Source: Corynebacterium sp. CNJ-954
GTDB taxonomy: Bacteria > Actinomycetota > Actinomycetes > Mycobacteriales > Mycobacteriaceae
DNA length: 64,000 nt
Direction of reading: 5' to 3'
Assembly (NCBI RefSeq): GCF_001942345.1
Contig: NZ_MKKI01000003.1
Location: 62,001 to 126,000, forward strand
Shown here one piece after another: positions 1 to 64,000 of this stretch. Within the stretch, counting starts at the first letter, position 1. Every line of letters begins with the position of its first letter. The translations under genes and the position numbers were made by a program. The notes under the pieces are model-generated. The model was not told the DNA's origin and did not search any database. It worked only from the letters and a program-made list of their open reading frames with translations.

Positions 1-988
1 TGGCGGACGCGTGCCCGAGCTGTTTTTGTACGACCTTCACGTTCGCCCCGGAGGACACCATGAGGCCCGCAGCGACATGGCGCAGCCCGTGCGGGGAGAG
101 CTTCGGGAAGGTGGGGTCTGCGGCCATGCGACGCTTCACAGCATGATGGAAGAAGCTGTTGCCGGTCAGCTTCAGCAGTGGCTCACCGTTGTTCCGGTGC
201 CACAGAAGATCGTCGGGAGACTTGCCCTTCACCCTGTCTTTAAGATCGTTCAGCACCTCGGCGGGCACCGCTACCGTCCGGTTCTCGCCAGCCTTCGTGG
301 TGCCGATCACGATCTTCTGCTTCACGGTCACAGCGTTGCGTGTGATGGAGATCCTGCGCCGTTTGAAGTCCACATCCTTCACCCTCAGCGCGGCGGCTTC
401 CCCCCACCGCAGCCCGACTGTGGCCAGCAGGTAGATAAGGTCGCCTTTTACGGAGCACTCGTCCACAAGATCCTTCACTTGATCGGCGGTGAGGTACACC
501 TTCACCCCCTTGCCCTTCTTCGGCAGGGTCACGTCCCGGGCGGGGTTCACGAGTAAGCGTTGTTGCTTCACGGCCATGTCGAGGATGTTAGCGAGGATCG
601 CGTGCACGCCAATGACGGTTGATGCGCCGCGTTCCATGCGGCTTACCCATGCTTGAACGTCAGCGTTGGTGACCTCGTTGACGCTCACTTCGCCCCACCG
701 GGGTTTGACGTGGACTCGCCAGCGCATGTCGGTGAGTTCGCGGGTGGAGGCTTTGAGGTGGGTTTGGTTTTTGAGCCATTCGTCTCCGAGTTGTCCGACC
801 GTGATCTTCCCGCTCTTAGGGTCGATCCAGCTGCCGGTGTTGCGTTCGATGAGGTTTTCGGCGGCCCAGTGCTCAGCTTGCTTCTTGGTCTGGAACCCGC
901 TTCGTGTGCGGCGTGTCCTAGTGGGGTCTACGTATTGGATGCGCCAGCGGGTGCCTTTGGCGGACTGGTACTTCTGCGGGGTGGGCAT
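1..988 (-). CDS. int: Tyrosine recombinase, prophage integrase (3' end cut by window)
   Basis: Site-specific recombinase that would integrate and excise the prophage at attB/attP. The leftward reading from ATG at 988 is open for 329 codons to the window edge. An Arm/SAM-like N-terminal half (first ~170 residues) is followed by the catalytic domain with the first catalytic Arg in GLRWGEAAAL, the HGLRH box and LGHAS near the edge; the catalytic Tyr lies beyond the window. The start sits 6 bases after the frameshift-corrected end of the lipoprotein gene, so the two are probably cotranscribed. It is the leftmost prophage gene and its 3' end points at the unseen attL, matching the tRNA-type attR at 59452-59513. 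Identification is firm; only the C terminus is missing. Confidence 0.93.
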   Translation of the reverse strand, partial: MPTPQKYQSAKGTRWRIQYVDPTRTRRTRSGFQTKKQAEHWAAENLIERNTGSWIDPKSGKITVGQLGDEWLKNQTHLKASTRELTDMRWRVHVKPRWGEVSVNEVTNADVQAWVSRMERGASTVIGVHAILANILDMAVKQQRLLVNPARDVTLPKKGKGVKVYLTADQVKDLVDECSVKGDLIYLLATVGLRWGEAAALRVKDVDFKRRRISITRNAVTVKQKIVIGTTKAGENRTVAVPAEVLNDLKDRVKGKSPDDLLWHRNNGEPLLKLTGNSFFHHAVKRRMAADPTFPKLSPHGLRHVAAGLMVSSGANVKVVQKQLGHASA

Positions 989-994
989 GACTTC

Positions 995-1824
995 CTACTG
1001 CTGTTGATCTAGCCACTGCTGCTGCAATTCGCCGGAAGACGGATTGGGGTTACCGTTAGCGTCATGTCCGTATCCGCATAGGTAGGCAGGGCACGTGCCA
1101 CCGTCTGCATACGGGATGGTTGCGGGGTCGGGTTCCGGCGGGGTTTGTCGTCCGGTCCCGTTGGTGGTCCTGAACTGGTCGAAGCACGCGGTAGTGAAGC
1201 CGCTTGTGCCGTCACTGTAGAACGTTGTTCCCGCTTCGTATATGGGGTCGAGGGCGCAGGTGGCGGTGGGGGCTGGCGCAGTCGCAGGCTCTGCTGCGGG
1301 GGTGGGTTGGGCGACTCGTCAGGTTCCGATTCTTCGTCTGCGTCGTCGCGGAACATGTCAGTGTCCCCTGTTGTCACGCGCCCGTCGAGTTCTTCAGCCA
1401 ACTTCGGGGCAAGCTCTAGGCTGTCGTTCTTGCCTAGGCCGCTGTTCAGGCTGATGCCTACGTTGTCGTAGGCCACCGATATGCCGTCTAGCCAGATTAC
1501 GGACTGTTCCCATTCCTTCCGCGCGTCTTCATCGAGAAAAACGAGGATGGATGAGTCGCGCTCGTTGATGTCCAGGTCCCACACGTCGGTTGCGACGGCC
1601 TCTTCGTTCTCGCCTTTGTACTCGACGTTTCCCCAGGGGGCGTCGAGCTTGTCGAGCGCGCCGGTGATGCGGTCGACGACGGGGCCATTGTCTTCTTCTT
1701 CGGCGGTTGTCGAGGTGGCAGGCGCTTGCGTGGCGCTGTCGGCAGTCTCGTCGCTTGCTCCGCAGGCAGCAAGTGTGAGTGTGGTGATCGCTGCGAGTGT
1801 AGCTGTGGTGATACGGCGGCTCAT
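995..1824 (-). CDS. Prophage lipoprotein, frameshifted
   Basis: Signal peptide with lipobox (LTLAAC, Cys about residue 21) and AGGAG ribosome site before the ATG, so a lipid-anchored envelope protein. The uninterrupted frame runs to 1009, but after about residue 170 it becomes low-complexity Pro/Arg/Ser text. Shifting back one base at the G5 run 1298-1302 (C5 in the gene) opens a convincing ending with two Cys pairs, a YADGGTCPAYLCGYG segment and a terminal PSSGELQQQW, stopping at 995-997. That ending looks like the C-terminal module of lipoproteins found beside integrases in corynebacterial prophages (my recollection, not searched). So the gene has lost one base, or the sequence has. Role unknown; superinfection exclusion is a guess from lipoprotein nature and lysogeny-block position. 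Confidence 0.75.
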
Positions 1825-1846
1825 GATGTTCTCCTGTGGTGAGGTT

Positions 1847-2203
1847 TTACTTGATGTGTCCGGCGCGGAAGAGTCCGGTACCGATCCGAGCTATTGCGAC
1901 GACGGCCAGGCCTAGGGTGGCGAAAGCCACTGAGGCGAAGAGGGCTGTGATCGCGTATGCGACTTCATCTTCACGTGAAACGGCTGCTCCGAGGATGGAT
2001 ATGACGACACCGATAGCACCGAGTGCGAATACCATGTGCCCGGTTGTTCCGATCCATCCGAAGGGGTCTTTTTGCGGGGCGGGGGTGTGATGTTCTGCGT
2101 TCGGGTTGTAGTACGGCTGGCCGTTGTTGTTCACGTATGGCCCGGGTGTCCACCGTGGGTTCTGTTGGGGGGTGTGGTCCTGCGGGCCGTTGGGGTGGCT
2201 CAT
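1847..2203 (-). CDS. Two-helix membrane protein of the lysogeny block
   Basis: 118 residues from ATG 2203, chosen over an upstream in-frame start because GAGGAG lies just before it. The N-terminal half is hydrophilic, rich in Pro, Asn, Gln and His; two hydrophobic segments follow (about residues 55-78 and 88-112), so it is likely an inner-membrane protein with a cytoplasmic N terminus. It leads a leftward operon with the lipoprotein and integrase. A GTTGA-N6-TCAAC operator candidate lies 67 bases upstream. No family recognised. Membrane protein plus lipoprotein next to int fits a lysogenic conversion or superinfection-exclusion role, which is inference only. Confidence 0.72.
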   Translation of the reverse strand: MSHPNGPQDHTPQQNPRWTPGPYVNNNGQPYYNPNAEHHTPAPQKDPFGWIGTTGHMVFALGAIGVVISILGAAVSREDEVAYAITALFASVAFATLGLAVVAIARIGTGLFRAGHIK

Positions 2204-2269
2204 GATGCTCTCCTCTGAGCGTCTGGGGCACCAGATAGGTGCTGTTTGGTAGACATCGTGCACCATAAA

Positions 2270-2285
2270 GTTGATATATGTCAAC
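2270..2285. promoter_or_regulatory. Operator candidate GTTGA-N6-TCAAC (left)
   Basis: Perfect inverted repeat of five-base arms with a six-base spacer. Read leftward it is GTTGACATATATCAAC, 15 of 16 bases identical to the site at 3123-3138 read rightward. A TTGACA -35-like hexamer lies inside, upstream of the leftward lysogeny operon. Probably bound by the repressor at 2596-2895. Confidence 0.6.
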
Positions 2286-2380
2286 CTCGGGGGAATGTTG
2301 GGGGTGGAAGTAACAGGCTCGGCGCTCGGTCGATAGTCCCTGCGCAAGGGCAAGATGAGGCGGCCTCCGGTGGCCTAAAA

Positions 2381-2396
2381 TCGAACACGTGTTCTA
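2381..2396. promoter_or_regulatory. LexA-type SOS box
   Basis: TCGAACACGTGTTCTA differs at one position from the actinobacterial LexA consensus TCGAAC-N4-GTTCGA and contains a perfect 12-base palindrome (2383-2394). It lies 67 bases upstream of the small rightward gene at 2464, and overlaps a weak -35 (2392-2397) set 17 bases from a TAGACT -10 (2415-2420). Confidence 0.7.
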
Positions 2397-2463
2397 ATTG
2401 TCCGGCTGGTCGTCTAGACTGCAAAACAAGCCACACGACCCCCGAACCGGAGAAGATCTGAAC

Positions 2464-2589
2464 ATGCCACACCCGTCCCCTACCCTTGCCCCCATAATTG
2501 ACGAAATCTTGAACCGCATCGCCCTACGTCCCCCCGTGGAGGAGGCTGCACCCCTGTTGCACCTCCTGCGCGACCTTGGCGCCTTGTAG
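2464..2589 (+). CDS. SOS-linked 41-residue protein, possible antirepressor
   Basis: Short rightward gene with a good ribosome site (GGAGAAG, 8 bases before ATG 2464), located after a near-consensus LexA box and a possible promoter. The peptide starts Pro-rich and continues as one amphipathic Leu/Ile-rich helix (residues 10-41). It ends 6 bases before the end of the repressor gene, which is read the opposite way. A DNA-damage-induced small gene facing the repressor recalls LexA-controlled antirepressors such as Tum of phage 186; that function is inference, since the peptide matches no family I know. Confidence 0.55.
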   Translation: MPHPSPTLAPIIDEILNRIALRPPVEEAAPLLHLLRDLGAL

Positions 2590-2595
2590 TGACGG

Positions 2596-2895
2596 CTACT
2601 TCCTAATGTCGTCCATGACTTCAGCAAGGACGCGGAGCTTCACTTCCTCTGGGGTCTCCTGGATGAACAAGGATTCGGCGGGGAGGTAGCCCGTCTCAAC
2701 TAGAGCCACAGCACCATTGGCACCGTATTCGTCGGAGATTTTTAGGACGTGCTGGGGGGAAAGCCGTCCGTTGTGCCGCTCCATGTACTTGCGCAAAGTC
2801 GCCTTCGATAGGCCAATGCGGCGTTCTGCTTCGCCTACGGTGACGCCTTCTCCGAGGCTTGCGATCCAGTCTGCGTGATCTTCGTAAAGGTTCAT
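2596..2895 (-). CDS. Immunity-type repressor, helix-turn-helix protein
   Basis: 99 residues if started at ATG 2895; a longer reading from 2931 adds 12 residues but would include the promoter. Residues about 15-45 hold a helix-turn-helix (GVTVGEAERRIGLSKATLRKY), followed by a section on sensing position and a short acidic C-terminal helix. Size and position between the leftward lysogeny genes and the rightward early operon fit a small actinophage immunity repressor or Cro-like regulator. A promoter at 2903-2931 puts transcription start at or next to the ATG, so the message should be leaderless. Likely targets are the GTTGA-N6-TCAAC repeats at 2270 and 3123. Confidence 0.75.
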   Translation of the reverse strand: MNLYEDHADWIASLGEGVTVGEAERRIGLSKATLRKYMERHNGRLSPQHVLKISDEYGANGAVALVETGYLPAESLFIQETPEEVKLRVLAEVMDDIRK

Positions 2896-2902
2896 ATCTA
2901 GC

Positions 2903-2931
2903 AGTATAAGCGTGTGGTTGCCTTTTGTCAC
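2903..2931 (-). promoter_or_regulatory. Promoter of the repressor gene (leaderless)
   Basis: On the minus strand: -35 GTGACA (2926-2931), 17-base spacer, -10 TATACT (2903-2908), then 7 bases to ATG 2895. Spacing is ideal and leaves no room for a ribosome site, so a leaderless message is predicted. Confidence 0.65.
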
Positions 2932-3046
2932 CCATGGGTTGTGGTAATGGGACGGGGGGAGTCAACTTGTCGGCGGGGCGGGGACGGCAAGACGCTCTGA
3001 GGTCCCCTGTGGGAGTGGTGTCGCATTGCCATCGCGGAGGTCTTTG

Positions 3047-3057
3047 GTCAACTTGAC
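3047..3057. promoter_or_regulatory. Palindrome GTCAACTTGAC
   Basis: Perfect 11-base palindrome with the same GTCAA/TTGAC half-sites as the two 16-base operators but a closer spacing; GTCAACTTG recurs at 2961-2969. May be a second class of regulator site between repressor and early genes. Confidence 0.4.
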
Positions 3058-3122
3058 GCAAAGTCGTAACACACACGTTGAACTGGGCGTATGCGACAGT
3101 AAAAACTTCTTTCAGATCGATG

Positions 3123-3138
3123 GTTGACAAATATCAAC
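3123..3138. promoter_or_regulatory. Operator candidate GTTGA-N6-TCAAC (right)
   Basis: Inverted repeat GTTGACAAATATCAAC, extended to 18 bases by flanking GG/CC. It contains TTGACA, a perfect -35 hexamer for a rightward promoter, so a bound repressor would block early transcription. A looser partner starts at 3146. Confidence 0.6.
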
Positions 3139-3504
3139 CCATGGTGTTGACTGTGATTCAGCGGCACGGAAGCCACCACCCAGACGGGGACGGAGCGCCG
3201 GAGGTTCGCAGGATATTTTCTCAACTTAGCCCCCAGAGGGACGAAGACAACCACCCGGTGTGGACAGAGCAGGAAGCCCGGGCAGGATCGGAGTCGAACC
3301 CACGGCGGGACGGACCCCATAGGGGGAAAGACCAGCGTAGATAGATATTTACCGCGCAGGTCCGATAGTTCGAGCGAGGTTGGCGCACACGTGGCGTCGA
3401 GTGAATCCCGGGAGGGGGCCTTGCCGTGACGGCTACGGATACCACGCGGGCGGTTAGTACACACCTTGTCATGGGTGTAGGGAAACACGCTCTAGAAGAA
3501 GTAA

Positions 3505-3525
3505 GGGGCCGGACGATACGGCCCC
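3505..3525 (+). terminator. Hairpin in the early leader
   Basis: GGGGCCG and CGGCCCC form a perfect seven-pair stem with a seven-base loop, about 50 bases before the first early gene. Only a weak T-rich tail (TCGTCTT) follows, so it may be an attenuator or processing site rather than a full terminator. Confidence 0.4.
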
Positions 3526-3577
3526 TCGTCTTGGCGGGTGCAGTCCTGAGGAGGGCGGATGGTTCGAGTCCATCGCA

Positions 3578-3832
3578 ATGACGCTGTGCACGTTCCGAGT
3601 CTGCCTGGAGGGGCAGGCGGCGGGCACTTGGTTTTTTGTTAGGAAGTATTTCGTGGAGGACTGGACGGAGGCGCAGGCGGACGCCGCTTTCGAGGAGATC
3701 AGTAGGCGGGTTCTTGCCTTGGCAGAGGTCGAGGATGACGCGGCGAGGGTCGCGGAAGGGAAGAAGATTGTGAAGATGATTTACGAGACTGAGGCCCGTT
3801 GTCAGTGGTCAGGTCTGGACAACAGGCAGTAA
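3578..3832 (+). CDS. Early hypothetical protein
   Basis: 84 residues, first gene of the rightward early operon. An aromatic N terminus (TWFFVRKYF about residues 17-25) leads into an amphipathic helical stretch. The GGAGG at 3550 is too far upstream for ATG 3578 but ideal for a competing ATG at 3559, which opens only 27 codons in another frame; that short frame could be a leader peptide. No family recognised. Coding nature is supported by composition and position. Confidence 0.55.
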   Translation: MTLCTFRVCLEGQAAGTWFFVRKYFVEDWTEAQADAAFEEISRRVLALAEVEDDAARVAEGKKIVKMIYETEARCQWSGLDNRQ

Positions 3833-3865
3833 CCCCACCACCCCAATCAATCAGGAGTTAGTGGC

Positions 3866-4744
3866 ATGTCACTGCCAGTAGGAATCACAGAAGAGATCGG
3901 CGGGTATCCGGTTCACCCGGTGGCGTCGATGTTCCCGATGATCGGCGAAGCTGAGCTTCAGCAGCTCGCGGACGACATCAGGGAGAACGGCCAGCACGAG
4001 GCGATTGTTCTTGCTCCGTACTACAAGGACAACGCTCGAATCCTTGCCGAGCACGGCATTGAAACAGATGAGTTCGGCGGGTTCATGTCGTTGCCTCCTG
4101 AGGTTGAAGCTGAGCTTGAGCCGGATGTTGTGTTGATTGATGGGCGTAACCGCATGGCAGCGTGTCTGCTGGCGGGGGTTGAGCCGATTGTCACGCAGGA
4201 CATTCCGGGGAACACGTCGGGGAAGGATTCGGATTCTCCGGATTGGGAGCAGTTCGTTACGGCGTGGATCACGTCGGGAAACCTGCATCGTCGTCACCTG
4301 TCGAAGGGGCAGTTGGCCGCCATCGCTGTGGAGATTGAGAAGTGGAAAGCGGTCGAAGCGAAGAAGCGACAGGTCGCGGCACAGAACAATGAAGCAGGCC
4401 GAGCAGTTGTGGAAAATTTGCCACAACAGGCCAATGCAAGGGCCTCGGATGAGGCGGGCGCGATGCTTGGAGTGTCCGGTCGATCAGTCCGCGACGCGAA
4501 GTACGTCGAGCAGACCGACCCCGAGATGTTCGAGAAAATCAAAGCGGGCCAGGTCGCTCCGTCCGCTGCCGCGAAGAAGATCCGTGACGCAGCGAAGCCC
4601 GCGCCCACGGAGGCTGAAGTCAAGTCAGCGCGAGAAGCGCTGATCCAGAAAGAAGTTGAGCGCATGTTCAACAAGTACAGCACCCCTGAAGAGAGGACGC
4701 TCCTCTCTCACTACTTCCACCTCTACGAAGGAGAAAAAAGGTGA
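3866..4744 (+). CDS. ParB/Srx-fold domain protein
   Basis: 292 residues with AGGAG before the ATG. A ParB-like domain fills about residues 15-110, with the family signature near IDGRNRMAACLLAGVEP (residues 91-107) and PIVTQDIP after it. A helical middle has an HLSKGQLAAIAVEIEKW segment and a helix-turn-helix-like stretch (ARASDEAGAMLGVSGRSVRDAKYV, about 187-210) like the DNA-binding part of ParB. In phages such proteins act as regulators, partition-like DNA binders or nucleases; which applies is not visible. It is followed, with a 4-base overlap, by a second ParB-fold gene. Confidence 0.75.
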   Translation: MSLPVGITEEIGGYPVHPVASMFPMIGEAELQQLADDIRENGQHEAIVLAPYYKDNARILAEHGIETDEFGGFMSLPPEVEAELEPDVVLIDGRNRMAACLLAGVEPIVTQDIPGNTSGKDSDSPDWEQFVTAWITSGNLHRRHLSKGQLAAIAVEIEKWKAVEAKKRQVAAQNNEAGRAVVENLPQQANARASDEAGAMLGVSGRSVRDAKYVEQTDPEMFEKIKAGQVAPSAAAKKIRDAAKPAPTEAEVKSAREALIQKEVERMFNKYSTPEERTLLSHYFHLYEGEKR

Positions 4745-5484
4745 AGAACTACAACCCCGAATACAGGCTCGTGGACGTCTCCATGATGGAACGTCACCCC
4801 CTGGTTCAGCGTGACATGCGCGAGTCGCACGTCCGACGCATCATGAAGGACTACAATCCACTGTTCATCAACCCGCTCACGGTGGCCTACACGACGTCCG
4901 GGGCGAATCGTCGCTACTGGATCATCGACGGTGGACACACCCACGAAGTGTCGCTCCGAAAGGGTGTGAAGCAGCTGTGGTGCAAGGTCATCAACGTTCA
5001 CTCCTACGCCGAGATCTCGGAGATCTTCGTCGGGATGAACAAGAACAAGTTGTCGATGAGCGCTGCGGACACTCATCAGATCGAGAGTGACTTCCGTGCA
5101 GACTCTGACGCGGCGAACATTGATCGCATCTTCGAGGTGAACGGTATCGCCCGTGAGGACATTGGGGCGTGGCGGACGGTTCACAAGGTGTACGACGAGC
5201 TGGGGGATGGCAGGTTCGCTATCTTCGCTGCTCTTCTCGCGGCGGTGAAGGACGGTGGCGCGTCCATTGACATGCCCACGATTCAGGCTCTTCGGTCGGT
5301 CGTGAAGAACCGGTCGTACGTCGAGCTGGTTGAGAGTGATATCGCGGAGGTACTGGAGTCGAGTTTCCTGGACATCAAGCAGCGGGCCGGTCACTCGCTT
5401 CGGAACCGTAACCTTCATCAGTCGCCGGGGACGTTGGCGCGGTGGATTGAGGATGAGGTTTTTGGTGTGGGTGTTGCCGCATGA
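4741..5484 (+). CDS. ParB-like DUF6551-type protein
   Basis: 247 residues from GTG 4741, with GGAG in the end of the previous gene. The core resembles a ParB/sulfiredoxin fold: an N-terminal strand-rich part with RDMRESHVRRIMKDYNP, then IIDGGHTHEVSLRKG (about 63-77), then an all-helical C-terminal half with repeated acidic helices. I associate this layout with the DUF6551 group seen in actinophages, from memory. The tight coupling to another ParB-like protein suggests a two-component DNA-binding pair, possibly for replication or early regulation. Confidence 0.65.
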   Translation: MKNYNPEYRLVDVSMMERHPLVQRDMRESHVRRIMKDYNPLFINPLTVAYTTSGANRRYWIIDGGHTHEVSLRKGVKQLWCKVINVHSYAEISEIFVGMNKNKLSMSAADTHQIESDFRADSDAANIDRIFEVNGIAREDIGAWRTVHKVYDELGDGRFAIFAALLAAVKDGGASIDMPTIQALRSVVKNRSYVELVESDIAEVLESSFLDIKQRAGHSLRNRNLHQSPGTLARWIEDEVFGVGVAA

Positions 5485-5780
5485 TTTTTCAGTCTGATGA
5501 TTACGCCCGGTCGTTGGAGGATCTGACCGAGAGTGAACTTCGCATCGAGGAGCTACGCGCTTACTCGATGGTGGAGTACGACATGCGGAGGAAAGCAGAG
5601 GAGACGGACCCTGTGATGCTGCGGAAGGCTCATGGGTTCGCGTGCGAGTCTGCGAAAAAGCTCCTGCTCGTCAGGTGGGCGTTGGAGCACCTGGGCTTGG
5701 AGCCGACGTTGTTTGGTTGTGAGTGCGTGGATGAGGGGTCTTCTGAGGAGGTGGAAGATGGTGTGCTCATCGCTGCCTGA
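5481..5780 (+). CDS. Hypothetical helical protein
   Basis: 99 residues, coupled to the previous gene by an ATGA overlap. Mostly charged helix (residues 10-70) with paired acidic and basic residues, ending in a short Cys-containing segment and acidic tail. No family recognised. Likely early, non-essential function. Confidence 0.6.
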   Translation: MIFQSDDYARSLEDLTESELRIEELRAYSMVEYDMRRKAEETDPVMLRKAHGFACESAKKLLLVRWALEHLGLEPTLFGCECVDEGSSEEVEDGVLIAA

Positions 5781-5874
5781 GGAGGGCACTGTTGAGAGTA
5801 CTGGGGTTACACCGTTCGCGCAAGATGATGTGTTTGCCGACCGCTTGTGGAAGGGGGTGTGGCATGGCGAATGA
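5758..5874 (+). CDS. Small hypothetical protein
   Basis: 38 residues from ATG 5758, preceded by a very good ribosome site (GAGGAGG). It overlaps the previous gene by 23 bases and the next by 11, the usual packing in this operon. Acidic, ending DRLWKGVWHGE. Function unknown; support is the ribosome site, spacing and sensible composition. Confidence 0.45.
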   Translation: MVCSSLPEEGTVESTGVTPFAQDDVFADRLWKGVWHGE

Positions 5875-6049
5875 TCAGTATATGACGGTGAAGCAGATCG
5901 CGGAGTGGCTTTGTTGTTCGGAGAAGACTGTGAACCGTCGTCTTGATGATGGGACGTGGTTGTATTTGCAGCCTGCGGGGCCTAGGGGGACTCGCATGGT
6001 GCGGAGGTCGGAGATTTTGAAGTCGGAGAAGCGTGGGTTGTTGTCCTGA
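5864..6049 (+). CDS. Excisionase/MerR-type helix-turn-helix protein
   Basis: 61 residues from ATG 5864 (GGGGG 7 bases upstream); an upstream TTG start is possible. Nearly all of the protein is one DNA-binding domain: MTVKQIAEWLCCSEKTVNRRL is a winged-helix recognition unit and the rest (TRMVRRSEILKSEK) is the basic wing typical of helix-turn-helix_17 and phage excisionases. It may direct excision together with the integrase or regulate early genes; distance from int makes the regulator reading equally possible. Confidence 0.7.
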   Translation: MANDQYMTVKQIAEWLCCSEKTVNRRLDDGTWLYLQPAGPRGTRMVRRSEILKSEKRGLLS

Positions 6050-6058
6050 GGAGGACTG

Positions 6059-6292
6059 ATGGTTGAGATTGAGTTGAATGATGACAGTGTTGATGTGGCG
6101 TTGCCGGACGGGAACCATGTTCTGATTCGTCCGGATGGGCGCATCACAGAGTGGGATGATGGGTATAGCCTGGTCAGGGGGCTTCGAAGTGGAACTCGAT
6201 GTCCCGAACGCCGGGGATCTTGGCGTGAAGCACTGCTGCGCCGCCTACCACTGAAACGTCAAACGATGCACCCGAATCCAGCGGGCCGTTGA
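6059..6292 (+). CDS. Hypothetical protein, 3' end overlapped by an antisense gene
   Basis: Begins with a strong GGAGG site and 38 well-formed residues (MVEIELNDDSV...IRPDGRITEWDDGYSL), then becomes Arg-rich text exactly where the leftward gene 6174-6431 starts to occupy the other strand. The original C terminus was probably lost when that leftward gene was inserted. N-terminal part reads as a small beta-strand domain. Function unknown. Confidence 0.5.
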   Translation: MVEIELNDDSVDVALPDGNHVLIRPDGRITEWDDGYSLVRGLRSGTRCPERRGSWREALLRRLPLKRQTMHPNPAGR

Positions 6293-6431
6293 GGTAGTGG
6301 GGGTCTGTTGAGTTTTTGATGTTGATGGTGGTTCCACCGATGGGGGAGAAGCCAACGAGGACGAGTTTGTGTCCGCTGGTGTTGGTGAATCGGAAGAGGT
6401 TGGGGGCGAGGGGTTCTATTTTCCAGTCCAT
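6174..6431 (-). CDS. Leftward accessory gene in the early operon (moron candidate)
   Basis: 85 residues, opposite to about 27 kb of rightward genes. The protein looks like a compact beta-rich domain (repeated short strands such as KLVLVGF, TTINIKN, SFDVSVVGGAAVLHAKI), with no signal peptide or membrane segment. No ribosome site precedes ATG 6431; instead TACACT (-10-like) lies 6 bases upstream, suggesting a leaderless message as for the repressor. The -35 is weak. An autonomous, oppositely read gene of this sort is likely expressed in the lysogen, so defence or superinfection exclusion is worth testing. No family recognised. Confidence 0.62.
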   Translation of the reverse strand: MDWKIEPLAPNLFRFTNTSGHKLVLVGFSPIGGTTINIKNSTDPHYLNGPLDSGASFDVSVVGGAAVLHAKIPGVRDIEFHFEAP

Positions 6432-6469
6432 GTGCTGAGTGTACGTGGGTGTGCCTTGAGGAGGCTGTT

Positions 6470-6559
6470 GTGTTGGTTGTGTTGATTGTTGGTGCGGTGG
6501 TGTCGCTGATGATGCTGCTGGAGAGCATTGATCCGAAGTTGGAGAGGCTGGAGGGCTGA
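6470..6559 (+). CDS. Small single-span membrane protein
   Basis: 29 residues from GTG 6470 with GAGGAGG 5 bases upstream. Residues 2-17 are almost pure Val/Leu/Ile/Met, then a charged tail (ESIDPKLERLEG). Too short for certainty, but ribosome site and clear membrane-anchor composition favour a real gene. Confidence 0.45.
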   Translation: MLVVLIVGAVVSLMMLLESIDPKLERLEG

Positions 6560-6561
6560 TC

Positions 6562-6789
6562 GTGAGCGCAAGCGAGTCAAGCAGTGCCGGACCGATCGAG
6601 TTAAGAGTTGATGATCCGGAGGCGGCTTATCAGGAGTTCAAGCGCCGTTCCGCTGCTCATTCGAGGCGAGAGCCTAGAAGTTCCTCTAAAAATTCTACTC
6701 GTCGTCGTACGTCTTCGATTTCGAAGTGCTGGTTGAGGATGGTGTTGAGGAGTTGGGCGCGGTTTGGGCCGTCTTCTTGGAGTAGGTAG
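6562..6789 (+). CDS. Hypothetical protein, 3' end overlapped by an antisense gene
   Basis: GTG 6562 follows the previous stop by 2 bases. The first ~36 residues are plausible (acidic, ELRVDDPEAAYQEFKRRSA); beyond 6657 the frame turns into Arg/Ser-rich antisense of the leftward gene 6657-6875. This repeats the arrangement at 6059-6431 and suggests a truncation by insertion of that gene. Function unknown. Confidence 0.4.
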   Translation: MSASESSSAGPIELRVDDPEAAYQEFKRRSAAHSRREPRSSSKNSTRRRTSSISKCWLRMVLRSWARFGPSSWSR

Positions 6790-6875
6790 CCCGCTTGGAC
6801 TTGGATTTCTTGGAACTCCGGTTTGCCGGTGTGGTCTCCGTTGATGAAGTCGATGTGGTTGAAGAGGTTGGCCAT
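6657..6875 (-). CDS. Second leftward accessory gene (moron candidate)
   Basis: 72 residues, helical and charged (NTILNQHFEIEDVRRRVEFLE in the second half suggests a coiled coil). Like its neighbour at 6174-6431 it runs against the operon, has no ribosome site, and has TACACT 7 bases upstream of the ATG, again predicting a leaderless message. The matching design of the two genes implies a common expression logic in the lysogen. No family recognised; a phage-defence or regulatory peptide is a guess. Confidence 0.6.
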   Translation of the reverse strand: MANLFNHIDFINGDHTGKPEFQEIQVQAGYLLQEDGPNRAQLLNTILNQHFEIEDVRRRVEFLEELLGSRLE

Positions 6876-6889
6876 GGTGAGGAGTGTAG

Positions 6890-7830
6890 TTGGGTTTCGT
6901 TGAGCTGCCCTACACGGGCGAGGAGGAGTGGTTGCGTCAGCGTAGGTCGGTTGTGACTGCGACGGACGTGGCGAAGATCAAGGCAGGTTCGGATAGGGCG
7001 TTCGCTTCACTGTGGAGGGAGAAGCGGTCGCCTTCGACGTTCCGGGGTAACAGGTTCACTAAGCACGGCAAGGATCGGGAGCCGGTCATTGCGACATGCT
7101 GTCGGAGGACTACCCGTGGCTGCGCCCGAATCGGTCACTGCTTGTCAGTGAGGATGACCCCAGGTTTGGCGCGACCCCTGACATGGTGAGTGACGACGGC
7201 CTGGTGTTGGGCGAGATTAAGACGCGCAAGGTGTCAGACGACAAGGACGAGTGGTTGTCGTGGGCTGACGTGTGCGCTGATCAGACCGGCAAGAAGTACG
7301 CCTGTCAGGTCGCGTGGCAGTTGTTCGTGACCGGGGCGGAGCGGTGCGTGTTCGCTGTGGAGCACTGGTCGGATGAGGACGGTTGGGCGGATCTTCACCC
7401 GTTGCGCGTGTTCGACGTGGAGCGGGATGAGGCGCTGATTGCGGAGTTGCGTGATGTGGCTGAGCGGTTCCTTGCGTTCACCCCGCCGGAGCTTGTGCAG
7501 GGTGATCAGTCTGATTTTGAGGCTATGGCTGTGGCGCGGGCGTTGGCGGAGGAGGAGTCTGCTATCGCCTTGTTGCGTGCTGAGTTGCGTGAGCGTGAGA
7601 AGGCTCGGGCGGCGTTGCAGGCTGACCTGTTGGACGTGGTTGGTTCGTCTGCCCGGTCGGTTGATTATGGCGGGTTTGTGGTTGAGGTGTCGCCTGGGCG
7701 TCGGTCGCGGTCGTTCGACCGGAAGTCGTGGGAGGCGGACAACGCCGATGACCCTGCCCTGTTGGCGAAGTACATGGTCGAGAAGGACGGTGCGCCGAGC
7801 GTGAAGGTGCTAGAGAAGGAGAACGAGTGA
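6890..7830 (+). pseudogene. YqaJ/lambda-exo type recombination exonuclease, frameshifted
   Basis: Two reading frames together make one exonuclease. Frame one (TTG 6890, GAGGAG upstream) gives the YqaJ N terminus with WLRQRRSVVTATDVAKI and ends sensibly at KHGKDREPVIAT; frame two resumes at 7096 with MLSEDYPWLRPN, the catalytic GATPDMV and GEIKT (D...ExK) motifs and a coiled C-terminal half. The junction at 7091-7096 needs one extra base. The intact protein would be about 313 residues and would chew DNA ends for the Erf annealing protein encoded next. Either a real mutation or a sequence error; no slippery site is visible. Confidence 0.8.
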
Positions 7831-8408
7831 CGGAGAAGATGAACGTTGACGAGGCGATCACCGCTGTGATGCGGGATGTGACTCACCTCGGGAAGAACCA
7901 GAAGAACAGTCACCAGGGGTTCAACTTCCGTGGCATTGACGACGTTATGAACATCGTTGGACCGTCGATGCGCAAGCATGGACTGAAGACGTACACCCGC
8001 GTCCTCGACAAGGAGACCGGGGAGAAGCCGACTAAGAACAGTGTCGCCAAGACGGTGGATCTCACGGTTGAGGTCGTTTGGCGCGGTCCTGATGGTTCGG
8101 AGATCGTGTCGAGTGTCGCTGCGGAGTCATTTGATTCTGGTGACAAGGCTACGACGAAGGCGATGTCTGTGGCGTTGCGTACGTCGTACTTGCAGACGTT
8201 GTGCCTTCCTACGAACGAGCCGGACCCGGATTCGTTCTCGTACAACATCGTCGATGATGGCGCGAAGAAGGAATTCTTGGATCGCCTGTACAAGATTACT
8301 GACATTGATCGTGTTCGGAAGATGGAGGCTCAGGCGATCCAGGCTGGGGCTAAGGATGAGTGGACGGCTTATGGGATCAGTCTTGTGAATAAGTCGAAGG
8401 AGGGTTGA
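7827..8408 (+). CDS. erf: ERF-family single-strand annealing protein
   Basis: 193 residues from GTG 7827, overlapping the exonuclease stop. The Erf core is clear: NSHQGFNFRGIDDVMNIVGP near the N terminus, VSSVAAESFDSGDKATTKAMSVALRT (residues 89-114) and the LQTLCLPT segment. Erf proteins pair complementary single strands during phage recombination and genome circularisation; here it forms the usual exonuclease-annealase pair with the preceding gene. The C-terminal tail after residue 145 is a short helix bundle. Confidence 0.92.
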   Translation: MTEKMNVDEAITAVMRDVTHLGKNQKNSHQGFNFRGIDDVMNIVGPSMRKHGLKTYTRVLDKETGEKPTKNSVAKTVDLTVEVVWRGPDGSEIVSSVAAESFDSGDKATTKAMSVALRTSYLQTLCLPTNEPDPDSFSYNIVDDGAKKEFLDRLYKITDIDRVRKMEAQAIQAGAKDEWTAYGISLVNKSKEG

Positions 8409-8755
8409 TGGATGAGCCGCTGAATCCTGTGCAGATCGAGGCTCACCTCACGGAGCTTGTCACCAGGATCTCACGCGGAATCCGCATCACGTCGGATCGT
8501 TACGCGGAGTTCATGGAGGCGGACAGGCTTCTTGACCAGGCGCAGGCGCGGGCGTATCTCGCTGCCGAGGGGCCGGTGAAGGAGCGTGAGGCGAAGGTTG
8601 AGCTGGAGACCGCTGAGGAGCGTGAGCGTCGGGACGTGGCGGAGGCTGCGTATAAGCATGCTGATCGTTTGAGTAAGGCACTTGACTTGGAGGTGAGGAC
8701 TTTCCAAAGCCTCGGGGCGAGTGTGCGAGTGGCGTATGGAAACGCCGGGAGGTAG
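8408..8755 (+). CDS. Hypothetical protein of the recombination cassette
   Basis: 115 residues from ATG 8408 (GGAGG just before; a TTG at 8405 is possible). Almost wholly helical with an Ala/Glu/Arg-rich coiled-coil centre (about residues 45-90). Proteins of this size and type commonly follow Erf genes in actinophages and have no assigned function. Confidence 0.65.
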   Translation: MDEPLNPVQIEAHLTELVTRISRGIRITSDRYAEFMEADRLLDQAQARAYLAAEGPVKEREAKVELETAEERERRDVAEAAYKHADRLSKALDLEVRTFQSLGASVRVAYGNAGR

Positions 8756-8761
8756 GAGAGT

Positions 8762-9175
8762 ATGGCAACGGATAATGGTCGGATCAAGGCTGCTTTGAAG
8801 AGTATTGATGCTGTCGAGTTTGATGGCGCGGAGAAGGCTGCTGCTTTGGCGGCGTTGAGGAAGCTGGACGGCGCGGAGGGACGGAGTAGAGGCGCTAGCC
8901 TCCAGAACGTTGATGAGCTCGTTGACAGGGCACGCGAGTTTATTGCGTGGGCGGAACGAGTTAAGAAGGAAACTGGCGCGCTGGATAATGGAACCGCACG
9001 GTACCTCCATACCTTTGACGATTATGAACGTGCTCGCATGTACACGGTGGTTATTGGACCCGGCGAGAATGAGTGCTGGTGCAAGGATGCCTACGGGCGA
9101 TGGAATGGCGTGTCGGGAAAACTTGCGACTTCTCGTGCCCTTAGCGGCATTTCGCGCAAAGTGGATAGGGAGTGA
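8762..9175 (+). CDS. Hypothetical protein
   Basis: 137 residues; GGTAGGAG before ATG 8762. N-terminal third is Ala/Lys helix, the rest includes an aromatic, Cys/Trp-bearing segment (NECWCKDAYGRW about residues 104-115). No family recognised. Confidence 0.6.
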   Translation: MATDNGRIKAALKSIDAVEFDGAEKAAALAALRKLDGAEGRSRGASLQNVDELVDRAREFIAWAERVKKETGALDNGTARYLHTFDDYERARMYTVVIGPGENECWCKDAYGRWNGVSGKLATSRALSGISRKVDRE

Positions 9176-9178
9176 CCT

Positions 9179-9448
9179 GTGAGTCGGATTGTTCAGGAAA
9201 GGCCGTCTCGCGGGCTGTTGGCCCGCATTGTGGACGTGTGGGGTCGTAAGCCTCGGCAGTGGACGAAGGTTCATGCGATGCCGGATGGGGAGATCCTTGT
9301 CGAGCAGCGTACGGAGGGCGACCGGACGCACTATGTGACGTTGGATAAGCGGATGGTGGATCGCCTGTCGGGGAACCTGTCGTTGCTGCGTGAGCACGCG
9401 CACAATCTTGGCCGGTTGCAGACGTGGGAGTTGGAGGAGGTCGCATGA
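9179..9448 (+). CDS. Hypothetical protein
   Basis: 89 residues from GTG 9179, 3 bases after the previous gene. Basic N terminus, then strands (TKVHAMPDGEILVEQRT) and a C-terminal helix. No family recognised; coding by packing and composition. Confidence 0.58.
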   Translation: MSRIVQERPSRGLLARIVDVWGRKPRQWTKVHAMPDGEILVEQRTEGDRTHYVTLDKRMVDRLSGNLSLLREHAHNLGRLQTWELEEVA

Positions 9449-9669
9449 CCGCGCACAGGGACGACATCATCAAATTCACGATGGAGTTCCACAACAACGC
9501 CATCGATGGAACGCGGCTGCTGGACCCTGAGACGCAACGGTTGTATGTGCGGAAGTGGTCATCGTGGCTGAGATATGAGCCGGGTGCCCGTGCCCCTTCA
9601 CAGTGCTTCGCCAGAAACATGGTGGGGCACTGTTTCTACTTGTATGGGGGTGTTCCGTCTGCCGCGTAA
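9445..9669 (+). CDS. Hypothetical protein
   Basis: 74 residues with ATGA overlap to the gene before. Aromatic-rich, with two Cys and FARNMVGHCFYLYGG near the end. Overlaps the following HNH gene by about 26 bases. No family recognised. Confidence 0.55.
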   Translation: MTAHRDDIIKFTMEFHNNAIDGTRLLDPETQRLYVRKWSSWLRYEPGARAPSQCFARNMVGHCFYLYGGVPSAA

Positions 9670-10015
9670 ACGGATGCCGGAGAGCGTGTACCGGGCGGTG
9701 ATGGGCCGGGCGGAGGGCATGGCGCCGGAGCCGGAGTGTGAGGCCATCGTGGATTGGTTGGAGTGCGCAGGGCGTGCCCACCATTGGCACCACCGTGTTT
9801 TGCGGTCACAGGGCGGCGAGCACACGGTTCCGAACGGACTAGGTGTCTGTGACCCCTGTCATCGCGCTATCCATGCCGACACTGCCCGGGCGTATGACAA
9901 CGGGTGGCTTGTTCATGGTTGGGATTCGCCGGTGTTGACGCCGGTGTTGCGTCGGGGTGTGTGGTCGATGTTGTTGGAGAACGGGGCGGTTATCGAATGC
10001 GAGGAGGATAGATGA
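9644..10015 (+). CDS. HNH nuclease-like protein
   Basis: About 123 residues from ATG 9644 (a start at 9575 or 9674 cannot be excluded; no clear ribosome site). Carries an HNH-type core: ECAGRAHHWHHRVLRSQGG, then NGLGVCDPCHRAIHA with the metal-binding Cys pair and His residues. Such early phage HNH proteins nick or cut DNA; substrate unknown. The C-terminal third is hydrophobic-acidic and not part of the domain. Confidence 0.68.
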   Translation: MGVFRLPRKRMPESVYRAVMGRAEGMAPEPECEAIVDWLECAGRAHHWHHRVLRSQGGEHTVPNGLGVCDPCHRAIHADTARAYDNGWLVHGWDSPVLTPVLRRGVWSMLLENGAVIECEEDR

Positions 10016-10200
10016 GAAAGAAAACAGTTGAAGTGTACGCAGATGAGGGCCTGTATGTCAGCATCAACGACCACTATGTGGAGGCGATGAGCGCGAGGGA
10101 GGACGATCTTGATCCTGTCACTGCTGTCAACATGACATGGCCTGAATGGGATGCGGTTGTTGCCGCTGTTGAGGCCCGCCGCGAGGAGGTGCAGGGATGA
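10012..10200 (+). CDS. Small hypothetical protein
   Basis: 62 residues, ATGA overlap with the HNH gene. Contains TWPEWDAVVAAVEA, closely echoed by TWEQWDELVAGVEE in the protein at 10481-10753, so the two are probably diverged copies. Function unknown. Confidence 0.58.
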   Translation: MRKKTVEVYADEGLYVSINDHYVEAMSAREDDLDPVTAVNMTWPEWDAVVAAVEARREEVQG

Positions 10201-10484
10201 ACGGTAGTACGCCACGCATCTTTAGAACGATGGAAGACTTCAGCGGCGGAATGCCGAGATATGTGACCGATGAGGAAGGTCGAGTCCACAAGCGCAGAAC
10301 TCTTTCGCCTGACTCCGTTGGATACGAACTTCTCGAATATGATCCCGAAGATGGCGGTGTAATTTCTGGTGCGAACTACCCTATTCCGGCAGTTTACATG
10401 CTACAGGCGGGGCCACTGACGGAGGTTCTGGGGATCGAGGATAGGCGTCCAGCTACAGTCGAAGATTTGAGGTGTTGGGGATGA
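10197..10484 (+). CDS. Hypothetical protein
   Basis: 95 residues, overlaps both neighbours by 4 bases. Strand-rich, acidic, with Pro/Tyr segments (YELLEYDPEDGG). Lies between two related WxxWD proteins. No family recognised. Confidence 0.55.
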   Translation: MNGSTPRIFRTMEDFSGGMPRYVTDEEGRVHKRRTLSPDSVGYELLEYDPEDGGVISGANYPIPAVYMLQAGPLTEVLGIEDRRPATVEDLRCWG

Positions 10485-10753
10485 GAGACGTTGCTGTGTA
10501 CATGGATCAGCACGACAACGGGCAATCCCTCGAAGCGATCAGCGGAGCGGTGCTAGACGATCATGTGCTGTTGGAGTACTCATACTGGCCGCACGACGAC
10601 AGCACGGAGTTCGGTTGGTCTCACAGGTTCACGTGGGAGCAGTGGGATGAGCTTGTGGCTGGGGTTGAGGAGTTCCGGGATTATGTGCCGGAGCCGTTGT
10701 CGTGGCGTGAGCGTGCAGCGGAGACTGTGAGGCGGTGGTTCACGGGTGCGTGA
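10481..10753 (+). CDS. Small hypothetical protein
   Basis: 90 residues from ATG 10481. N-terminal strands, then FTWEQWDELVAGVEEFRDYV, a segment shared with the 62-residue protein at 10012; ends with a basic, Trp-containing helix that may bind membrane or nucleic acid. Function unknown. Confidence 0.58.
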   Translation: MRDVAVYMDQHDNGQSLEAISGAVLDDHVLLEYSYWPHDDSTEFGWSHRFTWEQWDELVAGVEEFRDYVPEPLSWRERAAETVRRWFTGA

Positions 10754-10901
10754 CGTGTGGGATGACCTGTACGACGACGCGGAATTGGCGGAGGCCATGC
10801 GTCAATGGTCAGCCCGAAAGATGAGTACTATCCAGGGGGAACGTACACCACCTAGAGAGGACGGCAATGACCAAGAAGATAGACGACGACCAGGGATCTG
10901 A
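10746..10901 (+). CDS. Small hypothetical protein
   Basis: 51 residues from GTG 10746, overlapping the gene before by 8 bases and the next by 35. Acidic first half (DVWDDLYDDAELAEAMRQW), basic end. Weak ribosome site, so support is moderate. Confidence 0.4.
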   Translation: MRDVWDDLYDDAELAEAMRQWSARKMSTIQGERTPPREDGNDQEDRRRPGI

Positions 10902-11100
10902 CCTGGAAGAAGTAGCGTGGTTCATCATGGAGAACATCGCAGGAAAGCAAGCAGGCAATCCGCTCTCACATGACCCGACCGCCGAATGGCTAGCAAACTA
11001 CGTTCTGCGCAACGCCGGAGACGAGTCGATCCACGCGATGTGGCACGAGTTCCAGGAGCACGTCCGCGAGCAGCGCCACGAGTCACGGGAGGAGAAGTGA
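10867..11100 (+). CDS. Hypothetical acidic helical protein
   Basis: 77 residues, GAGAGGA before the ATG. Highly charged, helical; Trp in VAWFIMENI and MWHEFQEHV. Directly precedes the replication initiator. No family recognised. Confidence 0.57.
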   Translation: MTKKIDDDQGSDLEEVAWFIMENIAGKQAGNPLSHDPTAEWLANYVLRNAGDESIHAMWHEFQEHVREQRHESREEK

Positions 11101-11104
11101 CTGC

Positions 11105-11887
11105 TTGACGGCTGACATTGAAGCAAGAACACGGCACTACACCGTCGTGTACCACGATGTTCTAGAAGCTATCCCCACGGCTAACGCTGTTTGCCTGTAC
11201 TTGATCTTGTTGAAGTTTGCTGACAACAAGACCAGGACGGCTCACCCGTCCAGGGCGACGTTGGCGAAGATGATGGGGTACAAGTCGCCTCAGGTGGCGG
11301 ACAAGGCCGTAGAGGTCCTGGAGTCACTGGGGTTGGTGACGGTGTTTCCCCGGTATCGGGACGAGGATGGGAACGTGTCTCGGCACCGGGATGAGAGGTT
11401 TCGTGAGCGCACGTCGAACGGCTATGTGTCTACGACGAGTTGATGCAACCGAAGAAAATGAGGGGGGTTATACGCGCACACGGTAGACCCCCCTACGTCT
11501 ACGCGTAGTACCCCTATACGTGTAGACGGAGAGGAACTATTACCCAAGGGAACTACTACCCAAGGGAACTTAGAGTGTGCATCGGAAGATCTTTTCGATG
11601 AGTTCTGGAGGGCGTTCCCGCGCAAGGAGGGGAAGAAGCCTGCGAAGGCTGCTTGGGACAAGGCGGTGAAGCGTTCTGATCCGTCGAAGATTGTCGGGGC
11701 CGCTCGTGCGTACGCGGATCTGTGCCGGTCTCGGGGAACACCCCGGACGAAGGTGAAGATGGCGCAGGGGTGGTTGAACGATGACCGGTTCGAGGATGAG
11801 TTCGTGTCTGAGACGGTGGCTTCGTCTTGGTTGGATGTGGTTGAGGGTTCGGTGGTGGATGGTGATGTGGTGAAGGAGCTGACGTGA
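11105..11887 (+). pseudogene. Replication initiator/replisome organiser, doubly frameshifted
   Basis: From TTG 11105 (GGAGGAG upstream) the first 110 residues form a winged-helix replication protein N terminus (HYTVVYHDVLEA...HPSRATLAKMMGYKSPQVADKAVEVL), stopping at 11443. The C-terminal part (DEFWRAFPRKEGKKPAKAAW, residues of a typical primosome helical domain) lies in the same frame from 11462 but behind two stops. Between them, YDELMQPKK is readable one frame over, so one base seems lost near 11426-11430 and one gained in the G6 run at 11462-11467. Repaired, the protein would be about 260 residues and would load the DnaB helicase encoded at 15169. Confidence 0.72.
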
Positions 11888-12183
11888 ACGATGAGATTTC
11901 CCCGGAGCTGTGGAAGCGGATCTCTTGGGCTATCAGTGCCGCGAGCGTGAATCGGCACGAGTGGAACCTGTTGCAGGCGGACTGCCACAAGCGCAACTGC
12001 GCCTGCCAGGCACATCAGAACGGCGACCCTGAGGAAGCGCTCGCACTAGTGCAGGAAGCTGTGCGGGAATCCATCTACGACGAGCTGAGGTTTCAGATGG
12101 TGACTGAGCCGAATGTTGAGAGCTATCGACTCAGCCCCGTTGTTATTCAGCAGATAAAGAAGCAACTGGAGGATATCAAGTGA
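11884..12183 (+). CDS. Hypothetical protein
   Basis: 99 residues from GTG 11884, overlapping the initiator stop. Mostly helical with a Cys/His cluster (CHKRNCACQAHQNG, residues 35-48) that could bind zinc. Position in the replication cassette suggests a helper role, unproven. Confidence 0.6.
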   Translation: MNDEISPELWKRISWAISAASVNRHEWNLLQADCHKRNCACQAHQNGDPEEALALVQEAVRESIYDELRFQMVTEPNVESYRLSPVVIQQIKKQLEDIK

Positions 12184-12536
12184 CCGACTGGACGCGTCTA
12201 GCGGCGCACGTCCTCGAAAAAGGCGCAACACTCGCCCCCGACAAGTTCCCCCAACCATCACAGCAAGCCGCACAAGCATGGGGCGAAGCACTGTCACAGG
12301 TGCCTGTCCCGGTGCAGGTGTGGCCGGAGGCTGTGACGTGGTGGGCGTTGAACCGGTCGAAGTGGGGGAAGGTCACGCCGCAGGATTTGAAAGAGGCTGC
12401 TTTGACGGTGTTGTCGAAGTGGGAGTCTGATCCTCGGAAGCGACGGCAGTTGGAGAGGATTCGCGAGTTACGACAGGAGGAGCGGGATCAACGGATCGGG
12501 TTGATTGTTGGTGGAGAGCGTAGGGCGTTGGAATAG
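12180..12536 (+). CDS. Hypothetical protein of the replication cassette
   Basis: 118 residues, ATGA overlap. Contains WGEALSQVPVPVQVWPEAVTWWALNRSKWGKVTPQDL, a Trp-rich helical block, then a basic coiled tail. Similar proteins sit after replication initiators in actinophages; role unknown. A terminator follows. Confidence 0.62.
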   Translation: MTDWTRLAAHVLEKGATLAPDKFPQPSQQAAQAWGEALSQVPVPVQVWPEAVTWWALNRSKWGKVTPQDLKEAALTVLSKWESDPRKRRQLERIRELRQEERDQRIGLIVGGERRALE

Positions 12537-12568
12537 CGTCTAGGCGTCCCGCTGAGGGAAGAAAACGT

Positions 12569-12601
12569 GCCGCGTGAGCAACTTATGCCACGCGGCTTTT
12601 T
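12569..12601 (+). terminator. Rho-independent terminator before ssb
   Basis: GCCGCGT (12569-12575) and ACGCGGC (12590-12596) form a perfect stem followed by five T. It divides the early operon and implies a separate promoter for ssb and the genes after it. Confidence 0.75.
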
Positions 12602-12671
12602 GATGCGCTCTCAGAGCGTTACAGGACAGAAGAACATACCGCGCTTACACAAGCGCAGAAAAGAGACACAC

Positions 12672-13079
12672 ATGGCATTGCCGAACATCACCATCTCGAA
12701 CGGAACCCTCGTCGCAGACCCGGAAACCCGCGACGCCAACGGCAAGACGGTCGTCAGCTTCCGAGTCGCCACGAACAGTCGCCGGAAGAACCAGCAGGGC
12801 GAGTGGGAGAACGCCGACAGCACGTTCCTCAACGTCACCGCGTGGGAAGGGCTGGGGGAGAACGTCGCCGCACAGTTCAGCAAGGGCGACAAGGTGAACG
12901 TGACAGGTCGCCTGAAGCAGCGGGATGTGGAGAAGGACGGGCAGAAGCGCACGTTCTATGACGTGACGGCGGATGAGGTTGCGGCCCCGGTGTCGCGGTT
13001 CAACGACGGTGGGCAGAAGTCGGGCGGCTTCGGCGGGGCCCCTGCCGCTGACCCATTCAACGAACAGACGCCGTTCTGA
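12672..13079 (+). CDS. ssb: Single-stranded DNA-binding protein
   Basis: 135 residues. One OB-fold fills residues 1-110 with the SSB landmarks: GTLVADPETRDANGKTVVSFRVATN, TFLNVTAWEGLGENVA and KGDKVNVTGRLKQRD. A Gly-rich linker leads to DPFNEQTPF; the extreme tip keeps the PF ending used to recruit repair proteins but is less acidic than in cellular SSB. It protects single strands during phage replication. Confidence 0.93.
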   Translation: MALPNITISNGTLVADPETRDANGKTVVSFRVATNSRRKNQQGEWENADSTFLNVTAWEGLGENVAAQFSKGDKVNVTGRLKQRDVEKDGQKRTFYDVTADEVAAPVSRFNDGGQKSGGFGGAPAADPFNEQTPF

Positions 13080-13185
13080 CGGCCTGAACGGCGTTAGGTA
13101 AGCAACTACGCCCGGGGCGGGAAAAGTCCGTCAGTGGCGCAATGAGCGCTAATACGGCACGCCCTGGGGCACGAGGAGGAGAACG

Positions 13186-13380
13186 GTGGGCCGCTGGAGA
13201 AACCTGCTAGCGAAAATCGCCGCGAACTGGATACTCAACCACATCGCAACACCCTGGTACCGCGACAGAGTATCCGGATACATCCAGTACGGAATGAACG
13301 CCGCAGCACGGGACGAAAAAGAGGGCATCCCCGCACCAGAGCACTGGACAACCTACGTCGACACGGAGGAGAACGCTTGA
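13186..13380 (+). CDS. Small hypothetical protein
   Basis: 64 residues from GTG 13186 with AGGAGGAG upstream. Basic, Trp/Tyr-rich helix at the N terminus (residues 1-45), acidic end. The overlap with nrdH indicates cotranslation. No family recognised. Confidence 0.58.
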   Translation: MGRWRNLLAKIAANWILNHIATPWYRDRVSGYIQYGMNAAARDEKEGIPAPEHWTTYVDTEENA

Positions 13381-13640
13381 ACATCAACAACGGCGTCACG
13401 CTGTACACGAAAGACAACTGCCCAAACTGCACGAAAATGAAACGCGCACTCGACACAAAGAACGTGCCCTACACGGAAGTGACAATCACCCCGAACATCG
13501 CAACGTGGGCGAAGAGTGAGGGGCTGTTGCAGGCCCCCATCCTCGCCATCAACACCGGCACATCCGAGTACCTGTCGGGCGGGTTTGATCGGTACGGGGT
13601 CACGTTCGCTGCGGAACACTTCGGAGGAGACAATGACTGA
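13377..13640 (+). CDS. nrdH: NrdH-like glutaredoxin
   Basis: 87 residues from TTG 13377 (AGGAG 5 bases upstream). Thioredoxin-fold redox protein: VTLYTKDNCPNCTKMKRAL carries the CPNC active site near residue 14, followed by the NrdH-type strand pattern and SGGFDRY. It would supply electrons to the ribonucleotide reductase NrdE at 26179, and with NrdI at 32814 forms most of a class Ib set scattered over 19 kb. Confidence 0.82.
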   Translation: MNINNGVTLYTKDNCPNCTKMKRALDTKNVPYTEVTITPNIATWAKSEGLLQAPILAINTGTSEYLSGGFDRYGVTFAAEHFGGDND

Positions 13641-14367
13641 TAAGCACGATCAATCAATCATTCATGCGCAGGAACGGAAGATCGAAGAACTGCACCGTGA
13701 TCGATCGGACGGTTGGGATCAGATCGCTGTTCAAGATGACGCGATCAAATGGCTGAGACATGAGTCTCGACAGTTGCGATTGGACAACATCAACCTCAGG
13801 TCAGAGCGTGACGAGTTCCAGAACGAGATGATCAGTTCGGAGCGGAAGCAGGCGAAGCTGGAAGCCGAGGTGGATCGGCTAACCAGAATCATCAAGGATC
13901 ACCCCGATAGTGAGTTTATTTTCGCGCCCGGCGGAGTCATCGGTAAAAGGGCGAAGGAGAACCTAGACCGCATGAACCTGCCTGCCTCCGCCGACGTGCC
14001 GAAGGGTCAGCCGTACCTCGTGGACGTGGAGGGTGAGAATGAGCACCTACTCGGGTTGCGAAACAGTGGCGAACCCCACCCGTGGGAGACGTTCAGCCTC
14101 AACACTCTGGGCTCCGGGGGGTGGTGCTCCGACACTGACATCACCCTCGTCTCGCGCCTGGTGCCGGACACGCGCCGCGTGATCGACAAGGCGGAGGGCC
14201 TGGACAAGCTGCCAAAGAGTTCCGTCGTGCTCGACAAGAACAAGGCCTCATCCCAGAAGATAGGCCCCAGCTATTGGGAGTACGGATACGACGAGCTCAC
14301 TTCTGAAGAGTTGATTGATCGCTACGGCCCGGTGACCGTGATCCACGAACCGGAGGCGGATGAATGA
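13633..14367 (+). CDS. Coiled-coil hypothetical protein with repeated C-terminal domain
   Basis: 244 residues; GGAGGAG before ATG 13633. A coiled coil occupies about residues 5-90 (heptad-like REERD...EAEVDRL). The C-terminal domain ends with DITLVSRLVPDTRRVIDKAEGLDKLPKSSVVL and is shared with the protein at 19933-20778; the DNA encoding the shared core (about 14145-14190 and 20560-20605) is nearly identical, so one is a recent duplicate. The N-terminal coiled coils differ. Function unknown. Confidence 0.65.
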   Translation: MTDKHDQSIIHAQERKIEELHRDRSDGWDQIAVQDDAIKWLRHESRQLRLDNINLRSERDEFQNEMISSERKQAKLEAEVDRLTRIIKDHPDSEFIFAPGGVIGKRAKENLDRMNLPASADVPKGQPYLVDVEGENEHLLGLRNSGEPHPWETFSLNTLGSGGWCSDTDITLVSRLVPDTRRVIDKAEGLDKLPKSSVVLDKNKASSQKIGPSYWEYGYDELTSEELIDRYGPVTVIHEPEADE

Positions 14368-14642
14368 GTCGAATTGAATCATGCATGGGAGACCAGTTCG
14401 ACCAGGTCGGCAACCTCCCCGAAGAAGCACGCGAACTGTACGACAACCTCTACATCGTCACGGAAGTGGATGAGAAGGCACTTACCTCACGAGTTGTTGG
14501 AGTTCGGTTCGACAAGGACAACAGCATCATGGGCGAAGACGACTTCATGTCGATGGAGGAACTTCCCCTGTTCATCATGGGCTGGATGTACGGAGCCGGA
14601 CTAGGGGACTACATCAAGAAGAAGTACGAGGAGGAAGCGTGA
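14364..14642 (+). CDS. Hypothetical acidic protein
   Basis: 92 residues, ATGA overlap. Acidic throughout, with Met-rich DDFMSMEELPLFIMGWMYGAG. No membrane segment long enough to be sure. No family recognised. Confidence 0.58.
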   Translation: MSRIESCMGDQFDQVGNLPEEARELYDNLYIVTEVDEKALTSRVVGVRFDKDNSIMGEDDFMSMEELPLFIMGWMYGAGLGDYIKKKYEEEA

Positions 14643-14830
14643 ACGCAGCAGCAATCGTCTTACTCTTCACCATCGGCCTCGCAGCATGGGCAGGGATCAC
14701 CTACTTCGGATTCGTGCCCCTGCTCGAAGCCCTGTCCGGGAATGACGTCCCGTTCTGGCCGACGTTCCTCTCAGCGGTGCTTGTTGCGGGGTGGATGCAG
14801 GTGAAGTGGGAACAGAAGGAGAACCGATGA
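14639..14830 (+). CDS. Small two-helix membrane protein
   Basis: 63 residues from GTG 14639. Hydrophobic segments about residues 3-31 and 41-54 separated by a short polar loop, then a charged tail. Inner-membrane protein of unknown role; first of two such genes here. Confidence 0.6.
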   Translation: MNAAAIVLLFTIGLAAWAGITYFGFVPLLEALSGNDVPFWPTFLSAVLVAGWMQVKWEQKENR

Positions 14831-14976
14831 ACTGGGAACTTGGCGACATCTACGACGACGGTTCACGGGGAATCCTTGAGGGCGGTGACCTTGTAGGGGT
14901 TATCCAGCTCACGGATACCAGTCGTGAGCACATGATCATTGATGCCTTGAATGCTTTTCTGGAGGGTGCACGATGA
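14827..14976 (+). CDS. Small hypothetical protein
   Basis: 49 residues from ATG 14827, coupled to both membrane-protein neighbours by 4-base overlaps. Acidic; reads as one strand-helix unit (GDLVGVIQLTDTSREHMIIDAL). No family recognised. Confidence 0.52.
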   Translation: MNWELGDIYDDGSRGILEGGDLVGVIQLTDTSREHMIIDALNAFLEGAR

Positions 14977-15176
14977 ACTGGGATGCAGTATTCATCACGC
15001 TAGGTTCAGTAAGCCTCATAGTAGCTGGGCTACTTCTAGTGATCGGGCCGCTTTTCATCGAAGAAAACCTTCGATCCGAGGATAGGAAGAACGCATACTG
15101 CAAGGGGGCGGTGGTAGTCCCCACGCTCATAATCGCCGGGGCACTGCTCCTCGGGCTGGGGGTGCCAACTGGATAA
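14973..15176 (+). CDS. Small two-helix membrane protein
   Basis: 67 residues with two strongly hydrophobic spans (about 6-27 and 45-62) and a charged loop between. It ends 8 bases inside the helicase gene. Perhaps works with the similar protein at 14639. Function unknown. Confidence 0.6.
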   Translation: MNWDAVFITLGSVSLIVAGLLLVIGPLFIEENLRSEDRKNAYCKGAVVVPTLIIAGALLLGLGVPTG

Positions 15177-16476
15177 GCTCAAACACAAAGCAGAACGAGC
15201 CGTCATCGGAGGATGCCTACGTACCCCCGACATTATCCCCGAAACCCTCACCCACACAAGCCCCGCAGACTTCGGAAACGCCGTCTACCGGGGCTTCTTT
15301 GATGCCATCGTCGAGGGCTACAACGCGGGCAAAGTCACCAACGAACTCAGCGGCCAGAACTACGTCATGGAAAAGGGCCTACTCGGCAGTAGCGCCCTAG
15401 CTGAGGCGTGGGGTGACATCATCCGAGAAGCACCCCTACCCGCTACGGTCAGCCTCCACGCACACCATGTGCATGAGAACGCTATCCGTCGGCGGTTGGA
15501 GCAGGCGGAGCAGAAGTTCCACGACGCTCACCGTGAAGGCCGATCATTGGCGGAACTGCGGCAGTACGCGCAGGAACTGGTGGACGCGGCGGAGGATGAC
15601 GCGGCGACGGACGCTAGACGTATCGGAGACACCCTCGATCAACTGTTGGACGAGATCAGTGCCCGGGGTGATGGGGAGATGCCTGACTTTATCCCCACTG
15701 GCTTCCGGGATCTTGATGAACTGTTGAACGGCGGGTTGAAGGCGGGGCAGATGGTGATCGTCGCCGCCCGCCCCGGGGTTGGTAAGTCCACGCTCGCGCT
15801 CGACATCATGCGGGAAATGAGCATCAGGCGCGGCGAACCAAGCCTGCTGTTCAGCCTCGAGATGACCGAGGACGAGGTACAGGAACGCGCGCTGTCCGCA
15901 GAAGCGCAGGTGAAGATCGGGTGCGTGAAGTCCGGCAACATGTCCGAAGCAGAGTGGGGCAGGGTCGCCGCAGCACGCGACACCCTCACGGAAGCGCCGT
16001 TGTGGGTGGACGACAACCCTGAGCTGACGATGGTGGACATCACCGCGAAAGCGAAGCTCGCGGTCCGGCATCACGGTGTGCGGCTGATCGCTATCGACTA
16101 CCTCCAGTTGTTGAAGTCGGGAGTGAAGGAAGAATCCCGGCAGCAGGAAGTGTCGTCATTCAGCCGTCAGATCAAACTCCTGGCGAAGTCGTGCAAGATA
16201 CCTGTCATCGCCGTGGCACAGCTGAACCGTGGCGTGGAGCAGCGCGGGGAAGACGCAATGCCAAAGCCTTCCGACCTGCGCGAATCAGGCTCGCTCGAAA
16301 TGGATGCCGATGTTGTGCTCCTTCTGAACAGGCCCGACGCGCAAAACAAGGACCATGAGAAGGCTGGGGAAACAACGATCATCGTGGGCAAGAACCGAGG
16401 CGGAGCGACGGGGACCGTGACAGTCGCAAACCAACTTCATTTTTCTAGATTTGTTGACATGAGACAGGAGGTTTAA
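15169..16476 (+). CDS. dnaB: Replicative DNA helicase DnaB
   Basis: 435 residues if started at CTG 15169. No ATG, GTG or TTG is available upstream in this frame, while GGGGG lies 6 bases before the CTG and the reading gives the expected DnaB opening (LKHKAERAVIGGCL). The N-terminal collar domain is followed by a RecA-type motor: Walker A ARPGVGKST near residue 204, SLEM near 229, Walker B RLIAIDYLQLL near 309, and the Arg-finger-bearing tail. Unwinds the phage fork, loaded by the initiator encoded at 11105. The CTG start is the main oddity; a single extra base upstream is the alternative explanation. Confidence 0.9.
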   Translation: MDKLKHKAERAVIGGCLRTPDIIPETLTHTSPADFGNAVYRGFFDAIVEGYNAGKVTNELSGQNYVMEKGLLGSSALAEAWGDIIREAPLPATVSLHAHHVHENAIRRRLEQAEQKFHDAHREGRSLAELRQYAQELVDAAEDDAATDARRIGDTLDQLLDEISARGDGEMPDFIPTGFRDLDELLNGGLKAGQMVIVAARPGVGKSTLALDIMREMSIRRGEPSLLFSLEMTEDEVQERALSAEAQVKIGCVKSGNMSEAEWGRVAAARDTLTEAPLWVDDNPELTMVDITAKAKLAVRHHGVRLIAIDYLQLLKSGVKEESRQQEVSSFSRQIKLLAKSCKIPVIAVAQLNRGVEQRGEDAMPKPSDLRESGSLEMDADVVLLLNRPDAQNKDHEKAGETTIIVGKNRGGATGTVTVANQLHFSRFVDMRQEV

Positions 16477-17105
16477 TGGAGAGAATCCCAGTTCCGACTT
16501 GGGAAGGTGAATATTCAGTAGACGCAAACGGGGAAGTATGGTCCGAAGCGAAACGCGTTGAGGGAAAGAATGGCACGCACAGAACGCTAAAGGCGAAGCC
16601 GCTTAAGAAATGCCTGGCGAAGAATGGGTACTGGCAGGTTGGGATTAGAAACGCGACTCGGGGAAGGAAGACCTATGAAGTTCACCGCGTCGTTGCGTGG
16701 GCGCACTACGGGGAGTGCCCTGACGGCATGCAGGTTAGGCACCTCGACGGAAACAAGCTAAACAACCGTCCAGAAAATCTCCGGTATGGGACGCAGGCTG
16801 AAAATAATAACGACAAGAAAATCCACGGAACAGACCACTACGCTAGCCGTGACCATTGCGACTACGGCCATTTCTATATTCCAGGCAGCTTCTCGCAGAA
16901 GGAGTTTCTAAAGGATGGCAGCAGATTCTGTGTCCCCTGTAACCGTGCACGGGGTTGGATACGCAATCATCCTGAGTTCGCTGAACATTTTGAAGAAATC
17001 TCGGACTTGTACTACATGGAGATCAAAGAAGAGTTGTATTCGGGAAAACGTAATCGTACCGAAAGAATCCTAGAACACCTACATCGTCCTGGATTGGCAG
17101 CGTAA
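16476..17105 (+). CDS. HNH homing endonuclease with NUMOD4 domain
   Basis: 209 residues. An N-terminal NUMOD4 motif (WEGEYSVDANGEVWSEAKR) is followed by the HNH core (VHRVVAWAHYGECPDGMQVRHLDGNKLNNRPENLRYGT, about residues 69-106) and a Cys-containing C-terminal domain that may bind DNA. Free-standing HNH enzymes of this kind spread by cutting homologous phage genes. It sits exactly between helicase and dUTPase and its codon use is more AT-rich than its neighbours, both signs of recent entry. Confidence 0.85.
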   Translation: MERIPVPTWEGEYSVDANGEVWSEAKRVEGKNGTHRTLKAKPLKKCLAKNGYWQVGIRNATRGRKTYEVHRVVAWAHYGECPDGMQVRHLDGNKLNNRPENLRYGTQAENNNDKKIHGTDHYASRDHCDYGHFYIPGSFSQKEFLKDGSRFCVPCNRARGWIRNHPEFAEHFEEISDLYYMEIKEELYSGKRNRTERILEHLHRPGLAA

Positions 17106-17114
17106 GGAGACACA

Positions 17115-17537
17115 CTGAACATCAACATCATCGCGGACGACAACCACGCGCCCATCCGGCAGCACTCCACAGACGCCGGGGCTGACCTCAAAGCCGCCGA
17201 GAACACCGTCATACTCCCCGGATACGCGGAACTCATCACAACCGGCGTGAAGGTCGCAATCCCGCCGGGGTATGTCGGGTACGTGTACTCACGTTCGGGC
17301 CTGTCGGCACGGCGGCGAGTGCGGGTAGCGAACGGCGTGGGCGTCATCGACTCTGACTATCGCGGGGAGTTGAAGGTGCAGCTTGAAAACGCGGGCGACC
17401 AACCCTTCGAAGTGACAGACGGTGACCGCATCGCACAGCTCGTCATCCAGAAGGTAGAACTCCCCACCTTCACCCGTGTCACCACCCTCGAAGCAACCGG
17501 CAGAGGCGAAGGAGGCCACGGGTCAACCGGAACATAA
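17115..17537 (+). CDS. dut: dUTPase
   Basis: 140 residues from CTG 17115: AAGGAG lies 5 bases upstream and no ATG, GTG or TTG follows the previous stop before the first conserved motif. All five trimeric dUTPase motifs are present: STDAGADL, YSRSGLS, GVIDSDYRGE, DRIAQLVI and a C-terminal GRGEGGHGSTG where His replaces the usual Phe that stacks on uracil. It hydrolyses dUTP to dUMP, feeding ThyX and keeping uracil out of phage DNA. Confidence 0.92.
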   Translation: MNINIIADDNHAPIRQHSTDAGADLKAAENTVILPGYAELITTGVKVAIPPGYVGYVYSRSGLSARRRVRVANGVGVIDSDYRGELKVQLENAGDQPFEVTDGDRIAQLVIQKVELPTFTRVTTLEATGRGEGGHGSTGT

Positions 17538-17557
17538 AACACCCACCCGAACACTGG

Positions 17558-17734
17558 GTGATCGACATGCTCAACTACGGCAAACCCCTAGGACTAGCCA
17601 CGTTGAAAGCGTGCGTGGAGGAACACCACAAACCGCAAATCCCGGACATCATGGACCGTCTTGTCGAGGAGGGCAAGGCGGTTCGACTACGTAAAGACCT
17701 ATACCAAGCAGTGGAGAGCAATGGCAGACCTTGA
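17558..17734 (+). CDS. Small winged-helix-like protein
   Basis: At least 58 residues from GTG 17558; coding potential reaches back to about 17522 (AGGAGG upstream there, but only GTC and other non-start codons), so the start is open. The sequence CVEEHHKPQIPDIMDRLVEEGKAVRL resembles a small winged helix. Possibly a regulator. Frame continuity with the next genes supports coding. Confidence 0.5.
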   Translation: MIDMLNYGKPLGLATLKACVEEHHKPQIPDIMDRLVEEGKAVRLRKDLYQAVESNGRP

Positions 17735-17948
17735 ATCACTACGGCACCTAGCCGCACCCAAATACCGCAACACCCTCGAATGGTGGGGATCGTTCACCGA
17801 GGAGGAACAGGAACTCCTGTCACAGGTGATCCTCAACAACCCAGCACCCACGGTCGTGGATGCGCTGCGGGAGAACGCGGACTACCCGTTCAGTATCACA
17901 TCACTCAAAGCGCTACGCGAGACCCTGCGGAAGGACATGAATGGCTGA
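17721..17948 (+). CDS. Small hypothetical protein
   Basis: 75 residues from ATG 17721, overlapping both neighbours. Two helices around TEEEQELLSQVIL and ITSLKALRETLRKDM suggest a helix-turn-helix-like unit. No family recognised. Confidence 0.57.
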   Translation: MADLESLRHLAAPKYRNTLEWWGSFTEEEQELLSQVILNNPAPTVVDALRENADYPFSITSLKALRETLRKDMNG

Positions 17949-19070
17949 TCTTGACAAGTTGAAAGCGTTGACCACGCCGCCTGCCCCGTCGGGTTGGACG
18001 CCGGGCGTGCAGTGGGACGGGGAGACGGGCAGCGTCACCACGTATCCGCGTGAGGATGCGGAAGCGCCCCGAAACGAACAGTGGGATAGCGTTCTCGAAC
18101 GTTTCGGCCTGGACCCGCAGCGGTACATGGTGGACGGACCTGTCAGACACAGTGCTTGGGATGTGCCGGGGCACGGCATCCAGCACGCGCACAAAGCGCG
18201 GATCGTGGAGCGCCCTGAACGCCGCTTCGACATCGAAGACCTGTTGGACGCGGTGTACGCGGACCCGGACTATCCGGACAATCCCCGGAGTGGTGGCGCA
18301 CCATCATGCTCAGTGACACCCACATCGGCAAGTCGCTGGAAGACGGCGGCGGAACCGACATCATCATCAGCAGGTGGAAGAACAGTGTGGACCGGGCGTT
18401 GGAGGACGGCCCGTTCGAGGGCATCAACCTCGTAATCGGAGGTGACCTCATCGAGGGGTACGTCTCACAGCACGGGAAGAACATCGGCGGCTGCGACCTC
18501 ACCCTCACCGAGCAGATCCGCGTCGCGTCACACATGGTGTCCGACACGATCCAGCAGTGCCTAGGCGCAGCGGAAGAGGTCGTTGTTGCCGCTGTACCGG
18601 GGAATCACGGGGAAAGTACCCGCGTGGCGAACGTGTCCATGACGGACTCGCATGATCTTCAGATCGTCAACAACGTGCAGCAGGCACTAGAACTCGCCCG
18701 ACTGTCGGACCGTGTGAGCTTCTACTACCCCGAGCCGAACACTGGCGACGTGACCTACACGGCAGGGGACTTGACCTACACCGTGGTGCACGGGCACCGG
18801 TTCAGCGGCGGGCCTGTCAACGGCGCGGAGCGTTGGTGGTCGGGTCAGATCACGAACGACCGGCCACCAGCATCAGCAGATGTGCTGTTGTTTGGCCATT
18901 TTCACGGGATGCGGGCGTGGTCGTACACGGCACGACGGTGGATCATGTGCGCCCCCGCGCTTGAAACCCAGTCAACGTGGTTCGCCAACAGTACTGGCGC
19001 GACCGGCAACCCGGGCGTCCTCATCTTCGATGATCTGGACGGACAACCCGCAAACATCAGCATCGTCTAG
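17941..19070 (+). pseudogene. Metallophosphoesterase (DNA-repair nuclease-like), frameshifted
   Basis: Frame one from ATG 17941 gives 115 residues of an N-terminal extension (ending FDIEDLLDAVYADPDYPDN). The phosphoesterase body continues one frame over as PEWWRTIMLSDTHIGKS. Adding one C to the C4 run at 18283-18286 joins them perfectly. The body has the metal-binding motifs SDTHIG, GGDLIEG, PGNHGE, and GHFHG. Repaired length is about 376 residues. Likely a phage nuclease or phosphodiesterase acting on DNA; a second, shorter family member is at 22548. Confidence 0.8.
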
Positions 19071-19078
19071 GAGGGCGC

Positions 19079-19444
19079 ATGGAAGAAAAAATCAATCCCC
19101 AACACTACAAAAGGAAGAACATTGAAGCAATCGAGGTAATTGAATCATTCTTTCCCGAGTCACCGCACTTGGCGAATGCTTTTAAATATTTGAGCAGGAT
19201 GGGGCGTAAAGATAGTGAAAAAGAAGAATGCGGAAAGGCAATTTGGTATATTCTGCGCTACCTTCACGCTACAGGCCAGGGGCACCCGGATGTCGGTGAA
19301 TTCATAAAGCTCCTCGGCTACGAAAATGGGGCGATTGTCGTAGATCGGTCGGGCGTAGGTGAGTGTCGGTATGAAGTAAACGGATCTCGCGGAGATTACA
19401 TAGAACTTAGCTCTGCAATGTCGTCGGTTCGTATATATGACTGA
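19079..19444 (+). CDS. DUF3310 family protein
   Basis: 121 residues. The N-terminal half is the DUF3310 signature: INPQHYKRKNIEAIEVIESF, HLANAFKYLSRMGRK, and KAIWYILRYL. These small helical proteins are common in phages near nucleotide-metabolism genes; biochemical role unknown. DNA is clearly more AT-rich than the flanking genes, pointing to separate acquisition. Confidence 0.8.
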   Translation: MEEKINPQHYKRKNIEAIEVIESFFPESPHLANAFKYLSRMGRKDSEKEECGKAIWYILRYLHATGQGHPDVGEFIKLLGYENGAIVVDRSGVGECRYEVNGSRGDYIELSSAMSSVRIYD

Positions 19445-19595
19445 CCCCGTCAACGAGTTATACGACAACGCACATAAAACACACCGCCGCGACTACGAGG
19501 TCACGGCGGTTTTTCATGTCGCAGCCCCCACATGGGAAGAAGCTATCCGCATTGCGCAGGATGATGTTCACGCGGGGGAGTGGGACGCGAACTAG
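19437..19595 (+). CDS. Small hypothetical protein
   Basis: 52 residues from ATG 19437, overlapping the stop of the previous gene, so translated by coupling rather than its own ribosome site. Strand-helix pattern (YEVTAVFHVAAPTWEEAIRIAQDD). Function unknown. Confidence 0.5.
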   Translation: MTDPVNELYDNAHKTHRRDYEVTAVFHVAAPTWEEAIRIAQDDVHAGEWDAN

Positions 19596-19632
19596 GCACT
19601 GGGCGCGAGCCGCACTGCCGAGGAGGAGAGAA

Positions 19633-19791
19633 GTGACCCCTGAGCAGGAGGCGTTCGCACGACACTGCGGGCGCGAAGACCGAAACACCGAGTACCGGCA
19701 GGACGAGCAAGACATGCGTGCTGCTGGATACCGCTACAAGCCTGGTGCTTACGGCGGGTATTACCGCACTTACCGAGAGGACGAAGGATGA
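19633..19791 (+). CDS. Small hypothetical protein
   Basis: 52 residues from GTG 19633 (AGGAGGAG upstream). Charged, ending with a Tyr/Gly run (YRYKPGAYGGYYRTY). No family recognised. Confidence 0.52.
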   Translation: MTPEQEAFARHCGREDRNTEYRQDEQDMRAAGYRYKPGAYGGYYRTYREDEG

Positions 19792-19940
19792 CCGAGATGA
19801 TGCCTAATGGTGGTCCTATTTATGTGTACATCAACGGCCGAAGCGTGGGACAGGCTACGAACGTGGCATTCGAAGGAAACGCCTTCTGGCCCGCAACCAA
19901 GTTATCGATAGAGATGGAAGAGGAGTACCCCAATGACTGA
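19788..19940 (+). CDS. Small hypothetical protein
   Basis: 50 residues with ATGA overlaps on both sides. A small beta-type sequence (PIYVYINGRSVGQATNVAFEG) with an acidic tail. No family recognised. Confidence 0.5.
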   Translation: MTEMMPNGGPIYVYINGRSVGQATNVAFEGNAFWPATKLSIEMEEEYPND

Positions 19941-20778
19941 CCAGACCCCCGTGACCGACGACGACCGCAAAGCACACGAGTGGTGTGCCCAAGAAGTCGA
20001 TGGAACCCCCGAGGGGGTGCTCCCCCATCTACACGCTGTCGCCCGCGCTATCCGTGCTCATGTCCCCGCCCCGCCTGCAACCCTCGCCGACGAGATTCGA
20101 GACCGTTTCCTGCCAACAGATGATAGCCCCGACAACGAGGAACGCGCCACCGTCCTCGCCCTCGCTGATTGTGTGGAAGCCGTCGAACATGCACTCGATT
20201 ACCACAAGAAATGGTCAGAGGTGAACGGCAAGGCAATTGCAGAAGTGACGAAAATCGTTTCAGAGGCTCACGTCGGGAGACCCGGCCAGTTGACCACGGA
20301 TTGTGTCAAGCAGCTTCTACAGGAGCGCGACGAGGCCCGCGCCGAGGTGGAGCGGCTGACCAGGGATCGAACTAGCAAGGAATCCTTGCCGGTTGCCCTG
20401 CCCGACCCCGCCGACGTGCCGGAGGGTGAGGCGTGGCTGGTGAAAGACAGTGAGCGGAATGCGGTAGGCGTCCGAGTCGGGGCTTTCCCCACTCCGCCAT
20501 GGAGCGTCGTTGATCTTGACTCCGGCGGAGTAAGTCGACTCAGTGACTCCTCCGTCACCCTCGTCTCGCGCCTGGTGCCGGACACCCGCCGCGTGATCGA
20601 CCGGGCCGAAGACCTCGACAAGCTGCCCGTGGGCTCCATCGTGCTCGACAATGACGGCGATCCGTGTAAGAAGATCTCGGAGGGGAACTTTGAATGCGGA
20701 AGTGCAATCTTCTCCGCCGAGGGGCTGCTGCGGCTCAGCGCAGAAGTGACCGTGATCCACGAGGGGGTGACGGCATGA
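19933..20778 (+). CDS. Coiled-coil hypothetical protein, paralogue of 13633-14367
   Basis: 281 residues. The N-terminal ~75 residues contain KAHEWCAQEV and a conserved-looking globular region; a coiled coil spans about 90-140. The C-terminal ~140 residues share the VTLVSRLVPDTRRVIDRAEDLDKLP block and overall plan with the protein at 13633. The gene pair therefore represents an internal duplication with exchanged N termini. Function unknown. Confidence 0.65.
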   Translation: MTDQTPVTDDDRKAHEWCAQEVDGTPEGVLPHLHAVARAIRAHVPAPPATLADEIRDRFLPTDDSPDNEERATVLALADCVEAVEHALDYHKKWSEVNGKAIAEVTKIVSEAHVGRPGQLTTDCVKQLLQERDEARAEVERLTRDRTSKESLPVALPDPADVPEGEAWLVKDSERNAVGVRVGAFPTPPWSVVDLDSGGVSRLSDSSVTLVSRLVPDTRRVIDRAEDLDKLPVGSIVLDNDGDPCKKISEGNFECGSAIFSAEGLLRLSAEVTVIHEGVTA

Positions 20779-21083
20779 CCCGCATCAAGATCACCGACCT
20801 GGAACAGTTCGCCCTCGACGACCTGTGGAGGCCTTACCTCCCCCTGCACCCCGGCTACAACCCGAAGGAGTACCAGCAGTTCCGCGACGCCTACATCGGC
20901 GGCATCGCCGGAACCTACGATCCCGACTTCCTCGAAGCCACCCTCCTCATGCTCCGCAAGAACCCCATTCTCGCCGGACATGCAATCGACCGCGCCCAGC
21001 GCGTCGGTTACCGCATCCCCTTCTACGTGCAGCACCCTCTGGTGGACTTCCTCATCGAGCACAAGGCGGTGGCCCGACGATGA
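20775..21083 (+). CDS. Hypothetical protein
   Basis: 102 residues from ATG 20775. Pro/Tyr-rich with two amphipathic helices; RPYLPLHPGYNPKEYQQF near the N terminus. No family recognised. Confidence 0.57.
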   Translation: MTRIKITDLEQFALDDLWRPYLPLHPGYNPKEYQQFRDAYIGGIAGTYDPDFLEATLLMLRKNPILAGHAIDRAQRVGYRIPFYVQHPLVDFLIEHKAVARR

Positions 21084-21379
21084 CCCGCATCAACGACGTG
21101 GAGAAACTGATAGCCAAGATATCGCGGGGCACCGCACCGTCAATGACTTGCGCTAACGCCATTGAACGAGACGGGCACCTGCTGCCCGACCTGCCGAAAC
21201 CGACCAACAACGACCCCGACTACGCCCCCGTGTGGCAGGTAGGGGGCACGGAGTACGAGGGACAACACGACGGGTCCGTACTGATCGACACAGGCTCACC
21301 GTCTGGCCCTCTAGTCATAACCCGCCAGCAGGTCTTATTGATCCTCGCGGCATCCGAATCAAGAGGAGCACACCAATGA
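21080..21379 (+). CDS. Hypothetical protein, pair member A
   Basis: 99 residues from ATG 21080. Plan: N-terminal helix, LLPDLPKPTNNDPDYAPVWQVGG, strands, and C-terminal LVITRQQVLLILAA. The next protein (21376-21732) has the same plan (PDLPEPDNTYPEWEVGD ... LKLTPAQVQAIIAA), so they are tandem paralogues. Function unknown. Confidence 0.58.
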   Translation: MTRINDVEKLIAKISRGTAPSMTCANAIERDGHLLPDLPKPTNNDPDYAPVWQVGGTEYEGQHDGSVLIDTGSPSGPLVITRQQVLLILAASESRGAHQ

Positions 21380-21732
21380 CCAGTGAGAAAGAACTACGGA
21401 AGATTGCCGCCGAGGAAGTCACCCGCGCCGTGTTTCACCACACACCCTTGTGGGAGGACTACCCCGAGCTGACAGAAGACGAATGGGTCCGAGTCGTCGA
21501 CCTCATATCCGACTGGCCGATCCCGGACCTGCCAGAGCCGGACAACACCTACCCCGAATGGGAGGTCGGAGACCTGTCGATCAGCCCAAGTGTGACTAAC
21601 GGAAGCGTGTTTCTCGAATGGGAGGAACCATACGTCCACGCGAACGGAACGCGATTCCGGACCTTAAAACTCACCCCCGCCCAGGTGCAGGCGATCATCG
21701 CCGCGCACTACCACCGAGAGGACCAGGAATGA
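21376..21732 (+). CDS. Hypothetical protein, pair member B
   Basis: 118 residues from ATG 21376, overlapping its relative. An extended helical N terminus (about 45 residues) precedes the shared PDLPEPDNTYPEWEV block and C-terminal helix. Tandem duplication is the likely origin. No family recognised. Confidence 0.58.
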   Translation: MTSEKELRKIAAEEVTRAVFHHTPLWEDYPELTEDEWVRVVDLISDWPIPDLPEPDNTYPEWEVGDLSISPSVTNGSVFLEWEEPYVHANGTRFRTLKLTPAQVQAIIAAHYHREDQE

Positions 21733-21974
21733 GCAACATCGACGACGTTGTAGCGAACGCGATTGACCCCGAGATCATCTATACGCCCGCCGAACTCGAA
21801 GCCCTGGACCCTGACACCGTCCTCAACGACGCATCGGGCGCTGTGGACACGGCAGAAGGTATGCAGTGGGCCGTGGGCAGGGGCTGGCTCGCACCTGTCT
21901 TCCCCGCCGTGGTGGTCGCTTCGGGCGCACACCTCCGCGCCTGCCGGGAAGCACTCGAAGGAGAGACTCCATGA
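21729..21974 (+). CDS. Hypothetical protein
   Basis: 81 residues from ATG 21729. Acidic N-terminal half and a short hydrophobic stretch (GWLAPVFPAVVVASGAHL, about 52-69), too polar around it for a sure membrane span. No family recognised. Confidence 0.55.
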   Translation: MSNIDDVVANAIDPEIIYTPAELEALDPDTVLNDASGAVDTAEGMQWAVGRGWLAPVFPAVVVASGAHLRACREALEGETP

Positions 21975-22351
21975 CCCCCGAGGAAGCACAGGCCCTCGAA
22001 CCCGGCACAACCCCCGGACCGTGGAAGGCCAACCACTCGCAGCACGGCGTTTCCTACGTCACCGAGCAAGAGTGGTACGGGCACATCGGCAGCGGCGAGA
22101 ACGGGCACGTTGAGGCCGAGTACACCCCAGCAGACGCGGACCTCATTGCCGCTGCCCCGGACATGCGCGCCACCATCGCCGCACAGACGTGGGAGTACGG
22201 GGTAGAGCGGAGTGACCGTGGCGGTCCCCCGTACACGGTGTGGTACGAGAGCGAGCACGCCGCCCGACAGGCCACGCAGCGGCCCCACCTGGTCGACCGG
22301 GACGCCCGCCTCGTTCGTCGTCCTGTCGGCCCCGTAGAGGTGGTGGAGTGA
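21971..22351 (+). CDS. Hypothetical phage protein
   Basis: 126 residues from ATG 21971. The first 65 residues match a widespread small phage domain style (EALEPGTTPGPWKA ... ADLIAAAPDMRATIAAQ), recognisable though unnamed. The remainder is Arg/Glu-rich. Role unknown. Confidence 0.6.
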   Translation: MTPEEAQALEPGTTPGPWKANHSQHGVSYVTEQEWYGHIGSGENGHVEAEYTPADADLIAAAPDMRATIAAQTWEYGVERSDRGGPPYTVWYESEHAARQATQRPHLVDRDARLVRRPVGPVEVVE

Positions 22352-22551
22352 TCGACTACCTAGACGCTGACCGACTCGTGCAGATCGGGCGGGTTCAGAA
22401 GTTCATCGCAAAGATCAACGAGGAGATTGACCCCACTTGGGACACGCTGCGGTTTGAGTGGCGGCTTGTGGACGATGACACGCGGGAAGTTTTGGCGCGG
22501 GGGGATTTTGGTGAACGACCCGAACTCGGACCAGAAAAGGAGAACGGATGA
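22348..22551 (+). CDS. Small hypothetical protein
   Basis: 67 residues from GTG 22348, overlapping the previous stop. One helix and two strands (LRFEWRLVDDDTREVLARG). No family recognised. Confidence 0.52.
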   Translation: MIDYLDADRLVQIGRVQKFIAKINEEIDPTWDTLRFEWRLVDDDTREVLARGDFGERPELGPEKENG

Positions 22552-23159
22552 CTGACTGGTTCACAGCAGACCTACACCTCGGACACGAAGCCGTGGCGAG
22601 CATTCGCGACATGTCCAACGATGAACACACCGCCACCATCTACGAGAACCTGGTAAGCGCCACCAACAGCGGAGACCGTCTATTCATCCTCGGAGACCTT
22701 GTTAGCGGATTCGAAACCCCAGAAGACGAGATACAACGCGTCGCCCGCCTAGCTATGACGATGAACCGCTACAACGTCAAAGTGCATGTAATCGCCGGGA
22801 ACCACGACTGCATCCACCCCAAGCGCAGCAAAGCGCACCGGTACCTCTACGGATACTCCTACGTCGTGGACAGTGTCGCCAGCGCGGGAACCCTGAAGAT
22901 AGCCGGGCAGCGCGCAGTGCTTAGCCACTACCCGTACGACGGCGACCACACAGGCGAAGACCGCGACATCCAATGGCGTGCAAGAGACCTCGGAGCGCCG
23001 ATCATCCACGGACACACCCACGCCTCGGAGCCGGTGTCGTGGTCACGGCAGGGGACACTGCAAATCTGCGTCAGCCTTGACGCTTGGGATATGCGCCCGG
23101 TCAGCAAGGACGAACTGGCGCGACTGATTGAACGAAACCAGAAGAAGGAGAACGGATGA
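22548..23159 (+). CDS. Metallophosphoesterase
   Basis: 203 residues. Calcineurin-like phosphoesterase with all metal ligands: DLHLGH (8-13), GDLV (49-52), GNHD (84-87), SHYP (126-129) and GHTH (155-158). Short phage versions probably act as nucleases or cyclic-nucleotide phosphodiesterases; substrate not predictable. Unlike the family member at 17941 it is intact. Confidence 0.88.
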   Translation: MTDWFTADLHLGHEAVASIRDMSNDEHTATIYENLVSATNSGDRLFILGDLVSGFETPEDEIQRVARLAMTMNRYNVKVHVIAGNHDCIHPKRSKAHRYLYGYSYVVDSVASAGTLKIAGQRAVLSHYPYDGDHTGEDRDIQWRARDLGAPIIHGHTHASEPVSWSRQGTLQICVSLDAWDMRPVSKDELARLIERNQKKENG

Positions 23160-23422
23160 CGCCACTACGATTACACCGTCCGCCACCCGGGTACTGGTGG
23201 GACGTGCGAGACAACCGACCACGATCAGTCACGATTCGGGCATACGAGCGCATGTCCGGCATCTTCCGCACCGCGCACGTCGCCTACTTCGAGTCCGAAC
23301 TATGCACCCTCGGACCAAAAGCAGAAGACACCGCATGGCAGTGGACCAAGGACTTCTACGACGCGAAGACTAAACCGTCGCCAGGGATCATCTACACAAC
23401 AACACCTCCGAAGGAGAACTAG
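23156..23422 (+). CDS. Small hypothetical protein with PPxGYxW motif
   Basis: 88 residues. Opens with RLHRPPPGYWWDVRDN; similar openings occur in the proteins at 29288 and 29490, suggesting a small phage-specific family with three members. The rest is a mixed helix-strand region. Ends directly before thyX. Confidence 0.55.
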   Translation: MTPLRLHRPPPGYWWDVRDNRPRSVTIRAYERMSGIFRTAHVAYFESELCTLGPKAEDTAWQWTKDFYDAKTKPSPGIIYTTTPPKEN

Positions 23423-24157
23423 TTGAACATTGTCACCCCGAAGATTGAGCTGATCGCATCAACACAGCTCACCAACACGCAGACAGGCGGGACCGTGATC
23501 GAGGAGCTGATGAACCTCGACCCGTCCGCCACAGACGGGGAAAGCCTCGTCGAGTACGCCGGACGCGGCTGCTACGAGTCTTGGGGAAAGCCAAACCCGA
23601 AGACCGCGCACAACCCCGACTACATCCGCCGCACAGCGTTCGACATGCAGCACGGCAGCATCCTCGAACACGCAAGCGTCACCCTCCGGTTCTCCGGTGT
23701 GTCCCGCGCATGGCTCACCGAGATGGAACGCCACCGGCACCTGTCCTGGTCCGTCGCATCACAACGCTACATCGACGCAAACACGTTCGGCGTGGTCGTC
23801 CCGCCCGCCGTCCGCGACTACGCGAAAAACGATGAATCATACATCGAGAGTTACGGAATTGAAATTGACGAAGCCCTGAACGCCTACAACGAATGGGTTG
23901 ATGAACTCGCCAACTACGGCGGACTTCCCCGCAAGCAAGCCCGCGAGGCCGCCCGCAGCGTTCTCCCCAACTGCCTCGAAACCCGAGGCGTCGTCACCGG
24001 AAACCTCCGCGCATGGTCCACCATCCTCCCACTCCGCGCACACCCCACAGCCGACGCCGAGATGCAAGAAGTCTCCATGCTCATCCTCGACACAATCCAT
24101 CCCGTAGCCCCCACCATCACCAACCACATCCGCCAACAGATCAAGGAGCACGCATGA
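23423..24157 (+). CDS. thyX: Flavin-dependent thymidylate synthase
   Basis: 244 residues from TTG 23423 (AAGGAG upstream). The ThyX signature RHRHLSWSVASQRY sits at residues 103-116 (the usual Asn is Val). C-terminal RxxLP-like part RSVLPNCLETRG agrees with the family. It methylates dUMP to dTMP with FAD and methylene-tetrahydrofolate, taking dUMP from the phage dUTPase. Length and motifs are complete. Confidence 0.93.
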   Translation: MNIVTPKIELIASTQLTNTQTGGTVIEELMNLDPSATDGESLVEYAGRGCYESWGKPNPKTAHNPDYIRRTAFDMQHGSILEHASVTLRFSGVSRAWLTEMERHRHLSWSVASQRYIDANTFGVVVPPAVRDYAKNDESYIESYGIEIDEALNAYNEWVDELANYGGLPRKQAREAARSVLPNCLETRGVVTGNLRAWSTILPLRAHPTADAEMQEVSMLILDTIHPVAPTITNHIRQQIKEHA

Positions 24158-24471
24158 ACCTACTCAAACGAATCAGCGGCCTATTCCGCACCGGCACCCA
24201 CGACCCCGTAGACCACATCGGCTACGGGGTTCTTCAATACACGCTCGAAACCATGGACGATGACGGGGAATACACCCTCGACACCGTGCAAATCACCGGG
24301 CACCTGTTCCGAGACCGGGGCATGGTCACCGTCCTCGACAAAGACGACCTGCGTGTGAGCATCCCGGACGACAACATCGACTGCATCATCTGCGGGGATG
24401 ATGAGGATCATCTGCGGGATGTGGCGATGGATGTGGAGTTGCAGCGGATGGCGGGTGGTGAGGCTGACTAG
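24154..24471 (+). CDS. Hypothetical protein
   Basis: 105 residues from ATG 24154. Strand-rich, acidic, with IDCIICGDDEDHL near residue 85 that offers two Cys and several acids. Coupled to thyX by ATGA. No family recognised. Confidence 0.57.
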   Translation: MNLLKRISGLFRTGTHDPVDHIGYGVLQYTLETMDDDGEYTLDTVQITGHLFRDRGMVTVLDKDDLRVSIPDDNIDCIICGDDEDHLRDVAMDVELQRMAGGEAD

Positions 24472-24901
24472 CTTCAGCGTTGAGGGGGTACCAAGACCTC
24501 AAGGTTCGAAGAAAAATGTCGGCGGGGGCAGGTTCATTGAAGCGTCGAAGTACCTACCGGAGTGGCGCAAAGCGGTAGTCGGGGCGGCGAGGGAGGCGCA
24601 CAAGGGGGAGCCACTACAGGGCGCGGTGACCGTTGAGGCTGTGTTCGTGTTCCCCCGACCCAAAGCGCTGAAGCCACATCAGGACGCCCCGCCGCACACC
24701 AGCGCCCCGGATGGTGACAAGTTAGCGCGAGCCGTCGGTGATGCGCTCACCATCGCCCACGTGGTGGGGGATGACGCGCAGATAGACACATGGCGAATCC
24801 ACAAGAGGCGAGCCAAGCCCGGGGAAAACCCCGGAGCACACATCACAGTAACCCCCGCACAGTCGGGGGATTTTTCATACCCAAACGAGGAGAACAATTG
24901 A
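24458..24901 (+). CDS. rusA: RusA-like Holliday junction resolvase
   Basis: 147 residues from GTG 24458. The RusA fold is shown by VEGVPRPQGSKKNVGGG at the N terminus and by the acidic catalytic block PDGDKLARAVGDALTIAHVVGDDAQID (about 87-113). It resolves branched DNA made during replication and recombination, before packaging. Overlaps the gene before by 14 bases and the methyltransferase by 4. Confidence 0.85.
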   Translation: MRLTSFSVEGVPRPQGSKKNVGGGRFIEASKYLPEWRKAVVGAAREAHKGEPLQGAVTVEAVFVFPRPKALKPHQDAPPHTSAPDGDKLARAVGDALTIAHVVGDDAQIDTWRIHKRRAKPGENPGAHITVTPAQSGDFSYPNEENN

Positions 24902-26097
24902 ACAACGTCGAAATCCGCCACGGGGATTGCCTGACCATTCTCCGAGACCTCCCCGACAACAGCGTCGATTCAGTCGTCACCGATCCTCCGTATGGCCTGT
25001 CGAACACGAAGCCCGCTCAGGTGGCGGATGTACTCGCCGCGTGGGTAACTGGCGACACTGAGGCCGTGCCCGCTAAGCGTGGCGGGTTCATGGGCAAGGA
25101 CTGGGACAGTTTCGTCCCGCCGCCCGCCGTGTGGGCCGAGTGCCTGCGCGTGTTGAAGCCCGGCGGGCACATGGCCGTGTTCGCCGGGGCGCGGACGCAG
25201 GACTTGATGGGCCTGTCTATTCGCCTGGCAGGATTCGAGATCAGAGACACCCTGGGGTGGGTGTACGGTTCAGGTTTTCCGAAGTCCATGGACGTATCCA
25301 AGGCGATCGAGTCCACCCTCACCACGGGTAAGAGCAATTCCCGGAGCCTGCGACAGACTGAGCAGGACGGCGATGGTGAGGCGTACACGCTGACCGGAAA
25401 GAACAACGGCATCATGGGGGAGACGCGAACCTATGAGCGCAAGCAGTTCTCCCCCGCGACGGACGCCGCTAAGCAGTGGGACGGTTGGGGCACTGCTCTA
25501 AAGCCCGCGATTGAGCCGATCATCCTGGCGCGTAAGCCTCTGGATGGGACGGTTGCGGCGAATGTGTTGGCGCATGGTGTCGGTGGGCTGAACATTGATG
25601 CGAGCAGGGTTGGGATGAGTGATGCTGATCGTGAAGCGGCGAAGGTTCCGCAGCCTGTACAGCACAACGATGCTAGGGCTGTCTATCAGATGGGCACGGG
25701 TGAGGGGCGCAATGGTGCGACGTTTGAGCCTGCCCCTGCTGGTCGTTTTCCGGCGAATGTGTTGCTGGATGAGCACGCCGCCGCAGAAATGGACGAACAG
25801 AGCGATGCCGCGTCCCGGTTCTTCCCAGTGTTTAAGTACCAGGCGAAGGCACCGAAGCGTGAACGTCCCGTGATCGTGCGTGAGGACGGCACGAAGATCG
25901 CGCACCCCACCGTAAAGCCCGTAGCGCTCATGGAGTGGTTGGTCACGCTCATCACCCCGGAGGGTGGCGCCACTCTCGACCCGTTCGCGGGGACCGGCAC
26001 CACCCTGCAAGCCGCACGGGACAAGGGATTCAGCGCTATCGGCGTCGAACAGGACGAAGACTACATCGCACTGATCGAACAGCGTCTCGCCGCCTAA
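24898..26097 (+). CDS. DNA methyltransferase, N6-adenine/N4-cytosine type
   Basis: 399 residues from TTG 24898 (GAGGAG upstream). Catalytic motif DPPYGL at 29-34 precedes the AdoMet motif DPFAGTGTT near the C terminus, the order of beta-class enzymes. A long variable region between (about 110-300) should contain the target-recognition part. No restriction enzyme partner is next to it, so it is probably an orphan phage methylase that shields phage DNA. Recognition sequence cannot be predicted. Confidence 0.9.
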   Translation: MNNVEIRHGDCLTILRDLPDNSVDSVVTDPPYGLSNTKPAQVADVLAAWVTGDTEAVPAKRGGFMGKDWDSFVPPPAVWAECLRVLKPGGHMAVFAGARTQDLMGLSIRLAGFEIRDTLGWVYGSGFPKSMDVSKAIESTLTTGKSNSRSLRQTEQDGDGEAYTLTGKNNGIMGETRTYERKQFSPATDAAKQWDGWGTALKPAIEPIILARKPLDGTVAANVLAHGVGGLNIDASRVGMSDADREAAKVPQPVQHNDARAVYQMGTGEGRNGATFEPAPAGRFPANVLLDEHAAAEMDEQSDAASRFFPVFKYQAKAPKRERPVIVREDGTKIAHPTVKPVALMEWLVTLITPEGGATLDPFAGTGTTLQAARDKGFSAIGVEQDEDYIALIEQRLAA

Positions 26098-26178
26098 CTG
26101 CCGATATTGAGCGCGTGCGACGCTCCACAACCCCCGCTCGCACATTATGCGGGGCATATAACCATGCAAGGAGATAGC

Positions 26179-29100
26179 TTGACTGACACCACATACGAAA
26201 ACCTCAACGCCGAAGTGAACCTCCTCGGCCCCGACGGAAAACTGCAACTCCACAAAGACCACGAAGCCGCCCGCGCCTACCACATCGAACACGTCAACCA
26301 GAACACCGTGTTCTTCCACGACCTCGAAGAAAAAACCCGCTACCTCGTGGACAACAACCTGTGGGACCGGGAAACCGTCGAAACGTTCGAACCGTACCAG
26401 TTCAAGGCACTGTTCAAGCAGGCGTACAAGCACAAGGCCAGGTTCTCGTCCTACCTCGGCGCGGTGAAGAACTACATGTCTTACGCGCTGAAGACGGAGG
26501 ACGGTCAGCGGTACTACGAGCGGTACGAGGACCGTGTAGTGATGACCGCTATCGACGTGTCGGGCGGAGACTATCAGCTCGCGTCGGATCTCGTGGACGC
26601 GATCATCACGGGACGGTTCCAGCCAGCAACACCAACGTTCCTCAACGCGGGGCGCGCACGCGGCGGGGAGCGAGTGTCGTGCTTCCTGCTGGACGCACAG
26701 GACAATATGGAATCCATCGGCCGCCTCCAGAACAGCGCCTTGCAGCTATCAAAGCGAGGCGGGGGAGTGGGAATCAACCTCACGAACCTCCGAGAGTCTG
26801 GCGCTCCGATTCAAGATGTTCCCGGACAGTCGTCGGGCCTCGTCCCGGTGATGAAGATCCTCGAAACAGAGTTCCGGTACGCGAACCAGCTTGGGCAGCG
26901 TCAGGGCGCGGGTGCAGTGTACGTGTCGGCGCACCATCCCGACATCCTCCAAGTCCTCGACACGAAAAAGGAGAACGCGGACGAGGCAATCCGCATCAAG
27001 ACGCTCAGTATCGGCGTGGTCGTCCCCGACATCACGTTCGAGCTGGCGAAGGCTAACGACGACATGTACCTGTTCAGCCCCTACGACGTGGAACGAGTCG
27101 AAGGGAAGCCTTTTAGCGAGTGTGACATCACCGCCCGATACCGCGACTGGGTGGATGACGACCGGATCACGAAGCGGAAGATCAACGCACGGTCACTGTT
27201 CGCTCGTATCGCGGAAGTGCAGTTCGAATCCGGATACCCGTACCTTTTATTCTCTGATGTGGCGTCACGCGCCAACCCGATGAAGCACGTTGGACGAATC
27301 CAGATGTCCAACCTCTGCGTGGCGCCTGAAACGCTTCTGCTTACCCGGTCAGGCAATGTTCCGATTGCGGGACTGGCGGGTCAGGACGTTGAAGTGTGGA
27401 ACGGCGAAGAATGGTCACTGTCCAGGGTTGAGCAGACAGGTCAGGACCAATCACTAATCACCGTCGATTTTGACAACGGTGCGTCGATGGATGTCACTCC
27501 GTACCACAAGTTCTACGTCAAGACAGGGTACGGAAACCGCAAGGTCGTTGAGACCCGAGCAGGTGAACTGAAGCCAGGAGACATGATCGACAAGTTCAGC
27601 CTGCCCGTGGTGGACAACGCGGGGGCGCCCGACTTCCCATACGCCTACACGGCCGGACTCCACAGCGCAGACGGCACCTACGGGGTCAACGGAGCGCCAA
27701 TACTCCGCCTCTACCCCGGAAAGACCCACCTGGGCGATCATATCGAGTACAAGTCCAGCTCGCTAAAGCCAGATGCGATCGGAAGGGTTTCATACGTGCT
27801 TCACGAGGAAACCCCTAGGAAGTACGTCGTCCCGGACTCCTCCTACTCATTGAAGAGTCGTCTGGAATGGCTTGCAGGAATGCTAGATGGAGACGGTTGG
27901 GGCAATGGGAAGGTCGGTCTTCAGATCGGGTCGATCCACCCCGAGTTCCTTGAGGATATCCGCATCATGCTCACTGAGATGGGAGTGTCGTCACGGTGGA
28001 AGAAGGTGCGGGACGCCGGGAGGACAAGGTTCAAGCCAGATCAGAAGGAGTACGAGACGCAGACTGCGTATCGCCTCATCATTAGTGGAACCGAGTCGCA
28101 GACTCTCTGCAAGCTCGGACTCCCCACCCATAGGGTCATCGTGGAGGAAGTGGACCATCAGCGTGCCGCCAACGGATATATCAGAGTCGAAAGCATTACC
28201 GATGAAGGTCGTGTTGACGACACGTATTGTCTGAACGAGCCGAAGCGACACAAGGTGATCTTCAACGGAGTGCAGACCGGCAACTGTTCCGAGATCATGC
28301 AGGTGCAAACCCCCTCGGTGTTGAACGATGACCTGTCGTACAAGACGGTCGGGCATGACATCTCCTGCAACCTCGGATCGTTCAACATGCGGAAGATGCT
28401 GGACTTGTCCACGGACGAGTTCACGGACACGGTGATTGCCGCAACCCGGGCGCTGGATCAGGTGTCACGCACGACGAGTATTGATTCGGTGCCGTCTGTT
28501 CGCAAGGGTAACGAGGACTCGCACAGTATCGGCCTGGGGCAGATGAACTGGCACGGTGCGTTGGGTGACCTAGGGATCGAATACGGGTCGCCGGAGTCGT
28601 TGCGGATACTGGACCGGTACATGGCGCGTGTGACGTGGGCGGCGATGCTCGCTAGTACGCAGTTGGCGAAGGAGTACGGTCAGCACGCCTGGTTTGACGG
28701 GTGCGAGTACGACACAGGGGAGTGGTTCGAGCGTGTGGCGTACCCGAAGTGCGATGAGTTCGGGGACGATCTGACGATCCTCGGGGATCTGACCGCGCCG
28801 ACGCGTGCGGAGTGGGACATGCTGCGGATCGAGGTGAGCAGGTATGGGATGGCGAATGCGTATTTGCAGGCGATTCCGCCGACCGGTTCGATCTCGTACA
28901 TCAACCATTCCACGTCAAGCATTCACCCGGTTCCCTCCGGGGTCGAGATCCGCAAGGAGGGCAAGCTCGGTCGCGTGTACTACCCGCAGCCGCACCTGAC
29001 GAACGAGAACGCGCACCTGTTCCAGTCAGCATCAACGATCGGCTACAAGAAGCTCGTGGACACGTATGCGGTGTCGCAGCATTGGGTGGATCAGGGGCAG

Positions 29101-29277
29101 TCGATGACGGGGTTCTTCACGGATGAGGCGACGACGAGGGATTTGAACAAGTTCTATATCTACGCGTGGTCGAGGGGCATTAAGTCGATTTACTACGTGA
29201 GGTTGCAGCAGCCTGCTATGGCGGGCACGGCGGTTGAGGGTACTGCTGCGGGGTTCTGTGAGTCGTGTGCACTTTAG
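26179..29277 (+). CDS. nrdE: Class Ib ribonucleotide reductase large subunit with intein
   Basis: 1032 residues from TTG 26179 (AAGGAG 5 bases upstream; an earlier in-frame start lacks a site). The protein reduces ribonucleotides to deoxyribonucleotides. Key residues: RVSC (Cys about 168), the active-site NL-C-S-E, ISCNLGS, and a C-terminal CESC redox pair. A 323-residue intein (27316-28284) splits the protein immediately before the catalytic Cys of NLCSE. After splicing the enzyme would have about 709 residues, normal for NrdE. NrdH and NrdI genes are elsewhere in the phage; no NrdF is visible, so the host radical subunit is presumably borrowed. Confidence 0.93.
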   Translation: MTDTTYENLNAEVNLLGPDGKLQLHKDHEAARAYHIEHVNQNTVFFHDLEEKTRYLVDNNLWDRETVETFEPYQFKALFKQAYKHKARFSSYLGAVKNYMSYALKTEDGQRYYERYEDRVVMTAIDVSGGDYQLASDLVDAIITGRFQPATPTFLNAGRARGGERVSCFLLDAQDNMESIGRLQNSALQLSKRGGGVGINLTNLRESGAPIQDVPGQSSGLVPVMKILETEFRYANQLGQRQGAGAVYVSAHHPDILQVLDTKKENADEAIRIKTLSIGVVVPDITFELAKANDDMYLFSPYDVERVEGKPFSECDITARYRDWVDDDRITKRKINARSLFARIAEVQFESGYPYLLFSDVASRANPMKHVGRIQMSNLCVAPETLLLTRSGNVPIAGLAGQDVEVWNGEEWSLSRVEQTGQDQSLITVDFDNGASMDVTPYHKFYVKTGYGNRKVVETRAGELKPGDMIDKFSLPVVDNAGAPDFPYAYTAGLHSADGTYGVNGAPILRLYPGKTHLGDHIEYKSSSLKPDAIGRVSYVLHEETPRKYVVPDSSYSLKSRLEWLAGMLDGDGWGNGKVGLQIGSIHPEFLEDIRIMLTEMGVSSRWKKVRDAGRTRFKPDQKEYETQTAYRLIISGTESQTLCKLGLPTHRVIVEEVDHQRAANGYIRVESITDEGRVDDTYCLNEPKRHKVIFNGVQTGNCSEIMQVQTPSVLNDDLSYKTVGHDISCNLGSFNMRKMLDLSTDEFTDTVIAATRALDQVSRTTSIDSVPSVRKGNEDSHSIGLGQMNWHGALGDLGIEYGSPESLRILDRYMARVTWAAMLASTQLAKEYGQHAWFDGCEYDTGEWFERVAYPKCDEFGDDLTILGDLTAPTRAEWDMLRIEVSRYGMANAYLQAIPPTGSISYINHSTSSIHPVPSGVEIRKEGKLGRVYYPQPHLTNENAHLFQSASTIGYKKLVDTYAVSQHWVDQGQSMTGFFTDEATTRDLNKFYIYAWSRGIKSIYYVRLQQPAMAGTAVEGTAAGFCESCAL
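27316..28284 (+). other. Intein with LAGLIDADG homing endonuclease in nrdE
   Basis: Starts with Cys (CVAPETLLLTRSG) after extein residues SNL and ends ...VIFNGVQTGN before Cys-Ser-Glu. Splicing blocks A (residues 1-13), B and F are present; the penultimate residue is Gly rather than the usual His. Two dodecapeptide motifs, AGLHSADG and LAGMLDGDG, mark a DOD endonuclease. The +1 nucleophile is the enzyme's own catalytic thiol, so without splicing no active reductase can form. Confidence 0.9.
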
Positions 29278-29287
29278 GAGGAGAACA

Positions 29288-29497
29288 GTGAAATCGTTTC
29301 TGGATGAACTACCGCCCGCCCCGCCGAATACTCGGTGGGACGCGACCGTACTACCCGACCGGGGTTTAACCGGGGTGAGGCTGTCGCACTATCGCCCGTT
29401 CTTTGTGGTTGGTGAGGCGCTTGTGGATGAGTCGTGGTCGCGGGCGCGGATTACTAAGGCCGTGGAGCACATTGTGAAGGAGGTAGTTAGTGAGTGA
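29288..29497 (+). CDS. Small hypothetical protein with PPxxxxW motif
   Basis: 69 residues from GTG 29288 (GGAGGAG upstream), 10 bases after nrdE. N terminus PPAPPNTRWDATV parallels the proteins at 23156 and 29490. C-terminal amphipathic helix. Function unknown. Confidence 0.55.
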   Translation: MKSFLDELPPAPPNTRWDATVLPDRGLTGVRLSHYRPFFVVGEALVDESWSRARITKAVEHIVKEVVSE

Positions 29498-29735
29498 CAA
29501 AGCGTATGACTTTCCAGCCCCGCCGAAAGGTTACTACTGGAAGGTAAAACCGGATTGGGCGGGGCCGGGATTCACTAAGGTTCAACTGCGACGGCGGAGG
29601 AAATGCCTATGGGATCAGGTGGTCTTCTCCCAGTACCTCAGCATTGCGATGAGGTATCCCGATGCGTGCTATCGGAACAGGGTTGATGCAGTTCGTTTTG
29701 TGGAGGGGGTCAGCTCTGGACGCACAGCAGCTTAG
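29490..29735 (+). CDS. Small hypothetical protein with PPxGYYW motif
   Basis: 81 residues from GTG 29490 (GGAGG upstream). PAPPKGYYWKV near the N terminus links it to 23156 and 29288. Basic centre (VQLRRRRKC). Overlaps the next gene. Function unknown. Confidence 0.55.
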   Translation: MSDKAYDFPAPPKGYYWKVKPDWAGPGFTKVQLRRRRKCLWDQVVFSQYLSIAMRYPDACYRNRVDAVRFVEGVSSGRTAA

Positions 29736-30396
29736 AGACCACCTCGACCACACGATAGACGCCATCCGACGCCACAGGGCACGCGTACGACCCACAAGCC
29801 CCGGATACACGGACACCCCCACCTTCGGAGGGTTCGGGCCGAAGAGTCCATGCAATGACGCGATGATCGACCTCGCGGACGCGGAAGCCGCACACCTAGG
29901 CAACGTCGCCCGCACTTGCGTCAGGCGCGGAACGATCCCCTCAGTGAGCCTTCGCCCCCTGTGGTTCACGAACCGGGGGAAGTGCATAGGGCTACGCATC
30001 ATCGGGCACGACGATGACGAGTTCGACATTGACGGTAACCACACTGGCCCGGACTACCTCGAACCACTGTTCCCGATCGTGCAGCACTTGAAAGCGTACG
30101 CGGGGGAGGTCGTGGAGACAGAGGGCGTCGAGTGGCTACTTTACGAGTGGGGGACAACCCGAGAACTCTACTACGAGATGTACCCCGTCGAATCGCTCGA
30201 ATGGGGGACAATGAGTAAGGCGGTGGAGCTAACAGGGCGGAGCAAATCGACGATCTACGCTTGGTCAAGTCAAGGGTGGGCGCGGAAGATCATAACCCAA
30301 GGTCATGAAACGTTGTACTGTCTCGATGACCTAGTGAGATTACGCGAAGGAATACCGCAGGGACGCCCCGCAAAAACTCTGGAATGGGTGGTATAA
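29716..30396 (+). CDS. DNA-binding protein, possible late regulator
   Basis: 226 residues if started at CTG 29716, which has GGAGGGGG 6 bases upstream; ATG 29686 is an alternative lacking a site. An N-terminal helical region (DAQQLRDHLDHTIDAIRRH) and a WLLYEWG...centre precede a C-terminal helix-turn-helix (TMSKAVELTGRSKSTIYAWSSQGWAR, about 172-197). As the last early gene before the late region, it may switch on late transcription. Its stop overlaps the TATAAT at 30392. Confidence 0.65.
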   Translation: MDAQQLRDHLDHTIDAIRRHRARVRPTSPGYTDTPTFGGFGPKSPCNDAMIDLADAEAAHLGNVARTCVRRGTIPSVSLRPLWFTNRGKCIGLRIIGHDDDEFDIDGNHTGPDYLEPLFPIVQHLKAYAGEVVETEGVEWLLYEWGTTRELYYEMYPVESLEWGTMSKAVELTGRSKSTIYAWSSQGWARKIITQGHETLYCLDDLVRLREGIPQGRPAKTLEWVV

Positions 30397-30397
30397 T
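30392..30397 (+). promoter_or_regulatory. -10 element TATAAT
   Basis: Perfect sigma70-type -10 at the end of the early operon, overlapping the stop codon. No good -35 is found 16-18 bases upstream, so it may need an activator. It would drive the short RNA at 30403-30494 and perhaps the tRNA cluster. Confidence 0.5.
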
Positions 30398-30402
30398 AGA
30401 CA

Positions 30403-30494
30403 TGTAGGCGTTAATCGATGAGCAATCGGAACGCCTACACTCTCCTTCTCCATTGGTTCTCCGCCAAACAACCCCCGGCACTCCACCGGGGGTT
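30403..30494 (+). ncRNA. Candidate small RNA with two hairpins
   Basis: Directly after the TATAAT: a ten-pair stem (TGTAGGCGTT, 30403-30412, with AACGCCTACA, 30430-30439) with a 17-base loop, an unpaired pyrimidine stretch, then a nine-pair GC hairpin (30470-30494) that could end the transcript, although the T tail is weak. No reading frame is present. An attenuator for the tRNA cluster is the alternative. Confidence 0.4.
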
Positions 30495-30575
30495 CATGCT
30501 TTCGTTGCACACAAGCCGACACCGGAATAATGACTAATACTCGCCGGATCACGGACTGTGCAACGCAAGGCTCCT

Positions 30576-30645
30576 ATGCGCATAGCTCAATTGGGAGAGC
30601 GACGTGTCAACCTAACGGTCGGTTCCGGTTCGCGTCCGTGCGCAT
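30576..30645 (+). tRNA. tRNA-like gene, anticodon unclear
   Basis: Acceptor strands ATGCGCA and TGCGCAT pair perfectly, and the TA-GCTC-AATTGGGA-GAGC D arm is canonical. The anticodon arm (ACGTG...AACGG) and T arm pair only partly and the gene is about 2 bases short, so the anticodon is not assigned. Confidence 0.45.
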
Positions 30646-30686
30646 GCCGGGTCAGGGCAGCCCTTACAATAATGCCCCTGGGGGAA

Positions 30687-30755
30687 GCGGTACCGACATT
30701 GAGGGTTCGGAGCATTTGGGGTGGATGCTGCGGGGTTCAACTCCCCGCTACCGCG
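30687..30755 (+). tRNA. tRNA-like gene, possibly Pro
   Basis: GCGGTAC and CTACCGC give six acceptor pairs, CGGGG-TTCAACT-CCCCG is a perfect T arm, and AGCAT/ATGCT closes a TTGGGG-containing loop that would hold a Pro-type GGG or TGG anticodon. Loop size and a one-base variable region are abnormal. Confidence 0.4.
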
Positions 30756-30818
30756 CTGCGGGTGATCTTCGGTGATCCCGCCCTACGGCACGCCATGGTA
30801 TCACTGTGGCGTGTTCCG

Positions 30819-30891
30819 ACTTCTATAGCCCAACGGTAGAGGCAGCGGATTCAAGTCCCGTTAAGTGCAGGTTCGAATCCTGCTAGAAGTA
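30819..30891 (+). tRNA. tRNA with CAA anticodon (Leu by position)
   Basis: ACTTCTA/TAGAAGT acceptor (seven pairs), TA, D arm GCC-GGC, anticodon loop TTCAAGT, variable TAAGT, perfect T arm GCAGG-TTCGAAT-CCTGC, discriminator A. CAA would read UUG Leu, but the short variable loop is not that of a Leu tRNA and the anticodon stem has one mismatch. Confidence 0.6.
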
Positions 30892-31112
30892 CGGTTTCAG
30901 TCAGCGTGGTCATGCTCTCTGAAACGACCGGCACCGGGCTACTGGCAGGTGTCGGCATTGCTCCTGACTGTCTCCGGATTGGTCAGGTTTTGAAGAGGTC
31001 GGGATACCCTCGCGGGTTGCTCCGCAAAATGTAACAGCCGTGGAAACACACTCAGCGATCCCTGCCCTTCGGGGGCATATCGGAGGCCCACGGAAGCCCC
31101 GGACGCGGGGCA

Positions 31113-31183
31113 GCGTCAGCCCTGAGCCGGAGGGTCCGCCGCTACAGCGGCTAGCCGGGGTTCGAATCCCCGTTGACGCGCCA
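31113..31183 (+). tRNA. tRNA-like gene with encoded CCA, CTA in anticodon loop
   Basis: GCGTCAG pairs with TTGACGC (last pair G-T), discriminator G and CCA follow. Perfect T arm CGGGG-TTCGAAT-CCCCG. The anticodon loop reads CGCTACA (CTA, would read the UAG stop) on a four-pair stem; position 33 is G instead of T and bases 8-9 seem absent. A suppressor-like tRNA or a degenerate gene. Confidence 0.45.
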
Positions 31184-31509
31184 GGTCATCTAGGCGGGGA
31201 GTAGTCCCGTATCTAGCGCTGACCACCCCACCCATTTAGGCCATATTGAATGGCGGGCAAGATAATAACCTACCCGTACGGCATGAATCGGATCACGGTT
31301 GGAACACCCCGGCATGTCAGGGAGAGCGGTTCGAATCCGCAATGGTGTGGGGTTTTGAGCAGGTAGCACCTGCATGGTTGAAGGCCCGTATCGTCCTCGA
31401 TGTAATTCGCGGGCGACGGGATAGCGCTGTGATTGAGAATCCGTCCGGGAGCGAGACCCGGCAGCGCACGCAATACCCGACGATCGTTGAATTCTTCTCG
31501 GGTATACCT

Positions 31510-31580
31510 TGCTCCGTCGTCTAGCGGCAGGACGCCTGGCCCTGAACCAGGTAACCGAGGTTCGAATCCTTGCGGAGCAG
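31510..31580 (+). tRNA. tRNA-Gln (CTG)
   Basis: Acceptor TGCTCCG/CGGAGCA with the U1-A72 pair and G73 typical of Gln, D arm, perfect anticodon stem CCTGG/CCAGG with loop CCCTGAA (anticodon CTG), five-base variable loop, T arm CGAGG-TTCGAAT-CCTTG. Followed by CC, so CCA is only partly encoded. Confidence 0.85.
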
Positions 31581-31794
31581 CCGGATCATCCGAAAGAACA
31601 CCACTTCCGAATGGTCCATCAACGAACCCTGCGTTACGACGTGGGGAAAGGCGGCTGACGGTGTTCTCGCCGGACGACGAGACCCGCCAACGCCAAAAAA
31701 CTTGGCCCCCGTTGATGCGTGGGGAAGTGCTCGTGGACGCAGCCGGATGACTGTGCACCACGACGCGCGACAAACAACAACAAGAGGAGTGTCC

Positions 31795-32007
31795 ATGCCT
31801 GACGCTTATATTGATGGTGGGTTCGCCGAACCGGGACAGTTCACGAAACAAGATTACCCCCAGGAGCCTGGCGGAGGATTAGTTAGTCGCGAAACGCTGG
31901 TGCGGTGGGCAAAGGTGTCCACTGCGCTCGAGGATGAGTTTCGCGCCGCACTGGCCCGAGCTAAGGCCAACTGGGCCGAGACTGAACGCCGTTTGGCGTC
32001 ACAATGA
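31795..32007 (+). CDS. Small hypothetical protein
   Basis: 70 residues from ATG 31795 (GAGGAG upstream), first protein gene after the tRNA cluster. C-terminal half is an Ala/Arg/Glu helix. No family recognised. Confidence 0.58.
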   Translation: MPDAYIDGGFAEPGQFTKQDYPQEPGGGLVSRETLVRWAKVSTALEDEFRAALARAKANWAETERRLASQ

Positions 32008-32198
32008 CATCTATACCGAATGATGTTCTAGACCGCATCCAGGCATGGCGCGCCCTGTCGGAGGAAGAGCGAACCGAACGTCTCCGCCGGTGCGTTGTTG
32101 GCGAGGTTGTCGGCAACATGCGGATGGAAGGCCAGCCGGTCTCGAAAGAATGGCTACACTCCGCGCGTCCAGTCGGATTGAACGTTCACCGGGATTGA
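32004..32198 (+). CDS. Small hypothetical protein
   Basis: 64 residues with ATGA overlap. Charged helix with RIQAWRALSEEERTERLRRC, then a turn and Trp-containing end. No family recognised. Confidence 0.55.
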   Translation: MTSIPNDVLDRIQAWRALSEEERTERLRRCVVGEVVGNMRMEGQPVSKEWLHSARPVGLNVHRD

Positions 32199-32247
32199 AC
32201 ATGTCACCATACGGGGACATCATGAAAAGTCGTCGAACGGAGACACG

Positions 32248-32439
32248 ATGAGCCGGGACTACAGGGACAAACGCGGCGGGCACGACTCAGGACGCTGGTG
32301 GCTCAAAGCCGACAACGAATGGGTCCGGTTCAAGAAACGACAATGCCGGAGGGACGCCCGCGCAAAAGCGAAAGACAACCTCCGGCACGGACGCGAACCA
32401 CAACCCCGGTACGGGATTGAACGAGAATACATCGACTAG
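32248..32439 (+). CDS. Small basic hypothetical protein
   Basis: 63 residues, strongly basic (RFKKRQCRRDARAKAKDNLRHGR), probably nucleic-acid binding. Its N terminus MSRDYRDK resembles MSHDYRHN at 33661, and both are Arg/Lys/His rich, so they may be related. Converges on the Lsr2-like gene by a 4-base overlap. Confidence 0.55.
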   Translation: MSRDYRDKRGGHDSGRWWLKADNEWVRFKKRQCRRDARAKAKDNLRHGREPQPRYGIEREYID

Positions 32440-32768
32440 CGGTTGTCGTACGCCTCGATGACATCCTTAGCGATCTGCCCCCGCGCAGACACCTCGTAAC
32501 CGTTCTCCTGCGCCCACTCGCGGATCGCCTTGTTCCGCGCCTTATCCGACTGCGACGCACCCTTACGCGGCGTACCACCACGGGTCACCTTACGCGCAGC
32601 CGTGACCCACGGGTCAAGCTCAGTGGCAAGCTTCAGTGAGGACTCATGCGACAGGTCCAGCACATAATCCTTGCCACCGTAAGACAGCTCAACGACCTGC
32701 ACCTGATCCTTAGTCAGAGACTCACCGGTTATGTCATCGGTGTACTCAACAACTTCTCTACGCGCCAT
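32436..32768 (-). CDS. lsr2: Lsr2-like nucleoid-associated protein
   Basis: 110 residues, leftward, AAAGGAG 6 bases before the ATG. N-terminal oligomerisation half (VEYTDDITGES ... VVELSYGGKDYVLDLS) and the C-terminal AT-hook-like DNA-binding half (IREWAQENGYEVSARGQIAKDVIEAY) are both those of Lsr2. Host Lsr2 silences AT-rich foreign DNA in actinobacteria; a phage copy may shape prophage silencing, counter host Lsr2, or repress host genes. It is divergent from nrdI and read against its neighbours, a mark of an accessory gene expressed in the lysogen. Confidence 0.88.
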   Translation of the reverse strand: MARREVVEYTDDITGESLTKDQVQVVELSYGGKDYVLDLSHESSLKLATELDPWVTAARKVTRGGTPRKGASQSDKARNKAIREWAQENGYEVSARGQIAKDVIEAYDNR

Positions 32769-32813
32769 AGTGCGCTCCTTTCATCGGGGGATGAAACACA
32801 CACTACACGGGGG

Positions 32814-33233
32814 GTGAGCGATGTGCGGCCAAGAATCCACTACTGGAGTAGCAACAGCCGGAACACGGCAGCACTCGCAGGAAAACTCACCACCCCCACC
32901 ATCCGCCTAGGCGACGACACCATAGACGACTACACCGTCCTAATGACACCGACGTATGAGATGCCGAGGCAAGGTGACTTCATCCCACGGGCTGTGCGCT
33001 CATGGCTGGGACGCAACGGGCAGTGGGTTATCGGGGTAATCGGCACAGGCAACCGATCGTTCGGCTGCACCTTCTGTCAAGCAGCACACGACATAGCCGA
33101 CGCACTACACGTCCCCGTCCTCTACCGCTGCGAACTCATGGGCGCACCAGCAGACATAGCCGCGATAGACACCGGTCTTAGACAGCACTGGAAGTACCTA
33201 CAACACCTCAGACACCCCAGCCCAACAACATGA
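32814..33233 (+). CDS. nrdI: NrdI-like flavodoxin
   Basis: 139 residues from GTG 32814. Flavodoxin-type protein that helps assemble the metal-radical cofactor of class Ib ribonucleotide reductase. Family landmarks are IHYWSSNSRNT (FMN phosphate loop), VLMTPTYEM and GVIGTGNRSFGCTFC followed by VPVLYRCELMGAPAD. Encoded far from nrdE and nrdH and divergent from the Lsr2-like gene. Cofactor partner NrdF is not in the window. Confidence 0.88.
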   Translation: MSDVRPRIHYWSSNSRNTAALAGKLTTPTIRLGDDTIDDYTVLMTPTYEMPRQGDFIPRAVRSWLGRNGQWVIGVIGTGNRSFGCTFCQAAHDIADALHVPVLYRCELMGAPADIAAIDTGLRQHWKYLQHLRHPSPTT

Positions 33234-33310
33234 CCCCTATAGGAAAGACCCCGCCCCATGAGCGAGGTAGCCCACCTACTGAACATCACCACCCCATAGG
33301 AGGAACCCCC

Positions 33311-33664
33311 ATGCCGTACACCGTCCACACCCTAGACGGCCAGGCCCATACCTACCACGACCCCTGCATTGCCAACCTCACGGATGCCGGGCTACTAGCC
33401 CTGCATGAGGATGCGACGTACGACGAGGACTACGGCAGGCCAGTGTTCGGCCCCCTACTTGCTGCCTACCCCGCAGGACAGTGGACGCACTACCACGTGG
33501 AGCCAGCACCGTACGAGACGGATGCACAGGCAAGCGAGGACACGGACGAGGCGCGGCGATGGAACGAGGTGCAAGTCAGCGCGACAGCGGAAGCCGTAGA
33601 CAAATGGAAAGCGATGTACCAACGACACCTCGACGCAGGACGTAAGGCAGCCGCAGCACAGTGA
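33311..33664 (+). CDS. Hypothetical protein
   Basis: 117 residues from ATG 33311 (AGGAGG upstream). Acidic, aromatic N-terminal two-thirds; basic Ala-rich C-terminal helix. No family recognised. Confidence 0.57.
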   Translation: MPYTVHTLDGQAHTYHDPCIANLTDAGLLALHEDATYDEDYGRPVFGPLLAAYPAGQWTHYHVEPAPYETDAQASEDTDEARRWNEVQVSATAEAVDKWKAMYQRHLDAGRKAAAAQ

Positions 33665-33804
33665 GCCACGACTACCGACACAACCTCGACCACGACAACG
33701 AACCACGCGAACACATCAAACAACAACGCAAAACCAGACGCTACGACGAACGCCACAAACTACGCAACTGGCAACACCTAGACCACGACACCGCATGGGA
33801 CTAG
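33661..33804 (+). CDS. Small basic hypothetical protein
   Basis: 47 residues from GTG 33661, overlapping the previous stop. His/Arg/Asp-rich (DYRHNLDHDNEPREHIKQQR). Resembles the basic protein at 32248. Function unknown. Confidence 0.48.
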   Translation: MSHDYRHNLDHDNEPREHIKQQRKTRRYDERHKLRNWQHLDHDTAWD

Positions 33805-33895
33805 AAGCCAGCGAGAGACAGCAGTCAACGCGATAGAAGCACGAAGCGTGACGAACAAAGAACAATCAAACAAGTAGGGAAGCGAGGTGCAGCAC

Positions 33896-34174
33896 ATGGC
33901 ATGGACCAACGGACCATCACGCACCTCCACAACCCACTGGAAACAACTTCGGGCAAAAGCCAAACGACAACTCGACTACAGGTGCCAACACTGCGGGGCA
34001 GAGGAACACCTCGAACTCGACCACATAGTCAACACGGCACGCGGAGGGCAAGACACACTCGACAACGTGCAATGGCTATGCAAAAGGTGTCACGGGCGCA
34101 AAACCCAACAGGAAGCCACCCGCGCAAAAAACGCATGGCGACGGCAACCCGAGGTGCCCCCATGGGAACAATGA
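33896..34174 (+). CDS. HNH endonuclease of the packaging module
   Basis: 92 residues from ATG 33896 (GAGG upstream; GTG 33887 possible). Compact HNH enzyme: CQHCGAEEHLELDHIVNTARGG then NVQWLCKRCHGRKT, with four zinc-binding Cys and the His-Asn-His catalytic set. Such a protein encoded just before the terminases is needed for cleavage of cos ends in many HK97-like phages, so this one probably helps the terminase rather than homing. Confidence 0.87.
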   Translation: MAWTNGPSRTSTTHWKQLRAKAKRQLDYRCQHCGAEEHLELDHIVNTARGGQDTLDNVQWLCKRCHGRKTQQEATRAKNAWRRQPEVPPWEQ

Positions 34175-34368
34175 CACACCCCCACAGACAAACGGAAACC
34201 GCCCACAACACCTGAACGGTTCGAGTAGAGGAGGGGACTACTCGAATCAAGTAAGGGTGGGGTAACTCCCCTCCCGCCTGGCGGCGCGGGGCACGGTTGG
34301 CATAGGCGTTATTCATAAGTACGGGTCTGGGGATTATGTAATCCAATAATTGAGGGGGTGTTTTTCCT
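34175..34368. other. Non-coding region before terminase, cos candidate
   Basis: About 190 bases between HNH and small terminase genes without a frame. It contains a perfect nine-pair inverted repeat (TTCGAGTAG 34220-34228, CTACTCGAA 34238-34246) around AGGAGGGGA, a GGGG/CCCC repeat near 34256-34273, and a GC-rich block. Position next to HNH and terS is the usual place of cos in phages with 3' overhangs; the cut site itself cannot be seen. Confidence 0.45.
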
Positions 34369-34812
34369 ATGGCTGGTCATGGTCCTCCACCGAGGGGGAA
34401 TGCGATTCGTAGGAATAAAGAGTCGCAGGCGTTGCATGTTGTAGAGGTTGAGCCGGGGGTTCAGCCCTCGCTTGAGGATCTTGTGGGGGATGTGAACCCG
34501 GTGACGGGGGAGCCGTTTACTCCTATGACTTTGAGGTTTTGGGAGGAGTTGTCGGAGTTTGCGACGTTGGGTCTCCTGCTGGATGCTCAGTGGTCGTTGT
34601 TGGCGCGGGCGATGGTTCTGGATGATGCGGTGATGCGGGGCGAGGCTAAGTGGGCGGCTGAGGCTCGTTTGCAGATGGCTAAGTTCGGGATTGCTCCGGA
34701 TGATGTTTTGCGGATGCGTGTGCAGATTGTTCAGGCTGATGAGGCTGAGGCTAAGTCCGAGGTGGCTTCGGGCGCTTCGGCGGGGAGGCGTGGTATTCGC
34801 GCTGTGAAGTAG
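34369..34812 (+). CDS. terS: Terminase small subunit
   Basis: 147 residues. Recognised by place and style: a basic Pro/Gly-rich N terminus, acidic PSLEDLVGDVNPVTGEPFTPMTLRFWEELSEF, then helices ending in a basic tail. Small terminases bind the packaging site and hand DNA to the large subunit. No clear N-terminal helix-turn-helix, so exact subfamily is open. Confidence 0.75.
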   Translation: MAGHGPPPRGNAIRRNKESQALHVVEVEPGVQPSLEDLVGDVNPVTGEPFTPMTLRFWEELSEFATLGLLLDAQWSLLARAMVLDDAVMRGEAKWAAEARLQMAKFGIAPDDVLRMRVQIVQADEAEAKSEVASGASAGRRGIRAVK

Positions 34813-34823
34813 GGGGTGTGGTT

Positions 34824-35447
34824 ATGGCCTTTTCGGAGGCGAGAGTCTGCCCCGGGTGCGAGAAGGATTTTACGGCGAAGGCGCACAATTCCATATACTG
34901 TTCCACCGCATGCCGTAGGTGGAAGCAGAATGGGCACGATGGTCCGAGAGTGCTCGAAACGGTGTGTAGAGAATGTTCCGGCCCGATCAATTCGCCACGA
35001 TCAGGAAAAGTATTCTGTGGTAAGAAATGCAAGCTTCGGTCTTCTGAGAAGCGCCGTGTCAGGGACGATGCTGCGCGGTATCTAAAAGAGAGGGGTAAGC
35101 GTCTGGCGGATGCTAGGGCTTACGCGCGAGCTAATCCTCACGTCGGCCAGGCGGCGAAACGCCGTAGACGAGCGTCGATCTTGGCGAATGGCTCATATAA
35201 GTTCACGGGGAAAGACTGGAAGCGTTGCATGGATCGACATGGAAACAGGTGCTTCTATTGTGGCGACTCTGGACAACTTTCGATGGATCATGTTGTCCCC
35301 GTAGTCCGTGGCGGATCTCATGGGGCCGGAAATATTGTTCCAGCATGCATTTCGTGCAATTGCCATAAGCAGGGCCGTTTCGTTGCCGAGTGGCGACATG
35401 GGAAAAAGAGGGGAGGTGTTGCCACTAATGCCGTTCAAGCCGTCTGA
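34824..35447 (+). CDS. HNH homing-type endonuclease between terminase genes
   Basis: 207 residues from ATG 34824. Two Cys-rich zinc segments come first (VCPGCEKDF...CSTACRRW and CRECSGPI...CGKKCK), a basic linker, then an HNH core (CFYCGDSGQLSMDHVVPVVRGGSHGAGNIVPACISCN). Domain order fits free-standing homing nucleases that invade terminase or capsid regions. It overlaps the terL start by 20 bases and is AT-richer than its neighbours. Confidence 0.82.
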   Translation: MAFSEARVCPGCEKDFTAKAHNSIYCSTACRRWKQNGHDGPRVLETVCRECSGPINSPRSGKVFCGKKCKLRSSEKRRVRDDAARYLKERGKRLADARAYARANPHVGQAAKRRRRASILANGSYKFTGKDWKRCMDRHGNRCFYCGDSGQLSMDHVVPVVRGGSHGAGNIVPACISCNCHKQGRFVAEWRHGKKRGGVATNAVQAV

Positions 35448-37118
35448 GCCGGGGGAGTTCCCTACTTTGGGCCATGATGTTGCGGAGTGGATGACCTACT
35501 ATCTCGCGCAGCCTGATCGTGCCTCCTACGAGCCTTTTAGGCCGTATGACGAGCAGTACGAGTTCCTTCTCCGGTTCTACGAGCTTGATCCCCACACGGG
35601 GAAGCGGAAGATCCAACGAGGACTGTTGGGCCGACCGCGCGGCTGGGGTTAGGCAAGTCTCCGTTCTCTGCGGCGTTGTGTGCGGCTGAGGGGCTTGGCC
35701 CGGTCCTGTTCTCCCACTGGGATGAGGATGGTCGCCCGGTGGGTAAGCCGTGGGCGGCTGTGCGGACGCCGTTGATTCAGATTGCGGCGGTGTCTGAGCA
35801 GCAGACGATGAACACGTTCGAGCCGCTGTTGGAGATGCTGCGGGAGTCGCCTCGTATCGCGGATGATTACCCGTCGCTGCAGGCTTACGACACTCAGGTG
35901 GTTCTTCCTCGTGGCCGGATCGAGCAGGTCACTGCTTCGCCTCGTTCGGTGAAGGGCGCTCGTGCTGTGTTCGCCGTGATGGACCAGACGGAGGAGTGGG
36001 TTCGGTCGAATCATGGCACGAAGTTGGCTCAGGTGATGCGTGCGAACGCGGCGAAGGTCGGCGGTGCGGTGTTGGAGACGCCGAATGCGTTTATCCCGGG
36101 TGAGGAGTCGGTGGCTGAGGCTGCGGCTGCTGAGTGGGATGCCATTGTGGCGGGTACGACACCGAACAAGTCGTTGTATCGCGATCATCGTGAGGCCCCT
36201 GCGGATACGGACATGTGGGATCGGGAGTCGTTGATCCATGGTCTTCGTGTGGCTTACGGGTGCTCTTCTGGGCACCCTGACGGTTGCCTGGTCCACCCGG
36301 AGGGGCATGATCCTGCTGCTCCGGAGCACGGTCACGTTGATCTTGATTCGATCATCAATACGATGTGGACGAAGGGGCAGGACGCACAGCAGTCGCGTTC
36401 GGACTTCCTGAACCAGATTACCCATGCTTCGGATGCTTGGCTGTCTCAGCCGGAGTGGTCGGCGTGTGAGGATCGAGAGAAGGTTGTTGCCCCGGGGGAC
36501 ACTATCGTCCTGGGGTTCGATGGTTCCCGTGGCCGTGTCCGTGGTAATGCGGATGCTACGGCGCTCGTGGGGATGCGCGTGGAGGATCGGCATTTGTTCG
36601 AGATCCGGGTGTGGGAGCCGCGCGAGGGGGATCGTGATTGGTCGCCTAACGCCACGGAGGTTGACGCGGAGGTTCGTGCGGCTTTCGCCCGGTACAAGGT
36701 GGTTGGTTTCTACGCTGACCCTTCCGGGTGGCAGACGCATGTTGCCCAGTGGGAGGCGGCGTTCGGTCGGAAGTTGAAGATTAAGGCTTCTGGCAATGAG
36801 CCTATTTCGATGTGGCCTCGGGGTAAAAACTCGAAGGTCACCCATATTACTGAAGCGTTCCATCAGGCGGTTGTCGATGGAGAGGTTTCACATGATGGTG
36901 GGCCGAATCTCCGGCGTCATGTGTTGAACGCTCGTCGGCGTAAGAGTCGCGGCGGGGGTTATTTGTTGTACAAGGAGTATCCGGAGTCACCGTCGAAGAT
37001 TGATGCTGCGTATGCGGCGATCATGGCTTTTCAGGCGTGTATGGATGCTCAGTCTAAGCGTATTGGTTCGGGTAGGAAGCGGTCTGGGGATGGTCCGCGG
37101 ATGATGATTCTGAAGTAG
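35428..37118 (+). pseudogene. terL: Terminase large subunit, frameshifted at Walker A
   Basis: Reading from ATG 35428 ends at TAG 35650 just after GLLGRPRGWG; the rest continues from 35653 one frame over as KSPFSAALCAAEGLGPVLF to 37118. One extra G in the G4 run 35645-35648 would give GWGLGKSP and a full terminase of about 563 residues with ATPase and C-terminal nuclease domains (IVLGFDGSRGR, DPSGWQTHV). The enzyme pumps DNA into the head; as written no packaging motor could be made. Sequence error or a genuine lesion that would make the prophage defective. Confidence 0.85.
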
Positions 37119-37130
37119 AGGGGGTGGCTT

Positions 37131-38708
37131 GTGGCCGGTTTCGATGAGGGGGCTGTTGCTGATGTTGCTCGTTTGCGTCAGGATTTTTCACGGTTCCAGG
37201 GGGCTAATCTTGAGAAGGCCCGTTATTACGACGGGAAGCAGCGGCTGAAGGATCTTGGGATTTCTTTGCCGCCGCAGATGCGGTTTATTGACACGGTGTT
37301 GGGGTGGCCTGGCACGGTTGTTGATGCGTTGGAGGAGCGCCTTGATTTTGAGGGTTGGGATTCTCCTGAGTTGGATGTGGTGTTCCGGTCGAATGATTTG
37401 GATGTGACTGCGCCGACTGCCCATTTGGATGCGCTGATTTTCGGTACGTCGTTCGTCACGGTGACGAGTGGCGACGAGGGGGAGCCGGATGTCCTGGTGA
37501 ATGTGGTTGCTCCGACTGAGATGGTGGTGACGCGGGATAATCGCACGGGGCGTGTGGTTGAGGCGTGTCAGTACATCGAGTCTGATGATGCGAACGGTGA
37601 TGTTCGGGAGCGGGCTATTTTGTTCCGCCCGGACGATACGGTGTGGCTTGAGTTGGGGGCGCAGGGTTGGAAGGTGACTCGTAGGGATGAGCACAGTCTG
37701 GGCCGGGTGCCGGTTGCGCAGTTGGTGAATCGTCCTCGGGCGTCGAAGGTTGGTGGCCGGTCGGAGATCACTCCGGCTGTGCGGTCGCTGACTGATTCAG
37801 CTATGCGAACCCTGGTGGGGGCTGAGGTTGCCCGGGAGTTCTATGCGGTTCCGCAGCGGTGGATGATGGGCGCTCCGGAGTCGTTCTTCCTTGATGAGGA
37901 TGGTAATCCTCGGGGTGCGTGGGACGCGATGATGGGGAAGATCCTTGCTATCGAGCGTGACGAGGATGGTGAGGTTCCGGCTGTTGGTTCGTTCGCGGCG
38001 AACAGTATGTCCCCGTTCTTCGAGCAGTTGCGGGAGCTTGCTAAACAGGTCGCCGCTGAGGGCGCGGTGCCGAACGACTACATGGGCTTCTCGTCGGACG
38101 CTAACCCGTCGTCGGCAGATGCTATTAGGCAGAATGAGAACCGGCTTGTGAAGCGTGCTGAGCGTCGTCAGGCGATGTTCGGCAAGGCGTGGACTGAGGT
38201 TGCTCGTCTGGTGTTGATGGTGCGTGAGGGGCGGTCGTTTGATTCGTTGTCGGATGATGAGTTGATGATCCGCCCGTTGTGGCGGAATGCTTCGACGCCG
38301 ACGAAGGCTGCGGCTATGGACATGCTGACGAAGGGTGTTCAGGTCGGGTTCATCCCTGCTCAGGGCGAGTATGCGATGACGATGATGGGGTTGTCTCCGC
38401 AGGATCGGGAGATGCTTCGTCGGGATCGTGCTGGGGATACTCAGGGCGTGTTGGCTCGTCTGGAGGCGCAGTTGTCGGATGTTGATCCTGCTGCTGATGC
38501 TCTCGTGGGCGGGGATGGTGCGGCCCCTGATTCTTCTGAGCAGGCGGAGCAGGATGCGAAGGTTCTGAAGGCTCGTGCGGATGCTATGGGTGTGATGATT
38601 CGTGCTGGGGTGAAGGCCGAGTCGGCGGCGCGTTTGGCTGGTATTGAGGGTGCGGAGTTCTTGGCTGGCCGTCCTGTCACGCTGAAGTACGCGGACGACG
38701 AGAAGTAG
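37131..38708 (+). CDS. Portal protein
   Basis: 525 residues from GTG 37131. SPP1 Gp6-like portal: N-terminal RYYDGKQRLKDLGI, wing and stem domains with PDVLVNVVAPTEMVV and QLVNRPRASKVGGRSEITPAVRSLTDSAMRT, crown region with SSADAIRQNENRLVKRAERRQ. The C-terminal ~90 residues are acidic and helical. Forms the dodecameric DNA gate of the head. Confidence 0.93.
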   Translation: MAGFDEGAVADVARLRQDFSRFQGANLEKARYYDGKQRLKDLGISLPPQMRFIDTVLGWPGTVVDALEERLDFEGWDSPELDVVFRSNDLDVTAPTAHLDALIFGTSFVTVTSGDEGEPDVLVNVVAPTEMVVTRDNRTGRVVEACQYIESDDANGDVRERAILFRPDDTVWLELGAQGWKVTRRDEHSLGRVPVAQLVNRPRASKVGGRSEITPAVRSLTDSAMRTLVGAEVAREFYAVPQRWMMGAPESFFLDEDGNPRGAWDAMMGKILAIERDEDGEVPAVGSFAANSMSPFFEQLRELAKQVAAEGAVPNDYMGFSSDANPSSADAIRQNENRLVKRAERRQAMFGKAWTEVARLVLMVREGRSFDSLSDDELMIRPLWRNASTPTKAAAMDMLTKGVQVGFIPAQGEYAMTMMGLSPQDREMLRRDRAGDTQGVLARLEAQLSDVDPAADALVGGDGAAPDSSEQAEQDAKVLKARADAMGVMIRAGVKAESAARLAGIEGAEFLAGRPVTLKYADDEK

Positions 38709-38711
38709 GGG

Positions 38712-39455
38712 GTGTCTGGGGTGTCTTTGAACGGTGTGGATGAGATTGAGAAGGCGCTCCGGATGCTGTCTAAGGCTAATGCTCGGACGTTCATGCGGTT
38801 GTGGGCGTCGGTGCCGTCGGGGGATCGTCAGCAGATGATCGAGTATTTGACCCCGTTGGTGCAGGATCTCGTGGCTGGGGGGAGTGAGCAGGCGGCGGCG
38901 TTGGCCCTGGAGCAGTTGAATATGCAGCGGGCTGGGGTGGCGTTGCCGACTGTGCTGGCTGATCCGTCTGATCCGGAGGCTGTGGCGGAGTCGTTGCGGT
39001 TCTTGCTGACGTCTCGGGGGATTGATGTTGTCCGCGATGAGGTGTGGGCGATGATCGACCGTCATGTCCTGAATGGCCACCGGCAGACGATGATGTTGTC
39101 TGCGATGGCTGCGGGGAACGGTTATGCGCGGAAACCGGAGCCGGGGGCGTGTTCGTTCTGCATGATGTTGGCGTCTCGGGGTGCGGTGTATGCGTCGAAG
39201 GCTCATGCAACGTCTGTGGGCGCACCGGGGGTTGTTCTGCGGGGGAGCAAGAAGCAGGGCGACCGTTTCCACGACAACTGCCGCTGCGCCGCCGTCGAAG
39301 TGTCTGAGGGCGACGGTCTTCCACCTGAGGCCCTTGAGCTACGCAAGATCTGGGAGAAGACGTTCTACGACGGGGGGAAGCCTATTCTTCCCGCGATTGA
39401 TTTTGAGTCCACTAATGAGAAGTGGAAGGAAGCCGTGAAGGACTTCCGAGTGTGA
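38712..39455 (+). CDS. MuF-like minor capsid/head morphogenesis protein
   Basis: 247 residues from GTG 38712. Helical N-terminal half, then the MuF C-terminal signature PGACSFCMMLASRGAVY...FHDNCRCAAVEV with the paired Cys-x-x-Cys and Cys-x-Cys. Placed between portal and scaffold, as usual. Probably packaged at the portal vertex. The 3' end overlaps a tRNA-like minihelix at 39449. Confidence 0.88.
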   Translation: MSGVSLNGVDEIEKALRMLSKANARTFMRLWASVPSGDRQQMIEYLTPLVQDLVAGGSEQAAALALEQLNMQRAGVALPTVLADPSDPEAVAESLRFLLTSRGIDVVRDEVWAMIDRHVLNGHRQTMMLSAMAAGNGYARKPEPGACSFCMMLASRGAVYASKAHATSVGAPGVVLRGSKKQGDRFHDNCRCAAVEVSEGDGLPPEALELRKIWEKTFYDGGKPILPAIDFESTNEKWKEAVKDFRV

Positions 39456-39488
39456 ATGGTTGATCCGGGTTCGATTCCCGGCGCACTA
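39449..39488 (+). repeat. tRNA acceptor/T-arm minihelix
   Basis: AGTGTG (39449-39454) pairs with CGCACT (39482-39487), and CCGGG-TTCGATT-CCCGG (39465-39481) is a perfect tRNA T arm. The D and anticodon arms are missing, so this is the top half of a tRNA about 40 bases long. May be a remnant of a tRNA gene, an old recombination scar or a processing signal. Confidence 0.45.
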
Positions 39489-39495
39489 CAGCACT

Positions 39496-39527
39496 CCCCA
39501 CCCTTGGCCGCGATGGTCGGGGGTTTT
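39496..39527 (+). terminator. Terminator after head maturation gene
   Basis: CCCCACC pairs with GGT(C)GGGG, one bulged C, followed by TTTT. Weak to moderate intrinsic terminator between the MuF-like and scaffold genes, possibly adjusting expression of the capsid genes downstream. Confidence 0.55.
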
Positions 39528-39579
39528 GTCATGTTTGGGGTGGTGCGGAACGCGATGTTCTAAAGATAAGGAGATTAGC

Positions 39580-40128
39580 ATGTCTGATTCTACTGCTGTT
39601 GAGGGTGCTGCGAATGCGCAGAGTGCCGAAGATGCCGCGAAGTCCGCAGAGGCGTCCTCGAATGAGGCCGCAGCGTCCGTTGAGGCGGCGGGTCTTGGTG
39701 ACGCTGGCAAGAAGGCGCTTGACGCTGAGCGTAAGCGAGCGAATGAGGCGGAGAAGCGGCTGAAGGAAGCCGCTGACCGTATCGCTGAGTTCGAGGACGC
39801 ACAGCGCACCGAGGAGGAGAAGCGACAGCACGAGCTGGAGACGCTTCGGGCGCAGATCGAGGATGAGCGTAAGCAGCGCGAGGCTGTTGAGCGTGACCTT
39901 CTTGTGAAGTCTGTTGCCGCCGAGTACGGCCTCCCGGATGAGCTGGCTGGCCGTCTGGCGGGCGAGGACCGTGAAGCGCTTGTGGAGGACGCGAAGGTTC
40001 TTCAGAAGCTCATGGCACCGTCCGGGCCGCGCAAGCCTGCCCCGGTTCCGGAGGCGGGTACGGCAAACGCTCCTAAGCGGTCCACCGAGCAACAGTTCGC
40101 AGACGCTATCTCCAACGCTTTCGGCTGA
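39580..40128 (+). CDS. Capsid scaffolding protein
   Basis: 182 residues from ATG 39580 (AAGGAG upstream). Highly charged Ala/Glu/Lys helices with a long coiled coil (about residues 40-110), then a short C-terminal region. Composition and place before the major capsid gene identify it as scaffold (DUF4355-like). No protease domain, so maturation protease would have to come from another protein. Confidence 0.87.
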   Translation: MSDSTAVEGAANAQSAEDAAKSAEASSNEAAASVEAAGLGDAGKKALDAERKRANEAEKRLKEAADRIAEFEDAQRTEEEKRQHELETLRAQIEDERKQREAVERDLLVKSVAAEYGLPDELAGRLAGEDREALVEDAKVLQKLMAPSGPRKPAPVPEAGTANAPKRSTEQQFADAISNAFG

Positions 40129-40182
40129 CAAATGCTCAGCCGAGCCACTACCTAAAACACAACACAGATGGGGGGATAGCAC

Positions 40183-41061
40183 ATGGCTATCGACATCAAC
40201 CGGGGGACTACCGGTCTTATTACTCTTCCGCCCGAGGTCTCTTCGGAGATCTGGACGAACACTGCTGAGCAGTCTGTCATTCAGACTCTCGCACGCAAGA
40301 TTGACCTTCCCGCTGGCGGGGTTCAGATCCCGATCATCACTGGCGACCCGACTGCCGGATGGGTTAAGGAGACCGACGAGAAGCCGGTTTCAGACTCCAC
40401 CTTCGGATCGAAGACGATGGGCGTTTACAAGCTCGCCGTGATCGAGCTGTTCTCGGATGAGTTCGCCCGCGATATGAACGCGGTGTACCGCACTCTCGCT
40501 GAGCGACTTCCGCAGGCTCTTGGCCGCAAGTTTGACGAGACCGTCATGGGCAACACTGCCCCGGGTGACGACTTCGACACTCTTGGTGCCGCCCCGGAGT
40601 TCGCTCTTGACGGCAGCATCAAGCCGTTCTTCGGCGCTCTTGGCGCGGTCTCTCAGGCCGGTGGCGATGTCACCAGCTGGGCGCTCGCTCCGGAGGCTGA
40701 GCTTGAGGCAATGCAGATCAACGATACTTCGGGTCGTCCGCTGCTGATGCCTGACCTGATTCAGTCCGGTTCGATTGGTTCGATCCTGCGCCGTCCGGTG
40801 TACAAGGCTCGCAACGTCCAGTCCGGCGATGTCATCGGTCTCGCCGGTGACTTCTCTCAGGCCGTGTGGGGAGCTGTTGAGGGCATCAAGGTTGACATCA
40901 ACACCTCCGGAACCGTCACTAAGGGTTCCGAGCAGATCAACCTGTGGCAGCGCAACATGTTTGCCGTCCGCGCCGAGGTCGAAGTTGGCTTCGCCGTCCG
41001 CGATGTGAACCGCTTTGCCAAGCTCACCAAGGCTGCTGGCGGGGCTGAGGGAAACGGCTAG
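40183..41061 (+). CDS. Major capsid protein, HK97 fold
   Basis: 292 residues. N-arm with ITLPPEVSSEIWTNTAEQSVI, the P-domain and E-loop strands (VQIPIITGDPTAGWVKETDEKPVSDSTFGSKTM) and a typical ending (NMFAVRAEVEVGFAVRDVNRFAKL). No large propeptide, in line with a separate scaffold gene. Forms the icosahedral shell. Confidence 0.93.
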   Translation: MAIDINRGTTGLITLPPEVSSEIWTNTAEQSVIQTLARKIDLPAGGVQIPIITGDPTAGWVKETDEKPVSDSTFGSKTMGVYKLAVIELFSDEFARDMNAVYRTLAERLPQALGRKFDETVMGNTAPGDDFDTLGAAPEFALDGSIKPFFGALGAVSQAGGDVTSWALAPEAELEAMQINDTSGRPLLMPDLIQSGSIGSILRRPVYKARNVQSGDVIGLAGDFSQAVWGAVEGIKVDINTSGTVTKGSEQINLWQRNMFAVRAEVEVGFAVRDVNRFAKLTKAAGGAEGNG

Positions 41062-41115
41062 TCCCCGGCTCTGACGAGGTTCCGGGGGACGATAAGTTCC
41101 CGAGGGGGTGATTGG

Positions 41116-41262
41116 ATGGCTGACCGTGTGACTTTGGTTCGCGGGACCGCGACTGTGCGGGTCGTGGCTGGTGATGTGGAGCGGTTCAAGGCCCTGGGTT
41201 ATTCCGAGCCTGTGCGTAAGCCTGCGGCTCGGAAGCGGAAGCCGAAGGCGGGTGATGCGTGA
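41116..41262 (+). CDS. Small head-region protein
   Basis: 48 residues from ATG 41116 (GAGGGGG upstream). Strand-rich start (VTLVRGTATVRVVAGD) and a basic tail (PVRKPAARKRKPKAG). Commonly a short gene of this kind lies between capsid and connector genes in actinophages; function unknown. Confidence 0.6.
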   Translation: MADRVTLVRGTATVRVVAGDVERFKALGYSEPVRKPAARKRKPKAGDA

Positions 41263-41690
41263 TGTTCACGATTGGTGATTTCGCGGAGTTCGCTGGCATC
41301 CCGGTTGAGGATGTGGATGAGCGGTGGTTCTACTGGCGGCTGGTTGAGGTTGAGGATCTTATTCGGTCGTACAACGAGTCGTTGCCGGGGGATGTGAACG
41401 TGTGGCCTCGTCCTGCTGTGACGGTGGCGATGCGGGTTCTGAAGCGTTCTTTCAAGGCTGACATCTCTGACCATCCGGGGGAGGTCTCTTCCTCGAATCT
41501 TCAGGCCGGGCCTTTCGGCAAGACCTATCAGTATGACTTGGATTCAACGTCCGAGGATTTGTACCTGAAGACTCGTGAGATCCGGATGGTACAGCGGCGG
41601 AGGGGTGGTGCTTTTGCGATCGACACGCTTCCCGCTGACCGTGAGTATCGGTCTGCGGCGTTCCGTCACAGTGACGTTTGGGGCTGGTAG
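41262..41690 (+). CDS. Head-tail connector (adaptor) protein
   Basis: 142 residues from ATG 41262, overlapping the previous stop. Helical, acidic N-terminal half (DFAEFAGIPVEDVDERWFYWRL) and AVTVAMRVLKRSF, like gp6/gp15-type adaptors that sit under the portal. Position second after the capsid gene agrees. Confidence 0.72.
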   Translation: MFTIGDFAEFAGIPVEDVDERWFYWRLVEVEDLIRSYNESLPGDVNVWPRPAVTVAMRVLKRSFKADISDHPGEVSSSNLQAGPFGKTYQYDLDSTSEDLYLKTREIRMVQRRRGGAFAIDTLPADREYRSAAFRHSDVWGW

Positions 41691-41692
41691 TC

Positions 41693-42043
41693 GTGCGTAG
41701 GCAATACTTCCCACTCACGAAGCCAGTAACCCGTATCCGCCGTGACCAGTCAGGCACAGACGAGTTGAACAACGACATCACCGTTGACTCCCGGGATCAA
41801 GTCCTCGTCTTCGCCTACTACACCCTGTCGCCAGACGAGCCGGTAGTGAGCCGCCATGAGCGACTTGAACTCGATGCTCGCCTTATCGCAGGGATCGGTG
41901 ACTTCATCGCAGATGACGCCGTTGTACTTCCGGGACTGGGAGACAAGGAGTTTGAAGTGATCGGGGAAGCAGAGAACTACGAGGCGAACCCGTGGTGGTC
42001 TCCAGGTGTGGAGACGGTGAACTTGAGGAGGGTGCAGCGATGA
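41693..42043 (+). CDS. Head closure (stopper) protein
   Basis: 116 residues from GTG 41693. Beta-rich small protein (DQVLVFAYYTLSPDEPVVSRHERLELDARL ... FEVIGEAENYE) in the slot of the SPP1 gp16-like stopper between adaptor and tail terminator. Family assignment rests mainly on order and length. Confidence 0.65.
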   Translation: MRRQYFPLTKPVTRIRRDQSGTDELNNDITVDSRDQVLVFAYYTLSPDEPVVSRHERLELDARLIAGIGDFIADDAVVLPGLGDKEFEVIGEAENYEANPWWSPGVETVNLRRVQR

Positions 42044-42222
42044 GCAATGTGATTGTTGAGCGCTACGACCCGAACGAGGACCGGGGGGTTCAGATGATGC
42101 CGATGACCTGTGGCTCATTTGATGTGGACGCGGGGACCCTGGTCATCTACTCGGGCAAGGACGGGGAGAACCCGTCTGGGGTCTTCGCTCCGGGGGAATG
42201 GAGGGCGATGCTGTGGCAGTGA
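42040..42222 (+). CDS. Small neck-region hypothetical protein
   Basis: 60 residues from ATG 42040 overlapping the previous stop. Beta-type, acidic (GTLVIYSGKDGENPSGVF). Role in neck assembly likely from place only. Confidence 0.55.
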   Translation: MSNVIVERYDPNEDRGVQMMPMTCGSFDVDAGTLVIYSGKDGENPSGVFAPGEWRAMLWQ

Positions 42223-42446
42223 GGTATGAGGCTAACAGTGCTGGTCTAGATGAACTGCTCCGGGGGAGCGTGGCACAGGGGCTTGTGGATCAGCATTCTG
42301 CTTCTGCCGCTGCCCGTGCCGGTAGGGGATACACCTACCGCGCCGTCCAGGGACATTCGCGGTACCGCGCAATCGTGTTTGCGGACACGATCGGCGCGAA
42401 GGTGCGCGAGGCGAAGCAGAACAATCTTCTGAGAGCATTGGGGTGA
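42213..42446 (+). CDS. Neck/tail-completion protein, HK97 gp10-like
   Basis: 77 residues from GTG 42213 with GGAGGG upstream. AAARAGRGYTYRAVQGHSRYRAIVFADTIGAKVREAKQNNLLRAL has the helix-strand-helix pattern of gp10-type tail-completion proteins, though shorter than usual. Placement before the tail terminator fits. Confidence 0.58.
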   Translation: MAVRYEANSAGLDELLRGSVAQGLVDQHSASAAARAGRGYTYRAVQGHSRYRAIVFADTIGAKVREAKQNNLLRALG

Positions 42447-42450
42447 TGTG

Positions 42451-42816
42451 ATGCAGTCCTACTCTGTCGCACCACCCGCCCAGGCGGTTGTTGTGAAGGC
42501 TCTGGGGGATGCACTCGGCGTGAGGGTGTCTACGCAGAAGCCGCGAGAGCTGGGGGACCGGTACGTGATCATTTCGCGTATCGGCGGTTCATCGTTGACC
42601 TTCGCCACGTCTGACCCGAGGTTCCTTGTCGAGTGCTATGCCCCGACTGAATACGAGGCTGAGGCTTTCGCTGAGCAGGTTGCTGCCGCTTGGCGGGTGC
42701 TGAGGTCTGGGGCGATTGTCTGGGGTTACGACGATCGGAACATTGTTCCGAATGCTGACCCGGATACGTCGCATTATCGTTTCCAGTTCACTGGGGGAGT
42801 CAAAATCAAACTCTGA
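42451..42816 (+). CDS. Tail terminator protein
   Basis: 121 residues from ATG 42451 (GTG 42448 also possible). Ferredoxin-like pattern of gpU-type terminators: helix, VIISRIGGSSLTFATSDPRFLVECYA, helix EYEAEAFAEQVAAAW, then a final strand. Caps the tail tube and docks the head. A transcription terminator follows directly. Confidence 0.72.
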   Translation: MQSYSVAPPAQAVVVKALGDALGVRVSTQKPRELGDRYVIISRIGGSSLTFATSDPRFLVECYAPTEYEAEAFAEQVAAAWRVLRSGAIVWGYDDRNIVPNADPDTSHYRFQFTGGVKIKL

Positions 42817-42830
42817 CGCTTAAGTAATTC

Positions 42831-42860
42831 AAGCCCTTGCCTTTCGGCAGGGGCTTTTTC
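42831..42860 (+). terminator. Strong intrinsic terminator before major tail gene
   Basis: Eleven-pair stem from AAGCCCTTGCC and GGCAGGGGCTT around a TTTC loop, followed by a T tract. It splits the head and tail transcripts, so the abundant tail tube protein probably has its own promoter or read-through is controlled. Confidence 0.8.
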
Positions 42861-42883
42861 TATGCCCTTGAAAGGGGAAAAGT

Positions 42884-43504
42884 ATGGCTATTAACGTGAA
42901 GAACGCGTTTGTTGGACAGCCGTCTGTTGACGGCGGTGTCCTTTTCCGCGCTCCGCTTGGCACTGCGCTGCCGACCGATTCCACTACCACTATTCCGGAG
43001 CAGTGGGAGGATCATGGCGCTGTTTCCGAGGACGGTGTTTCGATCACTCAGGATCGTTCCACTAATGACATCAAGGCGTTCGGCGGTGAGACGTTCATCA
43101 CCGTTCAGGACAACTACGATGAGCAGGTTGAGATCACTCTCCTTGAGGATGATAACGACGCTGTTCTGAAGTCCGCTTTCGGTGATGCCTATGTTGAGAA
43201 GACCGAGGCCACTAGCGCTGAAGGTACCAAGCGGGTCATCTATCACACCAGTGCTCCGCTGCCGATCTCTTCGTTCGTGATCCACACTGTGTATGGCGAG
43301 AAGACGAAGCGCTATGTGATTGAGCGTGGCCAGGTTGTGTCTGTCGGGGACACTGTTGACGTTCACTCGGATGTTACGAAGAAGACTCTGACGATCAAGA
43401 CGTACAAGCCTGCCGATGAGTCGCTGAAGGGCGGGAACGTGGTCGAGTACCGCAACGACGGTGAGGCTAACGCTGACGCGGGGACTGACCCGGAAAACCC
43501 TTAA
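42884..43504 (+). CDS. Major tail protein
   Basis: 206 residues. Beta-sandwich tube protein: TIPEQWEDHGAVSEDGVSITQDRSTNDIKAFGGETFITVQDNYDEQVEITLLEDDN is the usual phage tail tube pattern in actinophages, with an Ala-rich acidic tail. Preceded by its own ribosome site (AAAGGGG) and by a terminator, in line with high separate expression. Confidence 0.9.
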   Translation: MAINVKNAFVGQPSVDGGVLFRAPLGTALPTDSTTTIPEQWEDHGAVSEDGVSITQDRSTNDIKAFGGETFITVQDNYDEQVEITLLEDDNDAVLKSAFGDAYVEKTEATSAEGTKRVIYHTSAPLPISSFVIHTVYGEKTKRYVIERGQVVSVGDTVDVHSDVTKKTLTIKTYKPADESLKGGNVVEYRNDGEANADAGTDPENP

Positions 43505-43578
43505 CCGCCTTGCCGGGGGATGACACTCTGCCCGGTGAGGGGTTCTATCCTTCTGAATCCTGAGAGTGAGGGGACTGT

Positions 43579-43869
43579 ATGGCGTATACCGCTACGAGTT
43601 GGGTGAATGGTTCGGAGCCTGCGATTAATGCCGCGAATCTGAACAAGTTGGAGGCTGGTGTGGTTGCGGCTCATGAGGCTGCTGCCGCGCCGGTGACGTG
43701 GGGGGATGTGTCGGGTAAGCCGTCTACGTTCCCGCCGGTTGTGGGGACTTCTGCTTCGTCTGCGAAGGCGGGGAACTGGAAGCCTGCGGTTGCTGATGTG
43801 ACCGGCCTTGAGGCGAAGATCAGCGAGCTTGAGGCGCGGATCGCGGCTCTTGATCCTGACGGCGAGTAG
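43579..43869 (+). CDS. Small tail-region protein with coiled-coil end
   Basis: 96 residues. A globular N terminus of fibre type (WVNGSEPAINAANLNKLEAGV, like the start of phage fibre or trimerisation modules), then VTGLEAKISELEARIAALD, a short coiled coil. May be a head decoration or fibre fragment; unusual place between tail tube and tail chaperone. Confidence 0.62.
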   Translation: MAYTATSWVNGSEPAINAANLNKLEAGVVAAHEAAAAPVTWGDVSGKPSTFPPVVGTSASSAKAGNWKPAVADVTGLEAKISELEARIAALDPDGE

Positions 43870-44010
43870 TCGTCTCGTCCCCTGGGTTGCGGGACGTTAA
43901 ATATTGTAGCCCGGTTGGGCCGGGGTCCGTGTGTCGCCCCTGCCTAACTTTTAAACATGTTAGATCAGGCACACATATAACTTATTAAAAGCCACCGAAA
44001 GGACACACAC
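43870..44010. other. AT-rich non-coding gap before tail chaperone
   Basis: Contains a GC hairpin (GCCCGG/CCGGG near 43910-43925) that could end the tail-tube transcript and an AT-rich stretch (43963-43998) with a CCTAAC/GTTAG repeat that may hold a promoter for the tail assembly genes. No gene seen. Confidence 0.4.
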
Positions 44011-44340
44011 ATGGCATTCCGAATTGAAAATATCGACCGCCCCGAAAACTACGTTGAGTTCGAGATCGAGCAGGCAGATGGCAAGGTTGCTAACTTCAGC
44101 ATCCCGAAGTCCGACTGCATCGCGCCTAGCGTTCTTAAGAAGCTGGACAGCCTCATCGCCGCGCAGGGCGAGAACTCTTCCATTGTGGAACTCAACCGAG
44201 AGTCCTTGAAGATCCTCGCACCTGAGCATAAGAAGGTATTCGACACTCTTGTTCAGCGCCAGATGGACGCTATTTTCAAGCACTGGAATGATGAGTCCGA
44301 GGTGCCTTTGGGGGAATCCGAAGCCTCTACCGATTCCTGA
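44011..44340 (+). CDS. Tail assembly chaperone, short form (gpG-like)
   Basis: 109 residues, own ribosome site (GAAAGGA). Helical protein (LKKLDSLIAAQGENSSIVELN ... QMDAIFKHWNDE). Stops at 44338-44340. A slippery GGGGGAA at 44310-44316 lets a share of ribosomes move back one base into the downstream frame, giving the longer GT form. Confidence 0.85.
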   Translation: MAFRIENIDRPENYVEFEIEQADGKVANFSIPKSDCIAPSVLKKLDSLIAAQGENSSIVELNRESLKILAPEHKKVFDTLVQRQMDAIFKHWNDESEVPLGESEASTDS

Positions 44341-44726
44341 TCGAGGATCGAGAGGCTAAGCAGAAGCTTGCGCTAGATATGATGGACCGGGGGTGGTCCA
44401 TCGGGGATATCGGGCACCGGCTCACGTGGTGGGACGTGAAGACATTCGTTCAAGGGTTGCTGCCGGACTCGCATCTGAAGCGTTATTGGAATCCGGAGCA
44501 GTATCTTCCATATATTCTCCACAAGCCGGAGAATCAGATTCTCGGTCAGATTCATGACCAGATTCAGGCGTACCCCTATATTCGGGCTGGTAAGGGGAAG
44601 GATATTCCGCAGGGGATTATCCAGTACTGGCTTGAGAAGCAGGTTGAGCAGAAACGCGAGTCGGAGAAGAAGCATCTTTCCGCCGCTGAGATTCGCGCTG
44701 CGGTGTCCGCATCTATGCGCAAGTAG
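44011..44726 (+). CDS. Tail assembly chaperone, -1 frameshift product (gpGT-like)
   Basis: After slipping on GGGGGAA the frame reads IRSLYRFLIEDREAKQKLALDMM and continues to 44726, giving about 238 residues in all. The downstream domain (residues ~103-238) has the WDVKTFVQGLL and charged C-terminal helix of gpT. Together with the short form it chaperones the tape measure during tail assembly. Order before the tape measure gene is as in lambda-like and actinophage tails. Confidence 0.85.
44310..44316 (+). promoter_or_regulatory. Programmed -1 frameshift site
   Basis: Heptamer G-GGG-GAA in the chaperone zero frame, 22 bases before the short-form stop. Allows P- and A-site tRNAs to re-pair in -1, as known for tail chaperone genes. 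Confidence 0.82.
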
Positions 44727-44745
44727 TTCCTTTTAGGAGGGGATC

Positions 44746-47700
44746 ATGGCCGAACTTGGTGTTGGTTATATTTCGATTGTTCCGGAGGTCTCGAAGATCT
44801 CTCCCGGTATCGCTAAGGCACTGAAGGGTGCTGAGGGCGCGGCGGATTCTTCGGGCCAGTCGATGGGCGGGAAGATTTCTTCTGCTCTCGGCGGAGCGTT
44901 GAAGAAGGGGGCAGTTGGTACGGGTGTTGCTGCTGGCGGCATCCTTGCAACCAGCATCACTAAGGGCCTTGGTCGTCTGAACTCGATCGAGCAGGCAGAG
45001 GCGAAGCTGAAGGGGTTGGGGAACTCTACGCAGCAGGTCGGCTCGATCATGGAGAACGCCCTTGCATCGGTGAATGGTACGGCGTTCGGACTGGAGGAGG
45101 CCGCTACTACGGCGGGTTCTCTGGTGGCGGCTGGCATCAAGCCGGGGCAGGAACTTGAGGGTGTCCTGACGACGGTTGCTGACACTGCGACTATCGCGGG
45201 TCGGTCTATGTCGGATATGGGCCTGATCTTTGGCTCTGTCGCGGCTAAGGGCAAGTTGCAGGGTGACGACATGCTGCAACTGCTCGCTGGTGGTATTCCC
45301 GTTCTTCAGCTTCTTGCTGACGAGACGGGTAAGACCTCGGCGGAGATCTCGGACATGGTTTCGAATGGTGAGGTTGATTTCGCACTGTTCGAGCGGGCGA
45401 TGAAGCGCGGCATGGGCGGCGCGGCGCTGGAGGCGGGTAACACCGTTGAGGGTGCTTTCAAGAATATGGGTGCCGCCCTCGGTCGTTTCGGCGCTACTCT
45501 CGCTGGCCCGTTCTTCACTCAGGCCGCTGGGGCTTTCGGCGGTGTCACCGAGTGGGTAGACAAACTGAATACCTCGATGAAGCCGGTGATGGAGAAGGTA
45601 GGCACGTGGCTTGAGGGGACGGCGATCCCTGCCCTGAAGCGGTTCGGCTCTGACGGCGCTAGTGCTGTCAAACAGTTGTGGACGGAGCTTCAGAACCGGG
45701 GCGTGATTGATGGCACGGTCGATGCGTTCAAGCAGTTGTGGAGTGCGGGGAAGTCTCTTGCTCCGGCTGTTGTGTCGATCGGTAAGTCACTTGCTCAGGC
45801 TTCCGCTGCTGTCGGCGTGTCCACGTGGACGGCGTTTGTTGCAGTGTTGCAGGCTGCGGGGGCTGTTGCTGAGGCTCTGGCTGGTCCGTTACAGACTGTC
45901 GCTGGGTTCATGGAGGATCATCCGAAGATTGTTGCTGCTGCGGTGGCGGCGTGGGCAGGGTTCAAGACGCTACCGGGTATCGCGGCGAAACTTTCGACAT
46001 CGATCGGGGGACTCACCCCGCGTATGTCGGAGATGGCGACCGGCTTCTCAAACATGAAGCAGGGTGCTAAGGATGTCCAGGCTTACTATGCGGCGACGGG
46101 TCGGGAAGTGTCTCGGTTCGGCGCGACGATGGTTTACGCCAGCGGATCAAGCAATACGGCTGTGGCTGGCATGGGGAAGGCATTTGTTAATGCAGGCGGA
46201 ACAGCGAGTGGTTTCGGCAGTACCTTGAAGGGCCTGAGTGGCGCGGCGATGTCTGGTGTTGCTTCTGGCGCTAAGGGGATCATCGGGGCGCTTGGCGGAC
46301 CTTGGGGTGCTGCAATGGCTGGTGCCGGTATTGCTGTCGGGTTGATAGCTGACTACATGCAGAAGTGGAACACATACCAAGAAGCTAGCAATACTCTCAC
46401 TACCATTGGGACATCAGCATATAAGGATATGTTTCAGGCAATTGCTAGCGGTGGCGATGTGATGGCGAAGATGTCTGAGCAGGTTGACACCGTCAGAACC
46501 GCTCTGGACAATATGGGCCACTCGAATGATGGTCCCGGAATGTGGGCTAATAGATGGAGTAGCGCCTTAGGTGCACTCAGCGGGCAAGTCCAGAACATTC
46601 CCCGCGCTCTAAACCAACTAAATTTCGATAAGACCGCCGATGATGCGGGTCTAGCTGCTGAAGCTATTGAGAACTTGGGAATGTCCAATGAAGAACTTTC
46701 GACAAAGATCACTGGCTCGGCAGGTAACTGGTCCGCGTTCAAAGCTCGTCTTCAAGAGTCTGGCGAGGGCGGGGAACGTGCGGCTCAGTCGTTGCAGAAG
46801 CTTCGTGATGCTCACACGAGTGCGAATGCTGAGGTGGAACGGCTTGGGCCTGCTGCGGCGAATGCTGCGTCTGTGCTTCAGGAGTTGGCTACTACGACGG
46901 GGGATGCTGCTGATCGCGCGTCTAAGCTTCGTCAGGCGTTCATGGAGCTGCGCGGCGTAGAGGTTTCCGCTACTGAGGCCGCTTCTGATCTGACCAATGA
47001 AGTCCAGAATATTGAGCAGAAAATGGACAGCGCGACTGGCGAGACTAGCGAGTTTGCCGGGGCGATGCTTAAGGCGAATGGTCAGATTGACGCAACCACT
47101 CCTGCGGGCGCTGCGCTGTATGACACTCTCGATTCGCTTGGCGATTCAATGCAGCGTTCTGTTGCCTCCGGCAATGATGCCAATCAGGTTTTTGGGCAGT
47201 CAAAGGATGCGCTGGAGCAGATGCGTCAGCAGGCCGGAATTGGTGTCGAGGACTGGAACAAGCTTCTTCAGGTAATGGGTATGACCCCTGAAGAGATGAA
47301 GATTGTTGCTGATGTCCAGGCCGATGCGGCTAAGGCTGACCTTGCGGCAATCTCTAATCAGATCAAGGGCCTGGGAGATGGGGCGGCGAACAAGCCGATT
47401 CCGATCAAGATAAATGACGAGGAAGCTAAGACCAAGCTTGAGCAGGCGGGTTTCAAGCTCGACAACTGGGACGCGAAGACCGGGACTGCTGACCTTGATC
47501 TGACGGATGCTGGTGCTCTAGAGCGTTACAACTGGTGGATGTCAGCCGGGTTCCCGGCGATTGATATGTCTAATCCTACGGCGAAGGCGAACCTGGATAA
47601 TTCGGGTCTGCTTTACAACAAGGATTACGCGATGATGCAGCTTGCGACGCTTGATCTTGAGCGTCCGATGCCGTGGGCGAGCATGAACATTAGTTCGTTG

Positions 47701-49953
47701 TCGGCTCAGCAGTTGTCTGCGTTGCAGAAGGTTGGCCTTCTGGATGGGCAGAAGCCTACTCCGGATGCGTTCATGAATATTAGCCAATTGAGCAAGGAGC
47801 AGCAGACTGCGCTTGCTAAGGTGTTTAATCTTGACGCTCAGACGCCTACTCCTGTTGCCGATCTGAACAAGTCGCAGTTAGACGCTAAGAAGGGTCAGGC
47901 TGATGGCCAGATCAAGAATCTCGACGGTCAAAGGGCCAATCCGAGGGCTGATCTGAACAATGATGGTGTCCGTGATGGTACTTCAGAGGCCAAGATGTGG
48001 ATCGCGGGTATCCTCGGAAAAACAGTCACGATCACTTTCCGGGCCATATACGAGGGGTTCAAAGATAAACTCGGCCTAGGAGACCATTCGACTGGTGGGT
48101 ATTTCACCGGACCAGCGTACGCTTCAGGTGGACGCCATGGCGGGTACCGTCTGCCAACCAGCGGACCTGGAACAGAAGTCACTGACGGGTTCCTTGCATT
48201 CGACAAGAACAATGTTCCCGCTGCTCGTCTTGACGCTGGCGAGTGGATTATCAACTCTCGCAGTTCGAAGAAGTATCACAAGGAACTCCGGGAGATTAAC
48301 AACGGTACGTATCAGAAGCTGCCCGGTTATGCGTCTGGTGGCGTTGCCCACGCGGATGATATTGACAAGTTTGCTCGGGGTATTGAGGGTAAGCCGTACG
48401 TCTGGGGCGGGGTTAACTGGGGTGACTGCTCTGGGGCGATGAGCGCTATCGCCCGCTTCGCTGTTGGCCTTGCACCTTTCGCCGGTCGTTTCGCTACAGG
48501 TAACGAGGGCGATGCTCTGCGGTCCATGGGGTTCACTATGGGGCGTGGTTCTGCCGGTGATCTGCGGTTCGGCTGGTACAACGGCGGCGAAGGCGGAGGA
48601 CATACCTCCGGCACGTTGCCTAATGGTGTGAATGTTGAGATGGGCGGCGGGCGCGGGAACGGCCAGTACGGTGGTCCTGCCGCTGGTGCTTGGCACTCCC
48701 AATACACCGACCACGCTTTCCTTCGTGTTCCGACAAGCTACAAGGTCAGTGGCGTTGAGGGCGCTGACGGTTACGGATCGCCGGGGGACAAGACGTATGG
48801 CACTCCGGATTCTGATGCTTACGACGAGTCCGTTCCAAGTATGGAGCGGTACAACTCATCGTCCTCGACAAGTTCCGGAACGGAGTCGGACGCTCCAACC
48901 TCATGGTCCGATGTTGCCGGTCGAGCTGGTGAGGCTTTCGCTAAGGGGCAGGCGCAGAACGCTCTGAGTGTGTTCGGTATCCCTGACACCCCCCCGATCC
49001 TTGCTGCTCGTAAGCAATGGGAAGAGGAGCGTCGGAAGGCCGCTGAGCAGGCGAAGCAGGAGGCGGAGCAGTCTCGTTCGGACATTGACGGCCAGGTGTC
49101 GAACGTCTCTGAGTCGGGGCAGACTTCCGCATCTCAGGCACCGCCGAATCTGGACATGCCGGACAACATCAACCGGAACATCGAGATTGCGTACAACCCG
49201 AACGGTGGTGCGGAGCAGTGGCGCACAACTGTGGAGATGTCGCTGAAGCGAGTTGGCATGGCCCTGTCGAACACGAACAGGACTATCGAACAGATTGATA
49301 TTGAGTCTGGGGGAGACCCGAACGCTCAGAACAACTGGGACATCAACGCACAGAACGGTAATCCGTCGATCGGATTGTTGCAGGTCATTAAGACGACGTT
49401 CCAGGCGCACCGGGATAAGGGGCTACCGGATGATCAGCGACATCCGTTGGCGAATGTTGTCGCCGCCCTGAACTACACGAAGGCCCGCTACGGCGGGCCT
49501 TCAAGCATCTGGCCTACCCGTGCTGGTTACCGGGACGGTGGCGAGGTGCGAGGCCCCGGTGGGCGGCGTGCTGACCGTATCCCCGCGTGGCTGTCCGCGA
49601 CGGAGCATGTCATCAACGCTTCGTCGGCTATCGCTAACCGCGATCTTCTGTCCGCTATCAACGCCGGTTTCGATGCTGAGCAGGTCATGTCTGATCTGAT
49701 CGGTGCTAACGAGGAACTGCGCGTCGCGGCGGACGGTGGCGATTGGGGTTACGGGTCGCTGTCGAATCTGCTGGGGGATCAGCGGGGACGTGCAGCGGCG
49801 AATCTCGCGGGGGATCTGGGGGAGACCTCACGGCAGGTCAGGGATGAGGTGGTCGTTAACAACAACTTTACGGCTGCTACTCCCGACGCAATGTATCGCA
49901 TGTATCGCCGGGAGGCTTCACGGTCTCACGGGGGGAGGATTGGTGCTAGATGA
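44746..49953 (+). CDS. Tape measure protein with NlpC/P60-like and SLT domains
   Basis: 1735 residues, the longest gene; sets tail length. Long helical N-terminal region with hydrophobic spans, about 1000-1110 a run of repeated short units (for example TPDAFMNISQLSKEQQTAL and TPVADLNKSQL). Near 1190-1330 an NlpC/P60-like amidase-peptidase fold with GKPYVWGGVNWGDCSGAM and a His-containing strand; near 1520-1600 an SLT lytic transglycosylase (IDIESGGDPNAQNNWD...GLLQVIKTTF). The two wall-cutting domains would open peptidoglycan during DNA entry. TM-like GALGGPWGAAMAGAGIAVGLI occurs around residue 510. Complete and intact. Confidence 0.93.
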   Translation: MAELGVGYISIVPEVSKISPGIAKALKGAEGAADSSGQSMGGKISSALGGALKKGAVGTGVAAGGILATSITKGLGRLNSIEQAEAKLKGLGNSTQQVGSIMENALASVNGTAFGLEEAATTAGSLVAAGIKPGQELEGVLTTVADTATIAGRSMSDMGLIFGSVAAKGKLQGDDMLQLLAGGIPVLQLLADETGKTSAEISDMVSNGEVDFALFERAMKRGMGGAALEAGNTVEGAFKNMGAALGRFGATLAGPFFTQAAGAFGGVTEWVDKLNTSMKPVMEKVGTWLEGTAIPALKRFGSDGASAVKQLWTELQNRGVIDGTVDAFKQLWSAGKSLAPAVVSIGKSLAQASAAVGVSTWTAFVAVLQAAGAVAEALAGPLQTVAGFMEDHPKIVAAAVAAWAGFKTLPGIAAKLSTSIGGLTPRMSEMATGFSNMKQGAKDVQAYYAATGREVSRFGATMVYASGSSNTAVAGMGKAFVNAGGTASGFGSTLKGLSGAAMSGVASGAKGIIGALGGPWGAAMAGAGIAVGLIADYMQKWNTYQEASNTLTTIGTSAYKDMFQAIASGGDVMAKMSEQVDTVRTALDNMGHSNDGPGMWANRWSSALGALSGQVQNIPRALNQLNFDKTADDAGLAAEAIENLGMSNEELSTKITGSAGNWSAFKARLQESGEGGERAAQSLQKLRDAHTSANAEVERLGPAAANAASVLQELATTTGDAADRASKLRQAFMELRGVEVSATEAASDLTNEVQNIEQKMDSATGETSEFAGAMLKANGQIDATTPAGAALYDTLDSLGDSMQRSVASGNDANQVFGQSKDALEQMRQQAGIGVEDWNKLLQVMGMTPEEMKIVADVQADAAKADLAAISNQIKGLGDGAANKPIPIKINDEEAKTKLEQAGFKLDNWDAKTGTADLDLTDAGALERYNWWMSAGFPAIDMSNPTAKANLDNSGLLYNKDYAMMQLATLDLERPMPWASMNISSLSAQQLSALQKVGLLDGQKPTPDAFMNISQLSKEQQTALAKVFNLDAQTPTPVADLNKSQLDAKKGQADGQIKNLDGQRANPRADLNNDGVRDGTSEAKMWIAGILGKTVTITFRAIYEGFKDKLGLGDHSTGGYFTGPAYASGGRHGGYRLPTSGPGTEVTDGFLAFDKNNVPAARLDAGEWIINSRSSKKYHKELREINNGTYQKLPGYASGGVAHADDIDKFARGIEGKPYVWGGVNWGDCSGAMSAIARFAVGLAPFAGRFATGNEGDALRSMGFTMGRGSAGDLRFGWYNGGEGGGHTSGTLPNGVNVEMGGGRGNGQYGGPAAGAWHSQYTDHAFLRVPTSYKVSGVEGADGYGSPGDKTYGTPDSDAYDESVPSMERYNSSSSTSSGTESDAPTSWSDVAGRAGEAFAKGQAQNALSVFGIPDTPPILAARKQWEEERRKAAEQAKQEAEQSRSDIDGQVSNVSESGQTSASQAPPNLDMPDNINRNIEIAYNPNGGAEQWRTTVEMSLKRVGMALSNTNRTIEQIDIESGGDPNAQNNWDINAQNGNPSIGLLQVIKTTFQAHRDKGLPDDQRHPLANVVAALNYTKARYGGPSSIWPTRAGYRDGGEVRGPGGRRADRIPAWLSATEHVINASSAIANRDLLSAINAGFDAEQVMSDLIGANEELRVAADGGDWGYGSLSNLLGDQRGRAAANLAGDLGETSRQVRDEVVVNNNFTAATPDAMYRMYRREASRSHGGRIGAR

Positions 49954-51047
49954 GTGGACTGTTCACGCTGACTATTGACGGCGCGGACGGTTCCGAGTGG
50001 GTGGTTCATGGCCCAGGTTCGGAATCGTCGCCTGTGCGTTTGGAGGAGGGGGATGTTGGGGAGTTGTATGACGCCCCGGTTGATGTGACCTCTAAGGCGC
50101 GTGTGGGGCAGGCGGGGTCTCAGTATCGCGGGCACCGTGTGTTGGAGCGGCAGATTGTCCTACGGCTCACGTCTTTCGCTGGTTCGGGACTGGAGTGGGC
50201 GCGGGTTGATAGTGATTTCCGTAAGGCGTTCTCGTATGACCGGGATTCGCGCCTGCGGGTGTCTACGGAGTTGTCGGGTGAGCGGTACTTGAAGGTTCGC
50301 ATGGTTCAGGAACCGGCGATCAACAGCGAGTATGACCCGCATTTCCAGCAGGTGGGCCGGTGGGAGTATTCGCTGGTCGCTTACGACCCGTATTGGCGGT
50401 CTGACACGTACACGGATGAGTTCGTGTTCGACGGGCTGAACTGGTGCGGCGACACGATCACTGTGGACAACCCGGGGGATGTGGACTGCTGGCCGAAGTG
50501 GGTGATCGCAGGCAGGGGGCGGGCGATCCTCCCGGATTGGGACGCATCACATCTCCTACACATCCCGTACCTCAACGGTGGGGATGGGGTGGTGGACACC
50601 GACCCGATGGAAGAACTACTGACGACGACGAACAACACGCAGGCGTGGGCGGAGATGAACGGACAGTTCGCCATGAACCCCGTTCCGGCGTACACACGCC
50701 CTACTGAGGTGCCGGTATCGATCAACCCCATGCCGAGGGTGGATGTGGTTCTCCCGGAGGCGTGGCAATCGGTGCTGTGCAACAGGCTGATGCAGTGGGC
50801 TGATCAGGTGGGGCCGGAGGTTGCTTCGACCGCTACGGCGGGGACGTTGGCGACGCAGATCCGGCAGATCCTCACGACCCCGCCTGTGGGGGTTCCGGCG
50901 TTGTCTTCTCAAATTCTCAATCGGCTGACTGTCGCGTACCTGACGCAGCAGATAAATGCGACGTATGTGTCGGTGCCGAACATTGTGGGGACGACGGTGC
51001 AGGTGCGGTTGGAGCGGCGTTGGTCGCGACCTTGGGGGCTTGAATAA
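49950..51047 (+). CDS. Distal tail (Dit-like) minor tail protein
   Basis: 365 residues, overlapping the tape measure end. N-terminal beta domain of Dit type (LTIDGADGSEWVVHGPGSESSPVRL ... YRGHRVLERQIVLRLTSF) and a longer C-terminal extension from about 150 with DITVDNPGDVDCWPKW-like carbohydrate-binding style strands. Forms the hub at the tail tip. Confidence 0.82.
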   Translation: MSGLFTLTIDGADGSEWVVHGPGSESSPVRLEEGDVGELYDAPVDVTSKARVGQAGSQYRGHRVLERQIVLRLTSFAGSGLEWARVDSDFRKAFSYDRDSRLRVSTELSGERYLKVRMVQEPAINSEYDPHFQQVGRWEYSLVAYDPYWRSDTYTDEFVFDGLNWCGDTITVDNPGDVDCWPKWVIAGRGRAILPDWDASHLLHIPYLNGGDGVVDTDPMEELLTTTNNTQAWAEMNGQFAMNPVPAYTRPTEVPVSINPMPRVDVVLPEAWQSVLCNRLMQWADQVGPEVASTATAGTLATQIRQILTTPPVGVPALSSQILNRLTVAYLTQQINATYVSVPNIVGTTVQVRLERRWSRPWGLE

Positions 51048-51059
51048 GGGGGTTGATTC

Positions 51060-52712
51060 TTGGGGGCTACAACTTTAGAGCTAGACACTATTTACGACTC
51101 CATTGCAGAGTTCAAGCACCAACGCGAACTGAAACGCCGAACCGACCCTGTGGTCCGCATCTTCGACGGGAACTACAATCTCCGGGGCTATGTCACGGGG
51201 CATTACTCGTGTGAGGTTGAGTTCCTACTGAACGATACTGGTGGTGGTCATCTTAATCTTCCCGAGGATCACCACATCGCGCAGTGGGTATTCAAGTACT
51301 GGGAACGCGATACGTCGAACGTTCACATGGTGGTGGACAAGGACGGCGCACGGTGGGACGGTAAGTTGGATTCCTGCACTGTTTCGCAGGACGAGGACGG
51401 GGTTCGCACTGTTGAGCTGAAGTTCCTTTCAAGCTACGAGGAAATAAAACATATTCTCGTGTGGCCGAATCCGTTTTTGCCGACCGCAATTCAGTTTCCG
51501 AAGCAGTTCATTCTTGCTGGCCCGTCTGTTTACTGTTTGAAGACGGCGCTGTTTCTTAACCTGCTGCGTATCCAGGGGAACTTGTGGTCATTGCCGGACG
51601 ATCCGCTGTCGTTCAACGGCTGGAAGCAAGGATTGAACTACAAGGAATGGCCGATACTCGTCAAGCCACAGTCCCTCGCGGGCGACGGATCGCAATGGAC
51701 GGTGATCAACTCCCGGTTCAAGACGTGGCACGACATGGCGGAAACGACGCTGAGCGACGGGCAACTGTATGTGGAGTGCAGGCGGTGGTTCCCCGGTGAT
51801 CCGCAGCCGTGGGATGGTGCTGACCTGTACCGCCCTGGGCAACTCATCGTGGACATCAAGGACAAGAGCGGCGTGTGGGAACAAACTTCCACCGGGGGAA
51901 ACCTGTTCTCCGGGCTGGTCCGGACAATCATTCAGGTTGCCGACAACCTCATTGATGAGACCCGGGTGCACGCTGGTATTGCGCAGAACGCGAATGAATA
52001 CACACTGGCGAACTACTTGGGGACGAACCCGAAGCAGCCGTGGGTGGTGTACCGCACCGACGACAAGGTGAACACAGCGGAGTCCACGGAGTTCACGTGG
52101 CAACCCGCTACGGTGTCGCAGGTTGTCGTGGGCGGTAAGTCGATGCCCGGGGTGAATGAGGGTATCAGCGCGGCGGTGCAGTTGGCGTTCAATACACTGT
52201 CTACGTACTTGTTCCTGCCGTCATTGGGCGGGCCTGCGGACACACTGCTGAAGCCGATCTATGAGGACGTGCTGCTGGCGTTCATGGACATCAAGTCCCC
52301 GGTACGTACAAGGCAGTTGGGCTGGTCGCACTACCGCGAACGGTTCCAGGACGGCGGGGATCAAGCATGGACATTGAGCGCGATCATCGCTCTGCGTAAC
52401 GGATTCTGGGCAACCAGGGAGCGCACTTCCCACACTTTGAAGGTGGGAGACGGTGCGCCGTATCTGATTGGCGATCGGGGCGAGGGGCACTTGTTTCTCG
52501 GGGACCGTGTTGGCGGGCAGATCCCGGGGTCTCGCGAGGGAACCGTGGTTGTGGATCAGGTGTCGTCTTTGAAGCTGTCGTGGGATGCCACGACACCGCA
52601 CGGTTGGGAGATCACGGTGGGCGATCCGAACGCTATTGATGATCCGTTGAACCACGCGCTGGGCCGGATCAAGGAGATTGTCGCCGCCGTGCACGATCTC
52701 GGCGTCATTTGA
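51060..52712 (+). CDS. Tail protein, ReqiPepy6 gp37-like
   Basis: 550 residues from TTG 51060 (GGGGG upstream). Gp37/Tal-like hub protein of actinophage tails: FDGNYNLRGYVTGHYSCEVEFLLNDTGGGHL near the N terminus and LKVGDGAPYLIGDRGEGHLFLGDRVGG near the C terminus. Likely the tail-associated baseplate component next to Dit. No lytic domain seen in this one. Confidence 0.82.
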   Translation: MGATTLELDTIYDSIAEFKHQRELKRRTDPVVRIFDGNYNLRGYVTGHYSCEVEFLLNDTGGGHLNLPEDHHIAQWVFKYWERDTSNVHMVVDKDGARWDGKLDSCTVSQDEDGVRTVELKFLSSYEEIKHILVWPNPFLPTAIQFPKQFILAGPSVYCLKTALFLNLLRIQGNLWSLPDDPLSFNGWKQGLNYKEWPILVKPQSLAGDGSQWTVINSRFKTWHDMAETTLSDGQLYVECRRWFPGDPQPWDGADLYRPGQLIVDIKDKSGVWEQTSTGGNLFSGLVRTIIQVADNLIDETRVHAGIAQNANEYTLANYLGTNPKQPWVVYRTDDKVNTAESTEFTWQPATVSQVVVGGKSMPGVNEGISAAVQLAFNTLSTYLFLPSLGGPADTLLKPIYEDVLLAFMDIKSPVRTRQLGWSHYRERFQDGGDQAWTLSAIIALRNGFWATRERTSHTLKVGDGAPYLIGDRGEGHLFLGDRVGGQIPGSREGTVVVDQVSSLKLSWDATTPHGWEITVGDPNAIDDPLNHALGRIKEIVAAVHDLGVI

Positions 52713-52734
52713 CACACAATTTTAGGGGGATATT

Positions 52735-53118
52735 TTGGGGATTCCACTTCAGGGGGACATGAACTTCGAAGAGCCACAGGAGCACCTGTTGTGGGCGCTG
52801 GTTAATATGGGCGAGAATATTGGCGCTCCGCTTCTTCTGCCGGAGAAGTTCATGCGGGACTTTTCCGCACACTTGTACCGGTGCGGTTTTCGTCACCATG
52901 ACGAATTGCAGGAGATTTGGTACAAGCCTCCGGGGGAGGGCGATTCGATCTGGCATGGTACGGGTGGTCATTGGGTTGAAGGCCCGGAGCCTGGGGTGGC
53001 CCCGAAGTTCTTCACTGATGATGAGATTGCGCAGCAGGTGATTGATTCTCTGCCTGCGGAGGTTCTGGCGAAGATCCGTGGGGGTGATGATCGTGGGGGT
53101 GATTCCGGGGAACAGTAA
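52735..53118 (+). CDS. DUF2744-type minor tail protein
   Basis: 127 residues from TTG 52735 (AGGGGG upstream). MGIPLQGDMNFEEPQEHLLWALVNMG and a Trp-rich middle match the DUF2744 proteins found in corynephage tail operons (from memory). Acidic C terminus. Place after the gp37-like gene agrees. Confidence 0.65.
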   Translation: MGIPLQGDMNFEEPQEHLLWALVNMGENIGAPLLLPEKFMRDFSAHLYRCGFRHHDELQEIWYKPPGEGDSIWHGTGGHWVEGPEPGVAPKFFTDDEIAQQVIDSLPAEVLAKIRGGDDRGGDSGEQ

Positions 53119-53902
53119 TCCTGTTCCGGAGGGCGGTAATAGTCCGTCTGTTGGTGGCGTTGGCTGGATGCAGAATGTCACTGAGCAGGGCGTTAAGGAT
53201 CGGGCGTACAACCAGGTTTTTCCGTCTATGCAGGGCGCGAAGAACAGTCTGTTCGGCAACTTCATCGGCGGGATCTTCAGCGGGTTCCTAAGCATCTTCC
53301 AGGGCGGTTCTGGCCCGTCGTGGCTTCCGTCTTCGGTGCGCGATACCGCTATCACTATCCATGATGGTCAGATAGCATTGTCGGATCGTATTGATCTGAT
53401 CCCTCTTGGATTCTGTTCGGCTTACATGGATAGGAACATCAACCTTGCATGGGGTCTCAACAATCTTCGTAAGGCCCCTTTTCGCGCTCTGAATGGGCCG
53501 CATCAGGGGGCGCATGTTGATCAGACTAACGGGCACATTGTTTTCGATTTGCCGGGGACGTGGACTGTTCATGCTCTGATGAACTGCGACGGTACAAGCT
53601 TCACTGGTGATAATAACGTGACGATGTATGTTTCTGTGCGCCGTCCGAATGGGACGATTCATCAGGAGAAGCAGGTGGCGAGTAGTCCTAATACTAATCC
53701 TGATTCTCTCACGTTGAGTAATGCTTTTGTCATCCCTGAGGCTGGTTATTATGTGGCTATTTGGGTGTGGTCGGGTCGTTGGCGTTGGTGGCGTGGCGGT
53801 ACTGATAAGTCTGGTCTGACGGTGGTTCGTTCGATGTTGGGTACTGATAATCAGGGTGATCGTACGGTTCCTGATGAGACTCAGAATGAGACGAAGGTGT
53901 AG
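53087..53902 (+). CDS. Minor tail protein
   Basis: 271 residues from ATG 53087 (GTG 53099 possible), overlapping the previous gene by 32 bases. N-terminal helix with a hydrophobic stretch (LFGNFIGGIFSGFLSIF, about 60-76), then a beta domain with HIVFDLPGTWTVHALMNCDG of jelly-roll type, common in actinophage receptor-binding or tip proteins. Exact role unknown. Confidence 0.72.
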   Translation: MIVGVIPGNSNPVPEGGNSPSVGGVGWMQNVTEQGVKDRAYNQVFPSMQGAKNSLFGNFIGGIFSGFLSIFQGGSGPSWLPSSVRDTAITIHDGQIALSDRIDLIPLGFCSAYMDRNINLAWGLNNLRKAPFRALNGPHQGAHVDQTNGHIVFDLPGTWTVHALMNCDGTSFTGDNNVTMYVSVRRPNGTIHQEKQVASSPNTNPDSLTLSNAFVIPEAGYYVAIWVWSGRWRWWRGGTDKSGLTVVRSMLGTDNQGDRTVPDETQNETKV

Positions 53903-53913
53903 GGGGTGGTTGT

Positions 53914-55635
53914 GTGCCTAAGGTTTTTGGCAATGTGATGAATGTGGCAGGTATTCCGCTGGATGGTACGGTGTGGGTTTCTTCGCCGGAGTGGCGGCCT
54001 GGTGGTACGTCGTTGATCACGATGAACCGTGAGACGTATCAGGTTGTTGGTGGTGTGTTTGAGACTGATGATTTGGTTCCGGGTCATGTGATGTTTGAGT
54101 TCCGTGGTGATGGTGCGGGGCAGGTTCGTCGTAAAGAGTATGCGGTTGTTTTGCAGGATTCGGATGATAATGCTCCTGTTGATTTTTTGGATCTTGTGGA
54201 GTCTGGGTATGAGTATCCGCAGGAGGTTGTGGGGCAGGCGCAGGCGGCGGCTCGTGAGTCGCGGCGTTGGGCTGAGGAGTCCGAGTCCTCGTTCCAGTCT
54301 TCGAAGGCTTTGTATGGGGATCTGTCGGCGGTGAATGCGGCTCGGGCGGCGTCTGAGGCTGCGCGTGATTCGTCTCGGTCGGCGCGTGATGTGGCGATTG
54401 CGAAGCGTGATGAGGCTGAGGGGTTTGCGGGGTCGGCGTCGGATGATGCTGATCGTGCGGAGGCTGCTGCTGGTTCGGCGGCGGCGGATACTGAAGAGTT
54501 GCTGTCTCAGCATGTGGCGGATTCTCGTGCGGCGCGTGATGCTGCTGCGGGTTCTGCGTCGGATGCTTCGTCGTCGGCTACGGGCGCGGCGGGTTCGGCT
54601 GCGGCGTCTGCGGGGTCTGCGGCTGAGGCTGTGGTTGCTCGGCAGGGCGCGGAAACGGCACAGGGTGAGGCTGAGGTTGCTGCTGATAGGTCTGCGGCCC
54701 AGGCTGATGACGCGTCTGACTATGCGGATGATGCTTCCGCGTCGGCTACGGTCGCGTCTGACAACGCTATCCTGTCGGGGCAGAATGCTGCTGCGGCTGA
54801 GGTGTCGGCGGGTAACGCGCAGGATGCGGCGGATGAGGCTGCGGATGATGTGCGGTCCACGCTTCAAGGGTTCGTGACGTCGGCCACCGCGTCGAAGGAT
54901 GCGGCAAAAACATCAGAGACGAACGCTAAGGCGTCAGAGGATGCTGCCCGTCAGTCCGCTGCTGATGCGGCTGAGGCGGTGGCTTCGGGTGTTGCTGATG
55001 CGACTGTGGATTCGAAGGGTAAGTTGCGGCTTGCTGGTGATCTTGGGGGTACGGCTGATGCGCCGACTGTTCCGGGGTTGGCGGGGAAGTCGAACACGGG
55101 TCACACGCACTTGTCTTCGGAGGTGGATGGGCTTGATCCGATCATTGCGACGGTGAATGCGGCGACGTATCAGCCTGAGGCTTCTACGTTGATGCGGCGA
55201 ACTTCCTCGGGCCGGGTATCTGTCGCTGCTCCTAGTGAGGCGGCGAACGCGGCGAACAAGCAGTACGTAGATCAGGCGGTGTTGACGAAGGTGGACACCA
55301 CGTCGACGGGGAACCGTCTGTATGGCACGAACGCTGGCGGGTCTCAGACTCAGTTGACGTATGCGAATGCGGCGACGGCGAACACAATCCCCTATCGGGG
55401 GACCAACGGGACGTTGCCGGTGGGTGCGCCTACGTCAGGGGAGCATGCTGCGACGAAGACGTATGTGGATGATGCGGTTGCGACGCGGGCGACACCTGCC
55501 CAGGTGAATGCTCGTCCGGCGATGTGGCTGTGGTCAGGGGAGGGGACATGGTCACCCCCGGCAGGGCTTGTGGGGACGGATAGTGTTCTTAATTTGAAGA
55601 CGGGCGATATTCTTCCCGTCGTGGAGGTGGTGTAA
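53914..55635 (+). CDS. Tail fibre with Ala-rich coiled-coil shaft
   Basis: 573 residues from GTG 53914. N-terminal head (about 1-105) of the type that attaches fibres to the tail, then some 220 residues almost entirely Ala/Ser/Asp/Glu with A-x3-A repeats (a long trimeric coiled coil), then beta repeats and a C-terminal domain ending WSGEGTWSPPAGLVGTDSVL. DNA of the shaft is a mosaic of GCG/TCG repeats. Probably binds the host receptor. Confidence 0.85.
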   Translation: MPKVFGNVMNVAGIPLDGTVWVSSPEWRPGGTSLITMNRETYQVVGGVFETDDLVPGHVMFEFRGDGAGQVRRKEYAVVLQDSDDNAPVDFLDLVESGYEYPQEVVGQAQAAARESRRWAEESESSFQSSKALYGDLSAVNAARAASEAARDSSRSARDVAIAKRDEAEGFAGSASDDADRAEAAAGSAAADTEELLSQHVADSRAARDAAAGSASDASSSATGAAGSAAASAGSAAEAVVARQGAETAQGEAEVAADRSAAQADDASDYADDASASATVASDNAILSGQNAAAAEVSAGNAQDAADEAADDVRSTLQGFVTSATASKDAAKTSETNAKASEDAARQSAADAAEAVASGVADATVDSKGKLRLAGDLGGTADAPTVPGLAGKSNTGHTHLSSEVDGLDPIIATVNAATYQPEASTLMRRTSSGRVSVAAPSEAANAANKQYVDQAVLTKVDTTSTGNRLYGTNAGGSQTQLTYANAATANTIPYRGTNGTLPVGAPTSGEHAATKTYVDDAVATRATPAQVNARPAMWLWSGEGTWSPPAGLVGTDSVLNLKTGDILPVVEVV

Positions 55636-56048
55636 TGACTTTTGTTCTTGGTGACCCTATTGGCCGGGTTGGTGGGGCGAAGGTGACTGTGACACCGAAG
55701 AATGTCACGATCACTCGCGGTGGGGGTATGATTGACGTGGGCGAGGTGACTGTTGATCGTAGATCAACAATCGTTGTAGAAGTATCGCACAACAATACCA
55801 ATAGTTTCAGTTCCACGAATGCAGGCACTGTTGTTGCGATTTGGCCGAAAGGTCAGGAACGGACGGCGGAAAACTGCCGCTACGGCCCGAACTACAATCC
55901 CAGCATTGCTGCTCTGCATCCTTTGGAAGTTTCCATGAGCGTCCCCGCAGGAACATACAGCATCGCCTGCGCTCTCAACGCTTCCGTCCCTACTACTCTG
56001 TCGTCGTACACGGTGACGAGCCTACGTACTGTCGTCGCACCGGAGTGA
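55635..56048 (+). CDS. Fibre-associated beta-rich hypothetical protein
   Basis: 137 residues, coupled to the fibre gene by ATGA. Beta-rich, Thr/Val/Ser (VTVTPKNVTITRGGGMIDVGEVTVDRRSTIVVEV); perhaps the cap or chaperone of the fibre. Base composition is more even than the fibre gene. Function inferred from place. Confidence 0.65.
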   Translation: MTFVLGDPIGRVGGAKVTVTPKNVTITRGGGMIDVGEVTVDRRSTIVVEVSHNNTNSFSSTNAGTVVAIWPKGQERTAENCRYGPNYNPSIAALHPLEVSMSVPAGTYSIACALNASVPTTLSSYTVTSLRTVVAPE

Positions 56049-56050
56049 GC

Positions 56051-56185
56051 ATGGACACTTCGACACTAGCGAAAGCTATGGGGAATGTGCCGGGTGTTGA
56101 CTACGCCGCGTACACGGAACCGGCCTCGTATCCCCCGGAAGAACTCCGGGTTTTTTCTAGTCCCAAAGGAGGGCGCACATGGTAA
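56051..56185 (+). CDS. Short ORF, likely stub of a replaced lysin gene
   Basis: 44 residues from ATG 56051. The opening MDTSTLAKAMGNVPGVDYAAY reads like the start of phage endolysins of the chitinase/lysozyme type, but the sequence breaks off into a terminator hairpin and the start of the current endolysin gene. Translation could still occur; a remnant is the likelier view. Confidence 0.4.
   Translation: MDTSTLAKAMGNVPGVDYAAYTEPASYPPEELRVFSSPKGGRTW
56134..56156 (+). terminator. Intrinsic terminator before endolysin
   Basis: CCCGGA/TCCGGG stem (56134-56139, 56145-56150) and six T. Separates tail and lysis transcripts; lies inside the short ORF at 56051. Confidence 0.7.
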
Positions 56186-57522
56186 CCATGCCTGTACCGA
56201 AGGGCTTCTACGTCACATCGAAGTTCGGACAGCGCACCGGCCAGTACGCCGGAATGCACTGGGGCACCGACTTCGGCAACGGTGGAGGCTCCGGCGGTAA
56301 ATCGATCTACGCCGTTAAGGACGGCACTGTCACCCGATCCGGGCCAGCATCAGGTTTTGGTCAGTGGATCACTGTTGATCACCCCGCGTCCAACGGTGGT
56401 GGTCTTACGGTCTATGGCCACATCATCCCGGAAGTGCGCGTCGGCCAGCAGGTGAAGGAGGGTCAGCGCATCGGGTACATCAACCCGAACTCCGCGACCA
56501 ACGGCGGGGTGGCCCCACACCTGCACCTGGAATGGCACCGCTATGTGTGGTCTCAGCCTGGGGGCGACCGCCTGGACCCGATGACCAAGCTTGCCGGGGC
56601 GCGATGGGTGGGTGACGCCCCGGCCCCCTCGGCAGGAGGTACCAGCACGGCAACGATTTTCGGCGTGGATGTGTCGTACTTCCAGGACGGCATGAGCTTG
56701 AAGAAGGCGGCTGCCGAGGGGGTCCAGTTCGCTATCATCCGTACGACTGACGGCACGTTCAAGGACCGCTGCTACCGGTCGCACCTTGACGATGCGGAAA
56801 GTGCTGGTCTGGTCACCGCCGCGTACCACTATCTGCGAAACCCGTCCGAGGGGACGACGATCGCGCAGCAGGTTGCTGCGTCGCTGGAAGTCATGGGCGA
56901 TAAGAAGCGCCCGATCTGGCTGGACTGTGAGAACGATCGTGGTCTGACCGTGGAGCACATCAAGGAGTTCAAGCGTCGTTTCAATGATGCTGGTGTCCAC
57001 GTCCCCGGTATCTACACCTATGTGCCGTGGTGGGAGGGCAAGGTCATCGGCGGTGAGCCGGACATCGACAAGCACGGGCTTGGGCACGTGTGGGTCGCTG
57101 CCTACGGCACAAACCCGACGGGGCTGCCGAAGAGCATTTATCCCGGTGACAACCATCGGCAGTGGTCCTACCCGCTCGGCAACAAGAAGCCGAGCATGTG
57201 GCAGTTCGGTTCCAATGCGCAGGTCGCCGGGTTCAAGGTCGATATCAATGCCTTCAAGGGAACCAAGGAGCAGGTCCGCGACCTGTTCTACGGCACAAAT
57301 ACAGCAACTACAAAGGGGGACGACATGAGCGCACAAGCAGAGAAGAGGATCGAACTGATCCTGGATCAACTCGCCGGACCTGAGAAGGACAAGGCTGGCA
57401 ACTACAAGTTCACGGGCTGGCCGCAGCTCGGTAACCGAACCATCGTGGATAACGCGGTGGAGCAGAACAAGCGCATCACGGATCTTGAGAAGACCGTGGC
57501 CGCACTGAAGGGGGACAAGTGA
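56179..57522 (+). CDS. Endolysin, M23 peptidase plus GH25 muramidase
   Basis: 447 residues, AAAGGAGG upstream. Domain one (about 5-150) is M23 metallopeptidase: SKFGQRTGQYAGMHWGTDFG, HxxG-type loops and APHLHLEWHRY supply zinc ligands. Domain two (about 155-370) is a GH25 muramidase (VDVSYFQDGMSLKKAAAEGVQFAIIRTTDG, then DCEND acid block). A charged coiled tail ends the protein. Cuts both peptide and glycan bonds of the wall. No signal peptide, so a holin must let it out. Confidence 0.92.
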   Translation: MVTMPVPKGFYVTSKFGQRTGQYAGMHWGTDFGNGGGSGGKSIYAVKDGTVTRSGPASGFGQWITVDHPASNGGGLTVYGHIIPEVRVGQQVKEGQRIGYINPNSATNGGVAPHLHLEWHRYVWSQPGGDRLDPMTKLAGARWVGDAPAPSAGGTSTATIFGVDVSYFQDGMSLKKAAAEGVQFAIIRTTDGTFKDRCYRSHLDDAESAGLVTAAYHYLRNPSEGTTIAQQVAASLEVMGDKKRPIWLDCENDRGLTVEHIKEFKRRFNDAGVHVPGIYTYVPWWEGKVIGGEPDIDKHGLGHVWVAAYGTNPTGLPKSIYPGDNHRQWSYPLGNKKPSMWQFGSNAQVAGFKVDINAFKGTKEQVRDLFYGTNTATTKGDDMSAQAEKRIELILDQLAGPEKDKAGNYKFTGWPQLGNRTIVDNAVEQNKRITDLEKTVAALKGDK

Positions 57523-57872
57523 TGAAGGATAAGAACTTTACGCAGGGCTGGTGGATTCGTCGGGCAGTGTACGCCGTCGTGACGGTGCTGCTCCTTGTCG
57601 CTGCGGGCTTCGGACTTATTAACGAGGGGCAGATTGATGCTGTTGCCGCGTCGCCGCTTCTGGGCGCTTTGGTGACGTTCCTCGCGGCTGCGAAGACGAA
57701 CCCGGGGTCGGACAGTACGGCGACCGCCGCGGATGTTGCTGCGGCAGCACAGGCGTCTCAGCCAAGCGCTGATGATATTGCGCAGCGGGTCGTTGACGGG
57801 ATCAACACTTACGGCAAGCACGCGCAGGAGGCTATTACTTCGGTGGCGGACTACTACAACAGGAACCGGTAG
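57522..57872 (+). CDS. Holin-like membrane protein
   Basis: 116 residues from ATG 57522. One strong membrane span (about 14-34) with a second weaker one (45-62), then a hydrophilic Ala/Asp tail. Position right after endolysin and GWWIRRAVYAVVTVLLL identify a small phage holin of class II type. Pore opening times lysis. Confidence 0.78.
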   Translation: MKDKNFTQGWWIRRAVYAVVTVLLLVAAGFGLINEGQIDAVAASPLLGALVTFLAAAKTNPGSDSTATAADVAAAAQASQPSADDIAQRVVDGINTYGKHAQEAITSVADYYNRNR

Positions 57873-58354
57873 TGTTCGCCCGGCTACCCCGCATCAAGCG
57901 CGGGGACTGGGCACCCGGACTACAACCAGACCTCTCCCTCGTAGCCATGTGGGCACTCATCCTCGAAATCGTCGTCCGGGGCGTCGACTACGCGGGAGGC
58001 GACCGTCCGGACGTGACAACGAACCTCACTGTCGTTGAGCAAGCGTTCCCCCTTCAGGTGTGGGGCCTGCTGTGCCTCATCGCCGGGTTCACGTTCGCGT
58101 TCGGTGTCGCAACACAGAAGTTCGGCGCGGTCATCGCCGGATCACTCCTCGCCACCGGCGTGTACGGGGCGCTAGCGTTCGGCCTGTTCCTCCGCATGGT
58201 GGAGAGGGGGTGGCCCTGGGACGGGTTCCGGACACCACTGATGTTCACGGTCGTTGCGCTCCTGTTCGCTCTCTACAGCTTCAGCGGATACTTGAAGCTC
58301 ACCGCCCATAGAGCGTCACGACATATGAGCGTGGACGATGAGGGGGTGGTGTAG
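57872..58354 (+). CDS. Four-span membrane protein of lysis module
   Basis: 160 residues from GTG 57872. Four hydrophobic spans (about 23-40, 61-83, 87-108, 121-141) and charged ends. Typical of the second membrane protein seen in actinophage lysis cassettes, where it may act with the holin. Function by position only. Confidence 0.7.
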   Translation: MFARLPRIKRGDWAPGLQPDLSLVAMWALILEIVVRGVDYAGGDRPDVTTNLTVVEQAFPLQVWGLLCLIAGFTFAFGVATQKFGAVIAGSLLATGVYGALAFGLFLRMVERGWPWDGFRTPLMFTVVALLFALYSFSGYLKLTAHRASRHMSVDDEGVV

Positions 58355-58810
58355 ATGCAGTGGTTGGACGAGTTGCCGTCTGGCGGCGCGTGGTCGCTGG
58401 TGGCCGTGTTCCTGATGATTGTTCTTGGCGGTCCGCAGATCTTGTCGAAGGAGGGCGCTAGCCGGTTCTGGCTTCTGGGACGGTTTCGTGAGTGGTTGAG
58501 GAACCGGAAGCTGCGGGAGATTCAGGACACGTCAAGGTTGGCGGATGCGACGGTGCAGGGGCATCGGGAGGATCGGGACCGGTGGATGGCTGATCTTCAG
58601 GCGTTGAGGGCTGAGATGCAGGAGGATCGTAAGCGGTTCCGGGCGGAGATGGATGCGATGGAGCAGAAGGTGGATGCGTACTGGTCGTACATTGTGTTCG
58701 TCGCAGATTATTCTCGGCAGTTGGCTATCTTGGCGGCGAAGCATGGGTGGGATCCTCCGCCGCCTCGGTTGTTGTCGTTTAGTGAGTGGTCGCGGCAGTA
58801 TGAGGATTAG
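58355..58810 (+). CDS. Membrane-anchored coiled-coil protein of lysis module
   Basis: 151 residues. One N-terminal membrane span (about 14-28), a basic region, and a long coiled coil (about 50-115, QALRAEMQEDRKRFRAEMDAMEQ). Third membrane-type protein after the endolysin; may be a holin regulator or spanin-like linker in a mycolic-acid envelope. No family name known to me. Confidence 0.68.
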   Translation: MQWLDELPSGGAWSLVAVFLMIVLGGPQILSKEGASRFWLLGRFREWLRNRKLREIQDTSRLADATVQGHREDRDRWMADLQALRAEMQEDRKRFRAEMDAMEQKVDAYWSYIVFVADYSRQLAILAAKHGWDPPPPRLLSFSEWSRQYED

Positions 58811-58925
58811 GTACCCCTGGGGGTAGATGCTCTTCCTGTTTTGATTCCTGGCGGATAATGTTCATCTTGCACGCGGTGGAGTGATGACCCCTCGTGTATG
58901 ACCTCGATCATGGTCACCTTCGGTT
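58811..58925 (+). other. Gap after the lysis operon
   Basis: No gene or strong hairpin seen; a short AT patch (TGTTTTGATTC near 58837) may be part of a promoter. Ends at the terminator 58926-58964. Confidence 0.3.
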
Positions 58926-58964
58926 CGCGCACCTCGGTTCACTCCGGGGTGCGCGTTCTTTTTT
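58926..58964 (+). terminator. Terminator of the late operon
   Basis: CGCGCACC (58926-58933) and GGTGCGCG (58948-58955), extended inward by CGG/CCG, followed by TTCTTTTTT. Strong intrinsic terminator closing the structural and lysis genes. Confidence 0.85.
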
Positions 58965-59106
58965 GCACGTCAGACGTGTTTCGCTACACCCGCGGGGGTA
59001 TTTTTTGTTTTGCGTGTAACGATTCCGGTGCGAGCTTCGGTAATGTCCATGACGCGTCGAGAAGCATCCCGGCGCAAAACTGTTCATCATCCTTAAGGAG
59101 AACATC

Positions 59107-59205
59107 ATGCTGGACACCATCTCTCAGATCATCGACACCGTTGCTGGCGCTCTCGTTTCCGTCTTCAACGCAATCGTTGGCTCCATCACCGGCGGCGAGG
59201 CTTAG
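59107..59205 (+). CDS. 32-residue amphipathic peptide gene next to attR
   Basis: Good ribosome site (AAGGAG, 7 bases) before ATG 59107. The whole peptide is one hydrophobic-amphipathic helix (MLDTISQIIDTVAGALVSVF, then NAIVGSITGGEA) with no signal peptide. The gene is fenced by strong terminators on both sides (58926, 59235), so it is a single-gene transcript at the phage edge where lysogenic conversion genes usually sit. It resembles in size and pattern the small PorA/PorH pore proteins of corynebacteria and phenol-soluble-modulin-like toxins; both are comparisons by eye, not matches. Confidence 0.68.
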   Translation: MLDTISQIIDTVAGALVSVFNAIVGSITGGEA

Positions 59206-59234
59206 TCCTCCCCCGAGTCGCTTCTGCGACTCCT

Positions 59235-59271
59235 GACCCCCTCGGGCTTCGGCCTGGAGGGGGTCTTTTTT
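59235..59271 (+). terminator. Strong terminator after the small peptide gene
   Basis: Nine-pair stem GACCCCCTC with its complement ending GGGGGTC, inner GGGC/GGCC loop, then six T. Last phage transcription signal before attR. Confidence 0.88.
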
Positions 59272-59451
59272 GCGTTGCAGGGGTGGCCAAATTTTACGCA
59301 TATTTCACGCACGTAGCTGTTTTTTCGAGTCTCAACGGGTCCAAATTTGACCGCAATGCATGTTGTGTGCATAGTTGGTAAAACCGCAGGAAAAAGCGCA
59401 TATTACCTGGTAGACATGACAGCCCCCGGAAGGGGGTGGATTGTCGATCGA

Positions 59452-59513
59452 CCCAGGTTTAGGTCCTGGTGTCCTTGACGGATGTAGGGGTTCGAGTCCC
59501 CTCGGACGCACCA
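59452..59513 (+). repeat. attR: attR: 3' part of tRNA-Leu(UAG)
   Basis: Contains the anticodon arm (CCAGG-TTTAGGT-CCTGG, anticodon TAG), a long class II variable arm, a perfect T arm (AGGGG-TTCGAGT-CCCCT), acceptor strand CGGACGC, discriminator A and CCA. The matching 5' acceptor GCGTCCG and D arm are absent upstream, where phage sequence begins, so this is a 3' tRNA copy left by integration. The intact tRNA-Leu gene should be at attL beyond the left edge, next to int. Confidence 0.85.
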
Positions 59514-59665
59514 CAGGGGGAACGTCGCACGCCACGCCCCGGGGGCCGGCTCCGTCACCAGCTCTGTGAAGGGACGCACACTGCCTCCGACCGGACACGT
59601 ATGCCGCAACCCCTGTGAACAACCCAGATCGACCTGTCACCGACACCCTTTCGAAAGGAGTGACC

Positions 59666-59806
59666 ATGCCCCGCAACTTCCGCCAGCTGATCCACACCCT
59701 CACCGGACCGGCACATGAACCTGCTGAACCGAATCACCCGACTGTCGTCGTCGAATATGATGCACTGTTCCAACTGCCGCAGGGCGTGGAACGCACCCCG
59801 CTCTGA
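59666..59806 (+). CDS. Small host hypothetical protein
   Basis: 46 residues, GAAAGGAG before the ATG. First chromosomal gene after attR. Basic start, then a Pro/His/Glu section and a strand pair (TVVVEYDALFQLP). No family recognised; real by ribosome site and composition. Confidence 0.5.
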   Translation: MPRNFRQLIHTLTGPAHEPAEPNHPTVVVEYDALFQLPQGVERTPL

Positions 59807-59824
59807 CCGGCCACCGGCAGTGGA

Positions 59825-60370
59825 TCAGAGCGTGCCGATCCACTCCGCGCGGTCGGTCTCTGCCTCGAAGTTCTCCTGGAAGCTGAGCCGGTACTCGCCC
59901 GGGTCGGCAGGACCGTCGAAGCAGATGGTCCCGTCCTCGCTCTGCCCCGGGCCGACCTCGTCGAGCACGTGGTCAGTCTCCTCCGAGACGGTCTGGGTTC
60001 GGGGCAACTGTTCCGGATCGTAGAGTTTCCATGCTGCCAGGCCGCGGACCTGCAGCGGCTCCGTCTCGCTGGTCACCGTGAAGTTCACGTCCGCGCAGAC
60101 CTGGGTGGTCGACTCGCGGTCGAAGGCGCGGAGATTGTCGACGGTGATGTCCGCCTTGTCGATGCTGATCGTCTCGCCGACCGCGGGGAGATCCGAGTCT
60201 GCAACCGGATCGTCCTCCACGGCAGTCTCTCCGCTGCTGGCTGCGGGAGTTCCACCGGCGGTGTCGGTGGTACCGCTGTCGTCGTCCCCGTCGTCGTCAC
60301 TGCCGCCGCAGGCGGCGAGGACGAGGGGGCTGGCGAGGGCGAGTGCTGCGATGGCACGTCGTACGGTCAT
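59825..60370 (-). CDS. Host lipoprotein
   Basis: 181 residues, ATG 60370 with GGAG upstream. Signal peptide with lipobox LVLAAC, an Asp/Gly/Ser/Thr-rich spacer (residues 22-60), then a beta domain (ISIDKADITVDNLRAFDRES ... CADVNFTVTSETEPLQV) resembling DUF4352-type extracellular domains, with two Cys that could pair. A secreted lipid-anchored protein, role unknown. Divergent from the ceramidase gene; the spacer between (60371-60573) holds their promoters. Confidence 0.82.
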   Translation of the reverse strand: MTVRRAIAALALASPLVLAACGGSDDDGDDDSGTTDTAGGTPAASSGETAVEDDPVADSDLPAVGETISIDKADITVDNLRAFDRESTTQVCADVNFTVTSETEPLQVRGLAAWKLYDPEQLPRTQTVSEETDHVLDEVGPGQSEDGTICFDGPADPGEYRLSFQENFEAETDRAEWIGTL

Positions 60371-60573
60371 GGTTCTCTCCTGGTCGTCGAGCGGGTTTGT
60401 CCTGGTGACGAATCTATAGGAGGTAGTACAGGTGCTGCATGCAAAGCGCCTGGAACTGCATGTTTACGGGTAATGGCGTTCACCCCGGAATTTTCGGCGT
60501 CGTTCCGCATCCATTTCCCGGACAAGACTGTTTCCCCCGGGGTAGCGTCAGTGCAGACTCAGAGGGGAGCATC

Positions 60574-62658
60574 ATGGCCGAATTCTCACGCAGGGCGTTC
60601 TTCGCCGGGCTCGCAGCGCTCGGCGGTACGGTGCTGTGGTCGTCCGTCCAGTCGACGGGTGCTCCCCGTGCGCTCGCCGGGACAGCCCGGCCAGGGCCGT
60701 CGGACGCAGCTGCAGCCTCGGGGCCGACTGTGATGTCGGTGGGCAGGGGTATCGCCGATGCCACCGGGGAACCGCTGGGGGCGGGGATGGACGGTTACGC
60801 GGTGCAGGAACAGACCTCGGTCGGTATCCGGCAACGGCTGTACTCCCGTGCCTTCGTCTTCGACGACGGCACCCGCCGCTTCTGCCACGTCACCGTCGAT
60901 ACACCGCTGATGTTCCAGTCGGTGTTCCTGGAGGTTCTCCGCCGTCTGCGGGAGACCTACGGTGACACCTACCGCAGCGACAACGTGGTGGTCAGCGCCA
61001 CCCACACCCATGTCGGCCCAGGTGGAAGGTCCGGCCATGCGATGGTTGACCTGGTGTCCCTGGGATTCCGTCCGGTGACGTTCGAGGCCCAGGTGGCAGG
61101 GATCGTACGGTCGGTTCGGCGCGCCCACGACGACATCGCCCCGGCCGAGCTCACTCTCGTCAGCGGCGAGATCGACGGTGTCGGCCAGAACCGTTCGCGG
61201 CAGGCGTTCGACCGTAACCCGGCGGCAGACAGGGCCGAGAACCCGGACGGGGTGGACCGCACGTCCGTCACCCTGCACGTCGCGCGCGACGGCCGTCCGG
61301 TCGGGTTGATCAACTGGTACTCGGTGCACGCCACCAGCTTCAGCCACAAGATCCGCCACATCTCGGGTGACAACAAGGGTTTCGCCGCCTACTCCTACGA
61401 ATCTGCTGCAGGGGTCGACCACCGTGACCTCGGCGCAGCACCCTTCGTCGCAGCCTTCGCCCAGGGGACGCCCGGTGACGTGACGCCCAACCACGGCCTG
61501 GTGCCGGAGTCTGGTCCCGGTGGGCCCGGTGTCGACGGCCAGAAGAAGTCGGTGGAGATCCTCGGCCACCGTCAGGCGGACGGAGCCCGGGCGTCCGCCA
61601 CCGGTGCCGACCTCCTCGCCGCATGGTCGGGTCTGGAGGGACGCACCTGCTGGACCGACATGGACGCCGTCGAGGTGGACGGCCGGTGGACGCCGGACGG
61701 TTCGCCGGGGAGGACCGGACCGGCCGTCCTCGGCACCGCCTTCGCCGCCTCGAGCCAGGAGGACGGTGGCGGGCTCGATGTCGACCTCGGCATCAACGAA
61801 GGCGAACGTGGTGGATCACCGTGGGTGCGTCAGCTCAACGACCTCGCGCCGGTTCCTGAGGATGTCCGCCGGATCCATGCACCGAAGGACATGCTCCTGC
61901 CGATGGGCTACATCGACGGCATGATCCAGCAGCGACATCTCTTCGGGGTGTGGCGTATCGGTGGACTGATCCTGGTGTACCTCGGATTCGAACCCACGGT
62001 GACCTCGGGGCTCAGGATCCGTCGCACCGTGGCCGAGGCGATGGACGTCCCGGCGGACAATGTCGTCGTTCAGGGGTACTCCTGCGGATACGGCCACTAC
62101 ATCACCACACCGGAGGAGTACGCGCAGCAGGACTACGAGGGCGGTGCGACGGCATTCGGGCGTCTCGAGCTGCCCGCGGTGCAGCAGGTCACGGACCGGC
62201 TCGCACGGGCGCTTGCTTCCGGGGAGAACGTCGACCACGGCGCGCCGGCCGGCGACCTCACCGGGGTGATTCCCGGGAGCCCGGCCGCAGTGTCGGTCCT
62301 GGACACTGCTCCGGTGGGACGACGGTTCGGTGACGTGCTGTCCGGCGGGGGAGAGGTGGGTGCCGGGGAGACGGTTGCCGTGCGGTTCGTCGGAGCGAAC
62401 CCGAACAACGACCTGCGTCTGGAGGACAGCTATCTGCTGGTGGAGCGTGTCGACGACGGTGCCGTGATCGCCCATGACTCGTCCTGGACGACACTGCTGA
62501 CCTTCGACCGCGCCTTCACCGAGACGACGGCCACCGTGGAATGGGACACCACCGGGGCAGACTCCGGTGACTACCGGATCGTCCTGCACGGGGACTGGAA
62601 GGACATCCACGGCACCGTGCGGCCGTTCGAGGGGGACTGTCACGTCACCGTCAGATAA
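60574..62658 (+). CDS. Neutral ceramidase, Tat-exported
   Basis: 694 residues from ATG 60574. Twin-arginine signal (SRRAFFAGLAALGG) predicts folded export. Catalytic domain signatures include the zinc site ATHTHVGPGG, SVHATS, and the loop QGTPGDVTPNHG, where family members usually have GDVSPN with a catalytic Ser; here it is Thr. An Ig-like C-terminal domain follows (about 560-694). Hydrolyses the amide bond of ceramide, releasing sphingosine and fatty acid. Host gene, first large gene past attR. Confidence 0.9.
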   Translation: MAEFSRRAFFAGLAALGGTVLWSSVQSTGAPRALAGTARPGPSDAAAASGPTVMSVGRGIADATGEPLGAGMDGYAVQEQTSVGIRQRLYSRAFVFDDGTRRFCHVTVDTPLMFQSVFLEVLRRLRETYGDTYRSDNVVVSATHTHVGPGGRSGHAMVDLVSLGFRPVTFEAQVAGIVRSVRRAHDDIAPAELTLVSGEIDGVGQNRSRQAFDRNPAADRAENPDGVDRTSVTLHVARDGRPVGLINWYSVHATSFSHKIRHISGDNKGFAAYSYESAAGVDHRDLGAAPFVAAFAQGTPGDVTPNHGLVPESGPGGPGVDGQKKSVEILGHRQADGARASATGADLLAAWSGLEGRTCWTDMDAVEVDGRWTPDGSPGRTGPAVLGTAFAASSQEDGGGLDVDLGINEGERGGSPWVRQLNDLAPVPEDVRRIHAPKDMLLPMGYIDGMIQQRHLFGVWRIGGLILVYLGFEPTVTSGLRIRRTVAEAMDVPADNVVVQGYSCGYGHYITTPEEYAQQDYEGGATAFGRLELPAVQQVTDRLARALASGENVDHGAPAGDLTGVIPGSPAAVSVLDTAPVGRRFGDVLSGGGEVGAGETVAVRFVGANPNNDLRLEDSYLLVERVDDGAVIAHDSSWTTLLTFDRAFTETTATVEWDTTGADSGDYRIVLHGDWKDIHGTVRPFEGDCHVTVR

Positions 62659-62786
62659 ATTCTGCGGAATCTGGCCGGGGTGTCGATATCCGGGGATGCT
62701 GTACGTCATCATGATGTCGAGGCCGCAAGGTCCGGCAGCACAGGTACCCGGAACCGCCGGGTGCCGACTACCGTGACGGAGGAATC

Positions 62787-63143
62787 ATGAAGTACGCATT
62801 ACTGTTGATGGGACACACCAATGACCCGGACTGCGGGGACGACGGCGGCGCGAACCCGGAGGAGTTCTTCGAGTTCGACAAGGAGATCGAGGCGGCAGGA
62901 GTGGTCCTCTACTCGTTCGCCCTGGAGAACCCCGAGAATTCGGTCATCGTCAGCAGCGACGACTCGGCGGGTGGTGACGACCGTGTCGTCTCCTCCGGGC
63001 CGTACGCGGAAGTCAGCGAGTTCGTCGGTGGTGGCTACGTCATCGACGTGCCGGACCTCGATACGGCGGTCGCGTGGGCGAAGAAGAGTCCGGCGTCCGG
63101 CCCGCGCGGCCACGTCGAGATCCGGCCCCTGGCACCCTACTGA
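62787..63143 (+). CDS. YCII/DGPF-domain protein
   Basis: 118 residues. YCII-like fold with MKYALLLMG start, EFFEFDKEIEAAGVVLYSFALEN and a DVPDLDTAVAWAKKSP end. Such DGPF proteins are commonly encoded right before ECF sigma factors of the ECF42 type, as here (17 bases to the next start), and may pass a signal to them. Biochemical role unknown. Confidence 0.83.
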   Translation: MKYALLLMGHTNDPDCGDDGGANPEEFFEFDKEIEAAGVVLYSFALENPENSVIVSSDDSAGGDDRVVSSGPYAEVSEFVGGGYVIDVPDLDTAVAWAKKSPASGPRGHVEIRPLAPY

Positions 63144-63159
63144 CAGCTGGCCCCACGCC

Positions 63160-64000
63160 ATGCCTGACCTTCCTGTGGCTCTGGACGCGGAGACCCGTGC
63201 CCGCCTGATCGCCACTCTCGCCCGACGCTTCGGTGACATCGATCTCGCCGAGGACAGTCTGCACGAAGCGGTGCTCCAGGCGATGCGCACGTGGCCCGAG
63301 TCAGGAGAACCCGACAGCCCGGTCGCGTGGCTGACGACCGTCGCAAAACGCAAGGCGCTCGACGTTGTCCGTCGTGAGGACGTCCTCGCCCGGAAGATCG
63401 CGGAACTGCACATCGAACAGGGACGCCCGGCCGGGGACGACCCCGTCGGAGATGCAGTCGGGGAGGGGAAGGCGGACCGGGACGACCGGCTCGCCATGCT
63501 CGTCGCCTGCAGTCACCCTGCGTTGACACCGTCTGACCGTGTTGCGATGACCCTGCGTTTCGCCGCCGGACGAGACACCCGCGTGGTGGCTGACCTGCTC
63601 CTGCTGCCGGTGTCTACCCTGCAGCAACGCATCGTCCGTGCGAAGAAGCGCATCCGCGCCCTCGGCATCTCCTTCGCCGTGCCCGACGGCGACGTTCTGG
63701 CAGAGAGACTGGACAGCGTGTTGAAAGTGATCTACCTGATCTACACTGACGGTTTCGCCCGCAGTACCGGGCAGGACCACGTCCAGGACGATCTCACGGC
63801 GGAAGCACTGCGCCTCGCCCGTCTGGTGCAACGTCTTGAGCCGGATTCGGCGGAAGCGACCGGCCTACTGGCACTGCTGCTTCTCACGGAGGCACGTCGT
63901 CCTGCCCGCCTCACTTTTGACGGACTCCCGGTACCGCTGGAGCATCAGGACCGGACTCGGTGGGACGGACCGCTCAAGGCGGAGGGGCTGATTCTCGCCG
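63160..64000 (+). CDS. ECF sigma factor, ECF42 type (3' end cut by window)
   Basis: 280 residues read to the edge. Sigma2 region (LARRFGDIDLAEDSLHEAVLQAMRTWPESG ... PVAWLTTVAKRKALDVVRRE) and sigma4 helix-turn-helix (LLLPVSTLQQRIVRAKKRI), then the long C-terminal extension (FARSTGQDHVQDDLTAEALRLARLV) typical of this ECF group. Works with the DGPF protein before it. No anti-sigma factor seen in the window. Confidence 0.9.
   Translation, partial: MPDLPVALDAETRARLIATLARRFGDIDLAEDSLHEAVLQAMRTWPESGEPDSPVAWLTTVAKRKALDVVRREDVLARKIAELHIEQGRPAGDDPVGDAVGEGKADRDDRLAMLVACSHPALTPSDRVAMTLRFAAGRDTRVVADLLLLPVSTLQQRIVRAKKRIRALGISFAVPDGDVLAERLDSVLKVIYLIYTDGFARSTGQDHVQDDLTAEALRLARLVQRLEPDSAEATGLLALLLLTEARRPARLTFDGLPVPLEHQDRTRWDGPLKAEGLILA

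Follow-up and report, generated by a model that had tools for sequence, protein, structure and literature searches.

A LexA-type box and a 41-codon gene beside a prophage repressor of Corynebacterium: a candidate SOS-controlled antirepressor

Background

How could a prophage register damage to the DNA of its host when its repressor carries no domain for self-cleavage? The question is raised by a locus of Corynebacterium sp. CNJ-954, in which a 41-codon gene preceded by a site resembling the LexA (SOS) box converges on the gene of such a repressor. The window considered here is the whole stretch of DNA that was analysed, 64,000 nucleotides at positions 62001-126000 of contig C3 (NZ_MKKI01000003.1), a contig of 146 kb in a genome of 3.77 Mb and 46 contigs. 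The prophage is also present in IMG/VR as a provirus of 59,366 bp. Feature coordinates are those of the window.

Switches of a related kind have been described in other phages. According to the available text of PMC3121763, Tum of coliphage 186, AntC of N15, and GftA, GfoA and FsoA of the Gifsy and Fels-1 prophages are LexA-controlled small proteins which inactivate phage repressors that are not self-cleaved. At the level of titles and abstract openings, the literature described no LexA-controlled antirepressor in a Corynebacterium phage. The reading developed below, to which a probability of roughly one half is assigned, is that the 41-codon gene encodes a LexA-controlled antirepressor peptide which disables the 99-aa repressor upon DNA damage, likely in replacement of an ImmA-type peptidase.

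Organisation of the locus

From left to right, the locus comprises a tyrosine integrase gene (2-988, minus strand, running past the left end of the window), a lipoprotein-like ORF (1009-1824, minus), a small ORF (1847-2203, minus), the LexA box, the 41-codon gene (plus), the repressor gene (minus) and early genes which run rightward from position 3578 (plus). The end portion of the lipoprotein-like ORF, past approximately position 1310, is unlike natural protein, which may reflect a frame change, either in the sequence or in the gene itself. The prophage also carries a ribonucleotide-reductase-like ORF of 1056 aa (26107-29277, plus), with an insert which, judged by eye, resembles an intein, and two tRNA genes, tRNA-Leu (CAA; 30819-30892, plus) and tRNA-Gln (CTG; 31510-31582, plus). 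An Rfam scan of positions 1800-3700 returned no RNA element at E ≤ 0.1.

LexA box and putative promoter

The site TCGAACACGTGTTCTA (2381-2396, plus strand) is located in the 260-bp intergenic gap 2204-2463 and, in agreement with the preliminary description of this locus, which had called it an SOS box, differs from TCGAACN4GTTCGA at one base. Chance rates were derived from a first-order Markov model, both for that pattern at ≤1 mismatch and for the stricter TCGAACANNTGTTCGA, which we take to be the form following the LexA consensus of Corynebacterium glutamicum. The expected numbers are 0.26 and 0.015 sites per 64 kb, respectively, and about 0.001 and 0.00006 in the gap; throughout contig C3, the box is the sole place at ≤1 mismatch. 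The host encodes RecA as well as a LexA with an S24 domain, and similar boxes are found upstream of lexA (99 nt), recA (130 nt) and an ORF adjoining an ImuB-type polymerase gene (25 nt). The lexA and recA boxes recur letter-identical in G202, a genome of the same genus, in a comparison of the box letters alone.

SOS-box-like sites ending in TCTA were recorded at C19:513, C22:618, C42:124076, C2:166 and C15:165, several of them close to contig starts. The ORFs behind those on C19 and C22 resemble each other, match nothing in Pfam and may form a repeated family under SOS control.

Upstream of the 41-codon gene, a possible -10 element, TAGACT (2415-2420, plus), and a possible -35 element overlapping the LexA box (approximately 2392-2397, plus) can be placed by eye; the former is absent from the calls of a sigma-70 promoter scan, which called nothing at the box. 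This result and the one mismatch are compatible with the box being a chance near-match unused by LexA, in which case the gene would be otherwise controlled or without a role in induction. The whole-genome scan points in the same direction: it gave 29 forward rows for the LexA pattern and 11 for a reversed control pattern, hence isolated near-matches can occur by chance. Such an origin is nevertheless judged improbable, in view of the very low expectation for the gap, the occurrence of TCTA-ending sites elsewhere in the genome, and the SOS-box match with half-site GTTCTA which precedes C. glutamicum sigH in the available text of PMC3489674. Since the box is rare and unique on its contig, resembles the boxes of the host, and has a counterpart for its half-site in C. 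glutamicum, LexA control of the 41-codon gene appears likely, with considerable confidence for a prediction from sequence.

The 41-codon gene and its product

The gene (2464-2589, plus) extends from ATG 2464 to the stop codon TAG (2587-2589). Earlier claims of a short gene with a good ribosome site, ending 6 bases from the oppositely oriented repressor gene, proved accurate: GGAGAAG (2449-2455, plus), as read from the sequence, precedes the start, and the gap 2590-2595 separates the two stop codons. The GC content at the three codon positions (0.73/0.44/0.73) is like that of four compared phage genes and unlike that of the 22 in-frame codons upstream of the ATG (0.55/0.50/0.64). Among 5.8 billion proteins two relatives of the peptide were found, each exactly 41 aa long and 93% and 85% identical, and a profile search brought no further ones. 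This conservation is about that of the three close relatives of the repressor (87-94%).

Wider searches for the peptide returned little. In 100 genomes, 22 others gave hits at E ≤ 1 (best 0.078), none of them convincing; a profile run against 241 further genomes from the genus produced one unconvincing hit of 18 residues in G229 (E 0.005). The genome-contig collection yielded none, IMG/VR the same prophage only, and the phage records just two chance hits at E 5. No match to the 41-aa query was obtained in Pfam and PHROGs (E ≤ 0.1) or in PADLOC. The structure model, built on an alignment of three sequences, has two helices, at residues 9-21 and 25-40, with a mean pLDDT of 76; compared with PDB structures it gave zero matches, while the sequence gave six PDB hits, all at E 1 or worse.

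No membrane segment is expected, as the highest hydrophobicity score of any 19-residue stretch is only 0.64, and a membrane-acting peptide was ruled out on this ground. Mimicry of the C-terminal helix of the repressor was also discarded, as 566 of 2000 shuffles reached the best local score.

The lack of a match to known families is in keeping with an SOS-induced peptide which spares the repressor and targets the host or a different phage step, e.g. cell division or excision. Small cell-division inhibitors do occur among SOS genes, SidA of Caulobacter being one. Such a target is considered unlikely here: the gene adjoins the repressor gene, no other LexA-controlled candidate was found in the prophage, and its product is not expected to have a membrane segment.

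It is also conceivable that the LexA-driven transcript itself silences the repressor, by convergent antisense or interference, and possibly reads into the rightward early genes. The 6-base distance between the gene ends agrees with this, as does the plus strand at 2590-3577, in which a simple consensus scan found no terminator-like site. In the relatives, however, the product has the same length of exactly 41 aa and is 85-93% identical, the codon GC of the gene is of the coding type, and the Gifsy equivalent is a protein whose action is abolished by a frameshift, according to the available text of PMC3121763. A transcript acting on its own is hence judged improbable.

The repressor, its relatives and its operators

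The repressor gene (2596-2895, minus; ATG 2893-2895, stop 2596-2598) encodes 99 aa without a long tail, in which only sub-threshold HTH matches were found. A domain scan of the product bore out the claim that it has no peptidase domain, including the S24 domain of self-cleaving CI/LexA-type repressors. A predicted promoter, GTGACA-17-TATACT (2903-2931, minus), was found in a scan with one site observed vs 0.6 expected in shuffles; because it would put the transcription start at the ATG, the repressor mRNA is predicted to be leaderless.

The protein is a distant relative of repressors which precede an HExxH/M78 gene. Its longer relatives measure 149-176 aa vs 99 aa here, and an HExxH (ImmA/IrrE-type) gene lies downstream in all 19 long-tailed relatives examined, with 17 of the 19 matching Peptidase_M78. 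This peptidase, which presumably cuts the long repressor tail, is encoded in the slot filled here by the 41-codon gene. Of the 13 phage records in which a repressor relative was found, 10 are Corynebacterium phages; a search of the genome-contig collection returned no repressor relatives.

The nearest repressor relative in the genus, L306 of genome G202 (G202:C20), is 47% identical and 96 aa long, and its gene converges on an integrase gene at a distance of about 90 bases. Neither a peptidase within 1.4 kb downstream of it nor a LexA box anywhere on that contig was found, a combination which lends some weight to a chance origin of the box in the present prophage. Furthermore, Gordonia phage Aleemily has a short repressor of 95 aa without an adjoining peptidase. 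Since both have short repressors with no peptidase next to them, a short repressor does not imply a switch by LexA and a peptide; nor is the exchange of a peptidase for a box a rule, given that the G202 repressor is short yet has neither.

Two likely operators flank the repressor region, GTTGATATATGTCAAC on the integrase side (2270-2285) and GTTGACAAATATCAAC on the early-gene side (3123-3138), which match at 15 of 16 bases when one of them is read in the inverse orientation. None of 1000 dinucleotide shuffles of both gaps reached 15 (the largest value being 12), with a palindrome threshold that had been loosened after a stricter setting missed the observed pair. The pattern used for the operator search was derived from these first two copies, and the shuffles are the sole real test of the pairing. 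In the 64 kb, no copies were found beyond these two and a site with three mismatches (2917-2932), a weaker possible operator covering the -35 of the repressor promoter; as chance would give about one row at three mismatches, that site proves nothing alone. The repressor would bind the two palindromes, as far as their sequence and position can indicate.

Discussion

A search of contig C3 for four kinds of domain known from sensors or antirepressors, S24, M78, ANT and Bro-N, gave no match, which leaves the LexA box as the sole candidate found in the prophage for a damage sensor. Elsewhere in the genome, M78 occurs on C11 and C43, S24 on C11 and C17 only, and ANT on C11; Bro-N has zero matches anywhere in the host genome. 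Positions ~242390-244454 of C11 (L067, L317, L321) hold a second phage-type module, in which an M78 gene follows the gene of a related repressor and an ANT domain lies near. The host may be a polylysogen whose prophages use two kinds of damage switch.

If the antirepressor reading is correct, the repressor would sit in the lysogen on the operators 2270-2285 and 3123-3138, and perhaps more weakly on its own promoter, while LexA would shut the peptide promoter through the box overlapping the likely -35. Upon DNA damage, LexA would be cleaved in a RecA-driven manner and leave this promoter free; the two-helix peptide would then attach to the repressor, perhaps to the C-terminal helix of the latter, with loss of repression on both sides. 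What the preliminary description had proposed as a LexA-controlled antirepressor is thus upheld in its circumstantial part, namely the promoter-like location of the box, the conservation of the 41-aa product, the lack of a peptidase domain in the repressor and the finding of no other sensor of the four kinds on the contig; the action of the peptide on the repressor is predicted from these features, and an antirepressor function is given even odds.

The prophage switch would by analogy work like those of Tum, AntC and GftA, and LexA-controlled antirepressors are already known as a type of switch. The likeness lies in the LexA box before a small gene and in a repressor without a self-cleavage domain. 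LexA-controlled antirepressors need not share sequence, and no Pfam or PHROGs family is common to the peptide and these proteins; moreover, the 41-codon gene converges on the repressor gene and its antirepressor role is a predicted one. In size, too, the peptide differs, with 41 aa against 146 aa for Tum and about half of that for GftA and GfoA in the available text of PMC3121763.

The distant kinship of the repressor with those that precede an HExxH/M78 gene may link the module to ImmR-ImmA. The prophage module is nonetheless not an ImmR-ImmA system, since two defining features are missing: there is no M78 gene by the repressor or on the contig, and the repressor has 99 aa and no long tail. 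In historical terms, the LexA-peptide arrangement probably took the place of the ImmA-type peptidase, tail and peptidase both being missing here. A combined scenario is put forward tentatively, with odds nearer one in three: an ImmR-type repressor would have lost its ImmA-cut tail, the slot of the ImmA gene would have passed to the LexA-controlled two-helix peptide of 41 aa, which pries the repressor apart, and antisense silencing by the convergent transcript would contribute as well.

Other small phage proteins also steer the choice between lysis and lysogeny, such as those of the TF-smORF modules, Qtip, MOR and AimX (PMC10432266, PMC11323111), but in the available text of these sources what drives them is a phage factor or a quorum signal and not a LexA box; their sizes are 79 aa for Qtip, 72 for MOR and 51 for AimX (PMC11323111). 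No sequence relation of the module to the SinR-SinI pair of Bacillus was found; the structural score reflects the common HTH fold only, and the peptide model found no matching chain. On a broader scale, scans of IMG/VR for LexA-box genes converging on an HTH gene returned at least 235 loci, 33 geometric candidates among them; the 8 of these 33 which passed a composition and length filter were viewed by eye, and none was an evident repressor.

Conclusions

Should the joint reading of an exchanged peptidase hold, the peptide would be among the smallest phage antirepressors, placed under LexA control in an actinobacterial phage, and a 41-aa inhibitor would be small enough for direct mapping. It would also mean that phages rewire their damage sensing by swapping the input, a peptidase or a LexA-controlled peptide, with the repressor fold kept. 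Given the ImmA-type module on another contig, this cell may harbour two prophages which respond to the same damage by way of different sensors, and the presence of two sensor types in one cell would make the order and strength of their induction testable.
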